Positions 1-64,000 of a stretch of 64,000 nucleotides of DNA are shown piece by piece. Source of the stretch: Deltaproteobacteria bacterium (GTDB taxonomy: Bacteria; Desulfobacterota; Desulfarculia; JACQYL01); the NCBI GenBank assembly GCA_016208165.1, contig JACQYL010000014.1, positions 1 through 64,000 on the forward strand. The letters run 5' to 3'. The notes under the pieces were generated by a model. The model searched no databases. It was not told the DNA's origin and saw nothing but the letters and a program-made list of their open reading frames with translations. Position 1 is the stretch's first letter. The number at the start of each line of letters is the position of its first letter. The position numbers and the translations under genes were made by a program.

Positions 1-333
1 CTGCTTTTGGATTGCGCTGATCTGCCGGGTTTTGCTCCCCGCCATCGCAACGAGCTGCTTGTATCTGAAATCCATAGCCAAGACGCCGAACCCGGCTTCG
101 TTCAGTTTGGAAGGAAAACCGGCGAAATGGTTTTTATCGCAGCGGGTATCCGGCAGTAGAATAACGACCGGAGCATCAGGAGCAGGCGCCGGATAATAGA
201 CGGCAGCGAGTTCCTTCCGGTCATCGGTAAGCAGGGTTACGGATTTTTGGGACGTTTGCCCGGCAGCACATCCCAAACCCACCAGAAGCAGCGGCAGAAA
301 CACATACCAGGCATTTGCGGAGGCTTTTCTCAT
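1..333 (-). CDS. Lipoprotein alpha/beta-hydrolase-like protein, 3' part cut by window edge
   Basis: Reading leftwards from an ATG at 333 gives an open frame of 111 codons that runs off the window. An ATG six bases upstream (339) is in frame, but the GAGGAG at about 343-348 is best spaced for 333. The protein starts with two positive residues and a hydrophobic stretch ending in LLLVGLGC, a loose lipobox that suggests an outer or inner membrane lipoprotein. The next part (VILLPDTRCDKNHF, then GFGVLAMDFR) resembles the first strands of alpha/beta hydrolases of the dienelactone type. The nucleophile elbow lies beyond the edge, so enzyme activity is inferred only. It lies just downstream of the radical SAM gene on the same strand, with a gap of about 90 bases. 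Confidence 0.6.
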   Translation of the reverse strand, partial: MRKASANAWYVFLPLLLVGLGCAAGQTSQKSVTLLTDDRKELAAVYYPAPAPDAPVVILLPDTRCDKNHFAGFPSKLNEAGFGVLAMDFRYKQLVAMAGSKTRQISAIQKQ

Positions 334-423
334 ACTCATCTCCTCTACCACCTACGGTTTTCGGAAGGAGCAGTTCATACGGGTCCGCAGGAGAGACCCC
401 ATACCATAAAGGCCTTCATGCGG

Positions 424-2322
424 TTACTGGACCCCGATATTGGTTTCGTGGAAACCGGACCATTCCTCCGAGATGTCGAGGTCCTGTCCGGGCGCCACGG
501 CCAGGCTGAGATACCGGTCGTTCTCCCGCAGCATCAGACGGCGCTCGACCAGATCGTCGAGGCTGTCGCGCAGGGAGGCGTCTCCGCCATATGATTCACC
601 CGCCTGCTCCTGAATCTCCTTTGCCAGGGATTCGAATTCCCGTTCCGAGTCACAAGCCAGGTAAGCCAGGGCCGTGTCTCCCTCCAATCCGACCTCCGCC
701 TTCATTCCACACGGCCGGGTATCGTGCATCACGATCTTGTTGTCCGGCCGCGTGTAATAGATCAGCGAGGGAGGCTCCGGTTGCTTCCAGGAATCCTTCC
801 ACTCGGCCACCACGTCCTTCAACGGATCTACATACGAGGGAATGTTCTCTTTGCCGTCGAAATCGCAATCGAAAAACGAGGCCAATTCGTCCAGGTCTTT
901 TTGTTCGAAGGGATAGAGGGATCGGTATCCGGCATGCGCATGGACATTGGTCAGTCCCCAATCCTCTCTCTGCTCGAACAGGGGGCTGAAGCGGACCAGC
1001 AGCACCGGGCTCACGGCCATGGGCGGGGCGAGATGCACCAGCAGAGGGACCAGATCGACCATGCGGCGATAGGCTTCGGGGTTTTCTCCGGGAAACCCGT
1101 ACAGGAGATTCCAAGTGGGATACATGCCGTATTGCCTGGTCCATTTGAGGAACTGGACGTTTTGCAGAAGCGAGCTTCCTTTTCGCATGTAATCGAGCAT
1201 TTCCGAGTCCAGGCTTTCGATGCCCGGCTGGAACAGCTTCACTCCGACGTAACTCAAGGCTTGAACCTGATCGTTGCTCAGGTTGGCCCTGGCTTCGAGA
1301 AACAGCTCTTCCAGCCGGCCCCATTCCGCCAACGCCGGGAACAGATTCTTGAAAAAAGCCATGTTCAGAACCGAGTCGGTCAGTATGACCTTGTCCACGT
1401 TGTACTGTTCCACCAGGGCCTTGATCTCGGTTTCAGCCCGCCGGGCGGTCTTGGAACGATAATTCGGTTTCCTGCAGTTCAATCCGCAGAATATGCATTG
1501 CGATTTCTTGCCCCACCAGCATCCCCTTGAAAACTCGAGGGAAATGGGGGCAGAGGCAAGGAAGTCCGGGGCCCATTTCTTCAGCGCTCCGAAATAGTCG
1601 TCAAAATTGGGGTACGGCAGAAGATCCAGGTCCGGAGCCTCGCCCGATCCTTGATCCACGATGCGCCCGTTATGCCGAAAAAGGATACCCGGAATGCCCT
1701 CGGGAGGTTTTCCGGAAAACCATTGGGTGACGGCCCTGGGAAAGGCCAGATCGGCCTCGCCGTTCACCACCCAGTCGACGAACGGAAACAGGCGAAGCAG
1801 GCTCAGGCCCATTTCTTCTCTGCAATTGGCGCCGCCGAACGCGACGATCTTATCGGGCCACCGCTCTTTGATGCCCTTTGCCAGGGCCAGCGAGGCCACG
1901 TGCTGACTGTACACCGAGCTGAAGCCGATGATGTCGTATTCGTCCCAGTCGAGACCATCCAGGCACTTATCCACGAAACGGACCGCCAGGGAGCGCAAGG
2001 AGTTCAAAGCGCCCTGCGCATTGTTGACGTCGAATCCCCCCGGCAGCAAGGGAGCCGTAAGGTTCTCGATCCTCCCCCTGTCCGACTCCGCCCACTCCTT
2101 CCCGAACAGCTTTTCTCCAAATATCCATTCACCGACCATGATCAGATCGGCAATACCCTCATAAATCTCATGATGGCCCATATAGGTCTGGAAAGCGATA
2201 TTCAGATAGGCGACATCACAGCCGACCCCTTCCTTTTCCAGAAGAGATTTCAGCAGGCTCAGCGCGCCGGAAGGGTAGCGCACACTGGCGAAGGGCATAC
2301 TGATCAAGCGTACCTGTTTCAT
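424..2322 (-). CDS. B12-binding radical SAM protein, RiPP-maturation C-methyltransferase type
   Basis: A 632-residue protein with an ATG start preceded by AAAGGA. The N-terminus (VRLISMPFASVRYPSGALSL) and the following 200 residues look like the cobalamin-binding domain of the rSAM_ocin_1 type. The radical SAM cluster motif lies near residue 270, in SRGCWWGKKSQCIFCG, with C-x7-C-x2-C spacing and the typical tryptophans, followed by a YRSKTARR segment also typical of the family. Such enzymes methylate unreactive carbons of ribosomal peptides. No precursor peptide, leader motif or transporter was found nearby, so the substrate is unknown. Downstream is a lipoprotein hydrolase and upstream a nitroreductase, all on the same strand. 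The family call is fairly firm and the RiPP role is inference. Confidence 0.75.
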   Translation of the reverse strand: MKQVRLISMPFASVRYPSGALSLLKSLLEKEGVGCDVAYLNIAFQTYMGHHEIYEGIADLIMVGEWIFGEKLFGKEWAESDRGRIENLTAPLLPGGFDVNNAQGALNSLRSLAVRFVDKCLDGLDWDEYDIIGFSSVYSQHVASLALAKGIKERWPDKIVAFGGANCREEMGLSLLRLFPFVDWVVNGEADLAFPRAVTQWFSGKPPEGIPGILFRHNGRIVDQGSGEAPDLDLLPYPNFDDYFGALKKWAPDFLASAPISLEFSRGCWWGKKSQCIFCGLNCRKPNYRSKTARRAETEIKALVEQYNVDKVILTDSVLNMAFFKNLFPALAEWGRLEELFLEARANLSNDQVQALSYVGVKLFQPGIESLDSEMLDYMRKGSSLLQNVQFLKWTRQYGMYPTWNLLYGFPGENPEAYRRMVDLVPLLVHLAPPMAVSPVLLVRFSPLFEQREDWGLTNVHAHAGYRSLYPFEQKDLDELASFFDCDFDGKENIPSYVDPLKDVVAEWKDSWKQPEPPSLIYYTRPDNKIVMHDTRPCGMKAEVGLEGDTALAYLACDSEREFESLAKEIQEQAGESYGGDASLRDSLDDLVERRLMLRENDRYLSLAVAPGQDLDISEEWSGFHETNIGVQ

Positions 2323-2349
2323 GTCGTCCTTTTTCGGTGTGGAGTATAG

Positions 2350-2372
2350 GGAATCCGCCGGCGGCGGATTCC
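2350..2372. terminator. GC-rich perfect hairpin between nitroreductase and radical SAM genes
   Basis: Arms 2350-2359 (GGAATCCGCC) and 2363-2372 pair perfectly over 10 bp around a three-base loop. It sits downstream of the nitroreductase and about 28 bases upstream of the radical SAM start codon. No T tract follows on either strand, so it may be a processing or stability structure rather than a classical terminator. Confidence 0.35.
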
Positions 2373-2403
2373 CGAGGAACCTTTGGATGGACAGGAAAGG
2401 AAA

Positions 2404-3075
2404 TCAGAACTTCCGGCCGACTTTGTCTCTGGATACGACGGCGTCGAAATCCTTGCGGGGACGGGCTTTGGGTTGTTCGTCCGGGATTCCGAGTGTAAGC
2501 AGCGCCAGCACATACATACGATCGGGGATCCCCAACAAAGCCTTCACCTCGTCGTAGAGTTCTTTCTGAGTGCCGGTGGCTTCATTGCTGAGCGCACCCA
2601 CGATGCACATGCCCAAGCCCTGGTTCACGGCTTCGATGCCCATGAAGGCGTAGGCGATCCCCAGCTGTTCGAACGTGCGGGCCAGGATCATGGCGGGCCC
2701 ATGTTCGGCCACACAGAAAACGGGGTCTTTCAGAATTACGTTGTCGACGATCTCCGCGGAGATTTTCATGACACCCGCTTCCACCAGGCCCATAAGGGCT
2801 TCACGGTTCTTGGGTTTGTCCCATGCGGTAAGATCGCCGCAGACGGCAATTACCACCGGAGCGCGCGCAACCTGCTTTTGCCCGGACGCCAGCTTTGCCA
2901 GCTTCTCTTTTGCGGCCGCTTCCTCGACCACGATGAAATGCCACGGCTGGACGTTTTCCCAGGAAGGCGCGCGCCTCCCCGCTTCCAACACACTCCGCAG
3001 AGCGGCTTCCGGGATCGGCTCGCTCTTGAATTTGCGTATGCTCCGCCACGCTTGAATCGCTGCCGTTGTTTCCAT
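2404..3075 (-). CDS. Nitroreductase family protein (FMN-dependent)
   Basis: A 223-residue protein from the ATG at 3075, which has GGAGG nine bases upstream; an upstream TTG at 3099 is less likely. The N-terminus carries the family signature AWRSIRKFKSEPIPE, the FMN-contacting RSIR-type arginines, then LEAGRRAPSWENVQPWHF and VVIAVCGD. The C-terminal LTLGIPDEQPKARPRK matches the end of NADH oxidase/nitroreductase folds. It probably reduces flavin-accessible substrates in the cytoplasm; the substrate cannot be read from sequence. It is on the same strand as the radical SAM gene, and a role in peptide modification is possible but unsupported. Confidence 0.85.
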   Translation of the reverse strand: METTAAIQAWRSIRKFKSEPIPEAALRSVLEAGRRAPSWENVQPWHFIVVEEAAAKEKLAKLASGQKQVARAPVVIAVCGDLTAWDKPKNREALMGLVEAGVMKISAEIVDNVILKDPVFCVAEHGPAMILARTFEQLGIAYAFMGIEAVNQGLGMCIVGALSNEATGTQKELYDEVKALLGIPDRMYVLALLTLGIPDEQPKARPRKDFDAVVSRDKVGRKF

Positions 3076-3365
3076 GAAGATGATCCTCCGTTCTTTCAAG
3101 GATGAAGGTTGTCGGAAAAAAGCGTTTCAACTCGCTGCATTTCGGGAAGCCGGCTGAAAAAGGTCCCTCCAAACCCCTCCCGAAATTTAAGAACGGTACG
3201 GGAGGAAAACGTTTTCAAACGCTTTTCCCCCGTGATGACAAAAAAACATCCGCGACCTTTGGCGCGATCGCGGGATGGGTTTCGGACTCACGCAGAAGCC
3301 GTCTCAGGGCCAAACACCGGCGCGGGATTCGCGCTTCCCGGCTTCTTTGTCCCTGTTGTCACTTC

Positions 3366-4649
3366 TCAGTTGCGGCTCCTTAGATGCGTTACCGCTTTTT
3401 CCAGGCCGTCCAGCGTCAACTCGAACATGGAAAAGATCCTGCGAATGGCGATAATGGTCTGGACGTAGTCCCACTCCTGCCTGCGAGTCGGGTTGAGCCA
3501 TACGGAATGGGGGAACTGCTTGGCCAGAAACTTCAGCCGTTCTACGCTCGGACTGATAGATCGTTCCTCGAGATGTATGGACCCGTCCGTGGCCATGAGT
3601 TCGTACGGCGCCATGCTGGCGTCGCCCACGATGACCAGCCGGCACTCTCGGTCCATGTTTCCGAATTCCTCGAGCCGCTTCGGTTTGCGCATGCGGGGCG
3701 CATCTTCCCAGACAGCATCGTAAATCGTATTATGAAAGTAATAGGTCTTCAGATCTTTGAAACGGGACCTCGAGTAGCTGAACAGGGTCTGCACCACTTC
3801 CACGTAAGGGTCCATGGACCAGCCGCCGTTGTCGATCATCAGCAGCACCTTGAGCCGGTCCCGCAGGCTGCGTTCAAACTCGATCTCGATCTCCCCGGCG
3901 TTTTTCATGGTAGTCCGGATGGTCTCATCGATATTCACCCGGTCCTTGGGTCCAAAAGGGATCATGTTCCGCAGCCGTTTGAGGGCCTCCCCCATCTGGG
4001 ATTGGGTCAGCGGTCCTTCCTGCGAATAGTCGCGGTAGCGTCTGTCCATGGCCACTTTGATCGCGGACTTGTTGCGGGAAACACCCCCCACGCGCATACC
4101 CTCCGGATGATTCCCCGAATGGCCGACCGGGGAATATCCTCGAGTGCCGATCCATTTGTAGCCGCCGTGGTGAGCGCCCTTCTGGCTCTTCAGCATTTCG
4201 AGGAAATACTCGATCAGTTCCTGGGCCGTAAGCTTCTGCCCCATCCATCGGCTGTTGCTGTTGGAGGCTCCATGGTCTTTGAGCCGTTCCAGGGCGTACT
4301 TGAGACGTTCCTGGGGTGACATTTCACGGAGCGTTTCCCTGTCGACGCCCAGCAGGTCGGCCAGATCGTCCGGGTTCGTCAGCCACTCCTCGAGAAGCGC
4401 CTTCACGGCCTCTTCCAGCTCGATGGCTGAAAGGTCGGGAAGCTCGACTCCTTTGAAATGATGAGCGAACACCCGATCGTAGGTGTCGAAATAGCGCTCG
4501 CTTTTTACCAGGATGGCGCGCGCGCCGATGTAGAAATCGTCCAGACTGCTCACGAGCCCGGTGGACAGTGCGTTATGCAGTCTCAAAAATGCGGTGGGGG
4601 TCACGGGAACCCCGGAATCCCGCAATAAATAAAAGAATTGAACGAACAT
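3366..4649 (-). CDS. VWA domain-containing CoxE-like protein
   Basis: A 427-residue protein from the ATG at 4649, which has GGAG nine bases upstream. The longer open frame to 4709 lacks a ribosome binding site. The N-terminus (MFVQFFYLLRDSGVPVTPT) and the centre match CoxE-like VWA proteins, which usually act with a MoxR/CoxD-type AAA ATPase as metal-insertion or assembly chaperones. The expected metal-binding DxSxS motif near the VWA start reads MIDNGGWSMDPY, so a glycine stands where the first serine is expected. There is no MoxR-type ATPase beside it. It sits between a nitroreductase and a repeat element. Family confident, function unknown. Confidence 0.75.
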   Translation of the reverse strand: MFVQFFYLLRDSGVPVTPTAFLRLHNALSTGLVSSLDDFYIGARAILVKSERYFDTYDRVFAHHFKGVELPDLSAIELEEAVKALLEEWLTNPDDLADLLGVDRETLREMSPQERLKYALERLKDHGASNSNSRWMGQKLTAQELIEYFLEMLKSQKGAHHGGYKWIGTRGYSPVGHSGNHPEGMRVGGVSRNKSAIKVAMDRRYRDYSQEGPLTQSQMGEALKRLRNMIPFGPKDRVNIDETIRTTMKNAGEIEIEFERSLRDRLKVLLMIDNGGWSMDPYVEVVQTLFSYSRSRFKDLKTYYFHNTIYDAVWEDAPRMRKPKRLEEFGNMDRECRLVIVGDASMAPYELMATDGSIHLEERSISPSVERLKFLAKQFPHSVWLNPTRRQEWDYVQTIIAIRRIFSMFELTLDGLEKAVTHLRSRN

Positions 4650-4979
4650 GATCACCACTCCGGGAATCCGACGCGCCGGTGGATCCCCCGTGTTTGGACC
4701 CTTATGCAAAATGCCTGACAGGCTGTTGAAAAACGCGATCCGCGGTCACGCCAAGGCGTGACGCTTCATCCCTCGTCACTGCGACGTACTCTATGTACGC
4801 CTCATTCTTCGGGATTTGCGCGCCTTGCATCTCATCGTTTTTCAACGGCCTGTAACAACCCGGCCTTTTCAACGGGCTTCTAAGCCGTTTATAAGATAGC
4901 AGCTTTTTCTCTTGAAAGATAGCCCGGCTTTGTCCCGTGTCAACGCCGCCCGTGCAACGGATCGCGAGAGGCCTCCATG
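4650..4979. other. Gene-free stretch holding the inverted-repeat element
   Basis: About 330 bases between the VWA gene and the end of the citryl-CoA lyase gene. Apart from the 134-bp repeat unit it holds GGCTTCTAAGCC-like short palindromes near 4874 and no convincing gene. Confidence 0.5.
4719..4852. repeat. 134-bp inverted-repeat element (REP/MITE-like)
   Basis: The element is bounded by 17-bp inverted repeats, 4719-4735 (CAGGCTGTTGAAAAACG) and 4836-4852, matching at 16 of 17 positions. Inside there is a second imperfect palindrome at about 4781-4800 (GCGACGTACTCTATGTACGC). It has no coding capacity. From memory, very similar TTGAAAAACG-ended units occur in many copies in deltaproteobacterial genomes; a genome-wide search would settle this. 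It lies between the VWA gene and the citryl-CoA lyase gene, so it could also act as a transcript hairpin. Confidence 0.7.
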
Positions 4980-5864
4980 TCATTCCGCCTTCTTCCGGGC
5001 GCCGCCTCTTCCCGCTTCCGCGTCTTCATACGCTTCCGGAAGTTCGCGCAGAGGCGGTCCGGAATAGGTCATGTGCTCGCCGATCAGATCCGGGGGCATG
5101 GGCGCTTTGATGCGTTCCTTGCGCATCTGCGTTTCGAAGCCGTGCGCCATCAGTCCCAGACCGCGCGAGAGGCATACGAACCCCATGGCGGCTTCGGCGG
5201 GGACGCCGCATTCACACAGCACCACGGCTCCTCCGCCATCCACGTTTATGGGTATCCGCTCTTTGGAAAATACCCCTGGAAGTACTTCCTCGAAGATTCG
5301 GGCCCACCGCATGAATCGACCGGAAACCACGCCTTCGGCCCGCGCTTCCTCGACCATTTCAAACAGCTTGACGACCCGCGGATCCTTGTCGTGCACGGGA
5401 TGGCCGTACCCAGGAACGTAGCGCTTGTCCGTAAGATAGGTTTCACAGGTGTCGCGGATAACGCTCTCCGGCGTGCGGCTGGTTTCGAGAATAATGCGCT
5501 CCGTTCGATAGAAGAGATTCGCAGCCTCTTCTATGGGACCACCGTGAATGCGCCCGAGCAGGTTCATCCCTGACGCCATGACACAATTCAGAGGAATGCC
5601 GCAGGTCGCAGCCATGATCGAAGTGGCCACGGCGGGCGAGTTGGCCCCGTGGTCGCACACAGCCACGAGCAAGGCGTCCAACAAACCGCTGATCTTGCGA
5701 TCCTTCGGAAGATCTCCCGCGACCATGAGATAGGCCATTTCGCCAAAAGAGACGCGCCCCATCAACTCCTCGAGGGGATACCCCCGAATCATCAACTGAT
5801 TGGGCCGCACCTGAATAATCGATGAATCCCACCAGCCTTTTCCGTCCCCGGCTTTGTCTTTCAT
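4980..5864 (-). CDS. Citryl-CoA lyase-like protein (citrate synthase fold)
   Basis: A 294-residue protein. The chosen ATG at 5864 follows GGAGGTGGAG and comes one base after the TGA of the upstream enoyl-CoA hydratase; an in-frame ATG at 5885 would overlap that gene and lacks a clear binding site. The protein is a short member of the citrate synthase superfamily: IHGGPIEEAANLFYR and YVPGYGHPVHDKDPR carry the two histidines expected in the active site, and the C-terminus (GLGLMAHGFETQM) is typical of citryl-CoA lyases and related non-canonical citrate synthases. It may cleave citryl-CoA or a related acyl-CoA to oxaloacetate and acetyl-CoA. It is coupled to an enoyl-CoA hydratase, which suggests a joint acyl-CoA pathway. 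The exact substrate is not certain. Confidence 0.75.
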   Translation of the reverse strand: MKDKAGDGKGWWDSSIIQVRPNQLMIRGYPLEELMGRVSFGEMAYLMVAGDLPKDRKISGLLDALLVAVCDHGANSPAVATSIMAATCGIPLNCVMASGMNLLGRIHGGPIEEAANLFYRTERIILETSRTPESVIRDTCETYLTDKRYVPGYGHPVHDKDPRVVKLFEMVEEARAEGVVSGRFMRWARIFEEVLPGVFSKERIPINVDGGGAVVLCECGVPAEAAMGFVCLSRGLGLMAHGFETQMRKERIKAPMPPDLIGEHMTYSGPPLRELPEAYEDAEAGRGGARKKAE

Positions 5865-5865
5865 A

Positions 5866-6648
5866 TCAGTCTCCACCTCCGCCATCCGATTTTGCAGCCT
5901 TTCTGTTCAAAAAGGCCCGGGTCCGGTCCTTCATAGCGTGTCCCCCCAGGGACTCCAGCATGGGCCACGCCGGATCGTGAACGTTCTCGAGAAAGGGATC
6001 CCGGTCACACTCAGCGAGCACTCTTTTCGATAGAAACATGGCCGAAGGATCGTTGCTTGCCAGGATATCCACCAGGGACCGGCAGCCCGCCTCGAATTCC
6101 GCCTCGGGAAACACCCGCTCGACCAGGCCCAGATCGCGCGCCTCGCGAGCTCCGAGCCGCTCCGCGGTAAATACGAGAAACCGGGTCCGCGACAGGCCGA
6201 CCGTCCGAACCAGTCGAGCGAGGTAAAGATAGCTTTCGGTCACCCCCAGCCGGGAAGAAGGAATCCCCAGGAAAGAGCTTTCCGAAGCGATGCGAAAATC
6301 AACGCTCAACGCCAGTTCCAGGCCCGTTCCCAACGCAAACCCCTCGACCGCCGCCATGGTGGGACACGGCAGACCTTCCAGTTTGGTATACACGCGCTCC
6401 CTTAAATCATGGAACTCCCGCATGCCCGACTCGTCGAACGCGTGGAGTTCGCTGATGTCCGCACCGGCGCAAAAACAGCGGCCTTCCCCCCTCAACACAA
6501 CGGCCCGCGGCGGTCGATCCATGGGTATGTCATCGAGCACGGTTTCAAATTCATTCAGCGTCCGGGTGTTCAAGGCGTTTTTCTTCTCGACCCGGTTCAG
6601 CGAAATGGTAAGTACTTCTTTCTCGAACAGCGTCTTAACGAACTCCAT
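5866..6648 (-). CDS. Enoyl-CoA hydratase/isomerase family protein
   Basis: A 260-residue protein from the ATG at 6648, preceded by GGGAG at seven bases; the longer frame to 6714 adds residues unlike the family. Crotonase features are LNRVEKKNALN near residue 20, the oxyanion-hole segment GRCFCAGADISEL near 62, and the second loop FALGTGLELALSVDFRIASE. The glutamate expected in the catalytic loop (FLGIPSSRLGVTESYLYL) is shifted relative to classical hydratases, so isomerase, hydratase or another crotonase activity are all possible. It is translationally coupled to the citryl-CoA lyase-like gene through a TGATATG junction. Confidence 0.8.
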   Translation of the reverse strand: MEFVKTLFEKEVLTISLNRVEKKNALNTRTLNEFETVLDDIPMDRPPRAVVLRGEGRCFCAGADISELHAFDESGMREFHDLRERVYTKLEGLPCPTMAAVEGFALGTGLELALSVDFRIASESSFLGIPSSRLGVTESYLYLARLVRTVGLSRTRFLVFTAERLGAREARDLGLVERVFPEAEFEAGCRSLVDILASNDPSAMFLSKRVLAECDRDPFLENVHDPAWPMLESLGGHAMKDRTRAFLNRKAAKSDGGGGD

Positions 6649-6952
6649 AGGGTACTCCCGACTAAAAGTGCGGCATACCGGACGACGTGTTATCGTCTTC
6701 TCTCCCGGCGGCATTTTTATCCCAATTATGTTAGAATCATGTCAAAAAGCTACAAACCGGCGTCGTTTGTCAACCGGATTTGTTGGATTTCGTTCCTCGA
6801 GCCAGCTTTGTCCGCATTCGCTTGACCGTTCCACCAACGCTGTGGTTTCCTATACATAATTTCGATTAGGCCGGGCGCACCGTATTGGAAAAACCGATAC
6901 CAGCGCTCCTCTTGTCCACGGCACAACGACGCAGCATCATGGAGGAACACTC

Positions 6953-7423
6953 ATGGGAGAAATCGTTCACACGACCCGGAGCCACATTGTGCGTGAATCG
7001 GGTCCCACTCGCAAAGCGGTGATCGAAGGATTCGACGGAGTCATTCACTATGGCGTTCACGGGGGAATCAAGAAGTTCTACAAGGTGGAGCCCAAAGAGG
7101 AGTACCCCGCCACCCTCGACCACATGGTAAGCGCCATCGCGGCCTGAATGATGGGCACACTGGCCGCGGTGCTGGCCGGAAAAAAGATCAAGACCTTCGA
7201 AGAACTCTACTCGGCTGATGTGGAAGGAGACATCGAGAACGTCAATGGTGTCTTGAAAATCACCCAAATCCGAGTCAAATACAACTTGAAAGTACCCAAA
7301 GGCAAAACCGCGGACGCGCGCGACGCACTATCCTCCTATATTGAAGGCTGTCCCGGAGCCCAGAGCGTTATCGGCTGTATTGACATCAGCGACGAGGCGG
7401 ACATCGTGGAACTCGACGAATAG
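6953..7423 (+). CDS. OsmC family peroxiredoxin-like protein, probable selenoprotein (TGA read as Sec65)
   Basis: An ATG at 6953 has GGAGG seven bases upstream. The frame runs 64 codons to a TGA at 7145-7147, then continues in the same frame for 91 codons to a TAG at 7421. Together they make a 156-residue protein of normal OsmC length, with no part missing and no frame change. The TGA falls where OsmC proteins have the peroxide-attacking cysteine (SAIAA-U-MMGTLAAVL), and the resolving cysteine is present at residue 133 in YIEGCPGAQS. A hairpin with SECIS-like geometry follows the TGA. OsmC proteins reduce organic hydroperoxides in the cytoplasm. Selenocysteine versions have been reported in bacterial selenoproteome surveys, as far as I recall. 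A broken gene is the alternative, but the position and the clean second half argue against it. The selA/selB/selC genes are not in this window. Confidence 0.8.
7160..7179 (+). promoter_or_regulatory. Candidate bacterial SECIS hairpin after the OsmC TGA
   Basis: CTGGCC at 7160-7165 pairs with GGCCGG at 7174-7179 over six base pairs, one of them a G-U pair. The eight-base loop GCGGTGCT begins with G and starts about 19 bases after the TGA. Bacterial SECIS elements need an apical loop roughly 16-37 bases downstream with a G in its first two positions, and this fits. The pairing was done by eye and not folded computationally. Confidence 0.6.
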
Positions 7424-7614
7424 GTTCCGCAAGAAAGACCCGCTTCGACTCGATTTCGCAAACCGTCAACGATCGGTTATTGTTCGTCATTCCTACGAAA
7501 GAGAACTTACCGTCTTAGTCATCCCGGCCCAGCCCCGTAACAATGGGGCGAGAGCCGTTCCTCCCATATTCTATTTGCCGTTTAACGAAAAATCCTCGCC
7601 GCTCCGGCTGATCG

Positions 7615-8205
7615 CTATTGTTTTTCTTGTTGCTGCTGGCTCTTGGCAATAGCCTTGAGTTTTTCAGCGCCCTCCGGCGCCTCCGTACTCCGGACTCTCT
7701 GCATGAAGGGAGTATCCTGCGTATAGCGCAGGCAACCGTTCTTGATATCCGGCCGGAACCAGAAAAATATCTTATATACCTGCTCCTCCGTTATGCCGGG
7801 AAAGAGCTGGGCCAGTTCGTATTTACCGTGAACGTCTTGAGACTGGGTCAGACAGTAGCAGGCCTCATGAAACAGGTCTTTCAGATGGGTGCAGCCCTGT
7901 TTGTTCCAGTCTCCGTTTAGCTCCTTTACGAGCCCTGAACCTACTTTTTTTCCGATCAGAGCATCGAGACAGTTCTGGGCGTCCCGGCAAACCGGGTCCG
8001 GAACTCCGGCCATTTCGCACTGGATTTCCACGATTTTAAGGGACGGGTGTTTGACCATCATCGTCAGACGCAGATGGTGAACATGATCCTGCATTTCCAC
8101 CGTAACCCGAAACTGCCGTTTTTCCGGCACGAAAGAAACTTGTGCGTCCTTTTTTCGGTTATACAACAACCGCTCTCCATTTCCTGAAGACTCCGCATTC
8201 GTCAT
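7615..8205 (-). CDS. DUF2889 domain-containing protein
   Basis: A 196-residue soluble protein from an ATG at 8205 preceded by AAAAGGT. Residues from about 20 to 150 match the DUF2889 pattern: RVTVEMQDHVHHLRLTMMV, then IVEIQCEMAGVPDPVC, then LIGKKVG and the signature GCTHLKDLFHEACY. DUF2889 proteins are common in deltaproteobacteria and often occur near CoA or aromatic-acid genes; their biochemical function is unknown. It is convergent with the OsmC gene, separated by about 190 bases with nothing obvious in them. Confidence 0.8.
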   Translation of the reverse strand: MTNAESSGNGERLLYNRKKDAQVSFVPEKRQFRVTVEMQDHVHHLRLTMMVKHPSLKIVEIQCEMAGVPDPVCRDAQNCLDALIGKKVGSGLVKELNGDWNKQGCTHLKDLFHEACYCLTQSQDVHGKYELAQLFPGITEEQVYKIFFWFRPDIKNGCLRYTQDTPFMQRVRSTEAPEGAEKLKAIAKSQQQQEKQ

Positions 8206-8650
8206 ACGTATCTACCTTTTCCTGTAGTTGTTGGTTCAGCCGTCAGCCGCATCGTGGATCCATGTCGGCCCCAGGTACTTGAAATTCGCCGTCGGCAAGA
8301 TCCGTTTCCTGTCGATCAGTTTAGTAAGCTCGCGGCTCGGCGAGGCGAAACCGGGTTCAATCCGTCCGAGTTTAGATAAAGCCTGGCCCGGAGAGTGTCA
8401 ATAAAAAACGTACGTACATGGCTCTCCATATCCAACGGAACCCGTTTACGCATCGACTTGGATTGCGTATGACCCGGAGTTCGCTTCCCAGCCTCATCCC
8501 TCCTTGACTTTAGGCTCTGTTTCACATACTAAATGGGATCGGAATCCAAGCATTGGCGCACGGCTGTTTTTTTCGAAATCGGCCGGACATATAGCCGCGT
8601 CCACTCCTGCTTTTTCTTCATTCGCATAACATAAAGAGAGGGAGACCAAT
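8206..8650. other. Intergenic region upstream of the CoA ligase
   Basis: About 445 bases between two divergently transcribed genes. It should hold the promoters for both, but no strong sigma-70 pair, riboswitch or open frame with a binding site was recognised. AAAGAGAGGGAG at about 8632-8643 is the ribosome binding region of the ligase. Confidence 0.4.
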
Positions 8651-10771
8651 ATGCAGAAAGCCGAGATGAGATCTCTGTGTGAAAAGTACGCCTCACAGGG
8701 TGCGACGATTGTTCCGGAACACGTATCCAAAAAGATCATCAAAGAGTACGGGGTCAGCGTGCCTGAAGGATCCTTGGCGAAAACCGCCGGCGAGGCCGTC
8801 CAATTCGCAAAACAAGTGGGATTTCCCGTTGTCGTAAAAGCGGTTTCCCCCGAGATCCTCCACAAAACGGAACTGAGCGGCGTGGCGCTGAATCTGGCCT
8901 CCCCCGAAGAAGTGAAGAACGCTTGCGACCGTATTGAGAGCAATTTGTCCAAGCGGGCGGAAACCTTGGAAGGCTTTCTGGTCGAAGAAATGATTCAGGG
9001 CGATATGGAACTGATTATCGGACTCCAAAACGACCCCTATTTCGGCCCTGTTCTCATGTTAGGCACCGGAGGCGTCTATATTCACCTGCTGAACGATGTG
9101 ACGTTCCGGGTACTCCCCGCAACACGGGAAGATATCCAGGCCATGATCGAGGAGATCAAGGGCAAAATCCTGATGCGCGGGTTCCGGGGAAAGCCTCCTC
9201 TCGCCGAAGGCGCCCTGATCGAGGCCATGCTGAAAATCGGACAATTCGGCGTGGACGCCGCAGGCCTGTATGACACCGTGGACTTCAATCCCGTGTTGCT
9301 CAACGAGTTGGAAGCCGTGGCCCTGGATGCGAAAATCGTCCTTTCCAAGGTTCCAAAAGCAACCACGATCAGCGATGAACGCCCCAATGTCACCAACATG
9401 GACAAATTCTTCGCGCCGAAGAACGTGGCTCTCATCGGAGCGTCCACTACGCCGGGCAAAATCGGAAACGCGGTGGCGGACAGTTTGATCAATCACGAAT
9501 TCAAGGGAAACGTCTTTCCGATTACAAAAGGCGGAAAGGAAGTGTTCGGACTCAAGAGCTACGAGAACCTCCAGGAGATACCCGAAAAGATCGATCTGGC
9601 CGTGGTCGTCGTGGGGTTGGCCCTGGTGCCCGGTATTCTGGATCAATGCAAGGACCTCGGCATTCCGGCCGTACTCATTGTATCCGGCGGCGGGAAGGAA
9701 TTGGGAGCCGAAGCGGCGGCGCTCGAAAGAGAAATCCATCTGAAAGCGCGGGAATACGGCATCCGGGTCATCGGTCCCAACTGCATCGGTTGCTTCAACG
9801 CGGAAAACCGGTTTGACGCTTTTTTCCAGGTTCACGAACGCATGGTGAGGCCCAAGGTCGGAAATATTTCCTTTATCACTCAAAGCGGCACCTATGGGGC
9901 CAGTTTCCTCGAAGAATGCGCTCTCATGGGCGCCAGCAAAATGATTTCTTACGGCAACCGCGTGGACGTGGACGAGGCGGACATGATCCTCTATCTGGCC
10001 GAGGATCAGAACACGAAAGTCATCGGTTCCTATGTGGAAGGACTGGGGGACGGCCGCAAATTCCTCGAGGCGGCAAAACAAGTGATCTCCAGGCATCGGA
10101 AGCCCATCGTGCTGTATAAGTCCGGTCGAACTTCGCGGTCGGCCGTGGCCGCCCAATCCCATACCGGCGCTTATGGGGGCGCCTACGGAGTTTATTTGGG
10201 TGCGTTCAAACAAGCGGGCATTCTGCCCGTGGACTCGTACGAGGAACTGGTGGGAGTAACCAAGGCGCTTTCCATGCAGCCGGCGGCAAAAGGGCCTTGA
10301 ATATCCATGATCAGTAACGGAGCGGGTCCCATGGTCAACGCCATAGACCTGTTCGATCGTTACGGTCTAGAGATTGCCAGACCGAACCCATCGTCCGTCC
10401 AGGAAATGGAAGCGCACTATCCGGCCTTCTATATCTGCAAGAATCCGGTGGACGTAACAGGCTCGGCAACGTCCGACGACTACGCGTTCGCCATGGAATG
10501 CCTGCTCAAAGACGACAATGTACATGTCATCATGAACTGGTTCGTGTTTCAGGACACACCCCTCGATGAAGGGATTGTGGAAGCATTGGACAGAATCAAC
10601 CGGAAATCGGATAAACCGATCCTGTGCGGTGCCACGGGAGGACCCTACACCAAGAAAATGAACCGGGCCATCGAAGAAATCGGAGTGCCTGTATACGAAT
10701 CCTCCCATGGTTGGATCGCAGCGGCCAATGCGCTGGTCAAATGGGGCGCTATCCTGAAGCGCGCGAGATAA
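8651..10771 (+). pseudogene. ADP-forming acyl-CoA ligase, interrupted by an in-frame TGA
   Basis: The reading frame is that of a 706-residue ligase in ATP-grasp-first order. Residues 1-230 are ATP-grasp (PVVVKAVSPEILHKTELSGV), about 250-380 CoA-binding (ALIGASTTPGKIGN), and 380-706 the succinyl-CoA-ligase-like part with SQSGTYG and the phosphohistidine segment SHTGAYGGAYG. A TGA at 10298-10300 splits it after residue 549; the same frame resumes with ISMISNGAGPMVN, so nothing is missing and no frameshift is present. As I remember the family, this position is not cysteine but often arginine, and CGA to TGA is one transition. No good binding site precedes the ATGs at 10307 or 10313. The product would convert an acyl-CoA, ADP and phosphate to acid and ATP. 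A true nonsense mutation, a sequencing error or readthrough are the options; selenocysteine is less likely here. Confidence 0.75.
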
Positions 10772-11007
10772 CCGGCATAGCGCTTCCGGACGCCGTTAGC
10801 AAGTGGTCCAACCCGCCGTCCGGTACGCATGTAACCATCGGGGCCGGGGACGCCTCATCAAGAATGCCCCCGGACCCCGTGCAGGGTCTCCCGTCCAAAG
10901 GTCTCCGGCCCCGGCCCGCCGGGCGGCGCGTGTAGGCCGTGCTAAAGGAAGTCTGAAAAGAGCATTCGCGTTGAATCAACAACTTTTAGAAAGAGAACTG
11001 GGCACCA

Positions 11008-12498
11008 ATGACGCAGCACTCGAAACACCTACAGTCTAATGTCCAACTGAAAAACACTCCAAAAAGACATACCGTGGGACTCGAAAAGGCCATCCCGCCC
11101 TCGGAAACGGTCCGGAACCTGGAAAGCCTGCTTGAAAGTCTCGATCTCAAACTGGTCCAGGAGGTGATCCGCATCGATTCCGGCCGTCTGGACATCCCCG
11201 TATACGTGTGCCAGGTGGGAAAGGACTGCAACACGCCCACCCCAAAGACCATGGGTAAGGGTCCTACCCCCGAACAGAGCCGCGCCAGCGCTTTGATGGA
11301 AATGGTCGAGCGTTTCAGCCACGCGAATTTTCCCCGGCCCGAAAACTACCGGAAAGGCACACTAGGAGAAGCTGAGGGTGATCTCATTCCTTTCGACCAT
11401 CTGTTTAAAGTGCCCAATCGGGACGCTACGGCGCCGGATGAATGCAAAGAGGAATTCTCGTCTCTTCCTTTCGCCTGGGTTCCGGCGTACAGCCTGGTCC
11501 GGCATAAAGACATCATGCTCCCTTACGAGTGGTTTGCCGATATTCAGGGGACCAATGGGCTGAGCGCCGGCAATACCATGGAAGAAACCATCCTCCAGGG
11601 GCTGTGCGAAGTGGTGGAACGGCACGTGAGCGCAGTGGTGAACATTGAGGCGAATCCTGTTCCCACCATCGATCTAAAGACGGTCCGAAACCCGGTGGCG
11701 CGCGATTTGATCGGAAAATTCGTGCGGAACCATATACAGCTCGTATGTAAGGACTTCAGTTTGGACACCGGCATTCCCACCGTAGCAGGTATTGCGTTCG
11801 ACCCAACTACCTTCCCCAACAGCGAAATCGTCTATTGCGCGGGTACGGCCACCCATCCCGAACAAGCCCTGATTCGTGTACTGACCGAGATCCAGCAGAT
11901 GGCGGTGGACTATTTTAAGCAGGACTACTACGCCGGTGGAATTCTTCCGAAGTTCCGGCATTGGAACGAATCCACTTACCTGTTCGATGATAGTGAAGCC
12001 GTTCCCATTCAGTCGCTCCCGGATGTGTCTTCAGGAGATTTGCTCGAGGAACTCGAGCGTTGCACCTCGGCCCTGCAGCGCATCGGATTCGAACCCCTGG
12101 TGGTCAACATTACCCATCCGGTTCTCAAAATTCCCGCCGTGTTCGTCATGATGGCGGGGTCGCAGCTGTACGAGAACTCCTTTCACGAGTTGGGCGTCAC
12201 GTATTACCTTGGAAGGCGACTGGAGTTCCTGGGAAGACTGGAAGAAGCCATGGAGCATTTTCGTTTGAGCATGGCGCAGAATTCCAAGACGAAGCTCCAC
12301 TGCATGTTGGAGATCGCCAACTGCCTCAAATTCCAAAAACGATGGGCTGAGGCCCTTCAGGCTTACAAGGAGGCGTACTGCCTGGGTCCGGATCGGGCCA
12401 TGCAGATGCAGATGCTGCGAGCCCTGCAGGTCTGTTCCGACAAGCTCAAAGAATCCGGGGACATGCCCGGAGCTCTGCAAATGGGAAGATCGGCTTAG
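11008..12498 (+). CDS. YcaO-like protein with C-terminal tetratricopeptide repeats
   Basis: A 496-residue protein. The YcaO ATP-binding elements are visible: MGKGPTPEQSRASALMEMVE near 78-97, GLSAGNTMEETILQGLCEVV near 183-202 followed by ERH, and EQALIRVLTEIQQMAVDYF near 290. YcaO proteins activate a backbone amide with ATP, making azolines, thioamides or amidines, or help modify ribosomal protein S12. From about residue 390 the sequence turns into two or three TPR units (YYLGRRLEFLGRLEEAMEHF, then LEIANCLKFQKRWAEALQAY). There is no TfuA partner, dehydrogenase or precursor peptide next to it. The start codon is uncertain because the upstream AGAGAACTGGG is a poor binding site. Substrate unknown. 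Confidence 0.8.
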   Translation: MTQHSKHLQSNVQLKNTPKRHTVGLEKAIPPSETVRNLESLLESLDLKLVQEVIRIDSGRLDIPVYVCQVGKDCNTPTPKTMGKGPTPEQSRASALMEMVERFSHANFPRPENYRKGTLGEAEGDLIPFDHLFKVPNRDATAPDECKEEFSSLPFAWVPAYSLVRHKDIMLPYEWFADIQGTNGLSAGNTMEETILQGLCEVVERHVSAVVNIEANPVPTIDLKTVRNPVARDLIGKFVRNHIQLVCKDFSLDTGIPTVAGIAFDPTTFPNSEIVYCAGTATHPEQALIRVLTEIQQMAVDYFKQDYYAGGILPKFRHWNESTYLFDDSEAVPIQSLPDVSSGDLLEELERCTSALQRIGFEPLVVNITHPVLKIPAVFVMMAGSQLYENSFHELGVTYYLGRRLEFLGRLEEAMEHFRLSMAQNSKTKLHCMLEIANCLKFQKRWAEALQAYKEAYCLGPDRAMQMQMLRALQVCSDKLKESGDMPGALQMGRSA

Positions 12499-12656
12499 GG
12501 TCGAGAAGCATCGGGGGCCGGAAAACCCGGCGCGCCCGACGTCATGGGGTCGTTTCAGCAGGTAGAGAGAAACCGGTGATGTCCGGTCCGTCCCTGCCAC
12601 GTTTTAGGAATGAAGATCGTTTCCGCCAATAACCCACACCAGGGGAGTATCCCACT

Positions 12657-13211
12657 TTGCGTCATCCAATGATTGCGGACCGCGACCGAAGTATGTTGCT
12701 TGTCGTGGACGTACAGGAGGCCATGCTGAAAGCCATATCCGTATGGGAAGAAACCGTACGCAGGGTGAGTCAGCTCGTGCGCGCGGCAACGGTCCTCAAC
12801 ATCCCGGTTCTGGTCACCGAACACTACAAAAAGGGACTCGGCGCAACGATTTCACAGCTTGACCCCATGTTGAAGCAAGCTTCCTTTTTTCAGAAGGAAC
12901 ACTTCAGCGCGTGCCTGGAAGGGGACTTTCCACAAACGGTACGCTCGTTCGATCGCTCACAGATTATCCTCACCGGGATGGAAAGCCATGTATGCGTTTT
13001 CCAGACCGGAATGGATCTGATCCAATCCGGGTATCAGGTTCACCTGGTCCGGAATGCGGTGGCATCCAGATTCAAAGAAGACTGGATCACCGCAGTGGAT
13101 CTGTTTCGCGACGCCGGAGCGGTCATCACTTCCACGGAAATGGTCATCTTCCAGTGGGTTCGAAGGTCGAACACGGACCAATTCCGAGCCGTTCTGCCCA
13201 TCGTGAAATAG
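12657..13211 (+). CDS. Isochorismatase family cysteine hydrolase
   Basis: A 184-residue protein. The TTG at 12657 is preferred because GGGGAG lies nine bases upstream; the ATG at 12669 would be too far from it. The triad of the family is visible: Asp in LLVVDVQEAML, a lysine in EHYKKGLG, and the nucleophile cysteine in TGMESHVCVFQTG. Such enzymes include isochorismatases, nicotinamidases and carbamoylases; the short form with SHVCV is usual for uncharacterised YcaC-type hydrolases. It follows the YcaO gene on the same strand after about 160 bases, with no proof of common transcription. Confidence 0.85.
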   Translation: MRHPMIADRDRSMLLVVDVQEAMLKAISVWEETVRRVSQLVRAATVLNIPVLVTEHYKKGLGATISQLDPMLKQASFFQKEHFSACLEGDFPQTVRSFDRSQIILTGMESHVCVFQTGMDLIQSGYQVHLVRNAVASRFKEDWITAVDLFRDAGAVITSTEMVIFQWVRRSNTDQFRAVLPIVK

Positions 13212-13345
13212 GGCTGCCTGGTTGAGGCGCTGGACTTTTTTGATAATCACTCCGGGGGAAATCCTATGAAATCCGTCTCGGGCCGGTTTCCCGGATACCC
13301 TGTGATCGGAACATCATCCATGCCGGCCCGGCTTTCTCGCGGGCA

Positions 13346-14383
13346 ATGCGCCTGTGGGGCATAAACAAAAGGAAAGTAATACTTCATGAGTTCGGCGTGG
13401 AGTTCGAGATTCTACAAAAACTGTTTACTCCTGAAGAAGCGGAAATCGCCTGCGCCTTGAGTCTCAAACCCGAACCCGCAGAGGCTGTGGCTGAACGGCT
13501 CGGCAAAGACGCCGAATGGATGCGGGAAAAGCTGATGGACATGTCCAAAAAGGGGCTCATTTTCCGATCCGAGAAAGACGGACAGACCGTCTTCTCCGGC
13601 GCAGCCTTTGTCGTGGGCATCTACGAATACCACGTAAAACGCATGGACCGGGAGTTTGCCGAAAAAAAGGCCAAGTACCTCAAAGAGGCCTTTTATAACG
13701 AACTGCACAGGGGGGAAGGCAAAAGCTCTTTCCTGCGGGTGGTGCCCGTGAGCAAAAGCGTGGACAGCGACCTCGGCGTGTATCAATACGAGGAAGTGCG
13801 ATCCATGATAAGCCAACAGAAGCTGATTTCCGTGACGGATTGCATCTGTCGAGTCAAAGCCGGACTGTTGGGCAATCCCTGTAAACGGCCGATGGAGACC
13901 TGTTTTGCCTTCGGGGCCGGGGCCAAGTTCTATATCGAGAACGGCTGGGGACGCGAGGTTTCCGTTGACGAGGCGCTGTCGATCCTGGATATGTGCGACC
14001 GCGAGGGCCTGGTGCTGAGTCCTTCCAATTCCCAACGCCCCGTGGCCGTTTGCGCCTGCTGTTCGTGCTGTTGCGACTTTCTCCATAGCCTGAAGCGCTT
14101 CGATCGACCGGCGCTGGTGGCAAACGCGACGTTCTGCGCGGAGGTGGACTCCGATGCATGCGAAGGATGCGAGACGTGCGTGGACCGGTGTCAAATGGAA
14201 GCCATACAAATGGACGATGACCTGGCCGTCGTCAACAGTGACCGATGCATCGGGTGCGGGTTGTGTGTGAGTACTTGTCCCACGGGGGCTCTCAGTCTGT
14301 CTCGGCGAGAAACGGCCGGAACGCCTCCCGAACATATCGGGCACTTTTTCAAACAACTGGGGTCGGAGCGGGGCAAAATGTAG
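13346..14383 (+). CDS. Two-cluster 4Fe-4S protein with N-terminal helix-turn-helix-like region
   Basis: A 345-residue protein. Residues 20-85 resemble a winged-helix segment (AEAVAERLGKDAEWMREKLM, then MSKKGLIFR). Between 165 and 245 there is an unusual group of cysteines: CICRVKAGLLGNPC and CACCSCCCDFLHSLKRF. The C-terminal part carries two ferredoxin clusters, CEGCETCVDRC and CIGCGLCVSTCP. Such proteins are frequent in sulfate-reducing and syntrophic bacteria and probably pass electrons to or sense redox partners. No binding site precedes the ATG at 13346. A strong AGGA lies before an ATG at 13386 in another frame that closes after about 25 codons, so the true start may differ. Function unknown. 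Confidence 0.75.
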   Translation: MRLWGINKRKVILHEFGVEFEILQKLFTPEEAEIACALSLKPEPAEAVAERLGKDAEWMREKLMDMSKKGLIFRSEKDGQTVFSGAAFVVGIYEYHVKRMDREFAEKKAKYLKEAFYNELHRGEGKSSFLRVVPVSKSVDSDLGVYQYEEVRSMISQQKLISVTDCICRVKAGLLGNPCKRPMETCFAFGAGAKFYIENGWGREVSVDEALSILDMCDREGLVLSPSNSQRPVAVCACCSCCCDFLHSLKRFDRPALVANATFCAEVDSDACEGCETCVDRCQMEAIQMDDDLAVVNSDRCIGCGLCVSTCPTGALSLSRRETAGTPPEHIGHFFKQLGSERGKM

Positions 14384-14421
14384 CCCGCGAAGAATCCGCT
14401 TAAAGCAGCACGGGAATTGTA

Positions 14422-15162
14422 ATGAGAACCGACGGTGTCCGCCAGGAGCGCTTTGTCCTCACCAGTGACGGCGTAGGGCTCCAAGTCTTCGTGGCCTCAC
14501 CCGAAAGCGAACACAAGCCGTGCGCCTCGGTTCAGATTCACCACGCGGGCGGTGGATATGAACCCGTTTATGAGCACATGGCCGTTCAAATGGCCCGGAG
14601 AGGTATGGTCGGCATAACCATGATCCATCGGGGATATCCTGGATCGGGCGGGCGCCAGGAGTACGGAAAAGGTGAAATCACCGATATCGGGAATCTAGCC
14701 GACGAGATGCTCGGCAGGCCCGACATCGATCCGGCCGGGATGGGCATCATGGGATATTCGAGGGGGGCGCACAACGCCATCCTGGCCATGGAGCGGTTCG
14801 ACTATTTTCGGGCGGGCGCGCTCTGGAGCACGCCGACGGACATGGTGGACCACGTGAACGTGAACCCGTGGATTTCGGACATGTTCGGAGGCTTCCCGGA
14901 CCAGGCGCCCGACGAGTATCGCATCCGTTCTTCCATCCTGTTTGTCGACCGGATACGCTGTCCGCTGCTCCTGATTCACGGGGAAGCGGACGACGTGGTG
15001 CCTGTGCGGCACACGTTACGTCTGGCCGAGGCCCTGGAACAACTCAACAAGCCTTTTGAATTGAGACTAGTCCCAAACGAAGGTCACATCTGGTCGTTGG
15101 AGGGCTTTGCCAACAATTGGCGCCTCACCCTCGAGTTTTTCGAACGAAACCTGCAATCGTAA
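14422..15162 (+). CDS. Alpha/beta hydrolase, dienelactone-hydrolase/prolyl-oligopeptidase-like
   Basis: A 246-residue soluble protein. The nucleophile elbow is GIMGYSRGAHNAI near residue 113; the acid is in LIHGEADDVVP near 190; the histidine is in VPNEGHIWS near 220. The early segment IHHAGGGYEPVYEHMAVQMA supplies the usual oxyanion strand. It has no signal peptide, so it acts in the cytoplasm on an unknown ester or thioester. It starts about 38 bases after the 4Fe-4S gene on the same strand and could share its transcript. It is convergent with the kinase gene, with only eight bases between their stop codons. Confidence 0.85.
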   Translation: MRTDGVRQERFVLTSDGVGLQVFVASPESEHKPCASVQIHHAGGGYEPVYEHMAVQMARRGMVGITMIHRGYPGSGGRQEYGKGEITDIGNLADEMLGRPDIDPAGMGIMGYSRGAHNAILAMERFDYFRAGALWSTPTDMVDHVNVNPWISDMFGGFPDQAPDEYRIRSSILFVDRIRCPLLLIHGEADDVVPVRHTLRLAEALEQLNKPFELRLVPNEGHIWSLEGFANNWRLTLEFFERNLQS

Positions 15163-15170
15163 TCCTCCCT

Positions 15171-17207
15171 CTACTGCCCCGCAGTCGAAGGCGCTGAAGC
15201 AGTCATCGCACAGCGGAAACCCACTTCCTCGAAGGCCTCCCAGGGCTGGCGGGGAATAGGGCCCGGAACCACGGATGCCTCTTTCGAATCCTTTCCCTGA
15301 CCTGCCAGGATCACATATTCACTCGCATCGCCCCCGCTTTCCGATGCAGAGGGACGTTTCCGGATGCCCCACTCGCCGACGTTTCGATTCAACCCACGAA
15401 TTCCCAAGGCATTCGCAGGGTAAAGCATCGCCGGGGACGGAAACGCCGGATCTTCCGGAGATCGGACGGCGGACGGCTGCGCCTGAGGATGCATCTGCTC
15501 CATCATGCTCGTTGTCCCGCTCTTCGTCCCGGGCTCCTGAATCGCCTTCGCATCTTCCCGGTGTTCCGGTTTCCCCAGCCTCACGGCATGAAGCCATTCC
15601 AAATCCGTGGGCAGCCTTCTGCCGCAAAAAGCCGCGTAGGCGGAAGCTCCGTACGCTGTGACCCTCACCACGGGACAGGACGCATGACCCGCTTCCGTGA
15701 CACGAAATCTTCCGTCTCTGAATGCGATGGGATCGTAACCGCCAACAACCTCTCCCAGGAGCAGCCATATGTTTCCGTCTCCTCGAACCACACCCTGCTC
15801 CACTTCGATTTTCGAGAGCATTTCGTTCAGGAACTCGACGTACTGGTGGTTCGTCACCAGCGTTTCGGACATGTAGAAAGGCGGCAGATCGACCGACTTC
15901 CCCGTTTGGGGACCGAAGTCCTGAGGGGCGGCCACCGTCCCGCCGGGAACGAGATAGAGTTCAGCTCCATCCTTTCCGCGTAACGTGGCTGACAGAACAT
16001 CATCCGGTGGAGAAGCGGTTCGCGGACTTTTTTCAACTTCCCTGGGCGATTTCTCCTCATCAACGGTGGTCGGCGCCTTCGAAGTCACGACCGTCTGTTC
16101 CGTTTTGGGTCTTTCTTCCACTTCCGAGGGCCGCTTCTCTTCGTCAACGGTTGCCGGCGCCTTTGGAATCACGCTCGACCGTTCCGTATCTTTAGCACGG
16201 AATAACTGGGGGTTTCCTAAGAGGTGCCAAACGGTCATGGCGGAAACGGCCAACAGCGTGATGAAAATACCGATCCAGATCCATTTCTGATGGAGACCGG
16301 CCGCGACCGTAACGTTAGGACCGCCCGCCTGCCGATCGCGGCTTGCTTCCCACCCCGTCAAAGCCTCTTTGAGGGCGGCTTGCAAAGCGCCCATCGACTC
16401 GAATCTGTCCTCTTTCTTTTCAGCGGTGGCCGTCCGTATGATTTGATTCAACTCTTTGAAAAGAGGCTTTTCCGGGTGCTCCAGCTCCACGGTTCTGAAG
16501 GGAATGGTCGTGGGAGGCATTTTGCCGGCGATCGCCTCGTAGAGTATTTTGCCGAGCGCGTAGATGTCCGTTCTTGCATCCGTTCGTTTGAGGTCTACGA
16601 ATTGTTCTGGAGACATATACGCCGCCGTTCCTTTGACGTCGATCGATCCGGTGATAGGCTCCAAACAGTGCGAGGCCGCTAGACCGAAATCCACTATCTT
16701 GGGATTGGTTCCATCCATCAGAACGTTTTCCGGTTTCAAATCCCGATGAACCATTCCTGAAGCGTGGATGGCTGCAACGCCCTCGAGCAGGGGAAAGAAG
16801 TATTCCTTTATCCAAGATGACATGAGCTCTTCGTCAGGTTCAAAGCCCTCTTCCGACATTGTGAACCGGAGTGTCGCGCCGGGAATGTACTCCATTGCGA
16901 TATACTCCAAGGGAACTTCGTCTCCGCCCATCCGCACCTTTGTTGAACCGTAGTCAATAATCTGAATGACGTTCGGATGTCGGATGGAAGCCGTGGCCTT
17001 TACCTCCCGCCGAAACCTGGAAAGGGCGTTCTCGAGTTCCTCTTCATCCCCGTCGAGCGTCTCGAGCCAGTCTCGCGACACGATCTTGATCGCCACGTCC
17101 CGCTTCAAATTCAACTGGTGGGCCCGATATACCTCTCCCATTCCTCCTTTTCCGAGGGATTCGAGGATCACCCACTTGTTGTCCAGCACTGTCCCTGCTT
17201 CAAGCAT
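15171..17207 (-). CDS. Membrane Ser/Thr protein kinase fused to an FGE-sulfatase domain
   Basis: A 678-residue protein. Residues 10-280 are a Hanks-type kinase: LGKGGMGEVYRAH (nucleotide loop), DVAIKIV (lysine), HRDLKPENVL (catalytic loop), DFGLAAS and an APE-like MSPEQF. A single transmembrane helix lies near 315 (IWIGIFITLLAVSAMTVWHL). It is followed by a charged linker with two near-identical repeats (KAPATVDEEKRPSEVEERPK and KAPTTVDEEKSPREVEKSP). Residues about 405-670 form an FGE-sulfatase/SUMF1-like domain with YMSETLVTNHQYVEFLNEML, NRNVGEWG and a final GFRCA. The kinase faces the cytoplasm and the FGE domain the periplasm. This pattern fits a sensor whose outer domain may bind a ligand or modify proteins. 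The PP2C phosphatase upstream is its likely antagonist. Confidence 0.85.
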   Translation of the reverse strand: MLEAGTVLDNKWVILESLGKGGMGEVYRAHQLNLKRDVAIKIVSRDWLETLDGDEEELENALSRFRREVKATASIRHPNVIQIIDYGSTKVRMGGDEVPLEYIAMEYIPGATLRFTMSEEGFEPDEELMSSWIKEYFFPLLEGVAAIHASGMVHRDLKPENVLMDGTNPKIVDFGLAASHCLEPITGSIDVKGTAAYMSPEQFVDLKRTDARTDIYALGKILYEAIAGKMPPTTIPFRTVELEHPEKPLFKELNQIIRTATAEKKEDRFESMGALQAALKEALTGWEASRDRQAGGPNVTVAAGLHQKWIWIGIFITLLAVSAMTVWHLLGNPQLFRAKDTERSSVIPKAPATVDEEKRPSEVEERPKTEQTVVTSKAPTTVDEEKSPREVEKSPRTASPPDDVLSATLRGKDGAELYLVPGGTVAAPQDFGPQTGKSVDLPPFYMSETLVTNHQYVEFLNEMLSKIEVEQGVVRGDGNIWLLLGEVVGGYDPIAFRDGRFRVTEAGHASCPVVRVTAYGASAYAAFCGRRLPTDLEWLHAVRLGKPEHREDAKAIQEPGTKSGTTSMMEQMHPQAQPSAVRSPEDPAFPSPAMLYPANALGIRGLNRNVGEWGIRKRPSASESGGDASEYVILAGQGKDSKEASVVPGPIPRQPWEAFEEVGFRCAMTASAPSTAGQ

Positions 17208-17297
17208 GTTGTCAGACCTGTTCCTGCACTAGTCCGCCCGTGATCGTTGACTGTTTCCAGTTCAATCGGACCCTCGGGTCCCTACCCCCATTCAACG

Positions 17298-18005
17298 TCA
17301 GAACTGCGCTCCCGCGACGGTTATGTTATCATAACCGCCCGCGTCCAGTGCGGCGTTCACGAGTTCTCGAAACCTGTCCTCCAGGCTCTTGCCGGAATCC
17401 AGAATCGAACGGATCGTGTCTTCGGATACGTAATCGTGCAATCCATCCGTTGTCAGCACGAGCAGGTCACCCTCAGATATGTTGAATGCACCCGAGTCCT
17501 TATCCAGGCTGCCGCATCCGACACAATCCAGCAGGCCGCTTCTCATGGGGTGAACCCGGGCGTCTTCCCTTGAAATCTTGCCTTCCGCCAGAAGAAAACC
17601 GGGTATGGTATGATCTCCGGTTACGGCGGCAAGCCGGCGTCCCCGGAACAGGTAAAGCCGGCTGTCGCCCAAATGCGCCCAATAGGCGACTCCCGCTTTG
17701 ACCAGGGCGATCGTCAACGTGGTCCCCATGCCCTCAAGCGCTGTGTTTTCCTCCGCCCTCCGCCGTATTCTGTAATCGGCTTCTCGGATCAGCGACTCAA
17801 GCTGTTCTTCTACGGGTTCGAGAGCGGGATCGAATTCGGCTATAACGTCGATAGCGATTTGTGCGGCCACCTCGCCGCCCGCCTGTCCACCCATGCCGTC
17901 GGCGACAGCCATGAGCAAGGAACCGTCATTCAGCTTCCGGCAAAGGTACCGATCCTCGTTCGAATCCCTTTTGAAGCCTCGATGACTGACGCCATGGATC
18001 ATCAT
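17298..18005 (-). CDS. PP2C-family Ser/Thr protein phosphatase
   Basis: A 235-residue protein from the ATG at 18005, which has AGGAAGGG upstream; a second ATG follows directly at 18002. The PP2C metal-binding motifs are present: RDSNEDRY near residue 17, VADGMGGQAGGEVA near 40, AHLGDSRLYLF near 120, LTTDGLHDYV near 192, and the terminal GGYDNITV. It removes phosphate from Ser/Thr residues with two Mn or Mg ions, in the cytoplasm. It precedes the kinase gene by 90 bases on the same strand, the usual phosphatase-kinase pair. Confidence 0.9.
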   Translation of the reverse strand: MMIHGVSHRGFKRDSNEDRYLCRKLNDGSLLMAVADGMGGQAGGEVAAQIAIDVIAEFDPALEPVEEQLESLIREADYRIRRRAEENTALEGMGTTLTIALVKAGVAYWAHLGDSRLYLFRGRRLAAVTGDHTIPGFLLAEGKISREDARVHPMRSGLLDCVGCGSLDKDSGAFNISEGDLLVLTTDGLHDYVSEDTIRSILDSGKSLEDRFRELVNAALDAGGYDNITVAGAQF

Positions 18006-18289
18006 AGAACCCTTCCTGTAGTCTTCCAAAGCCGGCCGGAGGCCGAGGAGTATGGTCCGGCCGAGTCCCCTCTTTCCGGATCAGGGATAGATCGGGTCCC
18101 GAACTCGAATCGGGCCGTCACGTTTTGGATACAATGGCCATGTTACGAGTAAATCGGTTCAATAGCAACGCGTTGATCGTCGTTCAACATCGCCGAATAC
18201 AAACGCCGCTGCCTTGGCGGTTCGGCCGAACCGGGATACGGATTCGAAGAGGGACGAACGGGAACCTTATAGAGCGGGCGCCACTCCAT
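18006..18289. other. Non-coding stretch between the phosphatase gene and a permease remnant
   Basis: No gene with a binding site is seen. With the adjacent TRAP remnant it makes about 580 bases without an intact gene, consistent with decayed sequence. Confidence 0.4.
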
Positions 18290-18590
18290 CGAGCCACCAT
18301 TACGGATAGGAGCCGGGGAGCCGGCTGGGGACGGATCATCACGATTCCCAGGCGAAGAAACTGGAGCAGTTCGTAAGCACAGGCGGATCGGGAGACGTCG
18401 CTCATGTCGATCCGCCGAGGTACGACTCCCTCCGGGGATGAACAAGTTGAAACCGAACGGCGGGGTGATATAGGCTGTTTCCGAGTTGATAGTGAACGGC
18501 GCGCCGAACCGGAGGGGATGGAACCTGAGCTGGGAGCCACGGTATGGTATTGCCGGCATCCGCGAAGCGATCCCCGGGGATCCGGTCTCA
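18290..18590 (-). pseudogene. Decayed C-terminal end of a TRAP transporter large permease (DctM-like)
   Basis: Two frames on the minus strand together read like the last 75 residues of a DctM permease. The first gives RFHPLRFGAPFTINSETAY followed by ITPPFGFNLFIP. After a frame change near 18445 the second gives EGVVPRRIDMSDVSRSACAY, then ELLQFLRLGIVMIRPQPAP. In intact family members, as I recall them, these read like LGFDPLWFGVLFTIN, ITPPFGFNLF and QLLGLALVMIFPQLALW. Several hydrophobic residues have become arginine or proline, the upstream part of the gene is absent, and no stop is at the expected place. TRAP permeases import organic acids. This is a remnant, so no product is expected. Confidence 0.65.
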
Positions 18591-20013
18591 AGTATCGAGC
18601 TTGATCCGCCGCTTCAGAATCTTGCCGGTGTGGGTCTTGGGCAACTCCTCCATCAGCCGGACGATCCTAGGATACTTGTAGGGAGCCACCCGCTCCCTTA
18701 CAAAGCTTCGAATGTCGTTTTCGTCGGCGGCTACTCCGGGCCGAACCACAACGAAGGCGGCCACTTCTTCTCCCAGGTCCTCGCTGGGCACGCCCACCAC
18801 AGCCGCCTCGAGTACAGCAGGATGTTTGTACAGGACTTCCTCGATCTCCCGGGGATAGACGTTGTATCCGCCCCGGATGATGAGTTCTTTTTTTCGATCT
18901 ACAATATAGATGTACCCGTCCTCGTCCTGTCGCGCCATGTCCCCGGTGTGCAGCCAGCCGCCCTTGAGGGCCGCGGCCGTGGCCTCGGGTTGGTTCAGGT
19001 AACCCTTCATGACTCCGGGTCCCCGGACGATCAGTTCGCCCACCTCGCCTCGAGGGACATCTGTAAGGGTTCTCCACGCAGACCGGCGAGCATTCAGTCA
19101 GTCCGTAGCCCTCGTAGATGGCGGTGTTAAACAGTCCTTCAAAGCGTTTGAGCACTTCCACCGGCATGGAAGCCCCGCCGGATATGCAAAACCGCAATGA
19201 AGAGCGCCGGGGCGGCTTTTGCGCGGCCATTTCGGCCAACCGGTTGAAAATGGTGGGTACGGCGATGAGGAAACTGCTGTCCAGGTCCTCGATGGCTTTG
19301 AAGGTCTGTCCCGGGTCGAAGTGTTCCCAAAGATGCAGGGTGAGGCCCAGATAGACCGAAGCGTTGAGGCTGGAAGTCTGGCCGTAGATATGAAACAACG
19401 GCAAAACCCCGAGGCAAAGGTCGCGAGGCTCCGTATAGCGCATGTCGCTGATCGTGCGTGCATTGCCGGCGAGGTTGAGGTGGGTCAGCATGGCTCCTTT
19501 GGGCAACCCGGTGGTGCCGGATGTGTAGATGATCGCCCAGATATCTCCGTCGGCCGCCGGAAAGACCGGATAGGGCCCATTCTCATGAAACAGCCCTGAG
19601 AGGGGCATGAAGGCCCGCGGCGCGTGGCCGGCGGCGATACGGAGTTCGATCTGCGGCATGCCTTCGAGCACCGGCCCGGCATAGCCGAGATGGTCTGCGT
19701 GGCCGATGAACGCTCGCGCCCCCGAGTCGCTGAATATATGCCGCAACTCGTCCGTTCGGTACAGGAAGTTCACGGGCGCCACGACGGCTCCCACCTTGGC
19801 CAGCGCATAGTAGGCCGTGACCCACTCGATGGAGTTGGGCAGCATCAGAATGCACACCTGACCCGGCTCGAGCCCGTTCATCTTGAGGCCCCAGGCCAAT
19901 GCATCGCTCCGCCGGTCCAAGTCTATATACGTGACGGTGTTTCCATCGAAAAACACGGCTGGGTGATGGGGAACGCGTTTGGCGCTATCGGCGAGCAGCG
20001 TGGCGATGTTCAA
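18588..20013 (-). pseudogene. AMP-forming acyl-CoA synthetase with internal deletion and frameshift
   Basis: The first part, from a TTG at 20013 with GGAGGTGAT directly upstream, reads MNIATLLADSAKRVPHHPA, then the AMP-binding loop IYTSGTTGLPKGAMLTH near residue 170 and YGLTECSPVCVEN near 310. There the frame is lost at about 19050-19070. The C-terminal domain continues in another frame: GEVGELIVRGPGVMKGY, HTGDMARQDEDGYIYIVDRK, and the adenylating lysine in KTHTGKILKRRI. About 30 residues that family members have between these parts, including the SIGLPxPG segment, are absent. Thus an out-of-frame deletion of roughly 100 bases inactivated the gene, unless it is a sequence error. The enzyme would activate a carboxylic acid to its CoA ester. 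It lies downstream of thiolase on the same strand. Confidence 0.8.
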
Positions 20014-20164
20014 AATCACCTCCGGAAACCAACGTGTCCAAAGAACCTTTTCAAAGAGTCCTCCAGCCGGCGGGAGGCGTCCTCGGGTCCCCCGTGAAAT
20101 GGGAGTGGTTTCCAGGCCACTCCCCGTGACCGAACTTTCGGCCCCACAGAGAGCGTGCAGCCCC

Positions 20165-20204
20165 GGGTCATCCCGTAGGCCGACATCGGCCTTCGGGATG
20201 ACCC
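20165..20204. terminator. 40-base near-perfect hairpin downstream of thiolase
   Basis: GGGTCATCCCG (20165-20175) pairs with CGGGATGACCC (20194-20204). Inside, AGGCCGA pairs with TCGGCCT around a CA loop, with one T-T mismatch between the two stem parts. It lies in the 250 bases between the end of the thiolase gene and the start of the broken CoA synthetase. No T tract follows, so a REP-like unit or an attenuating structure is as likely as a terminator. Confidence 0.45.
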
Positions 20205-20264
20205 AATTCGGAAGTCTTGGGAGGGTATGGGGAACCCTCCTTCAGAAAGGCTCCCCATGCATCT

Positions 20265-21443
20265 CTAACCCTCGTTTCTTACGATCAGGGCCACGCCCTG
20301 GCCGCCGCCCAGACACATGGTGGCCAAACCCAATTCACAGCCCCTGCGCCGCATCTCGTACATCAGCTTGGTGAGAATAACTCCTCCCGTGCCGCTGATA
20401 GGGTGACCCAGCGCTATGGCGCCGCCGTTCACATTGACCCTGTCCGCATCCAGACCCAATTCGCGAATGCAGGCCAGGGATTGGCTGGAAAATGCCTCGT
20501 TGAGTTCCACCAGGTCGATATCGGCGATGGTCAGCCCGGTCCTCTTCAGCACCTCACGGGTAGCATCCACGGGTCCGATGCCCATCATGGAAGGTTCCAC
20601 TCCCACGGATGCATAGCCGACGATAGAGGCAAGGGGCTGGAGCTGCAGATCCCGGGCCTTGTCCCGCGAAGCCAACACCATGGCTGCCGCTCCGTCGTTC
20701 ATGCCACTGGAATTACCCGCTGTGACCGTACCGCCTTCCCGAAATACGGGCTTGAGTTTGCTCAGGCCCTGCAACGTGGTTTCCGGTCGAGGATGCTCGT
20801 CTACGGTGAAATAAGCGGGTTCACCTTTTTTCGCGGGTATGGGTACGGGCACGATCTGCTGTTCGAACAGCCCCAGATCGAGGGCGCTCTTGGCCCTTTG
20901 CTGGCTGAGCAATGCGAAGGCATCCTGGTCTTCCCGGCTGACCTTGTATTTCTCGGCCACGTTTTCAGCCGTTTCGCCCATGGTGTTACCGCTGATAGGG
21001 TCAAAGAGCACCAGCTGATCCATGAGTTGCGCGTGGCCCAGGCGAGCCCCCCACCGCCCTGTAGGCAGCAGGTACGCTGCATTGGTCATGTGTTCGAGAC
21101 CACCCGCGACGATCACGTCGGCATCGCCCGCTTTTATGGACTGAGCAGCCAGAAACACGGTTTTTAGGGAACCGCCGCAGGCCTTGGCTACCGTATACTC
21201 GGGCACTCGAATGGGAATGCCCGCGTCCACGGCAATAGGCCGGGCCATATTGGGAGGGAGTACACCCGTTCGATACTGTTGCGCGAAGATGACTTCTTCG
21301 ACCTGGTCGGGCCTAATGGCGGCCCGTTTCAAAGCCTCTTTTATGACCAGAGTCCCCAATTCCCGATCGGTGACCGCCTTCAGGGCGCCCCCGAATCTAC
21401 CAACAGGGGTACGGCATGCTCCAACAATCACTGCCTCTTTCAC
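20265..21443 (-). CDS. Thiolase (acetyl-CoA C-acyltransferase)
   Basis: A 392-residue protein from a GTG at 21443 with AAGGAG seven bases upstream. All three catalytic elements are present: the nucleophile cysteine in [19 protein letters not shown] near residue 89, the histidine in [16 protein letters not shown] near 349, and the second cysteine in MCLGGGQG near 379. The start [18 protein letters not shown] is typical. It cleaves 3-ketoacyl-CoA with CoA or condenses two acetyl-CoA. It is followed upstream, 11 bases away on the same strand, by the 3-hydroxyacyl-CoA dehydrogenase, so both act as the last two steps of beta-oxidation or of butyrate-type metabolism. Confidence 0.92.
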
Positions 21444-21454
21444 GATTTCACTCC

Positions 21455-22339
21455 TTATAGCTCGGCCGGGCCGAGACGGTTGCCGTCTTTGTCGTAGCGG
21501 TACCAGCCGACCCCTGTCTTTCGGCCGAGTTGTCCGGCTTTCACTTTTCGTCTTAGCAACAGGGGTGGATACCAGCGCTCCTCGCCGGTCTCGCGATACA
21601 TTGCCATGAGCGCGCCATAGGTGACGTCCAGTCCCACCATGTCGCCGGTCTCGAAGATGCCCATCCGGCGGCCGGAGGCCAGCCGGAGTCCCTTGTCTAT
21701 GTCCTCCACCGTAGCCACCCCGGCTTCCACCAGACGCATGGCCTCGATGGTGGATGGGAAGTTGATCCGATTGATAACAAAACCGGCCACGTCGCGGTTG
21801 ACCATAATGGGATCTTTTCCGATTTGAACAGCAAGTTCTCTGGCCGCCGAAAGGGTTTCGTCGCTGGTAAACATGCCCCGAATCACTTCCACGGCCTTCA
21901 TCATGGGAACGGGACTGAAAAAGTGCAGGCCCAGGAACCGTTGGGGACGATCAACCGACGCCGCCAGCTCAGTGATGGGGATCGCGCTGGTGTTGGTGGC
22001 GATCAGTGCGTCTGGACGAACGACCCCTTTCAGCTTTTCGAGAACGTCCCGTTTTATATCGATGTTTTCGAAAACCGCCTCCAGAACCAGATCCGCCTCA
22101 GCGGCGGGAACATAGCCCGTTGTGGTGGAAACGCGATTCATGACCTGGTCCAGGGTTCCCTCTACCGCGCCCTTCTCAATGAACTTGCCGGCGGACCAGG
22201 AAATGGTTTGCAGGGCCTTGTCCAGCTGCCCTTGAGCGACATCGCACAGGATCACCCGGAGGCCGGCCTGGGCGCACACCTGTGCGATGCCCGAGCCCAT
22301 AAGGCCGCTGCCCACAATGAACACCGTCTGAATCTTCAT
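21455..22339 (-). CDS. 3-hydroxyacyl-CoA (3-hydroxybutyryl-CoA) dehydrogenase
   Basis: A 294-residue protein from the ATG at 22339, with GAGGTGAG just upstream. The Rossmann start is [20 protein letters not shown]. The catalytic histidine-glutamate pair lies in [18 protein letters not shown] near 135 and the C-terminal domain has [15 protein letters not shown]. The length is close to the usual 280-295 for short-chain enzymes. It oxidises 3-hydroxyacyl-CoA with NAD in the cytoplasm. Its start lies nine bases after the stop of an acyl-CoA dehydrogenase remnant, so the original operon probably ran acyl-CoA dehydrogenase, hydroxyacyl-CoA dehydrogenase, thiolase. Confidence 0.92.
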
Positions 22340-22347
22340 CACTCACC

Positions 22348-22497
22348 TCACTCTTTTAGACATTCCCTGGCAATGACCAGGCGCTGAATTTCACCGGCGC
22401 CCTCGTAAATGCGAGTCAATCTGAGCTCGCGATAGAATCGTTCGACCGGGAAACCCCGGATATAATGCGGGTCCTGGCGGAAGTCTCCCTTGTCGCG
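22348..22497 (-). pseudogene. C-terminal remnant of an acyl-CoA dehydrogenase gene
   Basis: The minus strand between the M24 peptidase stop and the hydroxyacyl-CoA dehydrogenase start reads [20 protein letters not shown] and then [15 protein letters not shown] followed by TGA. This is the unmistakable end of acyl-CoA dehydrogenases ([28 protein letters not shown]). Only about 49 codons remain; a TGA in the same frame at 22498-22500 closes it, and the rest of the gene is missing. It was probably lost by a deletion that brought the peptidase gene next to it. No start codon with a binding site exists, so no product is expected. Confidence 0.85.
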
Positions 22498-22522
22498 TCA
22501 AACGTTCAGGCCGCGCCGGAAA

Positions 22523-23689
22523 TCAGACTACCGCCAGCGTGCGCTCCGATCGGGTGAGAATCTCGACCCCCTGTTCCTGTACGACCACGGTATCTTCGAT
22601 GAATACGGCGCCGAAGTCCGGAATGATGAATTTGCATTCCACGGCAAGCGTCATTTGAGTTTGTACGGGGAGGGTGGTGTCGGAGTCGATTACCGGGGGT
22701 TCATCTACCTCGAGGCCCACACCGTGACCCACATATTTCCCCTGAGAGTCCCCGTAGCCTTGGAAGTACGCCTCGAAGCCGGACGCTTTCACTTTTTCCA
22801 TCGCATGTTCGAAGACCTCATTCACCGGAACACCGGGACGTATCCGTTTGAGGGTGCTATCCTGCACCTCGAGAAGGGAGCGATAGGTATCCTCTTGTCT
22901 TTTATTCGGTTGGCCCAGAACATACGTGCGGGCGTTGTCGACGTGGTAGCCCCGATAATTCAAAGGGCAGTCCGCCACCACCAGATCGCCTTCGTGAATC
23001 TCCCGGGTCGACGGCCCCCACGGAAGCGCGGCTCCCAAGCCGGTTCCGGTCACCGTGTGCGCATGGCCGGATATGCGATAGAGGTTTTCCCCGCTGACAA
23101 TGGTGCCGGCGGCTGGAAGCCAGTCGTCCCAGCGGCGTATGAACAGTATTTGCTCGGCCTCGTTTCGAGTTTCCACTTCCAAAATCTTGCTGAACAGATC
23201 CACCTCGCGGATTCCGGGACGAAGATGCTCTTTGATAGTGCGGTGGAGCAGATCGAACCGAAGACTCGCCTTCCGCATCCGTTCGATTTCCTCGGGGTCT
23301 TTGATCATACGTTGCTCGAGAAACAAAGGGGAGGCGTTCACCAGCGTATACGGCTCCAGCAACGAGTTCATCCGGTCGATCAAGGCGTAGGGAACCACGT
23401 CCATTTCCACACCCACGACCCCTCCGTCTATTCCCATTTGCTTCAGTTTTTTCAGTACGCTTTTCCCTCCTCCCCCTTTCTCGTAGTCCGCGATCCAGGT
23501 CTCTTCGCAAACAAATGACCATCCTCTCCGGACCAATAGGACGGGATCCCCTTTTTGTGGGACGATCAGATTGCACGGCTGGGCCGTTCCACTGTAATAG
23601 TACAGATCCCGAGGTTGCATGATGACGACCGCGTCAATAGTATTTCGCGCGAGGTTTTTCTGAAGTTCTTGTATCCGATGTTGTTTCAA
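22523..23689 (-). CDS. M24 family Xaa-Pro peptidase-like protein
   Basis: A 388-residue protein from a TTG at 23689 with AAGGAGG six bases upstream. The N-terminal creatinase-like domain (residues 1-150) starts IQELQKNLARNTIDAVVIMQ. The metallopeptidase part has the expected pattern: DLVVADCPLNYRGYHVDNAR supplies the two aspartates, GHGVGLEVDEPP the histidine, TLAVECKFIIPDFGAVFIED two glutamates. It therefore probably keeps a dinuclear metal site and cleaves Xaa-Pro bonds or acts on a small molecule. The gene sits directly upstream of an acyl-CoA dehydrogenase remnant, and a broken junction there may have put it into this operon. It is divergent from the sirtuin gene. Confidence 0.85.
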   Translation of the reverse strand: MKQHRIQELQKNLARNTIDAVVIMQPRDLYYYSGTAQPCNLIVPQKGDPVLLVRRGWSFVCEETWIADYEKGGGGKSVLKKLKQMGIDGGVVGVEMDVVPYALIDRMNSLLEPYTLVNASPLFLEQRMIKDPEEIERMRKASLRFDLLHRTIKEHLRPGIREVDLFSKILEVETRNEAEQILFIRRWDDWLPAAGTIVSGENLYRISGHAHTVTGTGLGAALPWGPSTREIHEGDLVVADCPLNYRGYHVDNARTYVLGQPNKRQEDTYRSLLEVQDSTLKRIRPGVPVNEVFEHAMEKVKASGFEAYFQGYGDSQGKYVGHGVGLEVDEPPVIDSDTTLPVQTQMTLAVECKFIIPDFGAVFIEDTVVVQEQGVEILTRSERTLAVV

Positions 23690-23953
23690 AGGAACCTCCT
23701 TCCATCTGCAGCGGTTTGGATACGTTCCTCAGATGTACAGTCCTGGCTTTCGTTCGTCAATAGGTCTGCGCTTTCCCATCCGGAAGGCATGTTATTTTCA
23801 ACCGACTCCCGGCCGTTTCGTCTGTATCCTTCCGGAGCGCATCGGAGACCCAACCGCCTGTTTCTTACCATGGCGCCATTGTATGAAAAAGCAGATTCTG
23901 TTATCCTTGCTTTAATGGCCGGGGATGAACATTCCTTACAGGGGAAGGTTTCC

Positions 23954-24718
23954 ATGGAAAATGTCTACGCCCAAGTCGCCCGAATGATCCTTGAATCGGA
24001 TAAGGTAGTCGTGTTCACGGGAGCAGGGGTAAGTACGGAATCGGGCATCTCTGACTTCCGTAGCCCGGACGGAATCTGGTCCAGATACGATCCCGAGGAT
24101 TTCACCATCCAACGGTTTGTTTCAGACAGAGAAGCGAGGAAGCGGAACTGGCAACTCAGGAAGGAATTGATCTCCGCCAACTACCAGCCCAATCCGGCGC
24201 ATCACGCGATTGCGGAACTCGAAAAAATGGGGAAGTTGTCCTGCGTGATTACACAAAACATAGACGGACTACACCATGTAGCCGGCAATTCCGAAGACCG
24301 TATTGTCGAGCTTCACGGAACGATCAAATACGCCAAATGTCTGAAATGCGATGACCGCCTCCCTCTCACGGACGTACTCGAGAGAATCGATGCCGGGGAA
24401 GAGGATCCTCACTGCAAAAAATGCGGCGGGCTGTTGAAAGCGGCCACGGTTTCCTTTGGTGAGGCCATGCCTCTGCGGGAAATGGAGCGCGCCGATCGAT
24501 GCAGTCGCGAATGCGACCTGTTAATTGTGATTGGTTCCTCGCTGGTGGTATTCCCGGCGGCAAGTATGCCTCTCATCGCCAAAAGCGCCGGCGCCAAACT
24601 GGTCATCATCAACTACACTCCCACGGAGATGGATTCCCAGGCGGACGTCGTCATCCACGAAAAAGCGGGCGTTGTGATGCAAGCCGTACTGCAGGAAGTT
24701 AAGAGGCAACGATCCTAA
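23954..24718 (+). CDS. Sir2 family NAD-dependent protein deacylase (sirtuin)
   Basis: A 254-residue protein. The ATG at 23954 is chosen: GGGGAAGG lies five bases upstream and the frame before it is unlike the family. Sirtuin signatures are VVVFTGAGVSTESGISDFRS near residue 15, the catalytic histidine in VELHGTIKYAKC after TQNIDGLH, the zinc cysteines CLKCDDRL and CKKCGGLL, and VIGSSLVVFPAASM. It removes acetyl or longer acyl groups from lysines using NAD. In acyl-CoA-rich anaerobes this may counter chemical acylation; that is inference. It is divergent from the M24 peptidase gene. Confidence 0.92.
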   Translation: MENVYAQVARMILESDKVVVFTGAGVSTESGISDFRSPDGIWSRYDPEDFTIQRFVSDREARKRNWQLRKELISANYQPNPAHHAIAELEKMGKLSCVITQNIDGLHHVAGNSEDRIVELHGTIKYAKCLKCDDRLPLTDVLERIDAGEEDPHCKKCGGLLKAATVSFGEAMPLREMERADRCSRECDLLIVIGSSLVVFPAASMPLIAKSAGAKLVIINYTPTEMDSQADVVIHEKAGVVMQAVLQEVKRQRS

Positions 24719-25181
24719 CGTATCGCGGATTTGTATCCTATCGCACCACGGCGTCGGATCGCCGTTTCTCCGGCCCCCCGCCCAACGACGAGGCAAACCT
24801 TGTTTGATCTCCGCTTGCTCAGTCTGCCGGCGCGTTCCGGGGACAACCTTCACCTGAATTCGTCTAAACATATTTCCCCCCTTCAGCTTGACAAAAGCCC
24901 CGCTGAATTGATATTCAATCTTAGGCGCTGATCAAGTATTCAACGCCGCCGTCATCCATTCTTTTGCTCGGTTTCGGCCGTCTGAGACCGGTTTCTGAGA
25001 ATCGCTCGGGAATTTCCCGGACTCATGCGCAAACCCACGCCGGTGCTCATTGGGGAAAGAAATATAGCCTTGACATGGGCCTTTTCCCACTGCTAGAAAA
25101 TGAAGTTCTTTTCAACGATTGCTGGAGAGGCTGTTGCCGGATCTTTACTACATCACGACTTAAAGTCAGGAAGGACGCGTC
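24719..25181. other. Intergenic region upstream of the dehydratase genes
   Basis: About 460 bases without a gene. Two sigma-70-like hexamer pairs point to the right. The first has TTGACA at 24888 with TATTCA 18 bases on. The second is listed separately. No riboswitch was recognised. Confidence 0.4.
25070..25099 (+). promoter_or_regulatory. Candidate sigma-70 promoter for the dehydratase-like operon
   Basis: TTGACA at 25070-25075 is a perfect -35 hexamer; TAGAAA at 25094-25099 follows after 18 bases as a moderate -10. The first codon of the downstream gene is at 25182. Read by eye, without experimental support. Confidence 0.4.
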
Positions 25182-26312
25182 ATGATAGAAAAGTTCGAGC
25201 GGGCGAATCAGCCCATGACACTCAAAAACCCCGTGGTGCAAGAGCTGAAAGAGGCCGGGAAACGCATCATCGGCTTTACTTGCACCAACTTTCCGGAAGA
25301 AATCGTCTATGCGGCGGGGATGATACCGGTCCGCGCCATCGGTGCTCCGGGCCTGACCGGCGAATCAGGGCCGCTTCAGCCGGCATCCCAATGTTTCATC
25401 GCCCGAGCCAATATGGAAATGGCCCTCGGAGAAGGTTTCTCCAACCTGGACGGATTTGTCATCACCAACACGTGTGATATGGTCCAGAACTTTTTCAGCG
25501 CACTCGAATATTACAAACCCTTTCCGTTCTATCATTTCATTTCCAGACCGAACATTGCTCACTCCGGACCGGCGCTGAAGTTCTTTCGCTATGAGCTGGA
25601 TGAATTCAGAAAAGTCGTCGAAGCGTATGCCGGCAAATCCATTTCCGACGCAGACCTCTCACGAGCCATTTCCGTCTACAATGAAAATCGTCGTCTCTTG
25701 AAAGAATTATACGACTTGAGGGGCAAAGGGCAGAAACCCCTCCTGTCCGGTTCCGATTTTACCAAAGTGATCATCGCCTCTTTCTATATGGATAAAGAGA
25801 CGCACAACAAGCTGCTCAAGGACTACATCCAGGAGCTGAAGGCAGGGTCCGGCGTCGACGGCGTCCAAGTGCGCGTGCATCTCTCGGGGTCGACCTATCC
25901 GGACACGGAGATGTTCGACATCATTGAGGAGTTGGGCGGCATGGTGGTCTCGGATGATCTCTGCATCGGAACTCGTTATTTTGTCAATCCCGTAAACGAG
26001 AAGATAAATCCGATGGACGCTCTGGCCGACCGATATCTGAATAAGCTGGCCTGTCCATGTATGCATCAGGACGGCAAACTCGACGAGCGATACAACTTTA
26101 TCACTGCACAGATTAAACAGAACCGCGGGCAAGGCGTGATTTTCGGCCTCCAGCGCTTTTGCGACACACACCTGGTGGATTATCAGGCGCTACGATATCG
26201 CCTGGAAGCAGACAACATCCCCTTTCTGTACCATGAAGTCGAATCCACCGTGGGAGCGGGGCAGCTAAGGACCAAACTCGAAACTTTTTTTGAAATTGTC
26301 AAGGGAGCTTAA
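25182..26312 (+). CDS. 2-hydroxyacyl-CoA dehydratase / benzoyl-CoA reductase subunit-like protein (BcrC/HgdB family)
   Basis: A 376-residue protein. The family layout is clear: IIGFTCTNFPEEIVYAAGMI and VRAIGAPG near residue 30-65, a conserved cysteine segment FVITNTCDMVQNFFSALEYY near 100, VHLSGSTYPDTEMFDIIEEL near 238, GGMVVSDDLCIGTRYF, and ACPCMHQDGKL near 290. The final GQLRTKLETFFEI is also typical. Such subunits carry a 4Fe-4S cluster and work as heterodimers with a paired subunit and an ATP-driven activator to dehydrate 2-hydroxyacyl-CoA or reduce an aromatic ring. The paired subunit follows two bases later but is broken, and no activator gene is near. The exact substrate cannot be read. 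Confidence 0.85.
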   Translation: MIEKFERANQPMTLKNPVVQELKEAGKRIIGFTCTNFPEEIVYAAGMIPVRAIGAPGLTGESGPLQPASQCFIARANMEMALGEGFSNLDGFVITNTCDMVQNFFSALEYYKPFPFYHFISRPNIAHSGPALKFFRYELDEFRKVVEAYAGKSISDADLSRAISVYNENRRLLKELYDLRGKGQKPLLSGSDFTKVIIASFYMDKETHNKLLKDYIQELKAGSGVDGVQVRVHLSGSTYPDTEMFDIIEELGGMVVSDDLCIGTRYFVNPVNEKINPMDALADRYLNKLACPCMHQDGKLDERYNFITAQIKQNRGQGVIFGLQRFCDTHLVDYQALRYRLEADNIPFLYHEVESTVGAGQLRTKLETFFEIVKGA

Positions 26313-26314
26313 GC

Positions 26315-27585
26315 ATGAGTAATCCTGAATCCAGCAAAACCACCTCCAAATCGATAAAATCGCTGAAAGTCTCCAACGAGGTGTTTACCAACGTTCTGCA
26401 GTACTACAAACGAGGACACGAAGCCAAAGCCACCGGAAGTGCGAAAATTGTGTATCACACGGGCTGGGACCCCGTAGAAATCGATTACGCCATGGGCGTC
26501 ATTCCCATGTTTCCGGAGAACTTCTCCGCGGCATGCGGAGCGACTCAGCTATCCATACCTCTGATCGAAATGGCGGAAAGTCTGAATGCGCCCGAGGACC
26601 TGTGCTCCTATTTCAAGAATCACTATGGATTCATGAAAGGCGACTTTCCCGAAGAAGTGACCAAACCGCTGGCCCGTATACGCATCCCTGATCCGGACAT
26701 GGTTGTGTCGGCCAAGAACCTTTGCCGACTTCACCCACTGTGGATGAAGGTGGCCGCCGAGCATTACGATGTTCCTTATTTCTCCATCGATGCTCCGGTC
26801 ATGCCTCCGAGGTATGACAAGAACCCCATTGCCTATAAGGAACAATGGGGGGCTCATGTTAAACACCAGCTCGATCCGGAAGCCATACAATATGGCGTGG
26901 CTCAGTTGAAGGAATACATCGCGTTCCTGGAAAAGTACACGGGACAAAAAATGGATTACGACCGACTGAAGGAGTGCGTGGGCCATTCAGCGCGGATGGG
27001 AGAATATTACAACGAAATCTTCAACCTGCGGAAAGCCGTTCCTTGTCCCGCGGGAGGCGAGGACCTCAATACACTGGTGTTTTTTGCCGTTACCATGGCG
27101 GGAACCATCAGGGTAAAGGCGTGCTCGAGAATGAACGCTTCCGCATTATTTTTGACGGCATTCCCCCCTGGTTCAATATGGGCCTCTTCAACTATCTTCA
27201 CAAGTTCGGCGCCTTGTCCGTGGAGGAGCTTTATCCTCGGATATGGTGCGGACAACTGGACCCCGACAAGCCTCTGGAATCCATAGCCATTAAGTACCTC
27301 CTAAGCATGGGGCACACGGCGACTTTTTCGCAGTTTCTCGAATACAACCGGGACCGGGTGCGAGATTACAAAGCGGACGGCGCCATCCTGTGGAATCTGA
27401 CAACGTGTCGGTTGATGGCGGTCATTCTGAATCCGCGGGATAAGACCACCTTCGAAAAAGAACTTGGTATTCCGGCCCTCATGTTGGACGCAGACCAGGT
27501 GGATCCCCGGCGTTTCGCTCACGCGCAAATCATCAGCCGCATCGACGCTTTCATGGAAATGCTCGAACAGAGGAAGTACGGATGA
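26315..27585 (+). pseudogene. Second 2-hydroxyacyl-CoA dehydratase/BcrB-like subunit, deletion and frameshift
   Basis: From the ATG at 26315 the frame gives a normal subunit start (IVYHTGWDPVEIDYAMGVIP, then FSAACGATQLSIPLIE) for about 260 residues. It runs to PAGGEDLNTLVFFAVTMAGT near 27105. The remaining part is in another frame: KGVLENERFRIIFDGIPPWF, FNYLHKFGALSVEELYP, and DGAILWNLTTCRLMAV to the stop at 27585. In intact relatives about 30 residues separate these two pieces, so a short out-of-frame deletion is indicated. The gene starts right after the first subunit with a TAAGCATG junction, proving a former heterodimer operon. The same lesion type is seen in the CoA synthetase at 18588-20013. 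A sequence error is the main alternative. Confidence 0.8.
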
Positions 27586-27602
27586 CCGTCCCTCGCGGAA
27601 TA

Positions 27603-27650
27603 GGTACACGTAAGAACGGCCGCCTTTCAGCGGCCGTTCTTACGTGTACC
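27603..27650. terminator. Perfect 21-bp stem hairpin downstream of the dehydratase operon
   Basis: The arm 27603-27623 (GGTACACGTAAGAACGGCCGC) is given here by position: its first 20 bases pair exactly, as does the 21st, with 27630-27650, around the six-base loop CTTTCA. It begins 18 bases after the stop at 27585. No T tract follows, so it may stop transcription through a factor, protect the transcript end, or be a binding site of another kind. Confidence 0.6.
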
Positions 27651-27875
27651 GGAGGTTGCGAGGACAAGCAGTGAGACTTCACGGTGTTGACTAGCAAGAC
27701 CCTCTCTTCACCCATCGGACGCCTGCTCCGGAGAATCGGGCGACTCCCCTGGACCCGAGAGAGAAGCGAGGAAAAGACGAACCTTCACTCAGTCCGGGAC
27801 ACGTCCAACAAACACTCGTCGGACGGCCCGGTCGTGACGTTTAACCTTCTTGCTCCCAACCTTCGGATTGCGCGG

Positions 27876-28133
27876 CTACTCCTCCTCTTGTGCGTAAGCT
27901 TTACCTCCCGAAACCTCACCGAGCGTTTCCAAGTTCAATATCTTGAACGACACTTTCATCCTGACACGATAGACAACCCGGTTGTTATCCTCCAGTTTCA
28001 GATCCATCCTGGTCACTTCCGCCACCCTCAAATCCTGCAGCGTCTTTGCAGCAGTCTGAATCGCCTCTTTAGCCGCATCTTCCCACGAAGCGTAACTCGA
28101 ACCAACCAATTCAATCACCTTGTACGTCGCCAT
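27876..28133 (-). CDS. Dodecin family flavin-binding protein
   Basis: An 85-residue protein from an ATG with AAGGAGAT upstream. TYKVIELVGSSYASWEDAAK at the start and AKTLQDLRVAEV, then YRVRMKVSFKIL, match dodecin, a small dodecameric protein of the cytoplasm that stores riboflavin or FMN. The family is usually about 65-75 residues; here the C-terminus has about 15 extra residues (LGEVSGGKAYAQEEE) with an acidic end. It stands alone between two gene-poor stretches. Confidence 0.85.
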   Translation of the reverse strand: MATYKVIELVGSSYASWEDAAKEAIQTAAKTLQDLRVAEVTRMDLKLEDNNRVVYRVRMKVSFKILNLETLGEVSGGKAYAQEEE

Positions 28134-29228
28134 GGCTGATCTCCTTCCGGCAAAAGGTTATCGTTTCACTTCCTGAGAACTACAAGAGACCCGTTCCAGG
28201 GTTTCGAGAAAAGGAAAACACTTCGCGTTTTCCGGCCACATACAACCGTCTGGAGAAGAGTCACCACCGCGAAGAATCAAGCCCGGGTCTCGGTATCAGT
28301 TATGAATCGCTGCCGTTGCCACCTCAATTGGCGTCAAGAAACCGTCCAATCCAATGGTCCAATGGTCTCGCGAGTCCTGCGCCGGAAATGTGACACCCTG
28401 CTTGTTCCGTACTGCTGTTTCGTATCTGGATGGTCCAATTTGCGCAGAATGAAAGGGAGCGGCGATCGATTGATTCACAAAGGAGAAGGAGATGAGAACA
28501 GGAACGTACGAACTTCACAGGTACCCGATGCCGAGTCTGCATCACGGCGATGATGCTTCTAGCTTCCGAGTCGACTACTCTTATAATTACACAAGATGAC
28601 CCTTTTAGGCAAGTACAGTTTGAAAGGAGTGCTTGAGGCGAGTAAGCTTTTGAACCCGTTCGAATGGGAATCCGCAGCCTGCCGGGTAACCCTGCATCCA
28701 TGCAAAATAGTAGGGTCAGGAAGAAATATCGGACGATGTCCGTCAGTACGTTTCAGCCATTCGGAAAAGGGAATCATCATACGTTCGGATCCTGAGTGCA
28801 GGATCTCGATGAAAACACTACCGGCTTCTCAAGAGGAGGCGTCCGTCATGACAAAGAAAAGGGGGAGGGCTTGAAGCATCTTGTTAAATTCCGGGGGTCC
28901 GATTTGCTCCCTTCTTCGATATTTCAGCATCACTCCAATGTAGCGCCAGGTTTTTCCTTGTCCTGCCGACCGGATATCTGGGTTTACGACTGATTCCGGA
29001 GCGTGAAGCGGGGTAATGGGCTTTTCAAACGCGATTTTTTGTATTATAATGCTAAACATTGTATTCATACGGCCGATATATATTTCAGGCCTTCTTGACG
29101 CAACGAAGCATCCGGACTAAATTTTGGGTATACAAGAATGCATTTATGAGTGCGGCGTGTGCGTTCCGCGCTCGGGCGGTCGTTTCCGCGGGAGCGGGAA
29201 TCGAGTAATTCACAGAGGAGTAGTTTCA
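28134..29228. other. About 1.1 kb without a recognisable gene, upstream of the beta-helix gene
   Basis: No convincing gene is present. A 35-codon frame from an ATG at 28492 has AAGGAGAAGGAG upstream but matches nothing known to me. On the minus strand 28829-29068 codes 79 residues including GPPEFNKMLQALPLFF, which could be a remnant, but I do not recognise it. A pair of related 36-base segments at 28455 and 29190 is listed separately. The base composition is more AT-rich near 29030-29110 and this part probably holds the promoter of the beta-helix gene. Confidence 0.4.
28455..28490 (+). repeat. First copy of an imperfect direct repeat (second at 29190-29225)
   Basis: The segment starting GGGAGCGGCGATCGATTGAT here and the one starting GGGAGCGGGAATCGAGTAAT at 29190 agree at roughly 28 of 36 positions. 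Both end in a ribosome-binding-like GGAG and stand before an ATG or GTG frame. The second copy is the leader of the beta-helix gene. A duplicated gene start is one explanation. Confidence 0.4.
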
Positions 29229-31229
29229 GTGATCAGCAAATACGCCATCGTTGCCGTTTTGATCTTTCTAGCCTTATTGGTCGGTTATCCCATGTCGGCT
29301 GCCGCAAACCCCACCCTCGAGCTGTACGGTACGTTCCACTCCATGGGCGTCATCGTCCAACTGGACGTGGGAAGCGACCCGAACCGGAGTGCGGTAGCGT
29401 CCCTGCAATACCGCCCTTCCGGCGGCAGCTACAAGCAAGGCTTTCCTTTGTCCAGAGTGGCGGACGCCCGCTTTGTGGGAAGTATTTTCCGGCTGGACTC
29501 AGGTGTCGGGTACGATGTGCGCGTCACCCTCACCGACCCCGAAGGCGGCATACTGAACGGCGTTGTGCTGAATTCCTCCTCCGTCACCCGGGCCGAAATA
29601 TCCCTGCCCGCTCCCACCCGATCGCTCTATGCGGCTCCGGACGGTACGGGAGTGGATTGCACATCGGCTTCTCCGTGCGATTTAGCTCAGGCCGTTTCGC
29701 AAGCGGGCCCGGGGGAAGAAGTGGTCCTTCGCGGGGGGGTGTACTACACCGGAAGCATTTGGTTTCCGCGGTCGGGCACTGCTCAGGCTCCCATCGTAGT
29801 GCGTAATTATCAGGGGGAAAGCCCTGTAATCGACGGGTCGGACCCACAAGTCTTCCAATGGACCCCTTTCGGCGGCGGAATATATAAAACCACGGTTAAC
29901 GCGGTCAGTCCGAATACCGTGTCTGCAAATGGAATTCGTCTCTATCCCTACGAGTCCCTCGCCGATCTCCAGAATTTGATTTGGGGAATTCCCGGGTTGT
30001 ACGCCAACGGCGCCGAGCTCTATGTACGTCTGGATAACGACGCGGATCCGAACAACGCCGATATGTCCGTCTCCCGATACGCGCTGGGCTTTGATGTGGA
30101 GAGGGATTACATTACGGTACAAGGCTTGACCTTTCGCTATTTCGGCGCCCTCGGAGTTCGAGGTACAGCCGTGTCCATCTACAATGCTAGCTATGTACTC
30201 GTAGAAAACTGTATATTCTTCATGAATCACGTTTCCCTGGCCATGAGGAACAACTGCGGGAACAACGTCATCCAGTACAACGAATTCTATGACACCGTGG
30301 CCGGCTGGCCCTGGGATTCGACCAAAGCCGGCGAAGCGGCGCGGATCGGTCTTCTTGCCTTTTCGAGTCCCCTGAACGGCCGCGGCAATGTTGTGCGGTA
30401 CAACCTCTTTCACGACGCAGTTGACGGCCTTTCGGTGAGTCCGGCGGAATCCACCAGCATCAGCAACGAAACCGACATTTATGAAAACCTCATTTACTCG
30501 ATGGTGGACGATGGAATAGAATCCGATGGGCAGGCGAGCAACATTCGTGTCTGGGAAAACGAAATCCACGATGTGCTTACGGGCATCTCACTGGCCCCGG
30601 CCAAAACAGGCCCGGCGTACGCCATCCGGAACCTGATTTACCGCACGGGCAGGGGAAACAATCCCGACTGGAACGGGAGTTCGTTCAAGTTCGGCACATA
30701 CGATCATTCCGGGCATATCTACTTGTTTCACAACACCAGTGACACGGATCCGCTCCTTCAGCAAAAGTACGGCTTCCACATAGCCACTCCGGGAACCTGG
30801 GATCTCGTTTTCGCCCGTAACAACTCGTGGTCCGCCAGCAGCTATGCGCTTCGAAACACCAATCAAGATCAACCCATAGACCTGGATTACAACCACTATC
30901 GGACCTATTTTGGGGGCTATTTGGCGACCTGGGGGACAAACAGCTACTCTTCTCTGTCCGCTCTTTCAACAGCCACCGGCCACGAGGCCCACGGCGTCGA
31001 GGGGGATCCCCGTTTTGTCGGCTCGGCCAACGGCGACTACAGTCTGAAACCCGACAGCCCTCTGATCGATAAAGGTCTCCTGATTCCCGGCATAAACGAC
31101 TCTTTTCTCAATCGAGGACCGGACATGGGCGCGTTTGAATTTTCCGGAAACCCGACCGACCCTGGAACGGATGATAATAGAATCAAAGCAATAGCGACAC
31201 TGCTCATCGGTCTTCTGTTAAACGAATAA
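29229..31229 (+). CDS. Secreted right-handed parallel beta-helix repeat protein
   Basis: A 666-residue protein. The GTG at 29229 is preferred over the longer frame because GAGGAG lies eight bases upstream and a signal peptide starts there (SKYAIVAVLIFLALLVGYPM, cleavage after SAAA). Residues 30-115 are a small beta-sandwich-like domain. From about 130 the sequence is a beta-helix with SLYAAPDGTGVDCTSASPCD, a typical start, and repeated N-x-(V/I) turns such as YVLVENCIFFMNHVSLAM. The end IDKGLLIPGINDSFLNRGPD, then MGAFEF, is typical. It is probably an extracellular or periplasmic polysaccharide-binding or lyase-like protein. It faces the glycan cluster end to end, and its substrate is unknown. 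Confidence 0.8.
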   Translation: MISKYAIVAVLIFLALLVGYPMSAAANPTLELYGTFHSMGVIVQLDVGSDPNRSAVASLQYRPSGGSYKQGFPLSRVADARFVGSIFRLDSGVGYDVRVTLTDPEGGILNGVVLNSSSVTRAEISLPAPTRSLYAAPDGTGVDCTSASPCDLAQAVSQAGPGEEVVLRGGVYYTGSIWFPRSGTAQAPIVVRNYQGESPVIDGSDPQVFQWTPFGGGIYKTTVNAVSPNTVSANGIRLYPYESLADLQNLIWGIPGLYANGAELYVRLDNDADPNNADMSVSRYALGFDVERDYITVQGLTFRYFGALGVRGTAVSIYNASYVLVENCIFFMNHVSLAMRNNCGNNVIQYNEFYDTVAGWPWDSTKAGEAARIGLLAFSSPLNGRGNVVRYNLFHDAVDGLSVSPAESTSISNETDIYENLIYSMVDDGIESDGQASNIRVWENEIHDVLTGISLAPAKTGPAYAIRNLIYRTGRGNNPDWNGSSFKFGTYDHSGHIYLFHNTSDTDPLLQQKYGFHIATPGTWDLVFARNNSWSASSYALRNTNQDQPIDLDYNHYRTYFGGYLATWGTNSYSSLSALSTATGHEAHGVEGDPRFVGSANGDYSLKPDSPLIDKGLLIPGINDSFLNRGPDMGAFEFSGNPTDPGTDDNRIKAIATLLIGLLLNE

Positions 31230-31255
31230 ATAGGTGAAACCATGCAAGCATATGA

Positions 31256-33400
31256 TCATCGATTCTGACTGGTCGGGCAAGTGATCAAGAACATAATTTC
31301 CGGCAAAACGTCGTTCCTGGTATCAAGCTCGAATTTTTCTCTCAGAAATTTAAATATTACGATTCCTTCTCGGTCGTATATCAAACGAAACCAAGTCGGT
31401 TTTTTTTGAAATTTTCCAACATCAAAGACCGGGGACACTGCGTTCTTATACCTTTTGAAGTATTGTTCTTCAGTATATGCATTGAAGGAGTTGTTGATAA
31501 AAACATACTCACAGTCGGCGTTTCGCAAGAGCGAAGCCGTCCCCCGGATACCCAACTCGGAACCCAGAGCCTCCATGCTCCGACTACCCTTGATCTGATT
31601 CCTGGGAAACTTCTCGTTTCTCCACACTTCGAGCACCGGATTCGCCAGTAAAACAGGAAACATCTCCGCAGTAATAGGATCGGTGACAAATGTGGCCTCG
31701 GGGCGGATCTGATTCTTGATGAATTCCATTGCACGGAGAAGCGCCGGATGGTTATAACGGAACGGGCCCGTCGGCAGGCCGGTGACTCGCTGCAGGAAAG
31801 GTTGAGCCTTGTATCCCCAATCGTACGGCATCAGAAGCAATATCCGATACAGAAACACAGGCAGCCCGGTCAGCAAGACAAGAGTCAGGATCCCCATGGC
31901 CTTCATCTTCGCTTTGGCGTCCTTGGGATTCGCTTGCCATCTCTCCATGAAGAACGTCACGGTCACTGCCACAACGGCTATATAGGGCAGGGTAAAAATC
32001 AAGCGCTCGACGCCGTCGGAAGTGAACACGGGCAACATAACGGATACCAAGATCGGATTGAACAACACGGCTAAGGGAAAAACGGTGTTGGAGATGAGAA
32101 ATATAGCTGCACTTCCGCTCAACCGGCGCCTGTTCATGGCAATCATCGGCAGGAAGGCGACGGATAACAAACCCCAGAGACCTGAAAAGAGCACGGGGCC
32201 GGAGAAGGGATTGACTACATAGCCCCGTCCTAGGGCATCCACAAGTCCACGGAAACGGCTCTGCGTGTTGTAAAACCCCATATGATCCAAAATTGGAAGC
32301 CTCACCCATAACACATCAATTCCATACGCCATTAATGTTCCTATGAACAATATGATTACCGTAAGTATCGCGCCATACCTTAACCCTTTTGTTGATTTCT
32401 TGCTGAATATTATTACACATCCAATAAATGACAAGGCACTTAAGGCTGTCATCAGGGAAAAAGCTCCGTGGAATAATACTGTGATGGATGACATTGTAAC
32501 TGGAATGATCAACCTTCTTCTGCTACCGTTATTGAAGAAGTCGAGCACCAATGCTATCGAGATAAAGTAGAGGCTCCACGCCATGAACCAGGAATAGTTC
32601 GAGTGTATAAAATTGAACCAAAACCCTCCAAAATGACATAGAAACAACAACATCCCTATCATTACGAACGTTCTATTGTCCCAGATACGTTTCAGAAAAA
32701 AATAAAAAGAACAGGCAAACACATATCCTAAGATGCTTGCCAGTATCTTATAGCTAACCACTGGAACAGTGCCTGTAACATCCAACAAGAACGGTTGTAT
32801 CACCATTCGGTAGAGGCGAGTTCTTCCCAAAAGCGTTATGAAATCAGTATCCAGGTCGACGCCGAATGCCTCGCTTTGTTGCCACTCGACGATTTGAGGA
32901 AGATATACCAGGCTGTCGGAAGTAAGGAGTAAAGCGTTTTCATTGAACAATAGAATGACGCAAAGCAGCACGACGCAAGATAAAGGGCCTGATGGGATCT
33001 CGTCCATCTGGAACCAGCGACGAAGCGATCTCCGAGTCTTGCCTGGAGAAACAGTGAGGAGCAGCACCACAAGGATGATGGCTGATAGGAGGTAAGCGCT
33101 GGAAAAATAATGCACCGGAAACCGAACCAGGCCCCGAACAAAGAAAAAAAGGGCGTTAAACGTGATCCCGCAACCAAACGCCGTAGCCGTCTTCTCCAGC
33201 AGGTCGCCCTTGCCCTGAAATACCCAGGCGCTGAAGCAAATACCCGGCAATAGAATGAAAAACAGGAAAGCAGTCAGTACTCGCACGTAATCCAGCGAAA
33301 AGCGGTACAACCCCGCACTCAACAGAAACAAGCCCAGCGTAACCGCCCAAATTCGGATAGAATGGTGAAACCCAATAATCTGCGAGCATCTAATGTTCAT
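31256..33400 (-). CDS. Multi-pass membrane protein, GT-C glycosyltransferase-like
   Basis: A 714-residue protein. It has some 12-14 hydrophobic segments from residue 15 to about 540 (for example IWAVTLGLFLLSAGLYRFSL and LLSAIILVVLLLTVSPG) and a C-terminal soluble part of about 150 residues with ATFVTDPITAEMFPVLLANP and ADCEYVFINNSFN. That arrangement resembles GT-C-type polyprenyl-sugar transferases and related envelope proteins, which use lipid-linked sugars on the periplasmic side. A classical acidic motif in the first loop was not identified, so the enzyme type is open. It is the last gene of the surface glycan cluster. Codon use looks more AT-rich than in the flanks. Confidence 0.6.
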   Translation of the reverse strand: MNIRCSQIIGFHHSIRIWAVTLGLFLLSAGLYRFSLDYVRVLTAFLFFILLPGICFSAWVFQGKGDLLEKTATAFGCGITFNALFFFVRGLVRFPVHYFSSAYLLSAIILVVLLLTVSPGKTRRSLRRWFQMDEIPSGPLSCVVLLCVILLFNENALLLTSDSLVYLPQIVEWQQSEAFGVDLDTDFITLLGRTRLYRMVIQPFLLDVTGTVPVVSYKILASILGYVFACSFYFFLKRIWDNRTFVMIGMLLFLCHFGGFWFNFIHSNYSWFMAWSLYFISIALVLDFFNNGSRRRLIIPVTMSSITVLFHGAFSLMTALSALSFIGCVIIFSKKSTKGLRYGAILTVIILFIGTLMAYGIDVLWVRLPILDHMGFYNTQSRFRGLVDALGRGYVVNPFSGPVLFSGLWGLLSVAFLPMIAMNRRRLSGSAAIFLISNTVFPLAVLFNPILVSVMLPVFTSDGVERLIFTLPYIAVVAVTVTFFMERWQANPKDAKAKMKAMGILTLVLLTGLPVFLYRILLLMPYDWGYKAQPFLQRVTGLPTGPFRYNHPALLRAMEFIKNQIRPEATFVTDPITAEMFPVLLANPVLEVWRNEKFPRNQIKGSRSMEALGSELGIRGTASLLRNADCEYVFINNSFNAYTEEQYFKRYKNAVSPVFDVGKFQKKPTWFRLIYDREGIVIFKFLREKFELDTRNDVLPEIMFLITCPTSQNR

Positions 33401-33650
33401 ATGAGATCAAAGAAAGCGGAAAGGGGTAAGCGCGCCGATGGGCTTTCGTCTTAACAGATTGGCGCCGAACACCGGTAAACGGAACTCCGCAAACACGGCC
33501 TGCAGATCATCAAGACATGTTGGAATGCGTACCGCATTCAACTTCACGTCATAACCTTAAAAAATGACGGTATACCAAGCGCTTGGAAACGTAACACCCA
33601 CTCAGAGCCGATAGACGGACGCCGGCGTCATTCATATCCAACGCCCGCTT
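33401..33650. other. Spacer between PglF-like gene and the membrane protein gene
   Basis: About 250 bases. A 46-codon minus-strand frame at 33407-33547 (GTG start, AAGG seven bases upstream, ending in FGANLLRRKPIGALTPFRFL) is the only candidate. It matches nothing I recognise and may be chance. Confidence 0.3.
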
Positions 33651-35576
33651 TCAGATAGGATCATCCCGTGTCGCCGGCGTCCCTTCTCCTCCCGGCGAGT
33701 AGCTCGGAACCAACTTCTTTAGCAGGGCCAGCACTTCCTCGTCTTCTCCCCGTTCCGCAACGGCAATGAGTTCCTCTATAACTTCCACAAAATCAGCGGG
33801 AGGCTCGGGACTGCATGCCACGAAAATTTTGGAATCGACCCGGTAGGTGCTCTCTTCTTCCTCGGTCATCAGTTGTTCGTACAGCTTTTCCCCGGGCCGT
33901 AGCCCGGTGAATGCAATGGGCACGTCTTTTTCGGGTACAAACCCTGCCATCGTAATCATATGGCGAGCCAGGTCCAGGATGCGAATCTGCTCGCCCATGT
34001 CCAAAATGCATAGTTCCCCGAAATCCCGGTACGCCGCTTGCAACACTAAGCCTACGGCTTCCCCGATGGTCATGAAATACCGCCTCACTTCCGGATCCGT
34101 GACGGTTACAGGGCCGCCGGCTGCGATCTGTTGGCGAAAGAGAGGAACCACGGAACCGGCTGAACCCAACACGTTGCCAAAGCGCACGACCGAGAATTTC
34201 GTGTCGGAATGCTTGCCTATGGTGCGAACCACCATTTCGCCGATCCGCTTGGTGGCGCCCATCACACTGGATGGTTTCACGGCCTTGTCCGTAGAGATAA
34301 AAACAAATCGTTGGGCTCCATACTCGTGCGCCATCCGGGCCACGTTATACGTTCCCAGTACATTGTTGGTCACCGCCTCGTCTGGGGCCGCTTCCATGAG
34401 TGGGACATGTTTATGAGCCGCGGCGTGAAACACATCTTGAGGTCGGAATTCCGAGAATAATCTTTCGACCCGACGAAGGCCCCGAACGTCTGCAACGGAC
34501 GTCACGATGCGGGAGCTTGGAAACTCCCCCTGAAAGGAGCGTGATCTCAAATACAGCTCGTTTTCATTCGTATCCAGCATGAAAAGCGTTTTGACGCGGT
34601 TTTTGAGAAGCTGCCTGCAGATCTCGCCTCCGATGGATCCTCCCGCGCCCGTAACCATAACGCACCTGCCTTCAATCGCCTCACCGATACTGCTTTCTTT
34701 AAGATCTACCTCCTGACGCGGAAGCAAATCCTCCGGCGACAGATCCGTCAGTGCAGGCCGGGATGAATGATCTTGGAGGTAGACATATGACACCGGGAGA
34801 ATCTTGAAACGAAGTTTCAGTTCCGAGCACGTAGCCAGGATCTCTCGGATCCGCTTGGCCGGAACTCGCGGCATGGCAATCAGGATCGTACCCACTTCGT
34901 GACGTTTTACGATGGCAGGCAGATCAGCTATCAGGCCGAGCACCGGCCTTCCGCTCAAATACGTGCCCTGCTTCCTTCGATCGTCGTCCACGAATCCGAC
35001 GACTTTATAGTAATGGGCGTCAGAGCGCAGCAGGTCACGCAGAAGTTGCTCCCCCGTGGCGCCGGCGCCGACAATTAAAGTTCGCTCGAGACTGCTGTTC
35101 CGAGCCAAGGCCTGCTCGACTCGGTACATTTTCGCCAGCCGGGGCGAAAAACGTATGGCTCCCATGAGTGTGGTGGTGATGAAAAATTCCATCACGAGCA
35201 CGGAACGGGGAGGACCGGAAGCGAAAGAAGTGAGTTCGATGCGAAGAAAATAGAGGCATATCATGAAAATGCCCGAACCCAACAGGCCGGCCACACCGAT
35301 CCGTATGGCGTCGTAGAGGCCTGACAGCTTGAAGGACCATCGATGCAGATTGAACATGAAATTAGCCGACAATCTCGACGCCACCAACAACACTGCCAGC
35401 TGAGGGATTAATGACGCGAATCGCAAGGGGACCTGCGCCTCAAATCGAAGCTGATAGGCCATCCATAAACTGAACGCCGCGATCGCCGAGTCCAAAGTCA
35501 ACATGGAAATGGTGCGCAATAACTGCGGACTGCTAACCCGCGCCCAGATCCGTTCTGTTTTTTTAGTGGTTTTCAA
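33651..35576 (-). CDS. pglF: PglF-like membrane UDP-N-acetylglucosamine 4,6-dehydratase (CapD/WbpM family)
   Basis: A 641-residue protein when started at the TTG at 35576 (AGGA upstream); another TTG at 35630 is possible. Four transmembrane helices fill residues about 25-145. A first Rossmann segment with LIVGAGATGEQLLRDLL comes near 170, and the catalytic domain from about 285 has VMVTGAGGSIGGEICRQLL and FISTDKAVKPSSVMGATKR, with Met in place of the usual Tyr, as normal in this family. It converts UDP-GlcNAc to the 4-keto-6-deoxy sugar on the cytoplasmic membrane. With the three next genes it forms the complete PglF-PglE-PglD-PglC set for a diacetamido sugar such as bacillosamine. Confidence 0.85.
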   Translation of the reverse strand: MKTTKKTERIWARVSSPQLLRTISMLTLDSAIAAFSLWMAYQLRFEAQVPLRFASLIPQLAVLLVASRLSANFMFNLHRWSFKLSGLYDAIRIGVAGLLGSGIFMICLYFLRIELTSFASGPPRSVLVMEFFITTTLMGAIRFSPRLAKMYRVEQALARNSSLERTLIVGAGATGEQLLRDLLRSDAHYYKVVGFVDDDRRKQGTYLSGRPVLGLIADLPAIVKRHEVGTILIAMPRVPAKRIREILATCSELKLRFKILPVSYVYLQDHSSRPALTDLSPEDLLPRQEVDLKESSIGEAIEGRCVMVTGAGGSIGGEICRQLLKNRVKTLFMLDTNENELYLRSRSFQGEFPSSRIVTSVADVRGLRRVERLFSEFRPQDVFHAAAHKHVPLMEAAPDEAVTNNVLGTYNVARMAHEYGAQRFVFISTDKAVKPSSVMGATKRIGEMVVRTIGKHSDTKFSVVRFGNVLGSAGSVVPLFRQQIAAGGPVTVTDPEVRRYFMTIGEAVGLVLQAAYRDFGELCILDMGEQIRILDLARHMITMAGFVPEKDVPIAFTGLRPGEKLYEQLMTEEEESTYRVDSKIFVACSPEPPADFVEVIEELIAVAERGEDEEVLALLKKLVPSYSPGGEGTPATRDDPI

Positions 35577-35644
35577 AGTGATGCAATCCTGACGAGCAAA
35601 GCATTCCCAATCGAGAATCGATGACCACAAACGCGGCCCACGTC

Positions 35645-36766
35645 TTAATGCGAATGCTGCATTACGGCTTTTTCAAGTGTGTCAACTACCGTTTCCACTT
35701 CAACTTCCGAAAGGTTGTTGTGAAAAGGCAAAGCAACTGTCCTGCGTGCCACGGACTCCGTGACGGGTAACTCGCCACCCGCGTATCCAAAACGTTGGCG
35801 GATATAGGGCTGCAAGTGCACGGGAGGAAAGTAATTTCTGACCGGAATCCCCGCTGACTCCATTGCCTCCATCACCCCATCCCTGTTAATGCCTTCGGCC
35901 AAGGTAGCCACGTAAACAAACCAACTCATCCGGACGTGGGGCCTGACCACGGGAGGGCGAACCCAGGCCTTTCCTGAAAGACGCTCCGTATAAAAGCCTG
36001 CGACCCGTTGCCGTTTTCTGATGAACTCTTCCACACGGCTCATCTGTGAAGCTCCCAGCGCGGCCGACATCTCGTCCATCCGGTAATTGTAGCCAAGGTG
36101 CACGTGTTCAAGCCACGCACCCATTTCTCCACGACCTTGATTGTGCAGACTCCGGGCCAAACGAGCGATGTCCGCATTGTCGGTTACGATCATACCCCCT
36201 TCGCCCGTGGTGATCTGTTTGTTGGGATAAAAAGCGAATGCCGCCGCGTCGCCGAAACAGCCGACCTTGCGGCCTTTATATTCGGATCCCAGAGCTTCGC
36301 AACTGTCGTCTATGACTTTCAACTCATGTTTTTCAGCCACACGAAGTATGTCATCCCATTCCGCCGGATGTCCGAAAACATCCACCACCATGACCGCCTT
36401 GGTTCGAGAACTGATGCGATCTACGAGACACTCGGGGTGCACGTTGTAGGTATCCGGATCGATGTCGACGAAGACAGGCATGGCTCCTTCGTACAGAATG
36501 GCGTTAACGCTGGCCGCAAACGTGAACGAAGGGACGAGCACTTCGTCGCCGGGACCGATTCCCAGACATCTGACGATCAGATGCAACGCCGAGGTGCCGG
36601 AGCTGACGGCCACCGCATGACCAACGCCCACGTACCGGGCCGTTAATGCTTCGAAGGTCTTCACCCTGTTGCCCAAGGCAAGACGCCCGCTCATCAGTAC
36701 ATCCCGAACGGCCTTCAAATCCTCTTCGTTCATGTCCGGGGAGGACATGGAGATTGAATTGGTCAT
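35645..36766 (-). CDS. pglE: PglE-like DegT/DnrJ/EryC1/StrS aminotransferase
   Basis: A 373-residue protein from an ATG at 36766 that overlaps the stop of the upstream gene as ATGA. The family pattern is plain: LMSGRLALGNRVKTFEAL, HAVAVSSGTSALHLIVRCLG near 60, VLVPSFTFAASVNAILYEGA, VIDDSCEALGSEYKG, and the PLP lysine in FYPNKQITTGEGGM near 190. It transfers an amino group, normally from glutamate, to a nucleotide 4-keto sugar. Its place between PglF-like and PglD-like genes points to UDP-4-amino-4,6-dideoxy-GlcNAc as product. Name given by context and similarity. Confidence 0.82.
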   Translation of the reverse strand: MTNSISMSSPDMNEEDLKAVRDVLMSGRLALGNRVKTFEALTARYVGVGHAVAVSSGTSALHLIVRCLGIGPGDEVLVPSFTFAASVNAILYEGAMPVFVDIDPDTYNVHPECLVDRISSRTKAVMVVDVFGHPAEWDDILRVAEKHELKVIDDSCEALGSEYKGRKVGCFGDAAAFAFYPNKQITTGEGGMIVTDNADIARLARSLHNQGRGEMGAWLEHVHLGYNYRMDEMSAALGASQMSRVEEFIRKRQRVAGFYTERLSGKAWVRPPVVRPHVRMSWFVYVATLAEGINRDGVMEAMESAGIPVRNYFPPVHLQPYIRQRFGYAGGELPVTESVARRTVALPFHNNLSEVEVETVVDTLEKAVMQHSH

Positions 36767-37386
36767 AATGTTGATTTGGTCTCCTCGGCAGGAACACCCG
36801 CCACCTTGACATTCGAAGGGACATTCCGTATCACAACCCCACCACCCCCAACCACGCTCCATTGGCCGACCCGCATACCCGGAAGCACCGCGCTGGAAAT
36901 ACCCAGCAGCACACCTTCGCCTATTTCGACTCCGCCCGACAAGTGCGCCCCGGGGCCCAAATGCGCATACGAACCGATCCTGCAATCGTGATCAATCGTC
37001 GCTCCCGTGTTGACGATCACATGCTCGCCAATGTCTGCCTCGGGCTGTATTACCGCACCCGCAAATACGACGGTACCTGCCCCAAGATTTGCAGATTCAT
37101 GAACATAGGCTTTGGGATGAATTACGGATACCCAATTAAGAAACAGTCGCTTCGAGATCGTCTTTCGCAAAAGGTTTTCGCCTACGGCGATCACTGCTCG
37201 CAGGTTATTGGTTGCAGTCTCGAGACAGCGAATAGGGCCCAAGATCGGGACTCCTAAAACATCCTTACCCCATTTGGCCTCGTCGTCGTCATAGGCCGCC
37301 GGCACTGTATATCCCGCCTCTCTAAGAGTGCTTATGACTACTTTGGCATGTCCGCCGGCTCCGACCACAATTACTGATTTATCCAT
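36763..37386 (-). CDS. pglD: PglD/NeuD-like sugar O/N-acetyltransferase
   Basis: A 207-residue protein. The N-terminal SVIVVGAGGHAKVVISTLRE is the nucleotide-sugar-binding start of PglD and NeuD enzymes. From residue 90 a left-handed beta-helix of hexapeptide repeats follows (GAGTVVFAGAVIQPEADIGE and ATIDHDCRIGSYAHLGPGA). The catalytic histidine is expected in TIDHDCRIG. It would acetylate the 4-amino group of the nucleotide sugar with acetyl-CoA. The gene overlaps PglC-like and PglE-like genes at both ends (TAATG and ATGA). Confidence 0.85.
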   Translation of the reverse strand: MDKSVIVVGAGGHAKVVISTLREAGYTVPAAYDDDEAKWGKDVLGVPILGPIRCLETATNNLRAVIAVGENLLRKTISKRLFLNWVSVIHPKAYVHESANLGAGTVVFAGAVIQPEADIGEHVIVNTGATIDHDCRIGSYAHLGPGAHLSGGVEIGEGVLLGISSAVLPGMRVGQWSVVGGGGVVIRNVPSNVKVAGVPAEETKSTL

Positions 37387-38030
37387 TAGTGCTCGGACCC
37401 TTCCCTGCCTTGGGACCCCAGAAAAACAGGCATAGTAACGTGCCCTTCAGCGTTGATTCCTTCCTGACTGACAACGCCGACAAACGTCATCCAAAGTATC
37501 TTGAGATCAAGGGCCAAGCTAAAATGTTCTACGTACCAAACATCCAATTTGAATTTATCCTCCCAGGAAATGGCATTTCTGCCGTTTACCTGAGCCCATC
37601 CGGTAATCCCCGGTCTGACCTCATGTCGCCGAGCCTCTGTCGGCGAGTATCGCCCCAAATATTCAGTAAGGAGTGGACGCGGCCCCACCAGACTCATGTC
37701 CCCCTTAAGAACGTTAAACAACTCGGGAAGCTCGTCCAGACTGGTCCGTCGCAAAACACGCCCCAAAGAGGTCAGGCGCGCTCCATCCGGAAGCAACCGG
37801 CCTTGGGGATCCCGCAACTCCAGCATGGTTCGAAACTTATACATCATGAACGGCCTGCCATGCAATCCTGCTCGGATTTGCCGAAACAGCGCCGGAGACC
37901 CCATGCTTGTCCGAATGGACAGGTAGATGATGCACAAAAAAGGCGCAACGGCCACGAGACACGCCACTCCGGACAGGATGTCGAGGAGACGCTTAACGAT
38001 CTGCGTCCTATCTGGCGGGGATCGATGCAA
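37386..38030 (-). CDS. pglC: PglC-like initiating undecaprenyl-phosphate sugar-1-phosphate transferase
   Basis: A 214-residue protein from a TTG at 38030 (AAGGA nine bases upstream). It is a small bacterial sugar transferase: KRLLDILSGVACLVAVAPFL forms the re-entrant membrane helix, RQIRAGLHGRPFMMYKFRTM is the signature, and LDELPELFNVLKGDMSLVGP carries the catalytic DE pair. These enzymes move a phosphosugar from UDP to undecaprenyl phosphate on the inner membrane and start the glycan. The short size matches PglC rather than the long WbaP type. The neighbouring PglD, PglE and PglF genes suggest diacetylbacillosamine as first sugar. Confidence 0.85.
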   Translation of the reverse strand: MHRSPPDRTQIVKRLLDILSGVACLVAVAPFLCIIYLSIRTSMGSPALFRQIRAGLHGRPFMMYKFRTMLELRDPQGRLLPDGARLTSLGRVLRRTSLDELPELFNVLKGDMSLVGPRPLLTEYLGRYSPTEARRHEVRPGITGWAQVNGRNAISWEDKFKLDVWYVEHFSLALDLKILWMTFVGVVSQEGINAEGHVTMPVFLGSQGREGSEH

Positions 38031-38086
38031 AGCCGTAATTCCTTGATCCGTGCCCCTTTTCCTGACTGCAGATGAAATTGAGCAGG

Positions 38087-39229
38087 TTAAGAGTACTTTA
38101 AAATACGCGTGTAGATATCGTATATTTCCTTTGAAGTCCGCTCTGCATCAAAAAGCTTCATGGCTCGTTCTCTCCCGACCAGGGCCATCTCCTTACCGGC
38201 TTCAAGGTGTTCCAATGCGTATCCAATAGTCGCTGCAAGTTTCGGCGGGTTTTTCGCGGGAACAAGCCAACCGGTTTCGCCATGAGAGACCAGGTCGGGA
38301 ATTCCGCCCACATTAGCGGCTATGGTCGGAACTCCCATGAGCAGAGACTCCAGGGCGCCTCCCACGTTTTCCGAATGGGACGGATGTACGGCAAGGTCCA
38401 TGCCCGAATAGAGATTTGCGATATCCGAACGAGTCCCAAGGAAACGGACATAATCCCCGCACTTCAGTTCCGCATATCGTCTTAATTTGCCTTCGTATTC
38501 GATGCAGTTGTTCCATGGGCCTCCGACAAATATCCCCGTGAGCCTGACGCCCCGATCGAGGCAGATACGGATGGCGTCGATCAAATCCTCGTGGCCCTTA
38601 AGCCCCCGGGTTTGTCCCAGGTACCTTTTCGGCGCATACATGAAGGCCACCATGCCTACCATTTTCGTATCGGATGCGAGCCCCAGTTCAGCGCGAAGAG
38701 TCCCGCGGTTCCCGGTTGTGAATTGATTCAGATCAACGCCATAGTATGAGAGGAAAACACGATCCCGCGGGATGCCTAGTTCGAGGTATCGATTCCGGGT
38801 CCACCGGCAGGAGGCAATCCAATAATCCCTCCGGTCCGCCAATGCCATTTCCGCGTGACTAAAAAAAGGATATTCGAGGTGCAGGGGACCTGGGACCTGG
38901 AACACCCGAGGAACGCCGGAGTACCCCCTCAGAGCCGTCCGCATCGTAAGGGTGGTTCCAACGAAGTGGCTGTGAATCAGGTCGGGCGCTATCTCCTTTA
39001 CAAGACGGCGAAGGCTGCGGATTTTCGGCGCCAGCCTCCAGGGACGACCTACCGGGAAATCAAACTGATCCACATGCGTGTGTATTCCACTCTCTTGACA
39101 CTTGTCAATCAGCGGCCCACCACCCGGTAAGGCAACGTGGACTTCAACCCCAAGGCGCACCAACTCCCTCATTTGACGCAAAGCCCAAGCTGCGCCCAGT
39201 GAAGTCTTCAACAAGTGGAGAATCTTCAC
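38087..39229 (-). CDS. Glycosyltransferase family 4
   Basis: A 380-residue GT-B protein. The N-terminus KILHLLKTSLGAAWALRQMR and LVRLGVEVHVALPGGGPLID are typical of WaaG/WecG-like family 4. DLIHSHFVGTTLTMR lies near residue 90 and the donor site with the family glutamates in AVHPSHSENVGGALESLLMG and VPTIAANVGGIPDLVSHGET near 300. It would add one sugar to the lipid-linked glycan in the cytoplasm; donor and linkage cannot be read. It sits between PglC-like and another glycosyltransferase gene on the same strand. Confidence 0.85.
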   Translation of the reverse strand: MKILHLLKTSLGAAWALRQMRELVRLGVEVHVALPGGGPLIDKCQESGIHTHVDQFDFPVGRPWRLAPKIRSLRRLVKEIAPDLIHSHFVGTTLTMRTALRGYSGVPRVFQVPGPLHLEYPFFSHAEMALADRRDYWIASCRWTRNRYLELGIPRDRVFLSYYGVDLNQFTTGNRGTLRAELGLASDTKMVGMVAFMYAPKRYLGQTRGLKGHEDLIDAIRICLDRGVRLTGIFVGGPWNNCIEYEGKLRRYAELKCGDYVRFLGTRSDIANLYSGMDLAVHPSHSENVGGALESLLMGVPTIAANVGGIPDLVSHGETGWLVPAKNPPKLAATIGYALEHLEAGKEMALVGRERAMKLFDAERTSKEIYDIYTRILKYS

Positions 39230-39371
39230 TTATGCGATTCCCCGATTGAGGGTGAACCCTGAAGCGCGGGGCGACCTATGGAATACATAGCCTCTTCGGC
39301 TTTTCGCGCCCTGAACTTGACGTTCAAAAACACGGCGTCTATATTCCCGCCCGCCACAGATGAATACGTGG

Positions 39372-40598
39372 TCACGCAGATCGAACGTCCCTCCGTATGT
39401 CCCGCCTTGTTGTCCGGAGCCATTGCTCATTCTGCCGCATGACGTGGTCGTAGAATTCCACCCTTCTCGCGCGAAGCAATGTTTCCCGATATTGCCTTGC
39501 CTCTTCCAGATTTCGCCTGGACTCGTTACGCATTCGTTGAGGATCGGTTATCATTTCCCGGATCTTGGTCGCCAGAGCCCCGACTTCACCTGGAGGGACC
39601 AAGGCTTCTTTCGGAAGTAATTCAGGTATGCCGCCCACATTGGTCCCAATGCAGGGCAAGCCTCTGGCCATCGCTTCGATCATGGCCTGTGGCAATCCCT
39701 CCGTACGGGAAGCCATGACGAATAGGTCCGCTCGATCCAATTGTTCTCGAACGGCGCAACTACCGGGCAGCTCGCCCGTGAACTCAACGACGCTCTTCAA
39801 GCCTTTGGCAGACACTCTGTCCTCCAACATGTTCCGATATCTGCCGTCTCCCACGAGCTTCAGCTCCAAATCCAACCCCGATCGCGCACACACGACCACG
39901 GCATCGATCAGCACATCCATTCCTTTGTAAGGCTGTTCGAGGGACCCCACACTTATGAGTCGATACCGTTGTTTCGCTTCTTTCCGCGACCGGATCTCTG
40001 TGGCCAGGTCCCTGTCCTTCAAAACAATACTGGAAAAATGAGTGGTGAATACGTTTGGGCTCGAGGGGTACCTGCGCTGTAGTGCGTTCCTTGTAACATA
40101 GGCCGTCGAGCAGGCGCCTCGGATCAGTACGGCCATTTCCCTCCCGAACCACCTTCGGAGGAACGAGCGCAATGGATGATTAACAGCTCCGGGCGAAAAA
40201 ACTCCATGTGGATCCCCCACGACCTCAGCGCCATAGGGGTGTCCGGACCGTTTAAGCCTAACTGCCAGCCTACCGGCCAAAGTGGACGGCACTCTCAGGA
40301 TGAAGGCGTCCCGCGATTCGGCTACTTCTTTAATCCTTTTTCTCAGCTCCGGATAGCGTCGCACAAAGGCTTTCGACCCTTTGTAATAAGGCAATGGAGT
40401 GAAGGCAACGTGCTCGCCCGTAGACTCCTTACAGTTTTCCGAAACGGTCAAAACCTCTTCAATCCTCGCTACCACTCGAACCCGTTCAAACACTTCCAGG
40501 TAGCGAGACCAAAACCCGTGGTCAAAATTCGCCGCTGTCCACACTCGGCCGTCGGGTGTGCGTCGAAAACGATATTCCGTGGTGACCGCAAGATCCAT
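39372..40598 (-). CDS. Glycosyltransferase family 4
   Basis: A 408-residue protein from an ATG at 40598, five bases after the TGA of the O-antigen ligase; the longer frame to 40661 has no support. It begins DLAVTTEYRFRRTPDGRVWT. The donor part carries LISVGSLEQPYKGMDVLIDA near 215, FVMASRTEGLPQAMIEAMAR and LPCIGTNVGGIPELLPKEAL near 315. It probably adds a sugar to the surface glycan from the cytoplasmic side. Donor unknown. Two small open frames between this gene and the next (39230-39371) do not look real. Confidence 0.82.
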   Translation of the reverse strand: MDLAVTTEYRFRRTPDGRVWTAANFDHGFWSRYLEVFERVRVVARIEEVLTVSENCKESTGEHVAFTPLPYYKGSKAFVRRYPELRKRIKEVAESRDAFILRVPSTLAGRLAVRLKRSGHPYGAEVVGDPHGVFSPGAVNHPLRSFLRRWFGREMAVLIRGACSTAYVTRNALQRRYPSSPNVFTTHFSSIVLKDRDLATEIRSRKEAKQRYRLISVGSLEQPYKGMDVLIDAVVVCARSGLDLELKLVGDGRYRNMLEDRVSAKGLKSVVEFTGELPGSCAVREQLDRADLFVMASRTEGLPQAMIEAMARGLPCIGTNVGGIPELLPKEALVPPGEVGALATKIREMITDPQRMRNESRRNLEEARQYRETLLRARRVEFYDHVMRQNEQWLRTTRRDIRRDVRSA

Positions 40599-40602
40599 AA
40601 CG

Positions 40603-41928
40603 TCATCCCGTGGAAGCGGGGGGCCGTCCGTCGAGGCTTGGGGTGAGCCGATCTTGAGCATGGGGGTGTCGCAGCCCCGTGTCGGTCAGCACAGCCAATA
40701 TCAGGCTGCCCAAGGCCGGCCATAAGAAAGATCGATAAGTGACGGAGGCGGCAGCACTTAGGACGCAGAAGAGCACCAGCGCTCTCCTGAACATGGTTCC
40801 CTGCCTTTTGTCCCACTTCCAGGCCCTCTTCACCACCGCAAACAAGAGACTCATACCCAGAGCGAATCCCACAAAACCGAATGATACGAGCCATTCAACG
40901 TAAGTGTTATGTGCATTCAAACGGACAATTCCATCATCGCCCAATTTACTACCTGCGAAATAGTATCCTTGAGCACCGAGCGCCTTATCGGCCGACCCTG
41001 TTCCCGCGCCGATGAGCAGGTTCTTAGGCCCGGTCTGCAGTACATCTGCTCCAAATCTCCAAATATCGGTTCGATCGCTCAGTGTTACCAGTTCCTCGAC
41101 GTTCGCGAACCGCCTGCCAAGGTCAACGAAAGCATCCCCTAATGCCGTGAACGGAATAATCGCCCCTGTGAGTATCAACAAGAAGACCGCGGCAACCTTA
41201 CGTCTACTGTGCCTTCGAGAATGGAAGACGATCAAATAAGACGGCAGAAGAACCAGCACAAAGGCCTCTCTCGATCGCGTCAGAATGGCTCCGAGAACGA
41301 GGAATAGAATCACCAGCGCCCAGACTAGACTCTTGGCCCTAGATCTCAACCAAGTCTTGTCTTTGTTCCTGAACTGCCCGAAACAGAAGCTAAGAGAAAG
41401 CAATACGGCAAGTCCCATTTGGCTCCCAACGGCGTTGGGGTTCGCCAAATCCCTCCCTCCCATCTCGTCTCTCAGGTAACCCACGTTGAATTTGACCAGA
41501 TTGATTGTATCACCGTAGTGTAAGAAACAGAGAAAAGCGAGCGCCGCAGTACTTAGTACAACGAGCGCATACGCACATTGCCTCGAGTAGTCTAGTTCGA
41601 CGATCAGGGAAGCGATTGGCAGCACGCAAGCCATATGGAAAAAGAGGATCATGGCCCTCCCCGTTTCCGTTGGATCTGTCCATAAGATAGCGAGAAGCGG
41701 CCATAAAACGCATCCAACCACCGGCCATGCCCTTGCAAAGGACTTAACCCGCAGGTAACTCCAGCAACCTAACAACACTGCGGGCGCGTATAACGCGTAA
41801 CTGATGAAACGGAGCGGCGTGTCCCAATACGCTCGAAATAACCAAACGAGGAAAAACGAGCCGGCCGAAGCCGAAAATGCCAATATCAGGGCGATCTCTC
41901 CGGCTTTTCTATACATGGAAGCACTCAT
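40603..41928 (-). CDS. O-antigen ligase / polymerase family protein
   Basis: A 441-residue membrane protein from an ATG at 41928 that overlaps the stop of the upstream gene as TAATG. About ten to twelve hydrophobic helices are visible, among them YALVVLSTAALAFLCFLHY and SLVWALVILFLVLGAILTRS, followed by SREAFVLVLLPSYLIVF. The large periplasmic loop contains DVLQTGPKNLLIGAGTGSAD and NAHNTYVEWLVSFGFVGFAL, the typical His-containing segment of the Wzy/WaaL group. It either polymerises repeat units or joins the finished glycan to lipid A core or protein; sequence alone does not separate these. Confidence 0.8.
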   Translation of the reverse strand: MSASMYRKAGEIALILAFSASAGSFFLVWLFRAYWDTPLRFISYALYAPAVLLGCWSYLRVKSFARAWPVVGCVLWPLLAILWTDPTETGRAMILFFHMACVLPIASLIVELDYSRQCAYALVVLSTAALAFLCFLHYGDTINLVKFNVGYLRDEMGGRDLANPNAVGSQMGLAVLLSLSFCFGQFRNKDKTWLRSRAKSLVWALVILFLVLGAILTRSREAFVLVLLPSYLIVFHSRRHSRRKVAAVFLLILTGAIIPFTALGDAFVDLGRRFANVEELVTLSDRTDIWRFGADVLQTGPKNLLIGAGTGSADKALGAQGYYFAGSKLGDDGIVRLNAHNTYVEWLVSFGFVGFALGMSLLFAVVKRAWKWDKRQGTMFRRALVLFCVLSAAASVTYRSFLWPALGSLILAVLTDTGLRHPHAQDRLTPSLDGRPPASTG

Positions 41929-43115
41929 TACTTGGAATTTGCCTTCCAAACTTCTAGGTGCGCTCTCATGCAGTTCTCAAGGGAAAATACGCTCTTGGAG
42001 AATTCACGAACCGCCGCGTCGGTGCTTCTTCTGACCTGATGTTCGCCGAGCAACCTCTTGGCAAGCGACGCCCAGACCGAATCATCCTCCTCCAATCCGA
42101 GGTAGTGTATATCTTGAAGGTGATCCGCAATTTCGCGAACACCCGGAAGATCGCTCGCAAGAACGGGCGTTCCCGCCGCGCAGGCCTCGAGACACACGCC
42201 TGGAAGGCCTTCCCAAAGCGAGGGAAGAATCATGAGGTCTGCAGCTTTTAGCAAACGTGGAACGTCCATTCGCTCGCCCAAGAACACTACCCGAGACGCA
42301 AGTCCAAGCTGATTCACACGTTTTCTAAGCCGGACCTCAATGTCGTTGTCACTCCGGCCGATCAGAAGCAGGCGCGATTTGGGCTCTAGTGAATGAATCT
42401 TGCTAAAGATACTAATCACCCTCTCGTGGTTCTTAGGGCGACTCATTCTTCCGACGTGCGCAATCAAATGGCAGTCCAGGGGCAAAGCAAGCTCACTCAA
42501 TACACCAGATTTATTTCGGGACCCGGTAAAGGACGCAGTATCCAAGCCGTTGTAGATGACCCTGCATCGGCGATCCGACCGCCAATCCTCCCCCCATGAG
42601 GCATCCATAGCACTTTTGCTTACCGCCAGGATATGAGTTGCATACCGGTCTATCCAATGCTTCATCAGGCGCCGGTACAATTTCCTGTGCAGTCTTTCTC
42701 CGTGATAGTCTCGCACGCTGCGGAAGTGGGCGATGCGGACCGGTATCTTGGCCTCCGCGGCCAACTTTGACACGTAGCCCGAGAAGTAATACACGTGCGA
42801 GTGGACCACGTCAAACTTGTGCCTCGACAAAATCCGCTTAAAGCGAACGGGAAACATGATGTTCAGCCGTTGATAGTGAACGAGGCCGCCCAATTGATAT
42901 ATCCTATCATCAAGTTCGCCTTGCTGCCCGGACAAAACGTAGAAGTGAAACTGTAGGCCCAAAGGTTGTACCATCTTCATGAGTTCCAGAGTCCGCATCT
43001 CCGCGCCCCCCCGGTTCATGCGGCCAAACACGTGAAGGATCTTGACCGAAGGTGATCGATCGTCCGGATCGCTATACAGATCTCCGCGAAACACCTTGGT
43101 TTTTTCGCCTATCAT
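41928..43115 (-). CDS. Glycosyltransferase family 4
   Basis: A 395-residue protein. The part from about residue 24 reads VKILHVFGRMNRGGAEMRTL, the usual start of the family, so the first 20 residues may be an extension or a wrong start. HSHVYYFSGYVSKLAAEAKI lies near 108 and the donor domain has LIAHVGRMSRPKNHERVISI near 212, LMILPSLWEGLPGVCLEACA and TPVLASDLPGVREIADHLQD near 310. It transfers one hexose-like sugar to the growing lipid-linked glycan. Its stop overlaps the ligase start. Confidence 0.85.
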   Translation of the reverse strand: MIGEKTKVFRGDLYSDPDDRSPSVKILHVFGRMNRGGAEMRTLELMKMVQPLGLQFHFYVLSGQQGELDDRIYQLGGLVHYQRLNIMFPVRFKRILSRHKFDVVHSHVYYFSGYVSKLAAEAKIPVRIAHFRSVRDYHGERLHRKLYRRLMKHWIDRYATHILAVSKSAMDASWGEDWRSDRRCRVIYNGLDTASFTGSRNKSGVLSELALPLDCHLIAHVGRMSRPKNHERVISIFSKIHSLEPKSRLLLIGRSDNDIEVRLRKRVNQLGLASRVVFLGERMDVPRLLKAADLMILPSLWEGLPGVCLEACAAGTPVLASDLPGVREIADHLQDIHYLGLEEDDSVWASLAKRLLGEHQVRRSTDAAVREFSKSVFSLENCMRAHLEVWKANSK

Positions 43116-43319
43116 CCCATTGGCCCCTTTGGCGCGCAGATTCTCGGAGATGCGGCCCTCCCCGTCATCGCAAGTCCTTCCTCACAAACATTCTTTCATA
43201 GGGCCCACGTTGATCTTAATTGGAAAGAAACTGCCATTCGGGCGATTGTCATGCTGAAATACGTCGGCTCTGATAGAAACGGTGTCATCGTTTATATGTG
43301 CTTCAGTTCCAATTGGAAA

Positions 43320-45248
43320 CTACAGTGATCCGCCATACGTTCGATGCCACTTCTCGAGCACAAGTAAAGGCCAGATACGGTTGCTCAGATTTCGGCTTCC
43401 GTGCTGATGCGCTTTCAGAAGGCTCGGTAGGAATCCATTTGGAAACAAGGTGGAGACAAAGGAAGATGAAGAACACAATATATCCGATAGTTCCTCCCGC
43501 AATTCTTTGCGGAACCAGTGTCCCAAGGGCACCGCAAAACCTTTCTTGGGCCTTTCTACGAACGATCTTCCGAGATCGCGGGCAAGTACTCGTCGAAGGG
43601 GAATTTTTCCGTTTCCTCCTCTGAATCGCATGGTTGTTGGCGACTTCGATACAAATTCGAACAGCTCATGGTCGAGAAAAGGGCAACGCGCCTCCAGCGA
43701 AACCGCCATCGAGGTCCGATCCACCTTTACCATGAGATCCTCGGGTACATACAACCGAATGTCCGCTTTGCACATCCGATCCAAGGTGGAGGGAGCGTTG
43801 AAATCCCATATGGACCTCATGTCGAATGGTCCATCGCTCGGTCTGAGTAAAGAATGTTTCACCAGCCAAGGCGAACCCATCAGTTCTTCATAGCGTAGTC
43901 TTGGGTCCGGGTGAAAGAGCGAAATCACCCCTTTTCCTTTCACGTGATCCGGCCAAAAGCGAGTCAGAGGCGATAGACACTTTGACAGTGAACCACCGAT
44001 GACGTTATCGAAGATCCTACCCAGCGTCAGATTGACCGCATAACGCGTGTATCCCGCGAGTAACTCATCACCTCCGTCTCCCGTCAAGGCTACTGTAACG
44101 AGTTGCCGCGTCATCTCGCAAAGCACCAGAGTCGGCAGCGCACTCGAATCCGCAAAGGGTTCATCGAAGATCTCCGACAGCCTGGGTAAGTATTCCAGGA
44201 GACGCTGGGGAGTGATCGTCCGAGAGTGGTGCTCCGCTTTGTAGTGTTCGGAAACCCGTGTTGCATAGACACTCTCATCATACTCACGTTCATTGAAGCC
44301 GATCGTGAATGTTCGCACCGGCCTATCGGAAAGCCCGGACATCGCTTTGACAATAGACGAAGAATCGATCCCTCCGGATAAAAAGGCCCCTAACGGTACA
44401 TCGGAAATCATTCTCAGGCGCACGCTTTCACGAAGCCGGGCCGAAAATTCGTCGCCGAACCTATCTTCATCCCCTTGGTATTCCGGACGATATTCGAGAT
44501 TCCAGTAGGTGAACCTCCTCATATCGGAAGGCGAAGCCAGATTCAGCTCCGCGGCCTCGGCGGCTTTCAACTTGCTCACGCGGGAATGAATCGTTCTTGG
44601 CGCCGGGATATATCCCAGTCTCAGAAAGTCCAACAAGGCGTCGCTGGAGATTTGATTGTCCGTTCCTCGCGAGGCCGACAGAGCCTTCAGTTCGGATGCC
44701 CATGCGATCGTCTCCGTGTCGTTATACACATATAGCGGTTTCTTGCCGAAATGATCGCGGGCCAACAAAACAGAGCCTTTTCCATAGTCGAGTAGGGCAA
44801 AAGCAAACATGCCTCTGATTCTGTCCAGTATGCCGGATCCCCATTCCTCGTATCCATGCACCAGCACCTCGGTATCCGAATGATCCGTGGCGAAACGGTG
44901 GCCGTATTGGAGCAGTTCTCTACGTAAGTCACTATGATTGTATATCTCCCCGTTGAAGACCACCCATATGGTCTCGTCCTCGTTTCCCATTGGCTGGTAG
45001 GCATTATTGGACAGGTCTATAATGGACAGTCTGCGATGGCCCAAGAACACATCCCAGCAAGCCCCATGCTCCCCGGTGAGTTGACCCATTGTCGGGTTCA
45101 GGAAGAAGCGAAATCGGCCCTCCCTCAGGCTCCCCAACACGATACCGGAGCCGTCGGGACCTCTATGTGAGAGACGGCTGACGGACCTGAAACACGTCTC
45201 GACATCGACCGGCTTACCGGGTGTTATAACTGCAAATATCCCGCACAC
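43320..45248 (-). CDS. asnB: Asparagine synthase (glutamine-hydrolysing)-like amidotransferase
   Basis: A 642-residue protein from a GTG at 45248. The glutaminase nucleophile is Cys2 (MCGIFAVITPGKPVD), followed by RLSHRGPDGSGIV and LGHRRLSIIDLS. The synthetase half starts near 260 with the PP-loop PLGAFLSGGIDSSSIVKAMS and has LTGDGGDELLAGYTRY near 360. It is a full-length AsnB-type enzyme. In surface glycan clusters such genes often amidate a sugar acid or an amino acid linked to the glycan, rather than make free asparagine; this is inference from position. The gene lies between a sulfotransferase and a glycosyltransferase on the same strand. Confidence 0.85.
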   Translation of the reverse strand: MCGIFAVITPGKPVDVETCFRSVSRLSHRGPDGSGIVLGSLREGRFRFFLNPTMGQLTGEHGACWDVFLGHRRLSIIDLSNNAYQPMGNEDETIWVVFNGEIYNHSDLRRELLQYGHRFATDHSDTEVLVHGYEEWGSGILDRIRGMFAFALLDYGKGSVLLARDHFGKKPLYVYNDTETIAWASELKALSASRGTDNQISSDALLDFLRLGYIPAPRTIHSRVSKLKAAEAAELNLASPSDMRRFTYWNLEYRPEYQGDEDRFGDEFSARLRESVRLRMISDVPLGAFLSGGIDSSSIVKAMSGLSDRPVRTFTIGFNEREYDESVYATRVSEHYKAEHHSRTITPQRLLEYLPRLSEIFDEPFADSSALPTLVLCEMTRQLVTVALTGDGGDELLAGYTRYAVNLTLGRIFDNVIGGSLSKCLSPLTRFWPDHVKGKGVISLFHPDPRLRYEELMGSPWLVKHSLLRPSDGPFDMRSIWDFNAPSTLDRMCKADIRLYVPEDLMVKVDRTSMAVSLEARCPFLDHELFEFVSKSPTTMRFRGGNGKIPLRRVLARDLGRSFVERPKKGFAVPLGHWFRKELREELSDILCSSSSFVSTLFPNGFLPSLLKAHQHGSRNLSNRIWPLLVLEKWHRTYGGSL

Positions 45249-45363
45249 GTCTTTTCGTCCTTACCCGATATCCTAAAACCCCAAGGAAAAGGAATCCCGT
45301 ACACCAAAGAGTCTCCTCGCAATCCGCCGAGTACTCGGACCGCCCTCCTCACCTCGTGACACT

Positions 45364-46293
45364 TCAGTATCCGTACTTCCGCATATGCCATCCGGCCAAC
45401 GTTCTCACGAGCGCCTTTTCTCTGTCCGACAACTTTTGCACCCATTCCACGTCGGCTTGCAGCCGTATCGAACCCGCCATGCGAACCCGATTTCCGGCTA
45501 TGGTGTGCCCCACCTTCATCGAACCGCCCGAGTCAATGGTGCGGATCACAGGTTCGTAGCCGAGTCCCATGAGTTTTCCGAGCTTCTCCAACGTACCCCG
45601 ATGATCGGCCATCAAATCTTCGTACCGGATGGTCAGGCCTCTGCCGGGACCCACCCTTTTGACGAGCCAGGATGAACATACATTCACCCGGATCCAGGGA
45701 AGCGGCACACGCCAGACCGGAAAAGGGCGCATGTCTCTGGCTACCCCACTTCGCAGGTTTTTTCGAAATGCTTTTTGAAGAGAACGTGCAAGGCCTCTCG
45801 GGTCCCTGACAAGATGTATCAGTTTCAAGTCAACACCCGGCATCCGAGAGAGCGCGAAAGCTCGAGCCGGAATCTTGGACGAATCGACGATAATCCTCTT
45901 TCCGCTCACTTCGCTGATAGCTTGAAATAAAGAAACCGCGTAGTTCGAATAGACTTGGAACTCAGCTTTCCGTGCAAAAGACCCTCTCAAAAGACGAGAG
46001 AAAAAGCGTGAACGTTCGAAAACGTCTTCAAGCTTTTTGAATTCTTTCAAGTCACTGGCGCCCGTTCGCCGGATCCAATCCAGTCGGACTTCAGACCAGA
46101 AAGGACATTCAGACCCACGTGCTCCACAGGCGCAATAATCCGGTCCGAGCCAAGCGGAACGCACCAGATTGCACAACTCTCCAACACTTTCCACCTCGGA
46201 ATGGTTTCCAAGAATAGTGTCCAAAACGGTGGATCCGCTTCGACCTGCCCCTACTATATAGGCCACTGTGACTTTGTTGTCGGACTTTCCCAT
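45364..46293 (-). CDS. Sulfotransferase family protein
   Basis: A 309-residue protein. The 5'-phosphosulfate loop is VAYIVGAGRSGSTVLDTILG near the start. The 3'-phosphate loop is IVDSSKIPARAFALSRMPGV with LIHLVRDPRGLARSLQK near 140-165. The C-terminal half has RYEDLMADHRGTLEKLGKLM near 225. It would transfer sulfate from PAPS to a hydroxyl of the glycan or another acceptor in the cytoplasm. It stands between asnB-like and flippase genes of the glycan cluster. Function of the acceptor unknown. Confidence 0.85.
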   Translation of the reverse strand: MGKSDNKVTVAYIVGAGRSGSTVLDTILGNHSEVESVGELCNLVRSAWLGPDYCACGARGSECPFWSEVRLDWIRRTGASDLKEFKKLEDVFERSRFFSRLLRGSFARKAEFQVYSNYAVSLFQAISEVSGKRIIVDSSKIPARAFALSRMPGVDLKLIHLVRDPRGLARSLQKAFRKNLRSGVARDMRPFPVWRVPLPWIRVNVCSSWLVKRVGPGRGLTIRYEDLMADHRGTLEKLGKLMGLGYEPVIRTIDSGGSMKVGHTIAGNRVRMAGSIRLQADVEWVQKLSDREKALVRTLAGWHMRKYGY

Positions 46294-46377
46294 GCCCTAT
46301 CCGACCTTCCGCAATGACGTCAAGCTTAACTCCCGGATTCCGGCCAATATGGTGCGGCCGAAAGTCTTCTCTCTTTC

Positions 46378-47706
46378 TCAACGATTGTGAATCCGACATG
46401 GCCGGGCAAAAATCGTGGGATTGATACCTAGCTGTCTGTAGACCGTCAGAGTAAGTATCGCATTCCATATCATCATGGTCACGGAGGTGGCAATTGCCCC
46501 TCCCACCATGCCGTACGGCGGAATGAGTATGGCGTTCAGAACTATATTCAGTAAAGCGCTTGCTCCAACCGTAACCGTGACATATTGTTGTTTGCCTGTC
46601 ATAACTAACAGCAGGCCAACAGATCCGCAGAAAGCATTAAAGAATTGGCCTAAGGAAAGCCATACCAGAGCTGAGTACCCTTTGCCGAACTCTGGTCCGA
46701 ACAACGTCAGAACCCAATGTCCAAAGACCAGCAGGACGACCAATGCAGGCAAAGATACCAATAACGCACCCCAAGCAGTTCCCTGCAATTCCGACATACG
46801 ATTCAGAGAATACAGTTCAGAAATCATCGGAGCAAGAATCACGTTCACAGCGGCCAAACCAAAAGCGATCAGGTGAGCCGCCCGGACAGCCGCCGAATAG
46901 ATGCCCGCATCGGTCGTGCCCTTTATACTCCCAATCATGAGTGTATCACAATAATTTAGCACCGTATTGAAACAGGCAATCAACACGATCTGTAGGCCCA
47001 CCTGTATCCACTCTTTTGTCCTGTAATTCGGATCGGCAGATCGGAAACTCTTCTTCATGCCGGCGAGACAGGCGGCCGCCATTACAAGCGCCGCCACCGC
47101 CGCGACAATATGCGCCATCATAGCCTTCGGCGCCGTGGGAGACCGGTGCAGAACGACTACCATGACCAACAGCGTCAAACCCAGAACTAGAGGCTTAAGA
47201 ACCTGGTTCTGCAGCTGAGCCAGAACAGGTTTTTTCATTGCTTTCAATTGGGCGGACTGAATCTGCGGATAGATTAGAATAGGCAAGAAACCAAACATCA
47301 GTATGAACGTATCCGACAGCTCACTCCCAAGCCAATCTCGGAAGATCCATATTCCAGTTGCCGCCACTATTCCGACCGCGGCCGTAGCAGCGAGAACAAT
47401 CTGCTCGGACCGCCGAAGAAAGCCTCGAAGCAACCCCCACTCCTTTTGTCCCAAGTACTGAGGCAGATAGCGAAGGGTCGTACTCTCTTGTCCCAGTGTC
47501 ATAAAAAGAACCAGGAAGTTGAATACGGTCATTACGTAAACGTACCGACCGAAGCTTTCGGCGCCCAGCATCCGAGCAAGCACAATTTGGAGGGCTAAGG
47601 CAACGACGGCGGCAACAATATTAATTAGAAAAGTACCGGTAGCACCTCTTAATAGTACTGCATCGGAGCGATCGCTTCTAAGGAGTTGCTCTAATTTATC
47701 TTTCAT
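46378..47706 (-). CDS. Wzx-type polysaccharide flippase
   Basis: A 442-residue membrane protein. The ATG at 47706 is chosen because KDKLEQLLRSDRSDAVLL is a natural cytoplasmic start; the longer frame to 47751 has no better binding site. About 12-14 helices follow, beginning GATGTFLINIVAAVVALALQ and IVLARMLGAESFGRYVYVMT, typical of the MATE/PST family. It should turn the lipid-linked oligosaccharide over the inner membrane. It is the first gene of the glycan cluster, and the 1.3 kb upstream of it holds no clear gene and probably its promoter. Confidence 0.85.
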   Translation of the reverse strand: MKDKLEQLLRSDRSDAVLLRGATGTFLINIVAAVVALALQIVLARMLGAESFGRYVYVMTVFNFLVLFMTLGQESTTLRYLPQYLGQKEWGLLRGFLRRSEQIVLAATAAVGIVAATGIWIFRDWLGSELSDTFILMFGFLPILIYPQIQSAQLKAMKKPVLAQLQNQVLKPLVLGLTLLVMVVVLHRSPTAPKAMMAHIVAAVAALVMAAACLAGMKKSFRSADPNYRTKEWIQVGLQIVLIACFNTVLNYCDTLMIGSIKGTTDAGIYSAAVRAAHLIAFGLAAVNVILAPMISELYSLNRMSELQGTAWGALLVSLPALVVLLVFGHWVLTLFGPEFGKGYSALVWLSLGQFFNAFCGSVGLLLVMTGKQQYVTVTVGASALLNIVLNAILIPPYGMVGGAIATSVTMMIWNAILTLTVYRQLGINPTIFARPCRIHNR

Positions 47707-49033
47707 ATGGAGAGCGATCAACGCCAGCCGATTTACGTAAGCACCAATCAAAGTTACGGCAATCGGGACAAGGAGGAAAAGATGAGGGTGGGTTGCTCGG
47801 ACATAATAAATGGATTAGATGACGGACATGAATATAATGAACGCCTTCTCCACATCATACTATTTTCTTCCGTCGTTCTTTCTGTGACTGTCTACAAAAA
47901 GCGAAGCACGCATTCTACTGTTTGTGCTGAAAGTAAACCGGCTCCCCATTTCAGTTAAGGAGTCCGAATGAGACCGACTTCCACTGCCTCTCATCATAAC
48001 ATTCTCAAAATGCAGTCGCCAGTGCTTGGAGGTAGAAGTGCGCTCTACCGTCTTTCTTAACTCTAGGGAGAATAGCTTGGTTAATGGTATCGAAATAGGC
48101 CGCATCCATGGCAGGCCTAAAAATATGAGTAGCCGGTTCTTCCACACCCCTCTTTCTCGTCTCGAGGTTTGGTCACGCTTTGGACGCCTCAAGGGGCCTC
48201 TGGTATTCTTTTCGGTTCCTCTATCGCACTTTGATCAGTATACCCCCCATTGCCATGATATACCCGATGCCTCGCAAGGGAGCCTCATGAACAGGCGTCG
48301 TCTTGCGCTCAATCCAAAACATATTAGGCCCTCGTCGCTCGCGTTTCAATCATTTTCTAAAAAACACTCCGAGAGCCAAGCATAAGCGATGGTTTGAAAA
48401 CTGGTCTTAAGTTCGAAGTGAAGCTATTGATACCGTTGGAGTTCGGCACGAAGGGGTTTTGGCTTTCTGATCCGATCAAGAACGTTACGAGAACACGGTT
48501 CGGTCCTTGTACCTCCTTTTCTCATGCATCGAACGTGAAATCGTATCTTCCATCACGAATATTCGATTCTCCAAGAACTTTTCAACGCCGGTGCTTTCAA
48601 TTTGGAACCCCGGATAAACGCGCTCGAGCACGGGAAAATATCGCTGCCCAAGATCCCTCTCCGACTGCAAGTGCGAGCAAAAGAAATGCCCGACCGGTTT
48701 GCTTCGGTAGGGCATCCAACATTCATATTCGGCTGACCAAATTGGCGCACGTGGGATTAGGTATTATTCACCGGCGCACGGGCGCATCCTTGCTCCCTTT
48801 GATCCTCTTTGGCCACTGAAAAATCTCGCATAACCGCTACGGTTCGGCCTCGAATCGAGACTCCTTCCTGCTGCGCCCGCCCGCGTGTTGGAATCGCACC
48901 CAGGTCCGCTCTGCCGCCAAAGCTCGCTTCCCTGGCATTTCTTCAAAACGACTATTTCGTCCGGCAGTTCCAGCGACAAGCGGAAAGCTTATTCGCCACG
49001 TTCCATGGTCTGTTCAGCTTCCTGCCGCTGACG
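47707..49033. other. 1.3 kb gene-poor region upstream of the glycan cluster
   Basis: No intact gene is recognised. The minus strand 48485-48760 is open for about 92 codons without a usable start (AEYECWMPYRSKPVGHFFCS, then LQSERDLGQRYFPVLERVYP) and has protein-like composition. It is closed by stops on both sides and may be the remnant of a larger gene; I do not know its family. Short frames on both strands at 47860-48385 look random. AT-rich sequence near 47780-47880 may carry the promoter of the flippase gene. Confidence 0.4.
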
Positions 49034-49375
49034 CTACTGCTGCAGATAGACACAAGTTACCAATACAGTGGCGGACTGCCCTCCTACGGGGATCGCAGTG
49101 GAAGTACAGACCCCGACATTAGCGGTCGTTACCTGTGCGGTCAGCAGAATCGCCATATAGTGGTTGGCCTGTGTTGCGTCGGCTATGCCGCAGATTTGAC
49201 TTGTAAACCTCCCACCAACTTCGGTAAGCCGAAATTTTAGTTCTCCTGACGCATTTTTCCCAACATAACCTACCGAACACACGTACCATGAATCCACGGC
49301 ACTGGTCATGGAAGGGACCAGGAACGAAGCCAGCGCCATCAAACAGAGAGCGATTCCGATTTTTTTTCTGTACAT
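49034..49375 (-). CDS. Small secreted four-cysteine protein, unknown
   Basis: A 113-residue protein from an ATG with GGGGAGG seven bases upstream. A clear signal peptide (KKIGIALCLMALASFLVPSM, then TSA) precedes a mature part of about 85 residues. That part has four cysteines (WYVCSVGYVG, TSQICGIADA, VGVCTSTAIP, LVTCVYLQ) and is rich in Val, Thr and Gly, which suggests a small beta-barrel or beta-sandwich stabilised by disulfides. Possible sites are periplasm or outside the cell. I do not recognise the family. An A/T-rich palindromic stretch (AAACTATAGTTT) lies just upstream and could belong to its promoter. Confidence 0.65.
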   Translation of the reverse strand: MYRKKIGIALCLMALASFLVPSMTSAVDSWYVCSVGYVGKNASGELKFRLTEVGGRFTSQICGIADATQANHYMAILLTAQVTTANVGVCTSTAIPVGGQSATVLVTCVYLQQ

Positions 49376-50227
49376 TGTAAAACCTCCCCTATAAACTATA
49401 GTTTAATCTTAAATCCCTATATGTTCTGTAATACTTACAAGCACCTTGATTTCGCTTTACGCTTACCGACGAGAGCCGATGGTCGAAAGAAGATCGTGAA
49501 AGTCAGTAAGTACCCACCCCTGTACGCCCCTGCCTGAAGGGGCTACTTACAGCCTTTGATTGTAATCGTCTTCCTCCCCCCAAAACTTTAGCTACCGTGA
49601 TCTTATAGTTCTCAATCCATCTCAGGGAAACAGAGAGGCGCCGACACTTAAATCCCGTCCCCCCCCTCATCACGAATTCCCTTTCGATGAACTCCTAGCC
49701 GGTCGGCATTCTCGGTCTTTCAGTACCGTCATAGCCGATCACTCAAGAAGCAAGGTCCATGCCAAGAACACTCTTCGCATCCGCTTTCTCCGGGGTCTTT
49801 TCCCCGTGCCCTATACGACCGGATGTGAGGAAATACATGGAGCGCGCTGACGAGAGTTGTACTTTGGATTACAACCCACTTACACGTTTGTAACATATCG
49901 GTCCGCCGGTACACCTTTCGCCAAAGACAATACGCATCGCATTTCCGGCGCATCTTTTCTTTCATGGACCGTACAAGGTCTTGGCGCAAATGCTCTCCAA
50001 ATGGTTGATTCTTAGCTTTTTCCCAGGTACCGTATAGGGACGCAGGGAAACGGCCCGGCAAGGCATACGTTGAAAGCAGCGGCCGGGCTTGCAACGATGT
50101 CGGATCGTATCGGCGTGGTCGGTTTTCCTGCATGAAAATCTATTCCGGGAAGGTGGACTATGCTTGGTGCTTGCAGCCCGTATGACAGATCCTTTGAAGT
50201 GAAATGCCTCGAATTGAGCGTCGCGGG
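49376..50227. other. About 850 bases without a convincing gene
   Basis: A 134-codon frame on the minus strand at 49729-50133 has no binding site and protein composition unlike its neighbours, and is not called. The part next to 49376 should hold the promoter of the small secreted protein. Nothing else was recognised. Confidence 0.35.
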
Positions 50228-50779
50228 ATGAGGCATACTCTTTTTTTTGTGGCCGTCATCTTCCCGGCTGTTCTCGTAAGTACGGCTCTGGCTGAAATTT
50301 GGTGTTACGACGCCAATAAGCAATTCCTGGGTGTACATCAGTCGGGACTTACGTTCTTCCTTCCTGAGCCCAAGAAGTCTTTTGAACTCTCCGCTACGAC
50401 CGGTTATGTTGCCTTTTCTCCCTACTATTTCCAGGAAGACGGATGCGAAGAGCAACCCTACACGATGCTTCCCATGAATAGAATTGCCCTGGGACCGGAC
50501 GGAAAGCTACACTCCGGTTCTTCTCCGCTTGTCCGATTCATTCCCGGATCTTACCTGAATGCTCGGAATGGTTGTGTAAGAATCGAGGCCGGACAATGGA
50601 CGGAAGCTGATTCGTTCAGTAAGCCGGTGGAAATTTCCGATTCGGAGATTCCTATCGCTTTTCCGGTTGCATTTCCGCTGACATACAAGTACGTCCAGGC
50701 CGGTTCCGTGCAATACGGGAAGGTGCACACCGGCACTCCGGCAAGAACACCCCCCCAGCGCCGCCGTTATATGCGATAG
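50228..50779 (+). CDS. Secreted protein of unknown function
   Basis: A 183-residue protein. The ATG at 50228 is taken because a signal peptide begins there (RHTLFFVAVIFPAVLVSTAL, cleaved before EIWCYD). The frame opens eight codons earlier at 50204. The mature part has three cysteines in WCYDAN, EDGCEEQP and RNGCVRIE, an internal YFQEDGCEEQPYTMLPMNRI segment and a very basic end (TPPQRRRYMR). The binding site is weak (GCGGG). I do not recognise it. It is likely periplasmic or extracellular. Confidence 0.5.
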   Translation: MRHTLFFVAVIFPAVLVSTALAEIWCYDANKQFLGVHQSGLTFFLPEPKKSFELSATTGYVAFSPYYFQEDGCEEQPYTMLPMNRIALGPDGKLHSGSSPLVRFIPGSYLNARNGCVRIEAGQWTEADSFSKPVEISDSEIPIAFPVAFPLTYKYVQAGSVQYGKVHTGTPARTPPQRRRYMR

Positions 50780-50838
50780 ATATCTGAACGAGACGGACCT
50801 GGGCCTTCCGTTCTGAATTCGATCTTCCGCCTTTGAAC

Positions 50839-51297
50839 TCACGGTCCGAAGCTGAAGGACCGGACCTCGGACCAAGGTCCTTCCGTCCCTTTCCCTTCGG
50901 CGCGGACTCGCCAGAACAGCGGTCCGCCCGAGCCCTTCAGGTAGAGCACCGTTTTCTCCGTGGATAGGTCGATCGTTGGGGCCGCGAAACCCGCTTCGCC
51001 TGCCACCTGGACTTGGTATGCCACCGATCGGGAAACGGGATTCCAGGTCAGATCCAGCGGCTGCACGGCACCGGTCAGGCCATCAGGCGGCCACAGGAGT
51101 TGCACCTGAGAAGGAGTAAAATGTTCTGTTGCTTTCTTCCATGCGGGAATTAGAGGGATGATCAGCGTCGTGAGGTCTTCACTTCCCAAGGTCTTCTGTT
51201 CGGTCTTGGTTTCTTCCGGTTCTCTCTTCTTGTCACAGGAGACGATCCCCCATATGAGAACGATGGCTATACATATGGCAGCGGTCCGCAACCTCAC
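50839..51297 (-). CDS. Lipoprotein with a fibronectin-III-like domain
   Basis: A 152-residue protein from a GTG at 51297. The start has a hydrophobic segment and a lipobox-like end (IAIVLIWGIVSC followed by DKKREPEETK); Asp after the cysteine would keep it in the inner membrane by the usual +2 rule. The last 85 residues read VQLLWPPDGLTGAVQPLDLT and WNPVSRSVAYQVQVAG, then FWRVRAEGKGTEGPWSEVRS, the pattern of a type-III fibronectin-like unit with the W and Y core residues. It is probably an envelope binding or scaffold protein. No partner is evident. Confidence 0.6.
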   Translation of the reverse strand: MRLRTAAICIAIVLIWGIVSCDKKREPEETKTEQKTLGSEDLTTLIIPLIPAWKKATEHFTPSQVQLLWPPDGLTGAVQPLDLTWNPVSRSVAYQVQVAGEAGFAAPTIDLSTEKTVLYLKGSGGPLFWRVRAEGKGTEGPWSEVRSFSFGP

Positions 51298-51457
51298 CGT
51301 CCCCGGTCCAGTGAAAGACGATCGTCTCCAGGAGTTCGCATCATGTTTTCAAAACAGAACCACCGAGGCTAATACCGTTCGTATGTCAAATAAGTGGCTT
51401 TGTCTCAGCGGCGCAAACCTCGAACCCCGGTTCTAAGGCTCAAGGGTGCTCCTTGGG

Positions 51458-52030
51458 CTAGTTGAACTCCGAATAGTACCGCATGACGCGAGTGACAAAA
51501 CCGCGCGTTTCCTTGAAGGGAGGTATTCCATTGTATTTACTTACATTTTCAGGGCCGGCGTTGTAGGCGGCCAAGGCCAGATGAACGGTCCTGAAGCGGT
51601 CCAGAAGGGTCCGGAGATATCTGCAGCCCCCTTCGATGTTCTCCGACGGCTCGAACGGATCGTTGACATCCATGTCGCTGGCCGTACCCGGCATCAGTTG
51701 CATCAATCCCGCGGCGCCTACACAAGAAACGGCCTTGGGGTCGAATTCGGATTCCGCCTTGATGACGGCTTTCACCAGAGCGGTATCCAAACCATATTTC
51801 TTCGCGTATCGGCGAATCAAACCGTCGTAATTCTTTAGGGCTTCTTTACCCATCCCCAGGAACGGGCGAAATCGGGGGGACGTGGGTACATTGGTGAAAT
51901 AACGGCGGCCTTCAGGGTCCTTGTAATAATAGATCTCGGCAAACAAAGGCGCTATCGAGAAATGCCACAACAAAAAGCCGCATCCCCCGGCAAATAGGAC
52001 CCTCAGTAACCCGTGTAGAAAGCTGCTCAT
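51458..52030 (-). CDS. Lytic transglycosylase, SLT domain
   Basis: A 190-residue protein. A hydrophobic N-terminus (LLRVLFAGGCGFLLWHFSIA) directs it to the periplasm, and a short DUF4124-like part follows (EIYYYKDPEGRRYFTNVPT). The SLT domain from residue 70 has YGLDTALVKAVIKAESEFDP with the catalytic glutamate, AAGLMQLMPGTA and the terminal LALAAYNAGPENV. It cleaves peptidoglycan between MurNAc and GlcNAc to give anhydro ends. It follows the FN3-like lipoprotein gene in orientation, with 160 bases between. Confidence 0.88.
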   Translation of the reverse strand: MSSFLHGLLRVLFAGGCGFLLWHFSIAPLFAEIYYYKDPEGRRYFTNVPTSPRFRPFLGMGKEALKNYDGLIRRYAKKYGLDTALVKAVIKAESEFDPKAVSCVGAAGLMQLMPGTASDMDVNDPFEPSENIEGGCRYLRTLLDRFRTVHLALAAYNAGPENVSKYNGIPPFKETRGFVTRVMRYYSEFN

Positions 52031-52340
52031 AACTTCGCGAATGGATCGATCATCGAATCAGCGTTCCCTCCTCGCCCGCACAGGGATATTATCGTTCATC
52101 GACACGCACGCAGGCAAGCGAAAACGCCTGTTGAAAATCAAGTACCGTATAGTTTGACCGGGTTTCGCGTAACGAGAAGACCGCCACCGAGCGGTCACGT
52201 TCGAGTCTTCAGTGCAAGAGCCACGCCGAATATCACTCGGTTGAAGGAAACACTCCAACGATTCGCCACAGTTTCGTCCAAGAGTCCCATCCGGCTTAGC
52301 AAGCATGGCCGTGACGGCGTGAATAAACGCTGGAGATGAA
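52031..52340. other. Spacer upstream of the lytic transglycosylase gene
   Basis: About 310 bases between two minus-strand genes. No gene, terminator with T tract or clear promoter was identified. Confidence 0.35.
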
Positions 52341-52985
52341 TCACGCCTTGACCTTTTTCCAGTCCTCCAGGAACTTCTCGAGGCCGATGTCCGTCAATGG
52401 ATGTTTCGCCAACTGGTTGATGACCTTGAACGGCATGGTACAGATGTCGGCGCCCATAAGTGCGGATTCCAGCACGTGCAACGGGTGTCGGACGGAAGCC
52501 ACCAGCAGTTCCGCCTCGAAGGCATAGTTATCCAAGATTGTCTTTATCTGGCCGACCACTTCCATTCCCTCGTGGGAGAGATCATCCAAACGACCCACAA
52601 AGGGACTGATGTACGCAGCTCCCGCCTTCGCGGCCAGAAGCGCCTGCAGCGGGGAAAACACGAGCGTCATATTGGTGGGAATGCCTGCCGCTTTCAACTG
52701 CTTGACCGCTTTCAGGCCTTCCGTCAGCATCGGTATTTTAACCACAATATTCTGATGTATTTTCGCCAGCTTTTCCGCCTCTTTAACCATTCCTTTTGCA
52801 TCTACGCTGACTACTTCGGCGTTCACCGGTCCGTCCACAATGCCGCAGATCTCCCGGATCAAATCAAGGAAAGGAATGCCCTCCTTGGAAGCCAAAGATG
52901 GATTGGTGGTAACGCCGTCCAGGACACCCATGTCGTTGGCTTGACGGATTTCGTCCAGGTTGGCTGTATCGATAAAGAACTTCAT
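52341..52985 (-). CDS. Transaldolase / fructose-6-phosphate aldolase (small type)
   Basis: A 214-residue protein from the ATG at 52985, which has GGAGG about nine bases upstream; the longer frame to 53138 is not supported. [18 protein letters not shown] and [13 protein letters not shown] are the typical start of the TalC/Fsa group. The Schiff-base lysine is in [20 protein letters not shown] near residue 85, and [15 protein letters not shown] lies near 130. It moves dihydroxyacetone units in the pentose phosphate pathway or cleaves fructose-6-phosphate, in the cytoplasm. It ends the housekeeping run that starts with hslU and arg genes. Confidence 0.9.
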
Positions 52986-52995
52986 CCGATCCTCC

Positions 52996-53268
52996 TCAGT
53001 TCGAAGTGCGTTGCGCATCGAGAAATGTTTCTTTACAGTCTTCAGAGCAGAAGTAGATTTTTTTTCCCCCCACCTTTGCGGTAACAGCTTCTCGTTTGGG
53101 GAGATATACTCCGCATTGAGGATCTTTGACCATTTCATCCTCTATGCGTTCTTTCCTCTTTTGCTTTCCTACCTCACGGCTACGTTCCAAGCGCGGTCCG
53201 CTCATCACTGCCTTGATCAAACGGTACAACACATACAGCGACACTATCAGCAGCACCAGTCTGATCAT
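52996..53268 (-). CDS. PP0621-like small membrane protein with CxxC-type metal site
   Basis: A 90-residue protein that begins with one transmembrane helix ([18 protein letters not shown]) followed by a basic stretch. The last 40 residues read [19 protein letters not shown] and [13 protein letters not shown], a pattern of one cysteine, then a C-x3-C pair, seen in TRASH/YHS-like and PP0621-type proteins that may bind a metal ion. Its ATG overlaps the folK stop as ATGA. The role is unknown; it is widely linked with folK or similar genes in some proteobacteria, as I recall. Confidence 0.65.
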
Positions 53269-53798
53269 AATCGATTGATTCCTTTTTCCGCATCGGGAAG
53301 GGAAGCCAAAAGGCTCTTTACGGAACGTTCGAAAACCGGATGAACGGCATGGGGCGCGATTTCCGCCAGAGGCGCCAGTACGAATCCACGCTCGTGCATC
53401 CGGGGATGCGGCAAAGTAAGACGCGGATGAGACATCACCCGCTCTCCGAACAGGAGCAAATCCAGGTCGATGATCCTAGGTCCCCAACGGATGGTCCTCG
53501 TCCTCCCCATCGCTTTTTCAATGGAAAGCAACTCATCCAATAGTTGAAGCGGAGGCAACACACTCTTGAGCTCAAGCACGGCATTGACAAAACGGTCCTG
53601 ATCTTCATAGCCGACGGGGTCGGTCTCATAGAAACTGGAAATCCGCCCCACCCGACATCCCTCGATGCCTCCGATCGCCTCGATCGCCGAACGGCAGCGC
53701 GCGACTCTGTCTCCCACATTGGAACCGAGCCCCACAAATGCGCTCTCCGCCTTTTTCAGCAAGCCTTCCCGCACGTCAGACGCCGGACGATCCACCAC
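53265..53798 (-). CDS. folK: HPPK, 2-amino-4-hydroxy-6-hydroxymethyldihydropteridine diphosphokinase
   Basis: A 177-residue protein from a GTG at 53798; a binding site is not obvious, so the exact start is uncertain. The signatures are AFVGLGSNVGDRVARCRSAI near residue 22, VGRISSFYETDPVG near 55 and RWGPRIIDLDLLLFGERVM near 104, where the two aspartates of the IDLDLL box bind Mg. It adds pyrophosphate to hydroxymethyldihydropterin in folate synthesis. The gene starts three bases after dapL and overlaps the next gene, so these are co-transcribed. Confidence 0.9.
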   Translation of the reverse strand: MVDRPASDVREGLLKKAESAFVGLGSNVGDRVARCRSAIEAIGGIEGCRVGRISSFYETDPVGYEDQDRFVNAVLELKSVLPPLQLLDELLSIEKAMGRTRTIRWGPRIIDLDLLLFGERVMSHPRLTLPHPRMHERGFVLAPLAEIAPHAVHPVFERSVKSLLASLPDAEKGINRL

Positions 53799-53801
53799 GA
53801 T

Positions 53802-54983
53802 TCACGATCGCCCGGCAAGATTCAGGGACTTGAGGCGCTCGACGGCTTCCAGGCTTCGCTCCTTATTCACGCATAGCGCCATTCGAACAAAGCCTTCTCC
53901 GGACGGGCCGAACCCATTACCCGGCGTCGTTACAATGCCCGCCTGTTCGAGAAGCAACGTCGAGAATTCTGAAGAACCGAAGCCTTCCGGAGTTTTGATC
54001 CAAAGGTAGAACGTGGCCTTCGGCGGCTCGATGCCAAGGCCGGCCTCCCGAAGGCCCGCCACCAGAATGTCCCGGCGCTCCCGGTAGATGGCTCGCATCT
54101 CGTCCACGCAGCTCTGGCTCCCATCCAACGCTGCGATTCCCGCGTACTGAATGGCGTCAAAGGCCCCCGAATCAATGTTGGATTTAATGGTCCCCAGCGC
54201 ACCGATGGCGTCCGCCATTCCAACGGCGAACCCCAACCTCCAGCCCGTCATGTTGTATGTCTTGGACAGGGAATGAAATTCGATTCCGACCTCTTTGGCG
54301 CCTTCAGCCTGGAGGAAGCTCGGTGCGATGTATCCGTCAAAACACATTTCCGAATAGGCGTTGTCATGGCATACAATGAGGTCGTAATCTTTGGCAAACG
54401 AGACCACTTCTTCAAAAAAGTCCAGGGTTGCCGTAGCGGCGGTCGGATTGTTTGGATAGTTCAGGAACATCAACTTGGCCCGCTTTGCCGCGTCGCTGGG
54501 GATGGCTCCCAAATCGGGCAGAAAATCGTTTCGATCCAGGAGGGGCATAAAGACGGGCTCTCCCCCTGCGAAAAGGGTAGCGATTTTGTATACGGGATAC
54601 GCCGGATCCGGCACCAGCACGACGTCACCGGGATTGACGAATGCCAGCGGCGTATGCGCGATGCCCTCTTTCGAGCCAATCAGGGTCACCACCTCGCCTT
54701 TGGCGTTCAATTGGACTCCAAACCGTCTTTCGTACCACCTGGCCACGGTTTCGTTAAAAAGCTTCATCCCGGAATAGGCTGGATACCTATGCGTTGCGGG
54801 ATCATGAGCGGCTTCGCACAGCCGCTTGACAATATGCTCGGGTGTGGGTAAATCCGGATCCCCTACGCCGAAGTCGATCACATCAACGCCTCGAGACCTG
54901 ACCTCCTCCCGCTTGCGATCCAACTCCTTGAATAAGTATGGGGGCAATTTGATCAACCGTTCCGTTTTCTCCACTCGTGACAT
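53802..54983 (-). CDS. dapL: LL-diaminopimelate aminotransferase
   Basis: A 393-residue class I aminotransferase. It starts TERLIKLPPYLFKELDRKRE and has VIDFGVGDPDLPTPEHIV, LIGSKEGIAHTPLAFVNPGD, FLNYPNNPTAATATLDFFEE and the PLP lysine in FHSLSKTYNMTGWRLGFAVG near 235. It converts tetrahydrodipicolinate directly to LL-diaminopimelate. With dapA, dapB and dapF upstream it makes a full DapL-type lysine/DAP route, and no dapC, dapD or dapE is seen. The similarity to other class I enzymes means a different substrate is possible, but the position strongly supports dapL. Confidence 0.9.
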   Translation of the reverse strand: MSRVEKTERLIKLPPYLFKELDRKREEVRSRGVDVIDFGVGDPDLPTPEHIVKRLCEAAHDPATHRYPAYSGMKLFNETVARWYERRFGVQLNAKGEVVTLIGSKEGIAHTPLAFVNPGDVVLVPDPAYPVYKIATLFAGGEPVFMPLLDRNDFLPDLGAIPSDAAKRAKLMFLNYPNNPTAATATLDFFEEVVSFAKDYDLIVCHDNAYSEMCFDGYIAPSFLQAEGAKEVGIEFHSLSKTYNMTGWRLGFAVGMADAIGALGTIKSNIDSGAFDAIQYAGIAALDGSQSCVDEMRAIYRERRDILVAGLREAGLGIEPPKATFYLWIKTPEGFGSSEFSTLLLEQAGIVTTPGNGFGPSGEGFVRMALCVNKERSLEAVERLKSLNLAGRS

Positions 54984-55218
54984 TAGTATGGAAGCTCCTC
55001 TGCTCTTAGGCCCCGAACGGGCGCTTTCCGGCCTATTGTTCCGGGGAAGCCCGTTACCGCGGCATTGTTCTTCCGGAACGTTCAGTCAAACATACGTTTA
55101 GCCGAAACTCCCCGAATGGTAAAGTATGGCCTCGTCGCGCCATGCACGACTCCTGCCGTCAACGGCGAGACGAGGCGCTTTTCTTCATCCCGCGGGCGAT
55201 CCGGAGACACGGATCGGA

Positions 55219-56001
55219 TCATTTCAAGCCCAATACATCCTGCATGTCATAAAACCCGGCGCCTTGATGCACCACCCAATGCGCCGCCTTGATTGCGCCT
55301 CTAGCAAAATTGGCCCTGTTGCCGACCCGGTGAGTCAGCTCGAGCCGTTCTCCCGGAGCAGCAAACAGCACCGTGTGCTCTCCCACAATGTCGCCCGCCC
55401 GGATCGTTTGAAGTCCGATTTCCCGGTCCTTACGTACGCCGATCATGCCATGACGTGAAAAAACTCCGACGTCTGCAAGAGTCGCGTTACCCGCTTCGGC
55501 CAGAATTTCTCCCAATCGCAAAGCCGTCCCGCTGGGCGCATCCTTTTTCATTCGATGATGGGCTTCGATAATCTCGATGTCGTAAGCGGGGCCGAGAACC
55601 GTCGCCATTTCCCGTACCAGCTTGAACATCAGATTGATGCCTACACTCATATTCGGCGCTACGACGAAAGGCGCTTTGTGGGCCAGGCTCTTAATTTCAC
55701 TTAATTCCTCGGGCGTGAGCCCGGTCGTTCCCACTACCGCCCGTTTGTTGTGTTCCGCCACAACTCTGGCGTGTTCAATCGAAGCCGTATGGTGACTGAA
55801 ATCAATGAGCACGTCTCCCGCATCGATCACTTCCGTTATCCGGGGCGCCAACCGCAGCCCGTTCGAGATTTCTTCTCCGATACGAGGATGGTCCGGTCGT
55901 TCAAAAACGCCGGCAACTTCTATCTCGGGATCGTCCAAGGCTGCAGTCAGTATCTCCTGTCCCATCTTGCCGCATGCAGCGGCGATAATCACTTTGACCA
56001 T
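55219..56001 (-). CDS. dapB: 4-hydroxy-tetrahydrodipicolinate reductase
   Basis: A 260-residue protein from the ATG at 56001, with AAAGGGTTAGAG directly before; the longer frame to 56109 is rejected. VKVIIAAACGKMGQEIL is the nucleotide site, VLIDFSHHTAS lies near 75, VVGTTGLTPEEL near 95, and EAHHRMKKDAPSGTAL near 150 carries the catalytic histidine and lysine. It reduces the dapA product with NADH or NADPH. It starts 41 bases after dapA, and 235 bases follow it before dapL, with no gene in between. Confidence 0.93.
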   Translation of the reverse strand: MVKVIIAAACGKMGQEILTAALDDPEIEVAGVFERPDHPRIGEEISNGLRLAPRITEVIDAGDVLIDFSHHTASIEHARVVAEHNKRAVVGTTGLTPEELSEIKSLAHKAPFVVAPNMSVGINLMFKLVREMATVLGPAYDIEIIEAHHRMKKDAPSGTALRLGEILAEAGNATLADVGVFSRHGMIGVRKDREIGLQTIRAGDIVGEHTVLFAAPGERLELTHRVGNRANFARGAIKAAHWVVHQGAGFYDMQDVLGLK

Positions 56002-56042
56002 CTCTAACCCTTTCCCTGTCAGACGGGTGTCGCGCGAACCGT

Positions 56043-56915
56043 TCAGATCAAGCCGTACTGCCGCAGAACGGATTCGAGTTTGATTTTGCTTGCAGGCGCC
56101 ATTTCGCACATGGGCAGTCGAAATTGCTCTTGAATCCTACCCATGAGAGCCAACGCCGTTTTGACTGGAAGAGGATTGGTTTCGATGAACATCGCCTGGC
56201 ATAGAGGAAACAGGTTCAGGAACATTTCTCGAGCCTGCTCGTGCCGGCCCTCCAAATACGCACCCACGTATTCGGCTGACTGTTTGGGCGCTATGTTCGC
56301 CACAACACTGATCACTCCCTTGCCCCCCACGCTCAGCAACGGTAGTGTAATTCCGTCGTCCCCACTCAGCAGCACGATGCTGTCCCCGCATTTAACCACG
56401 ATTTCCGTCATCTGGGTTATGGAGCCGGAAGCCTCTTTGATGGCCACGATTTCCTCCATTTGCGCCAGACGCGCTACCGTTTCGGGAAGCATATTTACCG
56501 ATGTACGACCCGGAACATTGTACAGAACGATTGGAAACGACACTTCCTTGGCGATCGTTTTGAAATGCTGATAGAGCCCTTCCTGTGTGGGTTTGTTGTA
56601 GTACGGGGTTACGGAAAGAGAAGCATCGGCCCCCACCTCTTTGGCGTGTCGGGTCAGTTCCACTGCTTCCCAGGTACTGTTCCCTCCGGTGCCCGCGATG
56701 ACGGGAACCCTTTTCCGAACGGCGTCCACACAAATCTCAATCACCCTGTTATGCTCTTCCATGGACAGGGTGGCGGATTCTCCTGTCGTACCACATGGAA
56801 CGATGGCGCTCGTCCCATTTTCAATCTGAAATTCGATCAGCCCCCGGTATGCTTCCTCGTCAACCTGCCCGTTTCGAAACGGTGTTACAATCGCAACAAT
56901 AGAACCTGAAAACAT
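56043..56915 (-). CDS. dapA: 4-hydroxy-tetrahydrodipicolinate synthase
   Basis: A 290-residue protein from an ATG with AGGAG eight bases upstream, inside the end of dapF. GSIVAIVTPFRNGQVDEEAY is the typical start; IVPCGTTGESATLSMEEH lies near 40, the tyrosine of FPIVLYNVPGRTSVNMLPE near 135, and the Schiff-base lysine in IVAIKEASGSITQM near 163. It condenses pyruvate with aspartate semialdehyde. It starts two bases after the dapF stop. Confidence 0.94.
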   Translation of the reverse strand: MFSGSIVAIVTPFRNGQVDEEAYRGLIEFQIENGTSAIVPCGTTGESATLSMEEHNRVIEICVDAVRKRVPVIAGTGGNSTWEAVELTRHAKEVGADASLSVTPYYNKPTQEGLYQHFKTIAKEVSFPIVLYNVPGRTSVNMLPETVARLAQMEEIVAIKEASGSITQMTEIVVKCGDSIVLLSGDDGITLPLLSVGGKGVISVVANIAPKQSAEYVGAYLEGRHEQAREMFLNLFPLCQAMFIETNPLPVKTALALMGRIQEQFRLPMCEMAPASKIKLESVLRQYGLI

Positions 56916-56917
56916 AA

Positions 56918-57769
56918 CTAATCTCCTGTAGAAAAGAATAATTCAGCGGAAATACACCCCTGAAAAGCGATGGTCGTGGCTCCTTCCAGGAACACCTGTC
57001 CGAATTCGGAGTCACTACGGTAAGCGGCGTGAACAGTAAGACGCTCACCACTTTTTGTCACAACGGATATGGGTGGTTGCATGCCATTCCGCTTTATTCC
57101 GACGAGCGCTGCGGCGACCGCGCCGGTCCCGCACGCCAGTGTCTCGTCTTCTACTCCTCTTTCGTACGTTCTGATTGCCAGCTGATTGCCACCCAGGACA
57201 CGAACGAAATCGGCGTTTGAACCGCCGGGTTGAAAACGTTCGTGGTTCCGCAACGCCCTGCCCGCGGTCAGTATCGGGAAATCGTCCAGGCGCCCGACAA
57301 AAACCACCGCGTGGGGAACACCCGTGTTGATGACGGATACGCTCAAACGCTCTCCGCCGAGAAACAGCTGCTCGTCCATCGAAAGATCCCTAGGCTGAGG
57401 CATTTCGATTTTGACACGGCGGTCATCCACCACAACCGCCCGGAGAATACCTGTTAGAGTCTCCAACGTCATCTCTCTGGGAGCAACATCCGTCATATAT
57501 GCGTAACGGGCGGCGCATCGCGCTCCGTTGCCGCACAGCTCAGCTATGCTCCCGTCGGAATTGAAAAATCGCCAACCAAAATCGGCGTGTTTCGAGTTCC
57601 GAACCAGGATCAGGCCATCCGCGCCAATGCCCAAACGACGGTCGCATAGTTTCCTGACGACGGAGGGCGAAATCGATGCATCCAAACGATCATCCCGATC
57701 GTCCAACAGAATGAAATCGTTACCGCACCCGTGCATTTTCACAAAAGAATGACCGATCCATGCGTTCAT
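56918..57769 (-). CDS. dapF: Diaminopimelate epimerase
   Basis: A 283-residue protein. FVKMHGCGNDFILLDD at the start, the first catalytic cysteine in AELCGNGARCAARYA near residue 75 and the second in ETLACGTGAVAAALV near 218 mark the family. It interconverts LL- and meso-diaminopimelate, needed for lysine and peptidoglycan. AGGA lies upstream of the ATG. It follows the lptM-like gene by 83 bases in the same direction. Confidence 0.94.
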   Translation of the reverse strand: MNAWIGHSFVKMHGCGNDFILLDDRDDRLDASISPSVVRKLCDRRLGIGADGLILVRNSKHADFGWRFFNSDGSIAELCGNGARCAARYAYMTDVAPREMTLETLTGILRAVVVDDRRVKIEMPQPRDLSMDEQLFLGGERLSVSVINTGVPHAVVFVGRLDDFPILTAGRALRNHERFQPGGSNADFVRVLGGNQLAIRTYERGVEDETLACGTGAVAAALVGIKRNGMQPPISVVTKSGERLTVHAAYRSDSEFGQVFLEGATTIAFQGCISAELFFSTGD

Positions 57770-57852
57770 ACGTCGGTTTCCTGCGAGGACGGGTTACTTC
57801 AAAGGTAATCCGATGACGAAGTTTGTCCTATCCTTGATCGAAAGGCTTATAT

Positions 57853-58122
57853 CTAAGCCATATCGATGCCTACCGTACCCCCGCTCCCACACTGCCCCCG
57901 AAGGAAGGGAGACGAGAAATCGCACATCTCCACCCCGTCGGGAGGAGATGGAAAATGGCGGTTGGGTCGAGGAAGGAAACCCACCAAATTCGGCGGCGCG
58001 GGTTGGATTACACTCGATGTTTTCTCGCGATCAGGAATGACAGGCGGCCCTTTCTTCCCGCACGAACCGATCAGAGCGAAGAACAAGAGAAGCATCATCA
58101 AGGCTGCGAGTCGTCGTCCCAT
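57853..58122 (-). CDS. lptM: Small LptM/YifL-like lipoprotein
   Basis: An 89-residue protein from an ATG with AAGGA five bases upstream, overlapping the argH end by 25 bases. MMLLLFFALIGSC is a signal with lipobox, and the mature start CGKKGPPVIPD fits the CGxKGPLxLP motif of LptM, which helps oxidise the LptD translocon for lipopolysaccharide. Such genes often lie between argH or lysA and dapF, as here. The C-terminal half is proline-rich and not conserved in my view. Gene name by motif and place. Confidence 0.7.
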   Translation of the reverse strand: MGRRLAALMMLLLFFALIGSCGKKGPPVIPDREKTSSVIQPAPPNLVGFLPRPNRHFPSPPDGVEMCDFSSPFLRGQCGSGGTVGIDMA

Positions 58123-59498
58123 AATTCCTTCTCGAATCGCTCCAGCTCCCGGCGTACGCGTACGGGAGACGTGCCTCCATGGACGTTGCGTGTTTCGAGT
58201 GAGCTGCTTACGTCCAGCACTCGGTACACGTCTTCCTCTATGCTTCTCGAAAACTCTCGCAGCTCGGAAAGTTCCAGTTCATACAGTTCTTTGCCCCGAT
58301 TCACGGCATACTGCACCATCTCTCCCACAACATGATGCGCCCTCCGGAAGGGGAATCCCTTCCGAACCAGGTAATCCGCCAGGTCCGTGGCCGTCAGAAA
58401 ACCGCTTTGAGTGGCCTGAAACATCCGATCGCCATTGAACTTCAGGCCTTTGATGACCTGAACAAGCACGGAAAGAGTAGCAGTCACCGTATCGGATGCG
58501 TCAAAAACCGGCTCTTTGTCTTCCTGCATGTCCCGATTGTAGGACAGGGGTAATCCTTTCATCACGGTGAGCACGGACACCAGGGCTCCATAGACCCGGC
58601 CGGTCTTTCCTCGGGCCAGTTCCGCCACATCGGGATTCTTCTTTTGTGGCATGATCGAACTTCCCGTGGTATGCGCGTCGGACATCTCCACAAAATCGAA
58701 TTCCTTTGTGCTCCAGAGCACGAGTTCTTCCGCCAGGCGACTAGTATGCATCATGATCATGGACATGTCGAATAGAAACTCCGCCACAAAGTCCCGATCA
58801 CTTACGGCGTCGATGCTGTTCCGCGAGACGCCGTCAAAGCCCAGTAATTTGGCCGTATATTCCCGGTCGATGGGAAATGGCGTTCCCGCCAGGGCCGCAC
58901 TTCCAAGGGGAAGTACGTTCATTCTCCGCGCACACCCTCTCAGGCGGTCCAGATCGCGAGAAAACATCTCCACATAGGCCAGCAGATGGTGGGCCAGGAG
59001 CACCGGCTGCGCTCTCTGCAGATGCGTGTATCCGGGCAACACCAGCTCGAGATTGTTCCTCGCCTGTATCACCAATGCCTTACACAATTCCTTCAACATT
59101 TGAGAGCAGGTTTCAACAGCTTCTTTCAGATACAACCTGAGATCCAACGCTACCTGATCGTTGCGACTTCTGGCGGTATGAAGCTTCTGTCCTAGGGGCC
59201 CGAGCAGATCGATCAGTCGAGACTCGATATTCATGTGGATGTCTTCGAGACCCACGTCGAACTTGAACTCCCCTTTGTCCATTTCCCGGTGTATTCGCCC
59301 GAGGGCTTCGATAATCTGATCCGCCTCTTCGTTCGCAATAATGCCCTGTTTGGCCAGCATTCGGCAGTGCGCCACGCTCCCCTCGATATCGTAGGGGTAC
59401 AGACGCTTATCGTAATCAATCGAAGCCGTGTACTTCTCGACGATGCCGTCGGTATTCAGGTTGAATCTGCCCCCCCAGGGCTTTCTGGTTGTCCCCAC
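58098..59498 (-). CDS. argH: Argininosuccinate lyase
   Basis: A 466-residue protein. GGRFNLNTDGIVEKYTASID is the typical start, HTARSRNDQVALDLRL lies near 108, and the signature SSIMPQKKNPDVAEL near 280 carries the catalytic serine. It splits argininosuccinate to arginine and fumarate. It starts two bases after argG on the same strand and overlaps the lptM-like gene. Confidence 0.95.
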   Translation of the reverse strand: MGTTRKPWGGRFNLNTDGIVEKYTASIDYDKRLYPYDIEGSVAHCRMLAKQGIIANEEADQIIEALGRIHREMDKGEFKFDVGLEDIHMNIESRLIDLLGPLGQKLHTARSRNDQVALDLRLYLKEAVETCSQMLKELCKALVIQARNNLELVLPGYTHLQRAQPVLLAHHLLAYVEMFSRDLDRLRGCARRMNVLPLGSAALAGTPFPIDREYTAKLLGFDGVSRNSIDAVSDRDFVAEFLFDMSMIMMHTSRLAEELVLWSTKEFDFVEMSDAHTTGSSIMPQKKNPDVAELARGKTGRVYGALVSVLTVMKGLPLSYNRDMQEDKEPVFDASDTVTATLSVLVQVIKGLKFNGDRMFQATQSGFLTATDLADYLVRKGFPFRRAHHVVGEMVQYAVNRGKELYELELSELREFSRSIEEDVYRVLDVSSSLETRNVHGGTSPVRVRRELERFEKELWDDDSQP

Positions 59499-59500
59499 GT

Positions 59501-60709
59501 TTAATTCGTCCTATCCAGCAGTTTTTGAATCTTAAGGCGCAAACCGTTTAGCCGGATGAACCCCGTTGCATCTGCCTGGTTATACACGTTGTCTTCTTCG
59601 AATGTCGCAAGATCCACGGAATACAACGATCGAGCGGACCTGCGCCCCACAACAAGGGTGTTTCCTTTGTAGAGCTTCAGTCGGACCGTACCGTAGACGT
59701 TACTTTGGGCTTCGTCCACGATCGCCTGCATCAGCTTCCGTTCCGGGGCGAACCAGAAGCCGTAATAGATCAGCTCGGCATACTTCGGGACCAACGAGTC
59801 CCGGAGGTGCATGACCTCTCGATCCATGGTAATGGACTCGATGGCCCTATGGGCCACCTGCAATATGGTTCCGCCGGGAGTCTCGTATACGCCACGGCTT
59901 TTCATGCCCACAAACCGATTTTCAACCATGTCCACGCGGCCGATCCCGTTTTTTCCGCCCAAGGCGTTCAGCTTCGCAAGCAATTCCGCAGGACTGAGAC
60001 GCTCACCGTCAAGGGCCACCGCATCTCCCCGTTCAAACTCGATTTCGACATACGTCGGCTTGTCCGGCGCCTTTTCAGGCGACACGGTCAAAACGAACAT
60101 CTCTTCAGGAGGTTCCGCCCAGGGGTCCTCGAGTATGCCGCCCTCGAAACTAAGGTGTAGCAAGTTCCGGTCACAGCTGTAGGGTTTCTGACGTGTCACC
60201 GGAACTTCGATGTCGTGGCGACGGGCATACTGAATCAAGCTTTCCCGAGATCCGAAATCCCAAATCCTCCAGGGCGCGACGATGGTGAGTTGAGGATTCA
60301 ACGCCATATAGGTCAACTCGAATCGTACCTGGTCGTTTCCTTTTCCAGTCGCTCCGTGGCTGACCGCGTTCGCATTCTCCAGAGCCGCAATCTCGACCTG
60401 CTTCTTTGCGATCAGGGGGCGCGCCAGCGAGGTGCCGAGCAGATACGTGCCCTCGTACAAGACGTTGGCTCGATAGGCCGGAAATACGAAATCCCGAACG
60501 AATTCCTCTTTGAGATCCTCGATATACACCTTAGACGCGCCGGTACGTTTGGCCTTTGCCTCCACGGGCTCGAGTTCCTCTCCCTGACCGAGGTCCGCGG
60601 CAAAGGCAATGACCTCCGCATCGTACGTTTCTTGAAGCCATTTCAGGATTACCGATGTATCCAGGCCACCGGAGTACGCCAATACGATTTTCCGGATATT
60701 CTCAGTCAA
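59501..60709 (-). CDS. argG: Argininosuccinate synthase
   Basis: A 402-residue protein. [19 protein letters not shown] is the P-loop-type ATP site, [16 protein letters not shown] lies near 118, and [20 protein letters not shown] near 263. It joins citrulline and aspartate with ATP. The gene overlaps argF by eight bases and is followed by argH after two, so all three are translated from one message. Confidence 0.95.
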
Positions 60710-61622
60710 TTTCGCCTCCTGACAGTTTTAGCAGGATTGCTTTGTGAACGTGCATTTTGTTCTCCGCCTGATCCCAGACCACGGCTTCCGGATCGTCCAA
60801 GAAATCGGCGGTGATCTCCTGACCCCGATGAGCGGGAAGACAGTGAAGCACCATAACGTCGGGCAGAGCGTGGGCCACCAACTCGGGATTAACCTGGTAC
60901 GCCCGAAATGCTTTCAGCCGGGCCTCGGCTTCATCTTCTTGCCCCATACTCACCCAGACGTCCGTATTGATCACGTGGCATCCCTTTACGGCCTCTTTCG
61001 GATCCCGGACAATTCGAATCGACGGATTCTCGCGGCGGGCGGACCCCAGTATTTCCGGATCCGGATCGTATCCCTCGGGACACGCCAACGTGAGTTCAAA
61101 GCCGAGACGCGCGGCTGCATTGATCCACGAATGCGCGACATTGTTTCCGTCTCCGACCCAGGCGGCCCGAAGTCCATCCAACGAACCACGCCTCTCGAAC
61201 ACCGTGTATACGTCGCTCAACACCTGGCAGGGATGGAAACGGTCGGTCAAGGCATTGATCACGGGCCGTCTCGAAGAGCGGGCCATATTCTCCAACCATT
61301 CCTGGCGATAGGTACGGACGGCGAGGATATCCAAATATCTGGCCAGTACCCGCGCCGTATCTTCCGGAGTTTCGTCTCTCGATAACTGTGTATCACCGGC
61401 CGTAAGGTAGATGCAGGACCCTCCGAGTTGATACACAGCCACTTCGAATGAAACCCTGGTCCGCGTGGACGGCTTTTCGAAAAGCAGCCCCAACGTTTTC
61501 CCTTGAAGCACGGTTTCTACACGGCCGGCCTTCCAGCGTTCCTTCAATCGTCTCGTCAGATGGAACAGTTCCAGAATCTCCTCTCTGGAAAGGTCCAAAA
61601 TGCTCAGCAGATCCCTTTTCAT
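60702..61622 (-). CDS. argF: Ornithine carbamoyltransferase
   Basis: A 306-residue protein from the ATG at 61622 (AGGTGA eight bases upstream); a GTG at 61634 is the alternative and would overlap argD. The carbamoyl-phosphate motif is [15 protein letters not shown] near residue 50, [12 protein letters not shown] lies near 130 and [13 protein letters not shown] near 268, with the catalytic cysteine. It makes citrulline from ornithine. It lies between argD and argG in the same unit. Confidence 0.94.
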
Positions 61623-61630
61623 ACGTCTTG

Positions 61631-62806
61631 TCACCTGAGAATTTCTTTCAATACTTCCATCAGCCGTCCCATCTCGGCTTCAGTTACCGTCAATGGAGGC
61701 GTCATGCGAAGTGTTCTCTCCTGCACGGAGTTCACGAGCACACCCTTGGACTGGGCCGCCCCCACAAACGGCTTGGCTTCCCGATCCAGATCGAGAGCCC
61801 AGATCATTCCCTTGCCCCTGACATCCCTTACAATCGGACTGCTGCGGGCGACCTCTAAAAGCCCTTTTTCAAAAATGACACTGCGCCTGTTCAGATCTTC
61901 GAAAAATCCCTTCGAAGTCAATGTTTGCAGTACGGCGATGGCCGCCGCGCATACCAGCGGCGTTCCTCCGAACGTCGTGGCATGGCTTCCCGGCCCGAAG
62001 GCCTGGGCCACCTCGTCCCGGGCCAGCATCGCGCCCATCGGCAACCCGTTGGCCAACGCCTTGGCCAGTGTCATTACGTCAGGTTCCACTCCGTATACCT
62101 GATGGGCGAAAAGCGCGCCGGTCCGCCCCATTCCGGTTTGAACTTCGTCGAACATGAGCAACACGCCCCGTTCCCGGCACAATTCCTTCAGGCCGCGAAG
62201 GTACCCTTCGGAGGGGAGAATGACCCCGCCTTCCCCCTGGATCGGCTCCACCAGAAATGCGCACACCGAGTCATCCATCTTCAGTCGGGCCGCTTCCAAG
62301 TCGCTGAACGGCACCGTCAGGAACCCTCCCAGCAGCGGATCGAACCCTTTCTTCACTTTGGCCTGACCGGTGGCCGTCAGTGTGGCCATGGTCCTTCCGT
62401 GAAACGACATCTCCGTAGTAATGATTCTGAAGCGATCCTTGCCGTATTTGTCGGCTGCGTATTTCCGCGCCAACTTGATCGCCGCCTCATTCGCTTCCGC
62501 TCCGCTGTTGCAGAAAAACACCTTGTCGGCAAAACAGTGCTCCGTGAGGAGCCGGGCAAGCCGGACCTGAGGCTCGGTGTAGTATAGGTTCGATGTGTGA
62601 ACGAGCGTCCTCGCCTGTTTACACACGGCATCCGCAACCGCCTCGTTGGCGTGACCCAAATTGCAGACGGCTATCCCGGCGACGAAGTCGAGATACTCGT
62701 TATCTTCTTCGTCCCAGACCCTGGCGCCCTTACCTCGAATCAGAGCCAGGTTGTTCCGGGCATACGTTTGCATGATAACCTGTTTTTCAAGCTCCTTGAG
62801 ATTCAT
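61631..62806 (-). CDS. argD: Acetylornithine aminotransferase
   Basis: A 391-residue protein from an ATG at 62806 with GGAG at about eight bases; the longer frame to 62926 does not fit the family. Class III features are NLGHANEAVADAVCKQ near residue 45, FCNSGAEANEAAIKLARKYA near 102 and LMFDEVQTGMGRTGALFAH near 215, followed by MTLAKALANGLPMGAML with the PLP lysine. It converts N-acetylglutamate semialdehyde to acetylornithine. The gap to argB is 22 bases. Confidence 0.93.
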   Translation of the reverse strand: MNLKELEKQVIMQTYARNNLALIRGKGARVWDEEDNEYLDFVAGIAVCNLGHANEAVADAVCKQARTLVHTSNLYYTEPQVRLARLLTEHCFADKVFFCNSGAEANEAAIKLARKYAADKYGKDRFRIITTEMSFHGRTMATLTATGQAKVKKGFDPLLGGFLTVPFSDLEAARLKMDDSVCAFLVEPIQGEGGVILPSEGYLRGLKELCRERGVLLMFDEVQTGMGRTGALFAHQVYGVEPDVMTLAKALANGLPMGAMLARDEVAQAFGPGSHATTFGGTPLVCAAAIAVLQTLTSKGFFEDLNRRSVIFEKGLLEVARSSPIVRDVRGKGMIWALDLDREAKPFVGAAQSKGVLVNSVQERTLRMTPPLTVTEAEMGRLMEVLKEILR

Positions 62807-62828
62807 TGGTGGCGCTCCAGATGATGGT

Positions 62829-63749
62829 TCAAGTTTCTTTCGGTGGTGAGTCCAGAACGATTTCAGTTCCAATTCCTGTATTGGTGAATATCTCCAGCAG
62901 AACGGCGTTCTTTCTTCGACCGTCAATGATATGCGTTTTCTCCACTCCGTTTCTTAAAGCTTCCAAGCAGCATCGCACCTTGGGGACCATTCCGCCGCGA
63001 ATCTCTCCCCGTTGAATCATTTCTTCGACCTCGGAGGCTCGAAGCGTAGAGGCCAACGTGCCGTCCTCTTTCGTTACGCCGGGAACATCGGTAAGTAGGA
63101 TCAACTTCTTTGCTTTCAACGCCTCGGAAATTTTCCCGGCTACGAGGTCCGCGTTAATATTGTAGGTTTCTCCTTCGGATCCCACTCCCACGGGCGCAAT
63201 CACCGGTATGAATCCGTCCCGCTCGAGCGTTTGCAGTATGGCAGGATGAACCGTCTCCACCGTTCCGACCATGCCGAGATCGATGATTTCCGGCGGTCGC
63301 TCGGGTGTCCCGGAGTCGCGGTACATTTGCATTTTCCGGGCGTGAATAAGCCCGCCGTCTTTTCCGCTCAACCCCACGGCGGATCCGCCGTTTTGGTTGA
63401 TCAAGGTTACGATCTCCTTGTTGACCCGGCCCACCAGAACCATTTCCACCACATCCATAACCGGTTCATCCGTGACGCGCATGCCTTCGACGAATTGCGT
63501 CGGAATCTGCATGCGCTCGAGCACCCTTCCGATCTGCGGACCTCCGCCGTGCACGATCAGTGGATTCAGCCCTACAAACTTGAGCAGTATTACGTTTAGT
63601 GCAAAAGCGGTCTTGAGCTCGGTGTCCACCATGGCGTGCCCGCCATACTTGATCACTACCGTCTCATTGTGAAAGCGGACAATGTACGGTAGGGCCTCTA
63701 TCAGGGTCTGTGCTTTCAATGTGTCGCGTTCCTGTACATTGGGTTCCAT
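62829..63749 (-). CDS. argB: Acetylglutamate kinase
   Basis: A 306-residue protein. [20 protein letters not shown] is the phosphate-binding start, [20 protein letters not shown] lies near 65 and [20 protein letters not shown] near 190. The end [20 protein letters not shown], then HIIDGR, is typical of the arginine-regulated group, so feedback inhibition is possible. It phosphorylates N-acetylglutamate. The gene begins the arginine block directly downstream of hslU. Confidence 0.95.
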
Positions 63750-63791
63750 CGGCAGGACCCCCCCGGTTCTCTTCTGTGTTGAACGGATACA

Positions 63792-64000
63792 CTATAGGAT
63801 GTAACGGCTCAGGTCTTCATCCTTCTTGATGTCGGACAGCTTGGATTGGACATATTCCCGTGTAATGGTCATTCGCTCTCCCGACATCTCCGGAGCGCGG
63901 AAGGATACGTCTTCGAGGAGTGCTTCCAAAACCGTATGCAGTCTGCGAGCACCTATATTCTCCGTGCGTTCGTTCACAAATTGAGCGATATCCGCTAGTT
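63792..64000 (-). CDS. hslU: HslU, ATP-dependent protease ATPase subunit, C-terminal part (gene cut by window edge)
   Basis: The frame runs in from the right edge and gives the last 68 residues: [32 protein letters not shown], and the final [13 protein letters not shown]. This is the sensor-2 end of the HslU AAA ATPase, and the very C-terminal residues insert into HslV. The start lies beyond 64000. HslUV degrades misfolded proteins. The gene is followed by argB after 42 bases. Confidence 0.93.

Follow-up and report, generated by a model that had tools for sequence, protein, structure and literature searches.

Does the TGA codon inside an OsmC-like reading frame of this deltaproteobacterial contig end translation, or is it read as selenocysteine (Sec)? 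We examined the gene at 6953-7423 of the window (the whole stretch of DNA that was analysed, 64,000 nucleotides long) together with its relatives in other genomes. Taken as a whole, the best explanation is very probably a full-length OsmC-family selenoprotein, in which the UGA is recoded via a downstream hairpin, and in which Sec65 and Cys133 likely take part in a peroxide cycle. The features of the locus are:

6936..6952, forward strand: ribosome-binding region, with an AGGA-type site ahead of the start codon (an equivalent site is found in 57 of 60 relatives)
6953..7423, forward strand: OsmC-family selenoprotein gene, 156 residues followed by TAG, with Sec at residue 65
7145..7147, forward strand: TGA read as Sec (residue 65), at the peroxidatic cysteine position of OsmC/Ohr proteins, matched by alignment to the ACF motif in 6d9n
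7160..7179, forward strand: SECIS-like hairpin within the published bSECIS limits, stem CUGGCCG / UGGCCGG of 7 bp, apical loop CGGUGC
7349..7351, forward strand: Cys133 (TGT), the likely resolving residue, invariant in the 30-row alignment

An OsmC-family reading frame with an internal TGA

The open reading frame runs from ATG through 63 further sense codons to the TGA (codon 65), and continues for another 91 codons to a TAG at 7421-7423. The initial annotation had described a 156-residue OsmC frame with an in-frame TGA at 7145-7147, and both its coordinates and its description are correct: the read-through product matches PF02566 (OsmC) with an E-value of 4.4e-11 and 43.5 bits (gathering cut-off 27.5), and all 30 aligned members of the clade match the same model at E <= 0.01. 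The other properties that it had read from this one gene (a good start site, no binding site ahead of the codon after the TGA, an intact second cysteine at residue 133, and a second half free of decay) hold across the relatives as well. An AGGA-type site lies upstream of the ATG, and 57 of the 60 genes compared have an SD-like 4-mer ahead of their start codon; the codon directly 3′ of the TGA, codon 66, is itself an ATG in the window gene, and an SD-like 4-mer stands ahead of this position in only five of the 60. Cys133 is invariant in the 30-row alignment, and the second half of the frame contains one further cysteine, Cys142. Purifying selection is evident on both sides of the TGA, with median dN/dS values of 0.05 before it and 0.14 after it. 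A gene caller would take the TGA as a stop and list either a stub of 64 residues or a fragment of 91; misannotation is therefore likely wherever the gene occurs.

The codon at residue 65 among relatives

Merging the results of our searches and removing identical sequences gave a set of 68 distinct relatives, which include 60 non-redundant Sec forms. The column of residue 65 holds TGA in 66 of the 68 and TGC in the remaining two; TAA, TAG, and any other codon were each found in none. The alignment with homologues that had been proposed as a check on the initial annotation thus yields a column occupied by Sec (TGA) or Cys (TGC) and by nothing else. The first 36 relatives (35 from a scan that took one genome for each species, and one, 61% identical and from the window's class, added by the relatives search) comprise 34 TGA forms, two TGC forms (L043 and L046), and no form with another codon; one of the six patterns used in the species scan was written for Cys, a possible bias that could act only towards Cys forms. 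A profile search of 395 genomes of the phylum returned 35 full-length matches, among them that of the window, all with exactly one internal TGA, and one further match that is split over two contigs and also carries TGA; the few leftover weak matches come from degenerate fragments (G245) or from another OsmC protein (G229). Both Cys forms are single continuous proteins.

Going by their record titles, the carriers belong to several phyla: most are Syntrophaceae and other deltaproteobacteria, and others are bins named as Methylomirabilota, Actinobacteria, Bryobacterales, KSB1, Abyssobacteria, and Dehalococcoidales, names that are not always reliable for bins. One divergent member, L116 (G083:C19), has the TGA and a hairpin with a GUA loop, and scores about 109 bits against the family profile; it may link the clade to the wider diversity of OsmC proteins.

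A constrained hairpin behind the TGA

For bacterial SECIS elements, the published limits call for a loop of 3-9 nt with a G among its first two positions, a stem of 4-16 bp, a UGA-to-loop spacing of 16-37 nt, and a minimum free energy of -7.5 kcal/mol or lower (PMC13188914). The hairpin in the window begins 12 nt behind the UGA and lies within all of these limits, with a G at loop position 2, a UGA-to-loop distance of 19 nt, and an energy of -9.7 kcal/mol. The same limits hold for 57 of the 60 non-redundant Sec forms, as against 14% of controls that encode the same protein with synonymous codons and 4% of the other codon positions in those genes. In both Cys forms, a GCC-to-TCC change (alanine to serine) breaks the stem and puts them outside the limits. 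Two divergent members from Bryobacterales (L050 and L051) satisfy the limits by means of a different, shifted stem of 8 bp.

A signal that does not depend on folding points to the same element: the synonymous choice is fixed at codons 70, 71, 74, 75, and 76, which make up both arms of the stem, and of the gene's five codons under the strongest synonymous constraint, four belong to the stem. The mean excess synonymous identity is 0.29 over codons 68-77, compared with 0.015-0.044 elsewhere in the gene. The stem shows modest covariation (paired cells make up 92.8% vs. 90.6% after shuffling, with none of 2000 shuffles as high), its small size being due to the invariance of most pairs. Folding of the 61 nt around the TGA as a single sequence revealed no unusual stability (z 0.15), so the case for the hairpin is made by the comparison of relatives and not by the energy of one sequence; an Rfam scan of the region gave no match.

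Fold and active site

An AlphaFold2 model built from the 30-row alignment (pLDDT 90.6) has the OsmC/Ohr fold, and its best matches in the PDB are OsmC and Ohr structures. The global superposition is low, presumably since OsmC and Ohr proteins are intertwined dimers while a single chain was modelled. Residue 65 lies midway along the central helix (residues 55-76). That the TGA occupies the position of the attacking cysteine, as the sequence of the window had suggested, is borne out by a profile alignment that places residue 65 on the Cys of the ACF motif in the Ohr structure 6d9n, and Cys133 on the second Cys. Arg20, Asp56, His36-Gly37-Gly38, residue 65, and Cys133 are all invariant in the 30-row alignment, and the peroxidatic and resolving pair of an Ohr peroxidase has its counterpart in Sec65 (or Cys) and the invariant Cys133.

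In the Ohr cycle, a thiolate held by an arginine and a glutamate (Glu51 in X. fastidiosa) attacks the peroxide to give a sulfenic acid, which forms a disulfide with the resolving cysteine; the disulfide is then reduced by a lipoylated protein (PMC5962072). We propose that a ribosome arriving at UGA codon 65 would meet SelB with Sec-tRNA(Sec) bound at the hairpin, and that Sec would be inserted in place of a stop. The completed protein would fold as an OsmC/Ohr subunit with Sec65 at the place of the peroxidatic cysteine, halfway along the central helix. The Sec65 selenolate would most likely attack an organic or lipid hydroperoxide, giving a selenenic acid that Cys133 would resolve to a selenenylsulfide, and a cellular dithiol, either a thioredoxin or, as with Ohr, a lipoyl protein, would reduce the selenenylsulfide again. 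The comparison of relatives establishes the coding of Sec, the hairpin, the family, the fold, and the two conserved redox residues; a peroxide as the substrate, and the reductant, are what we infer. Peroxidase chemistry seems to us the moderately favoured reading of this site. A simple transfer of the Ohr cycle is opposed by two observations: the column of the catalytic Ohr glutamate holds Leu55 in a hand alignment, adjoining the invariant Asp56, and the gene lies by itself among neighbours that vary from locus to locus; the chemistry is accordingly no more than probable. The neighbours in the window encode an enoyl-CoA hydratase, a citrate synthase-like protein, a DUF2889 protein, and an ATP-grasp acyl-CoA synthetase. 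None of the neighbouring gene families turns up in more than three of 28 loci, and none points to a peroxide response. Many of the carriers appear, from their bin names, to be anaerobes, which also counts against peroxidase chemistry.

The protein might instead be a selenoprotein that is no peroxidase, with Sec serving in some other thiol/selenol exchange or in sulfur transfer, similar to other roles of the OsmC fold. We regard this as a possibility on the unlikely side. In its favour, besides the unaligned glutamate and the lack of peroxide-response neighbours, the likeness to peroxidase subfamily models is weak (17.7 bits against TIGR03562, cut-off 85.8), and seven of the 30 members give weak matches to XcbD, an OsmC-like enzyme that acts in coenzyme M synthesis. 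Against it, three invariant residues, Arg20, Asp56, and the Cys at the resolving position, could together form an Ohr-like site.

Relation to known OsmC proteins

In 2005, three sequences of OsmC-like selenoproteins with the motif UxxT were described from the Sargasso Sea (COG1765; PMC1088965). Such proteins were found again in the GOS survey (PMC2398784) and occupy one row in the reviews of 2022 and 2026 (PMC9312934, PMC13188914). We take the curated family NF041052 (OsmC_like_Se) to be the 2005 family, because its TGA members read U-L-L-T or U-M-F-S; in the phylum of the window they are represented by L101 (genome G250), L102, and a second copy in G093. The OsmC family, Sec at the peroxidatic position, and a SECIS-like hairpin are common to NF041052 and the clade of the window, whereas the motif differs, being UxxT in the former and UxxGT(L) in the latter, where it reads U-M-M-G-T-L or U-L-T-G-T-L. 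The window protein scores only 14.5 bits against NF041052 (curated cut-off 95), and the best E-value among the 30 members is 1.5e-5. In the tree, a branch supported at 100/97 separates the window clade from L101 and from the Cys OsmC proteins, which include the genome's own Cys paralogue on contig C58; the tree has long branches, so we read no more than separateness from it. Score and tree together rule out membership of the window gene in NF041052. Two clades of OsmC selenoproteins coexist in the same phylum.

The fold, the reactive residue, and the second Cys match those of the Cys-based OsmC/Ohr hydroperoxide reductases (TIGR03562, TIGR03561; 1nye, 1n2f, 6d9n); the window protein differs in having Sec for Cys, in scoring below the curated cut-offs of the subfamilies, and in lacking an aligned counterpart of the catalytic Ohr glutamate. 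With bacterial selenoproteins that carry a SECIS element behind the UGA (e.g., formate dehydrogenase) it has in common the coding UGA, a hairpin within the limits, and the sel genes, but the protein family is a different one. An earlier description of the window clade was not found in the part of the literature that was covered, and the clade is apparently an uncatalogued, second and separate OsmC clade of a known kind of selenoprotein. It adds to the selenoproteome, and the curated OsmC_like_Se model misses it.

Within the tree, the two Cys forms nest inside the Sec clade, so their Cys state is derived; Sec is the rule in the clade and Cys the rare exception. The rare change from Sec to Cys, with the loss of the hairpin visible beside it, offers a good natural test of why Sec is kept by a lineage at an OsmC active site. 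More doubtfully still than the non-peroxidase reading above, the clade could be an OsmC subfamily in which Sec is ancestral and nearly obligatory, in which Cys arises through joint loss of Sec and SECIS, and whose active site (no Ohr glutamate, invariant HGG and TLD) is suited to a chemistry other than ordinary peroxide reduction.

Selenocysteine machinery of the genome

The initial annotation had pointed to selA, selB, selC, and selD as the genes to look for, and in the 142-contig draft assembly three of the four are intact: selB on contig C98 (383.9 bits, cut-off 242), selD on C58 (362.5 bits, cut-off 125), and the tRNA-Sec gene (selC, anticodon TCA) on C33 (77 bits, confirmed by ARAGORN). 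The fourth, selA, is present (C48:84608-85842; L054 about 1320-2592) but is interrupted in this assembly: it is split into two pieces that lie in different frames, and about 50 codons found in its relatives are absent. No second copy was found when we looked for one in the genome. The interruption may stem from the assembly or be a genuine lesion. A strain with a real selA lesion might not make Sec, so that a gene from a genuine selenoprotein family would here yield only the truncated product; the case at the level of the family would be unaffected. We consider such a loss unlikely: the internal deletion with its frame change and the missing second copy speak for it, whereas selB, selD, tRNA-Sec, and a Sec-type formate dehydrogenase alpha subunit (FdhA) with a single in-frame TGA are all intact in the same genome, and small deletions do occur in draft assemblies of this kind. 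The co-occurrence of the gene with selB is uninformative, since selB is present in 353 of the 395 sampled genomes of the phylum. The proposal that the TGA encodes Sec is supported jointly by the TGA/TGC-only column, the constrained hairpin that is lost in the Cys forms, and the presence of selB, selD, and tRNA-Sec.

Two other formate dehydrogenase/molybdopterin matches in this genome contain stop codons in frame: C20:22169-22930 (L097) has one TGA, and C56:18698-19672 (L100) has one TAG and may be a broken gene.

Restart, nonsense mutation, and a second in-frame TGA

The locus could also be read as two split genes, a 64-residue protein ending at the TGA and a 91-residue protein opened by the ATG that follows it, and an ATG does follow the TGA in 56 of the 60 Sec forms. 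We judge this highly improbable. Sites that could support a coupled restart are missing (SD-like 4-mers being as scarce ahead of codon 66 as they are common ahead of the true start), and the divergent members L050-L052 and L116 have CTG after the TGA; neither TAA nor TAG replaces the TGA in any relative, and the Cys forms are continuous. A break at this point would fall inside the central helix, and the constrained hairpin would have no role. The missing binding sites, the CTG codons, and the continuous Cys forms rule out coupled restart. A nonsense mutation, sequencing error, or pseudogene has a negligible chance, being refuted by the TGA at one column in 66 distinct genes and the purifying selection after it, even though another TGA in the window does look like plain nonsense or error.

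That second TGA, at 10298-10300 (KGP*ISMISNGAG), lies in frame within a gene of the acyl-CoA/acetyl-CoA synthetase (ADP-forming) type at 8651-10771, whose second part continues past it in the same frame. Homologues in the synthetase family presumably have a basic residue at this column, which would mean a nonsense change or an error and not a Sec codon.
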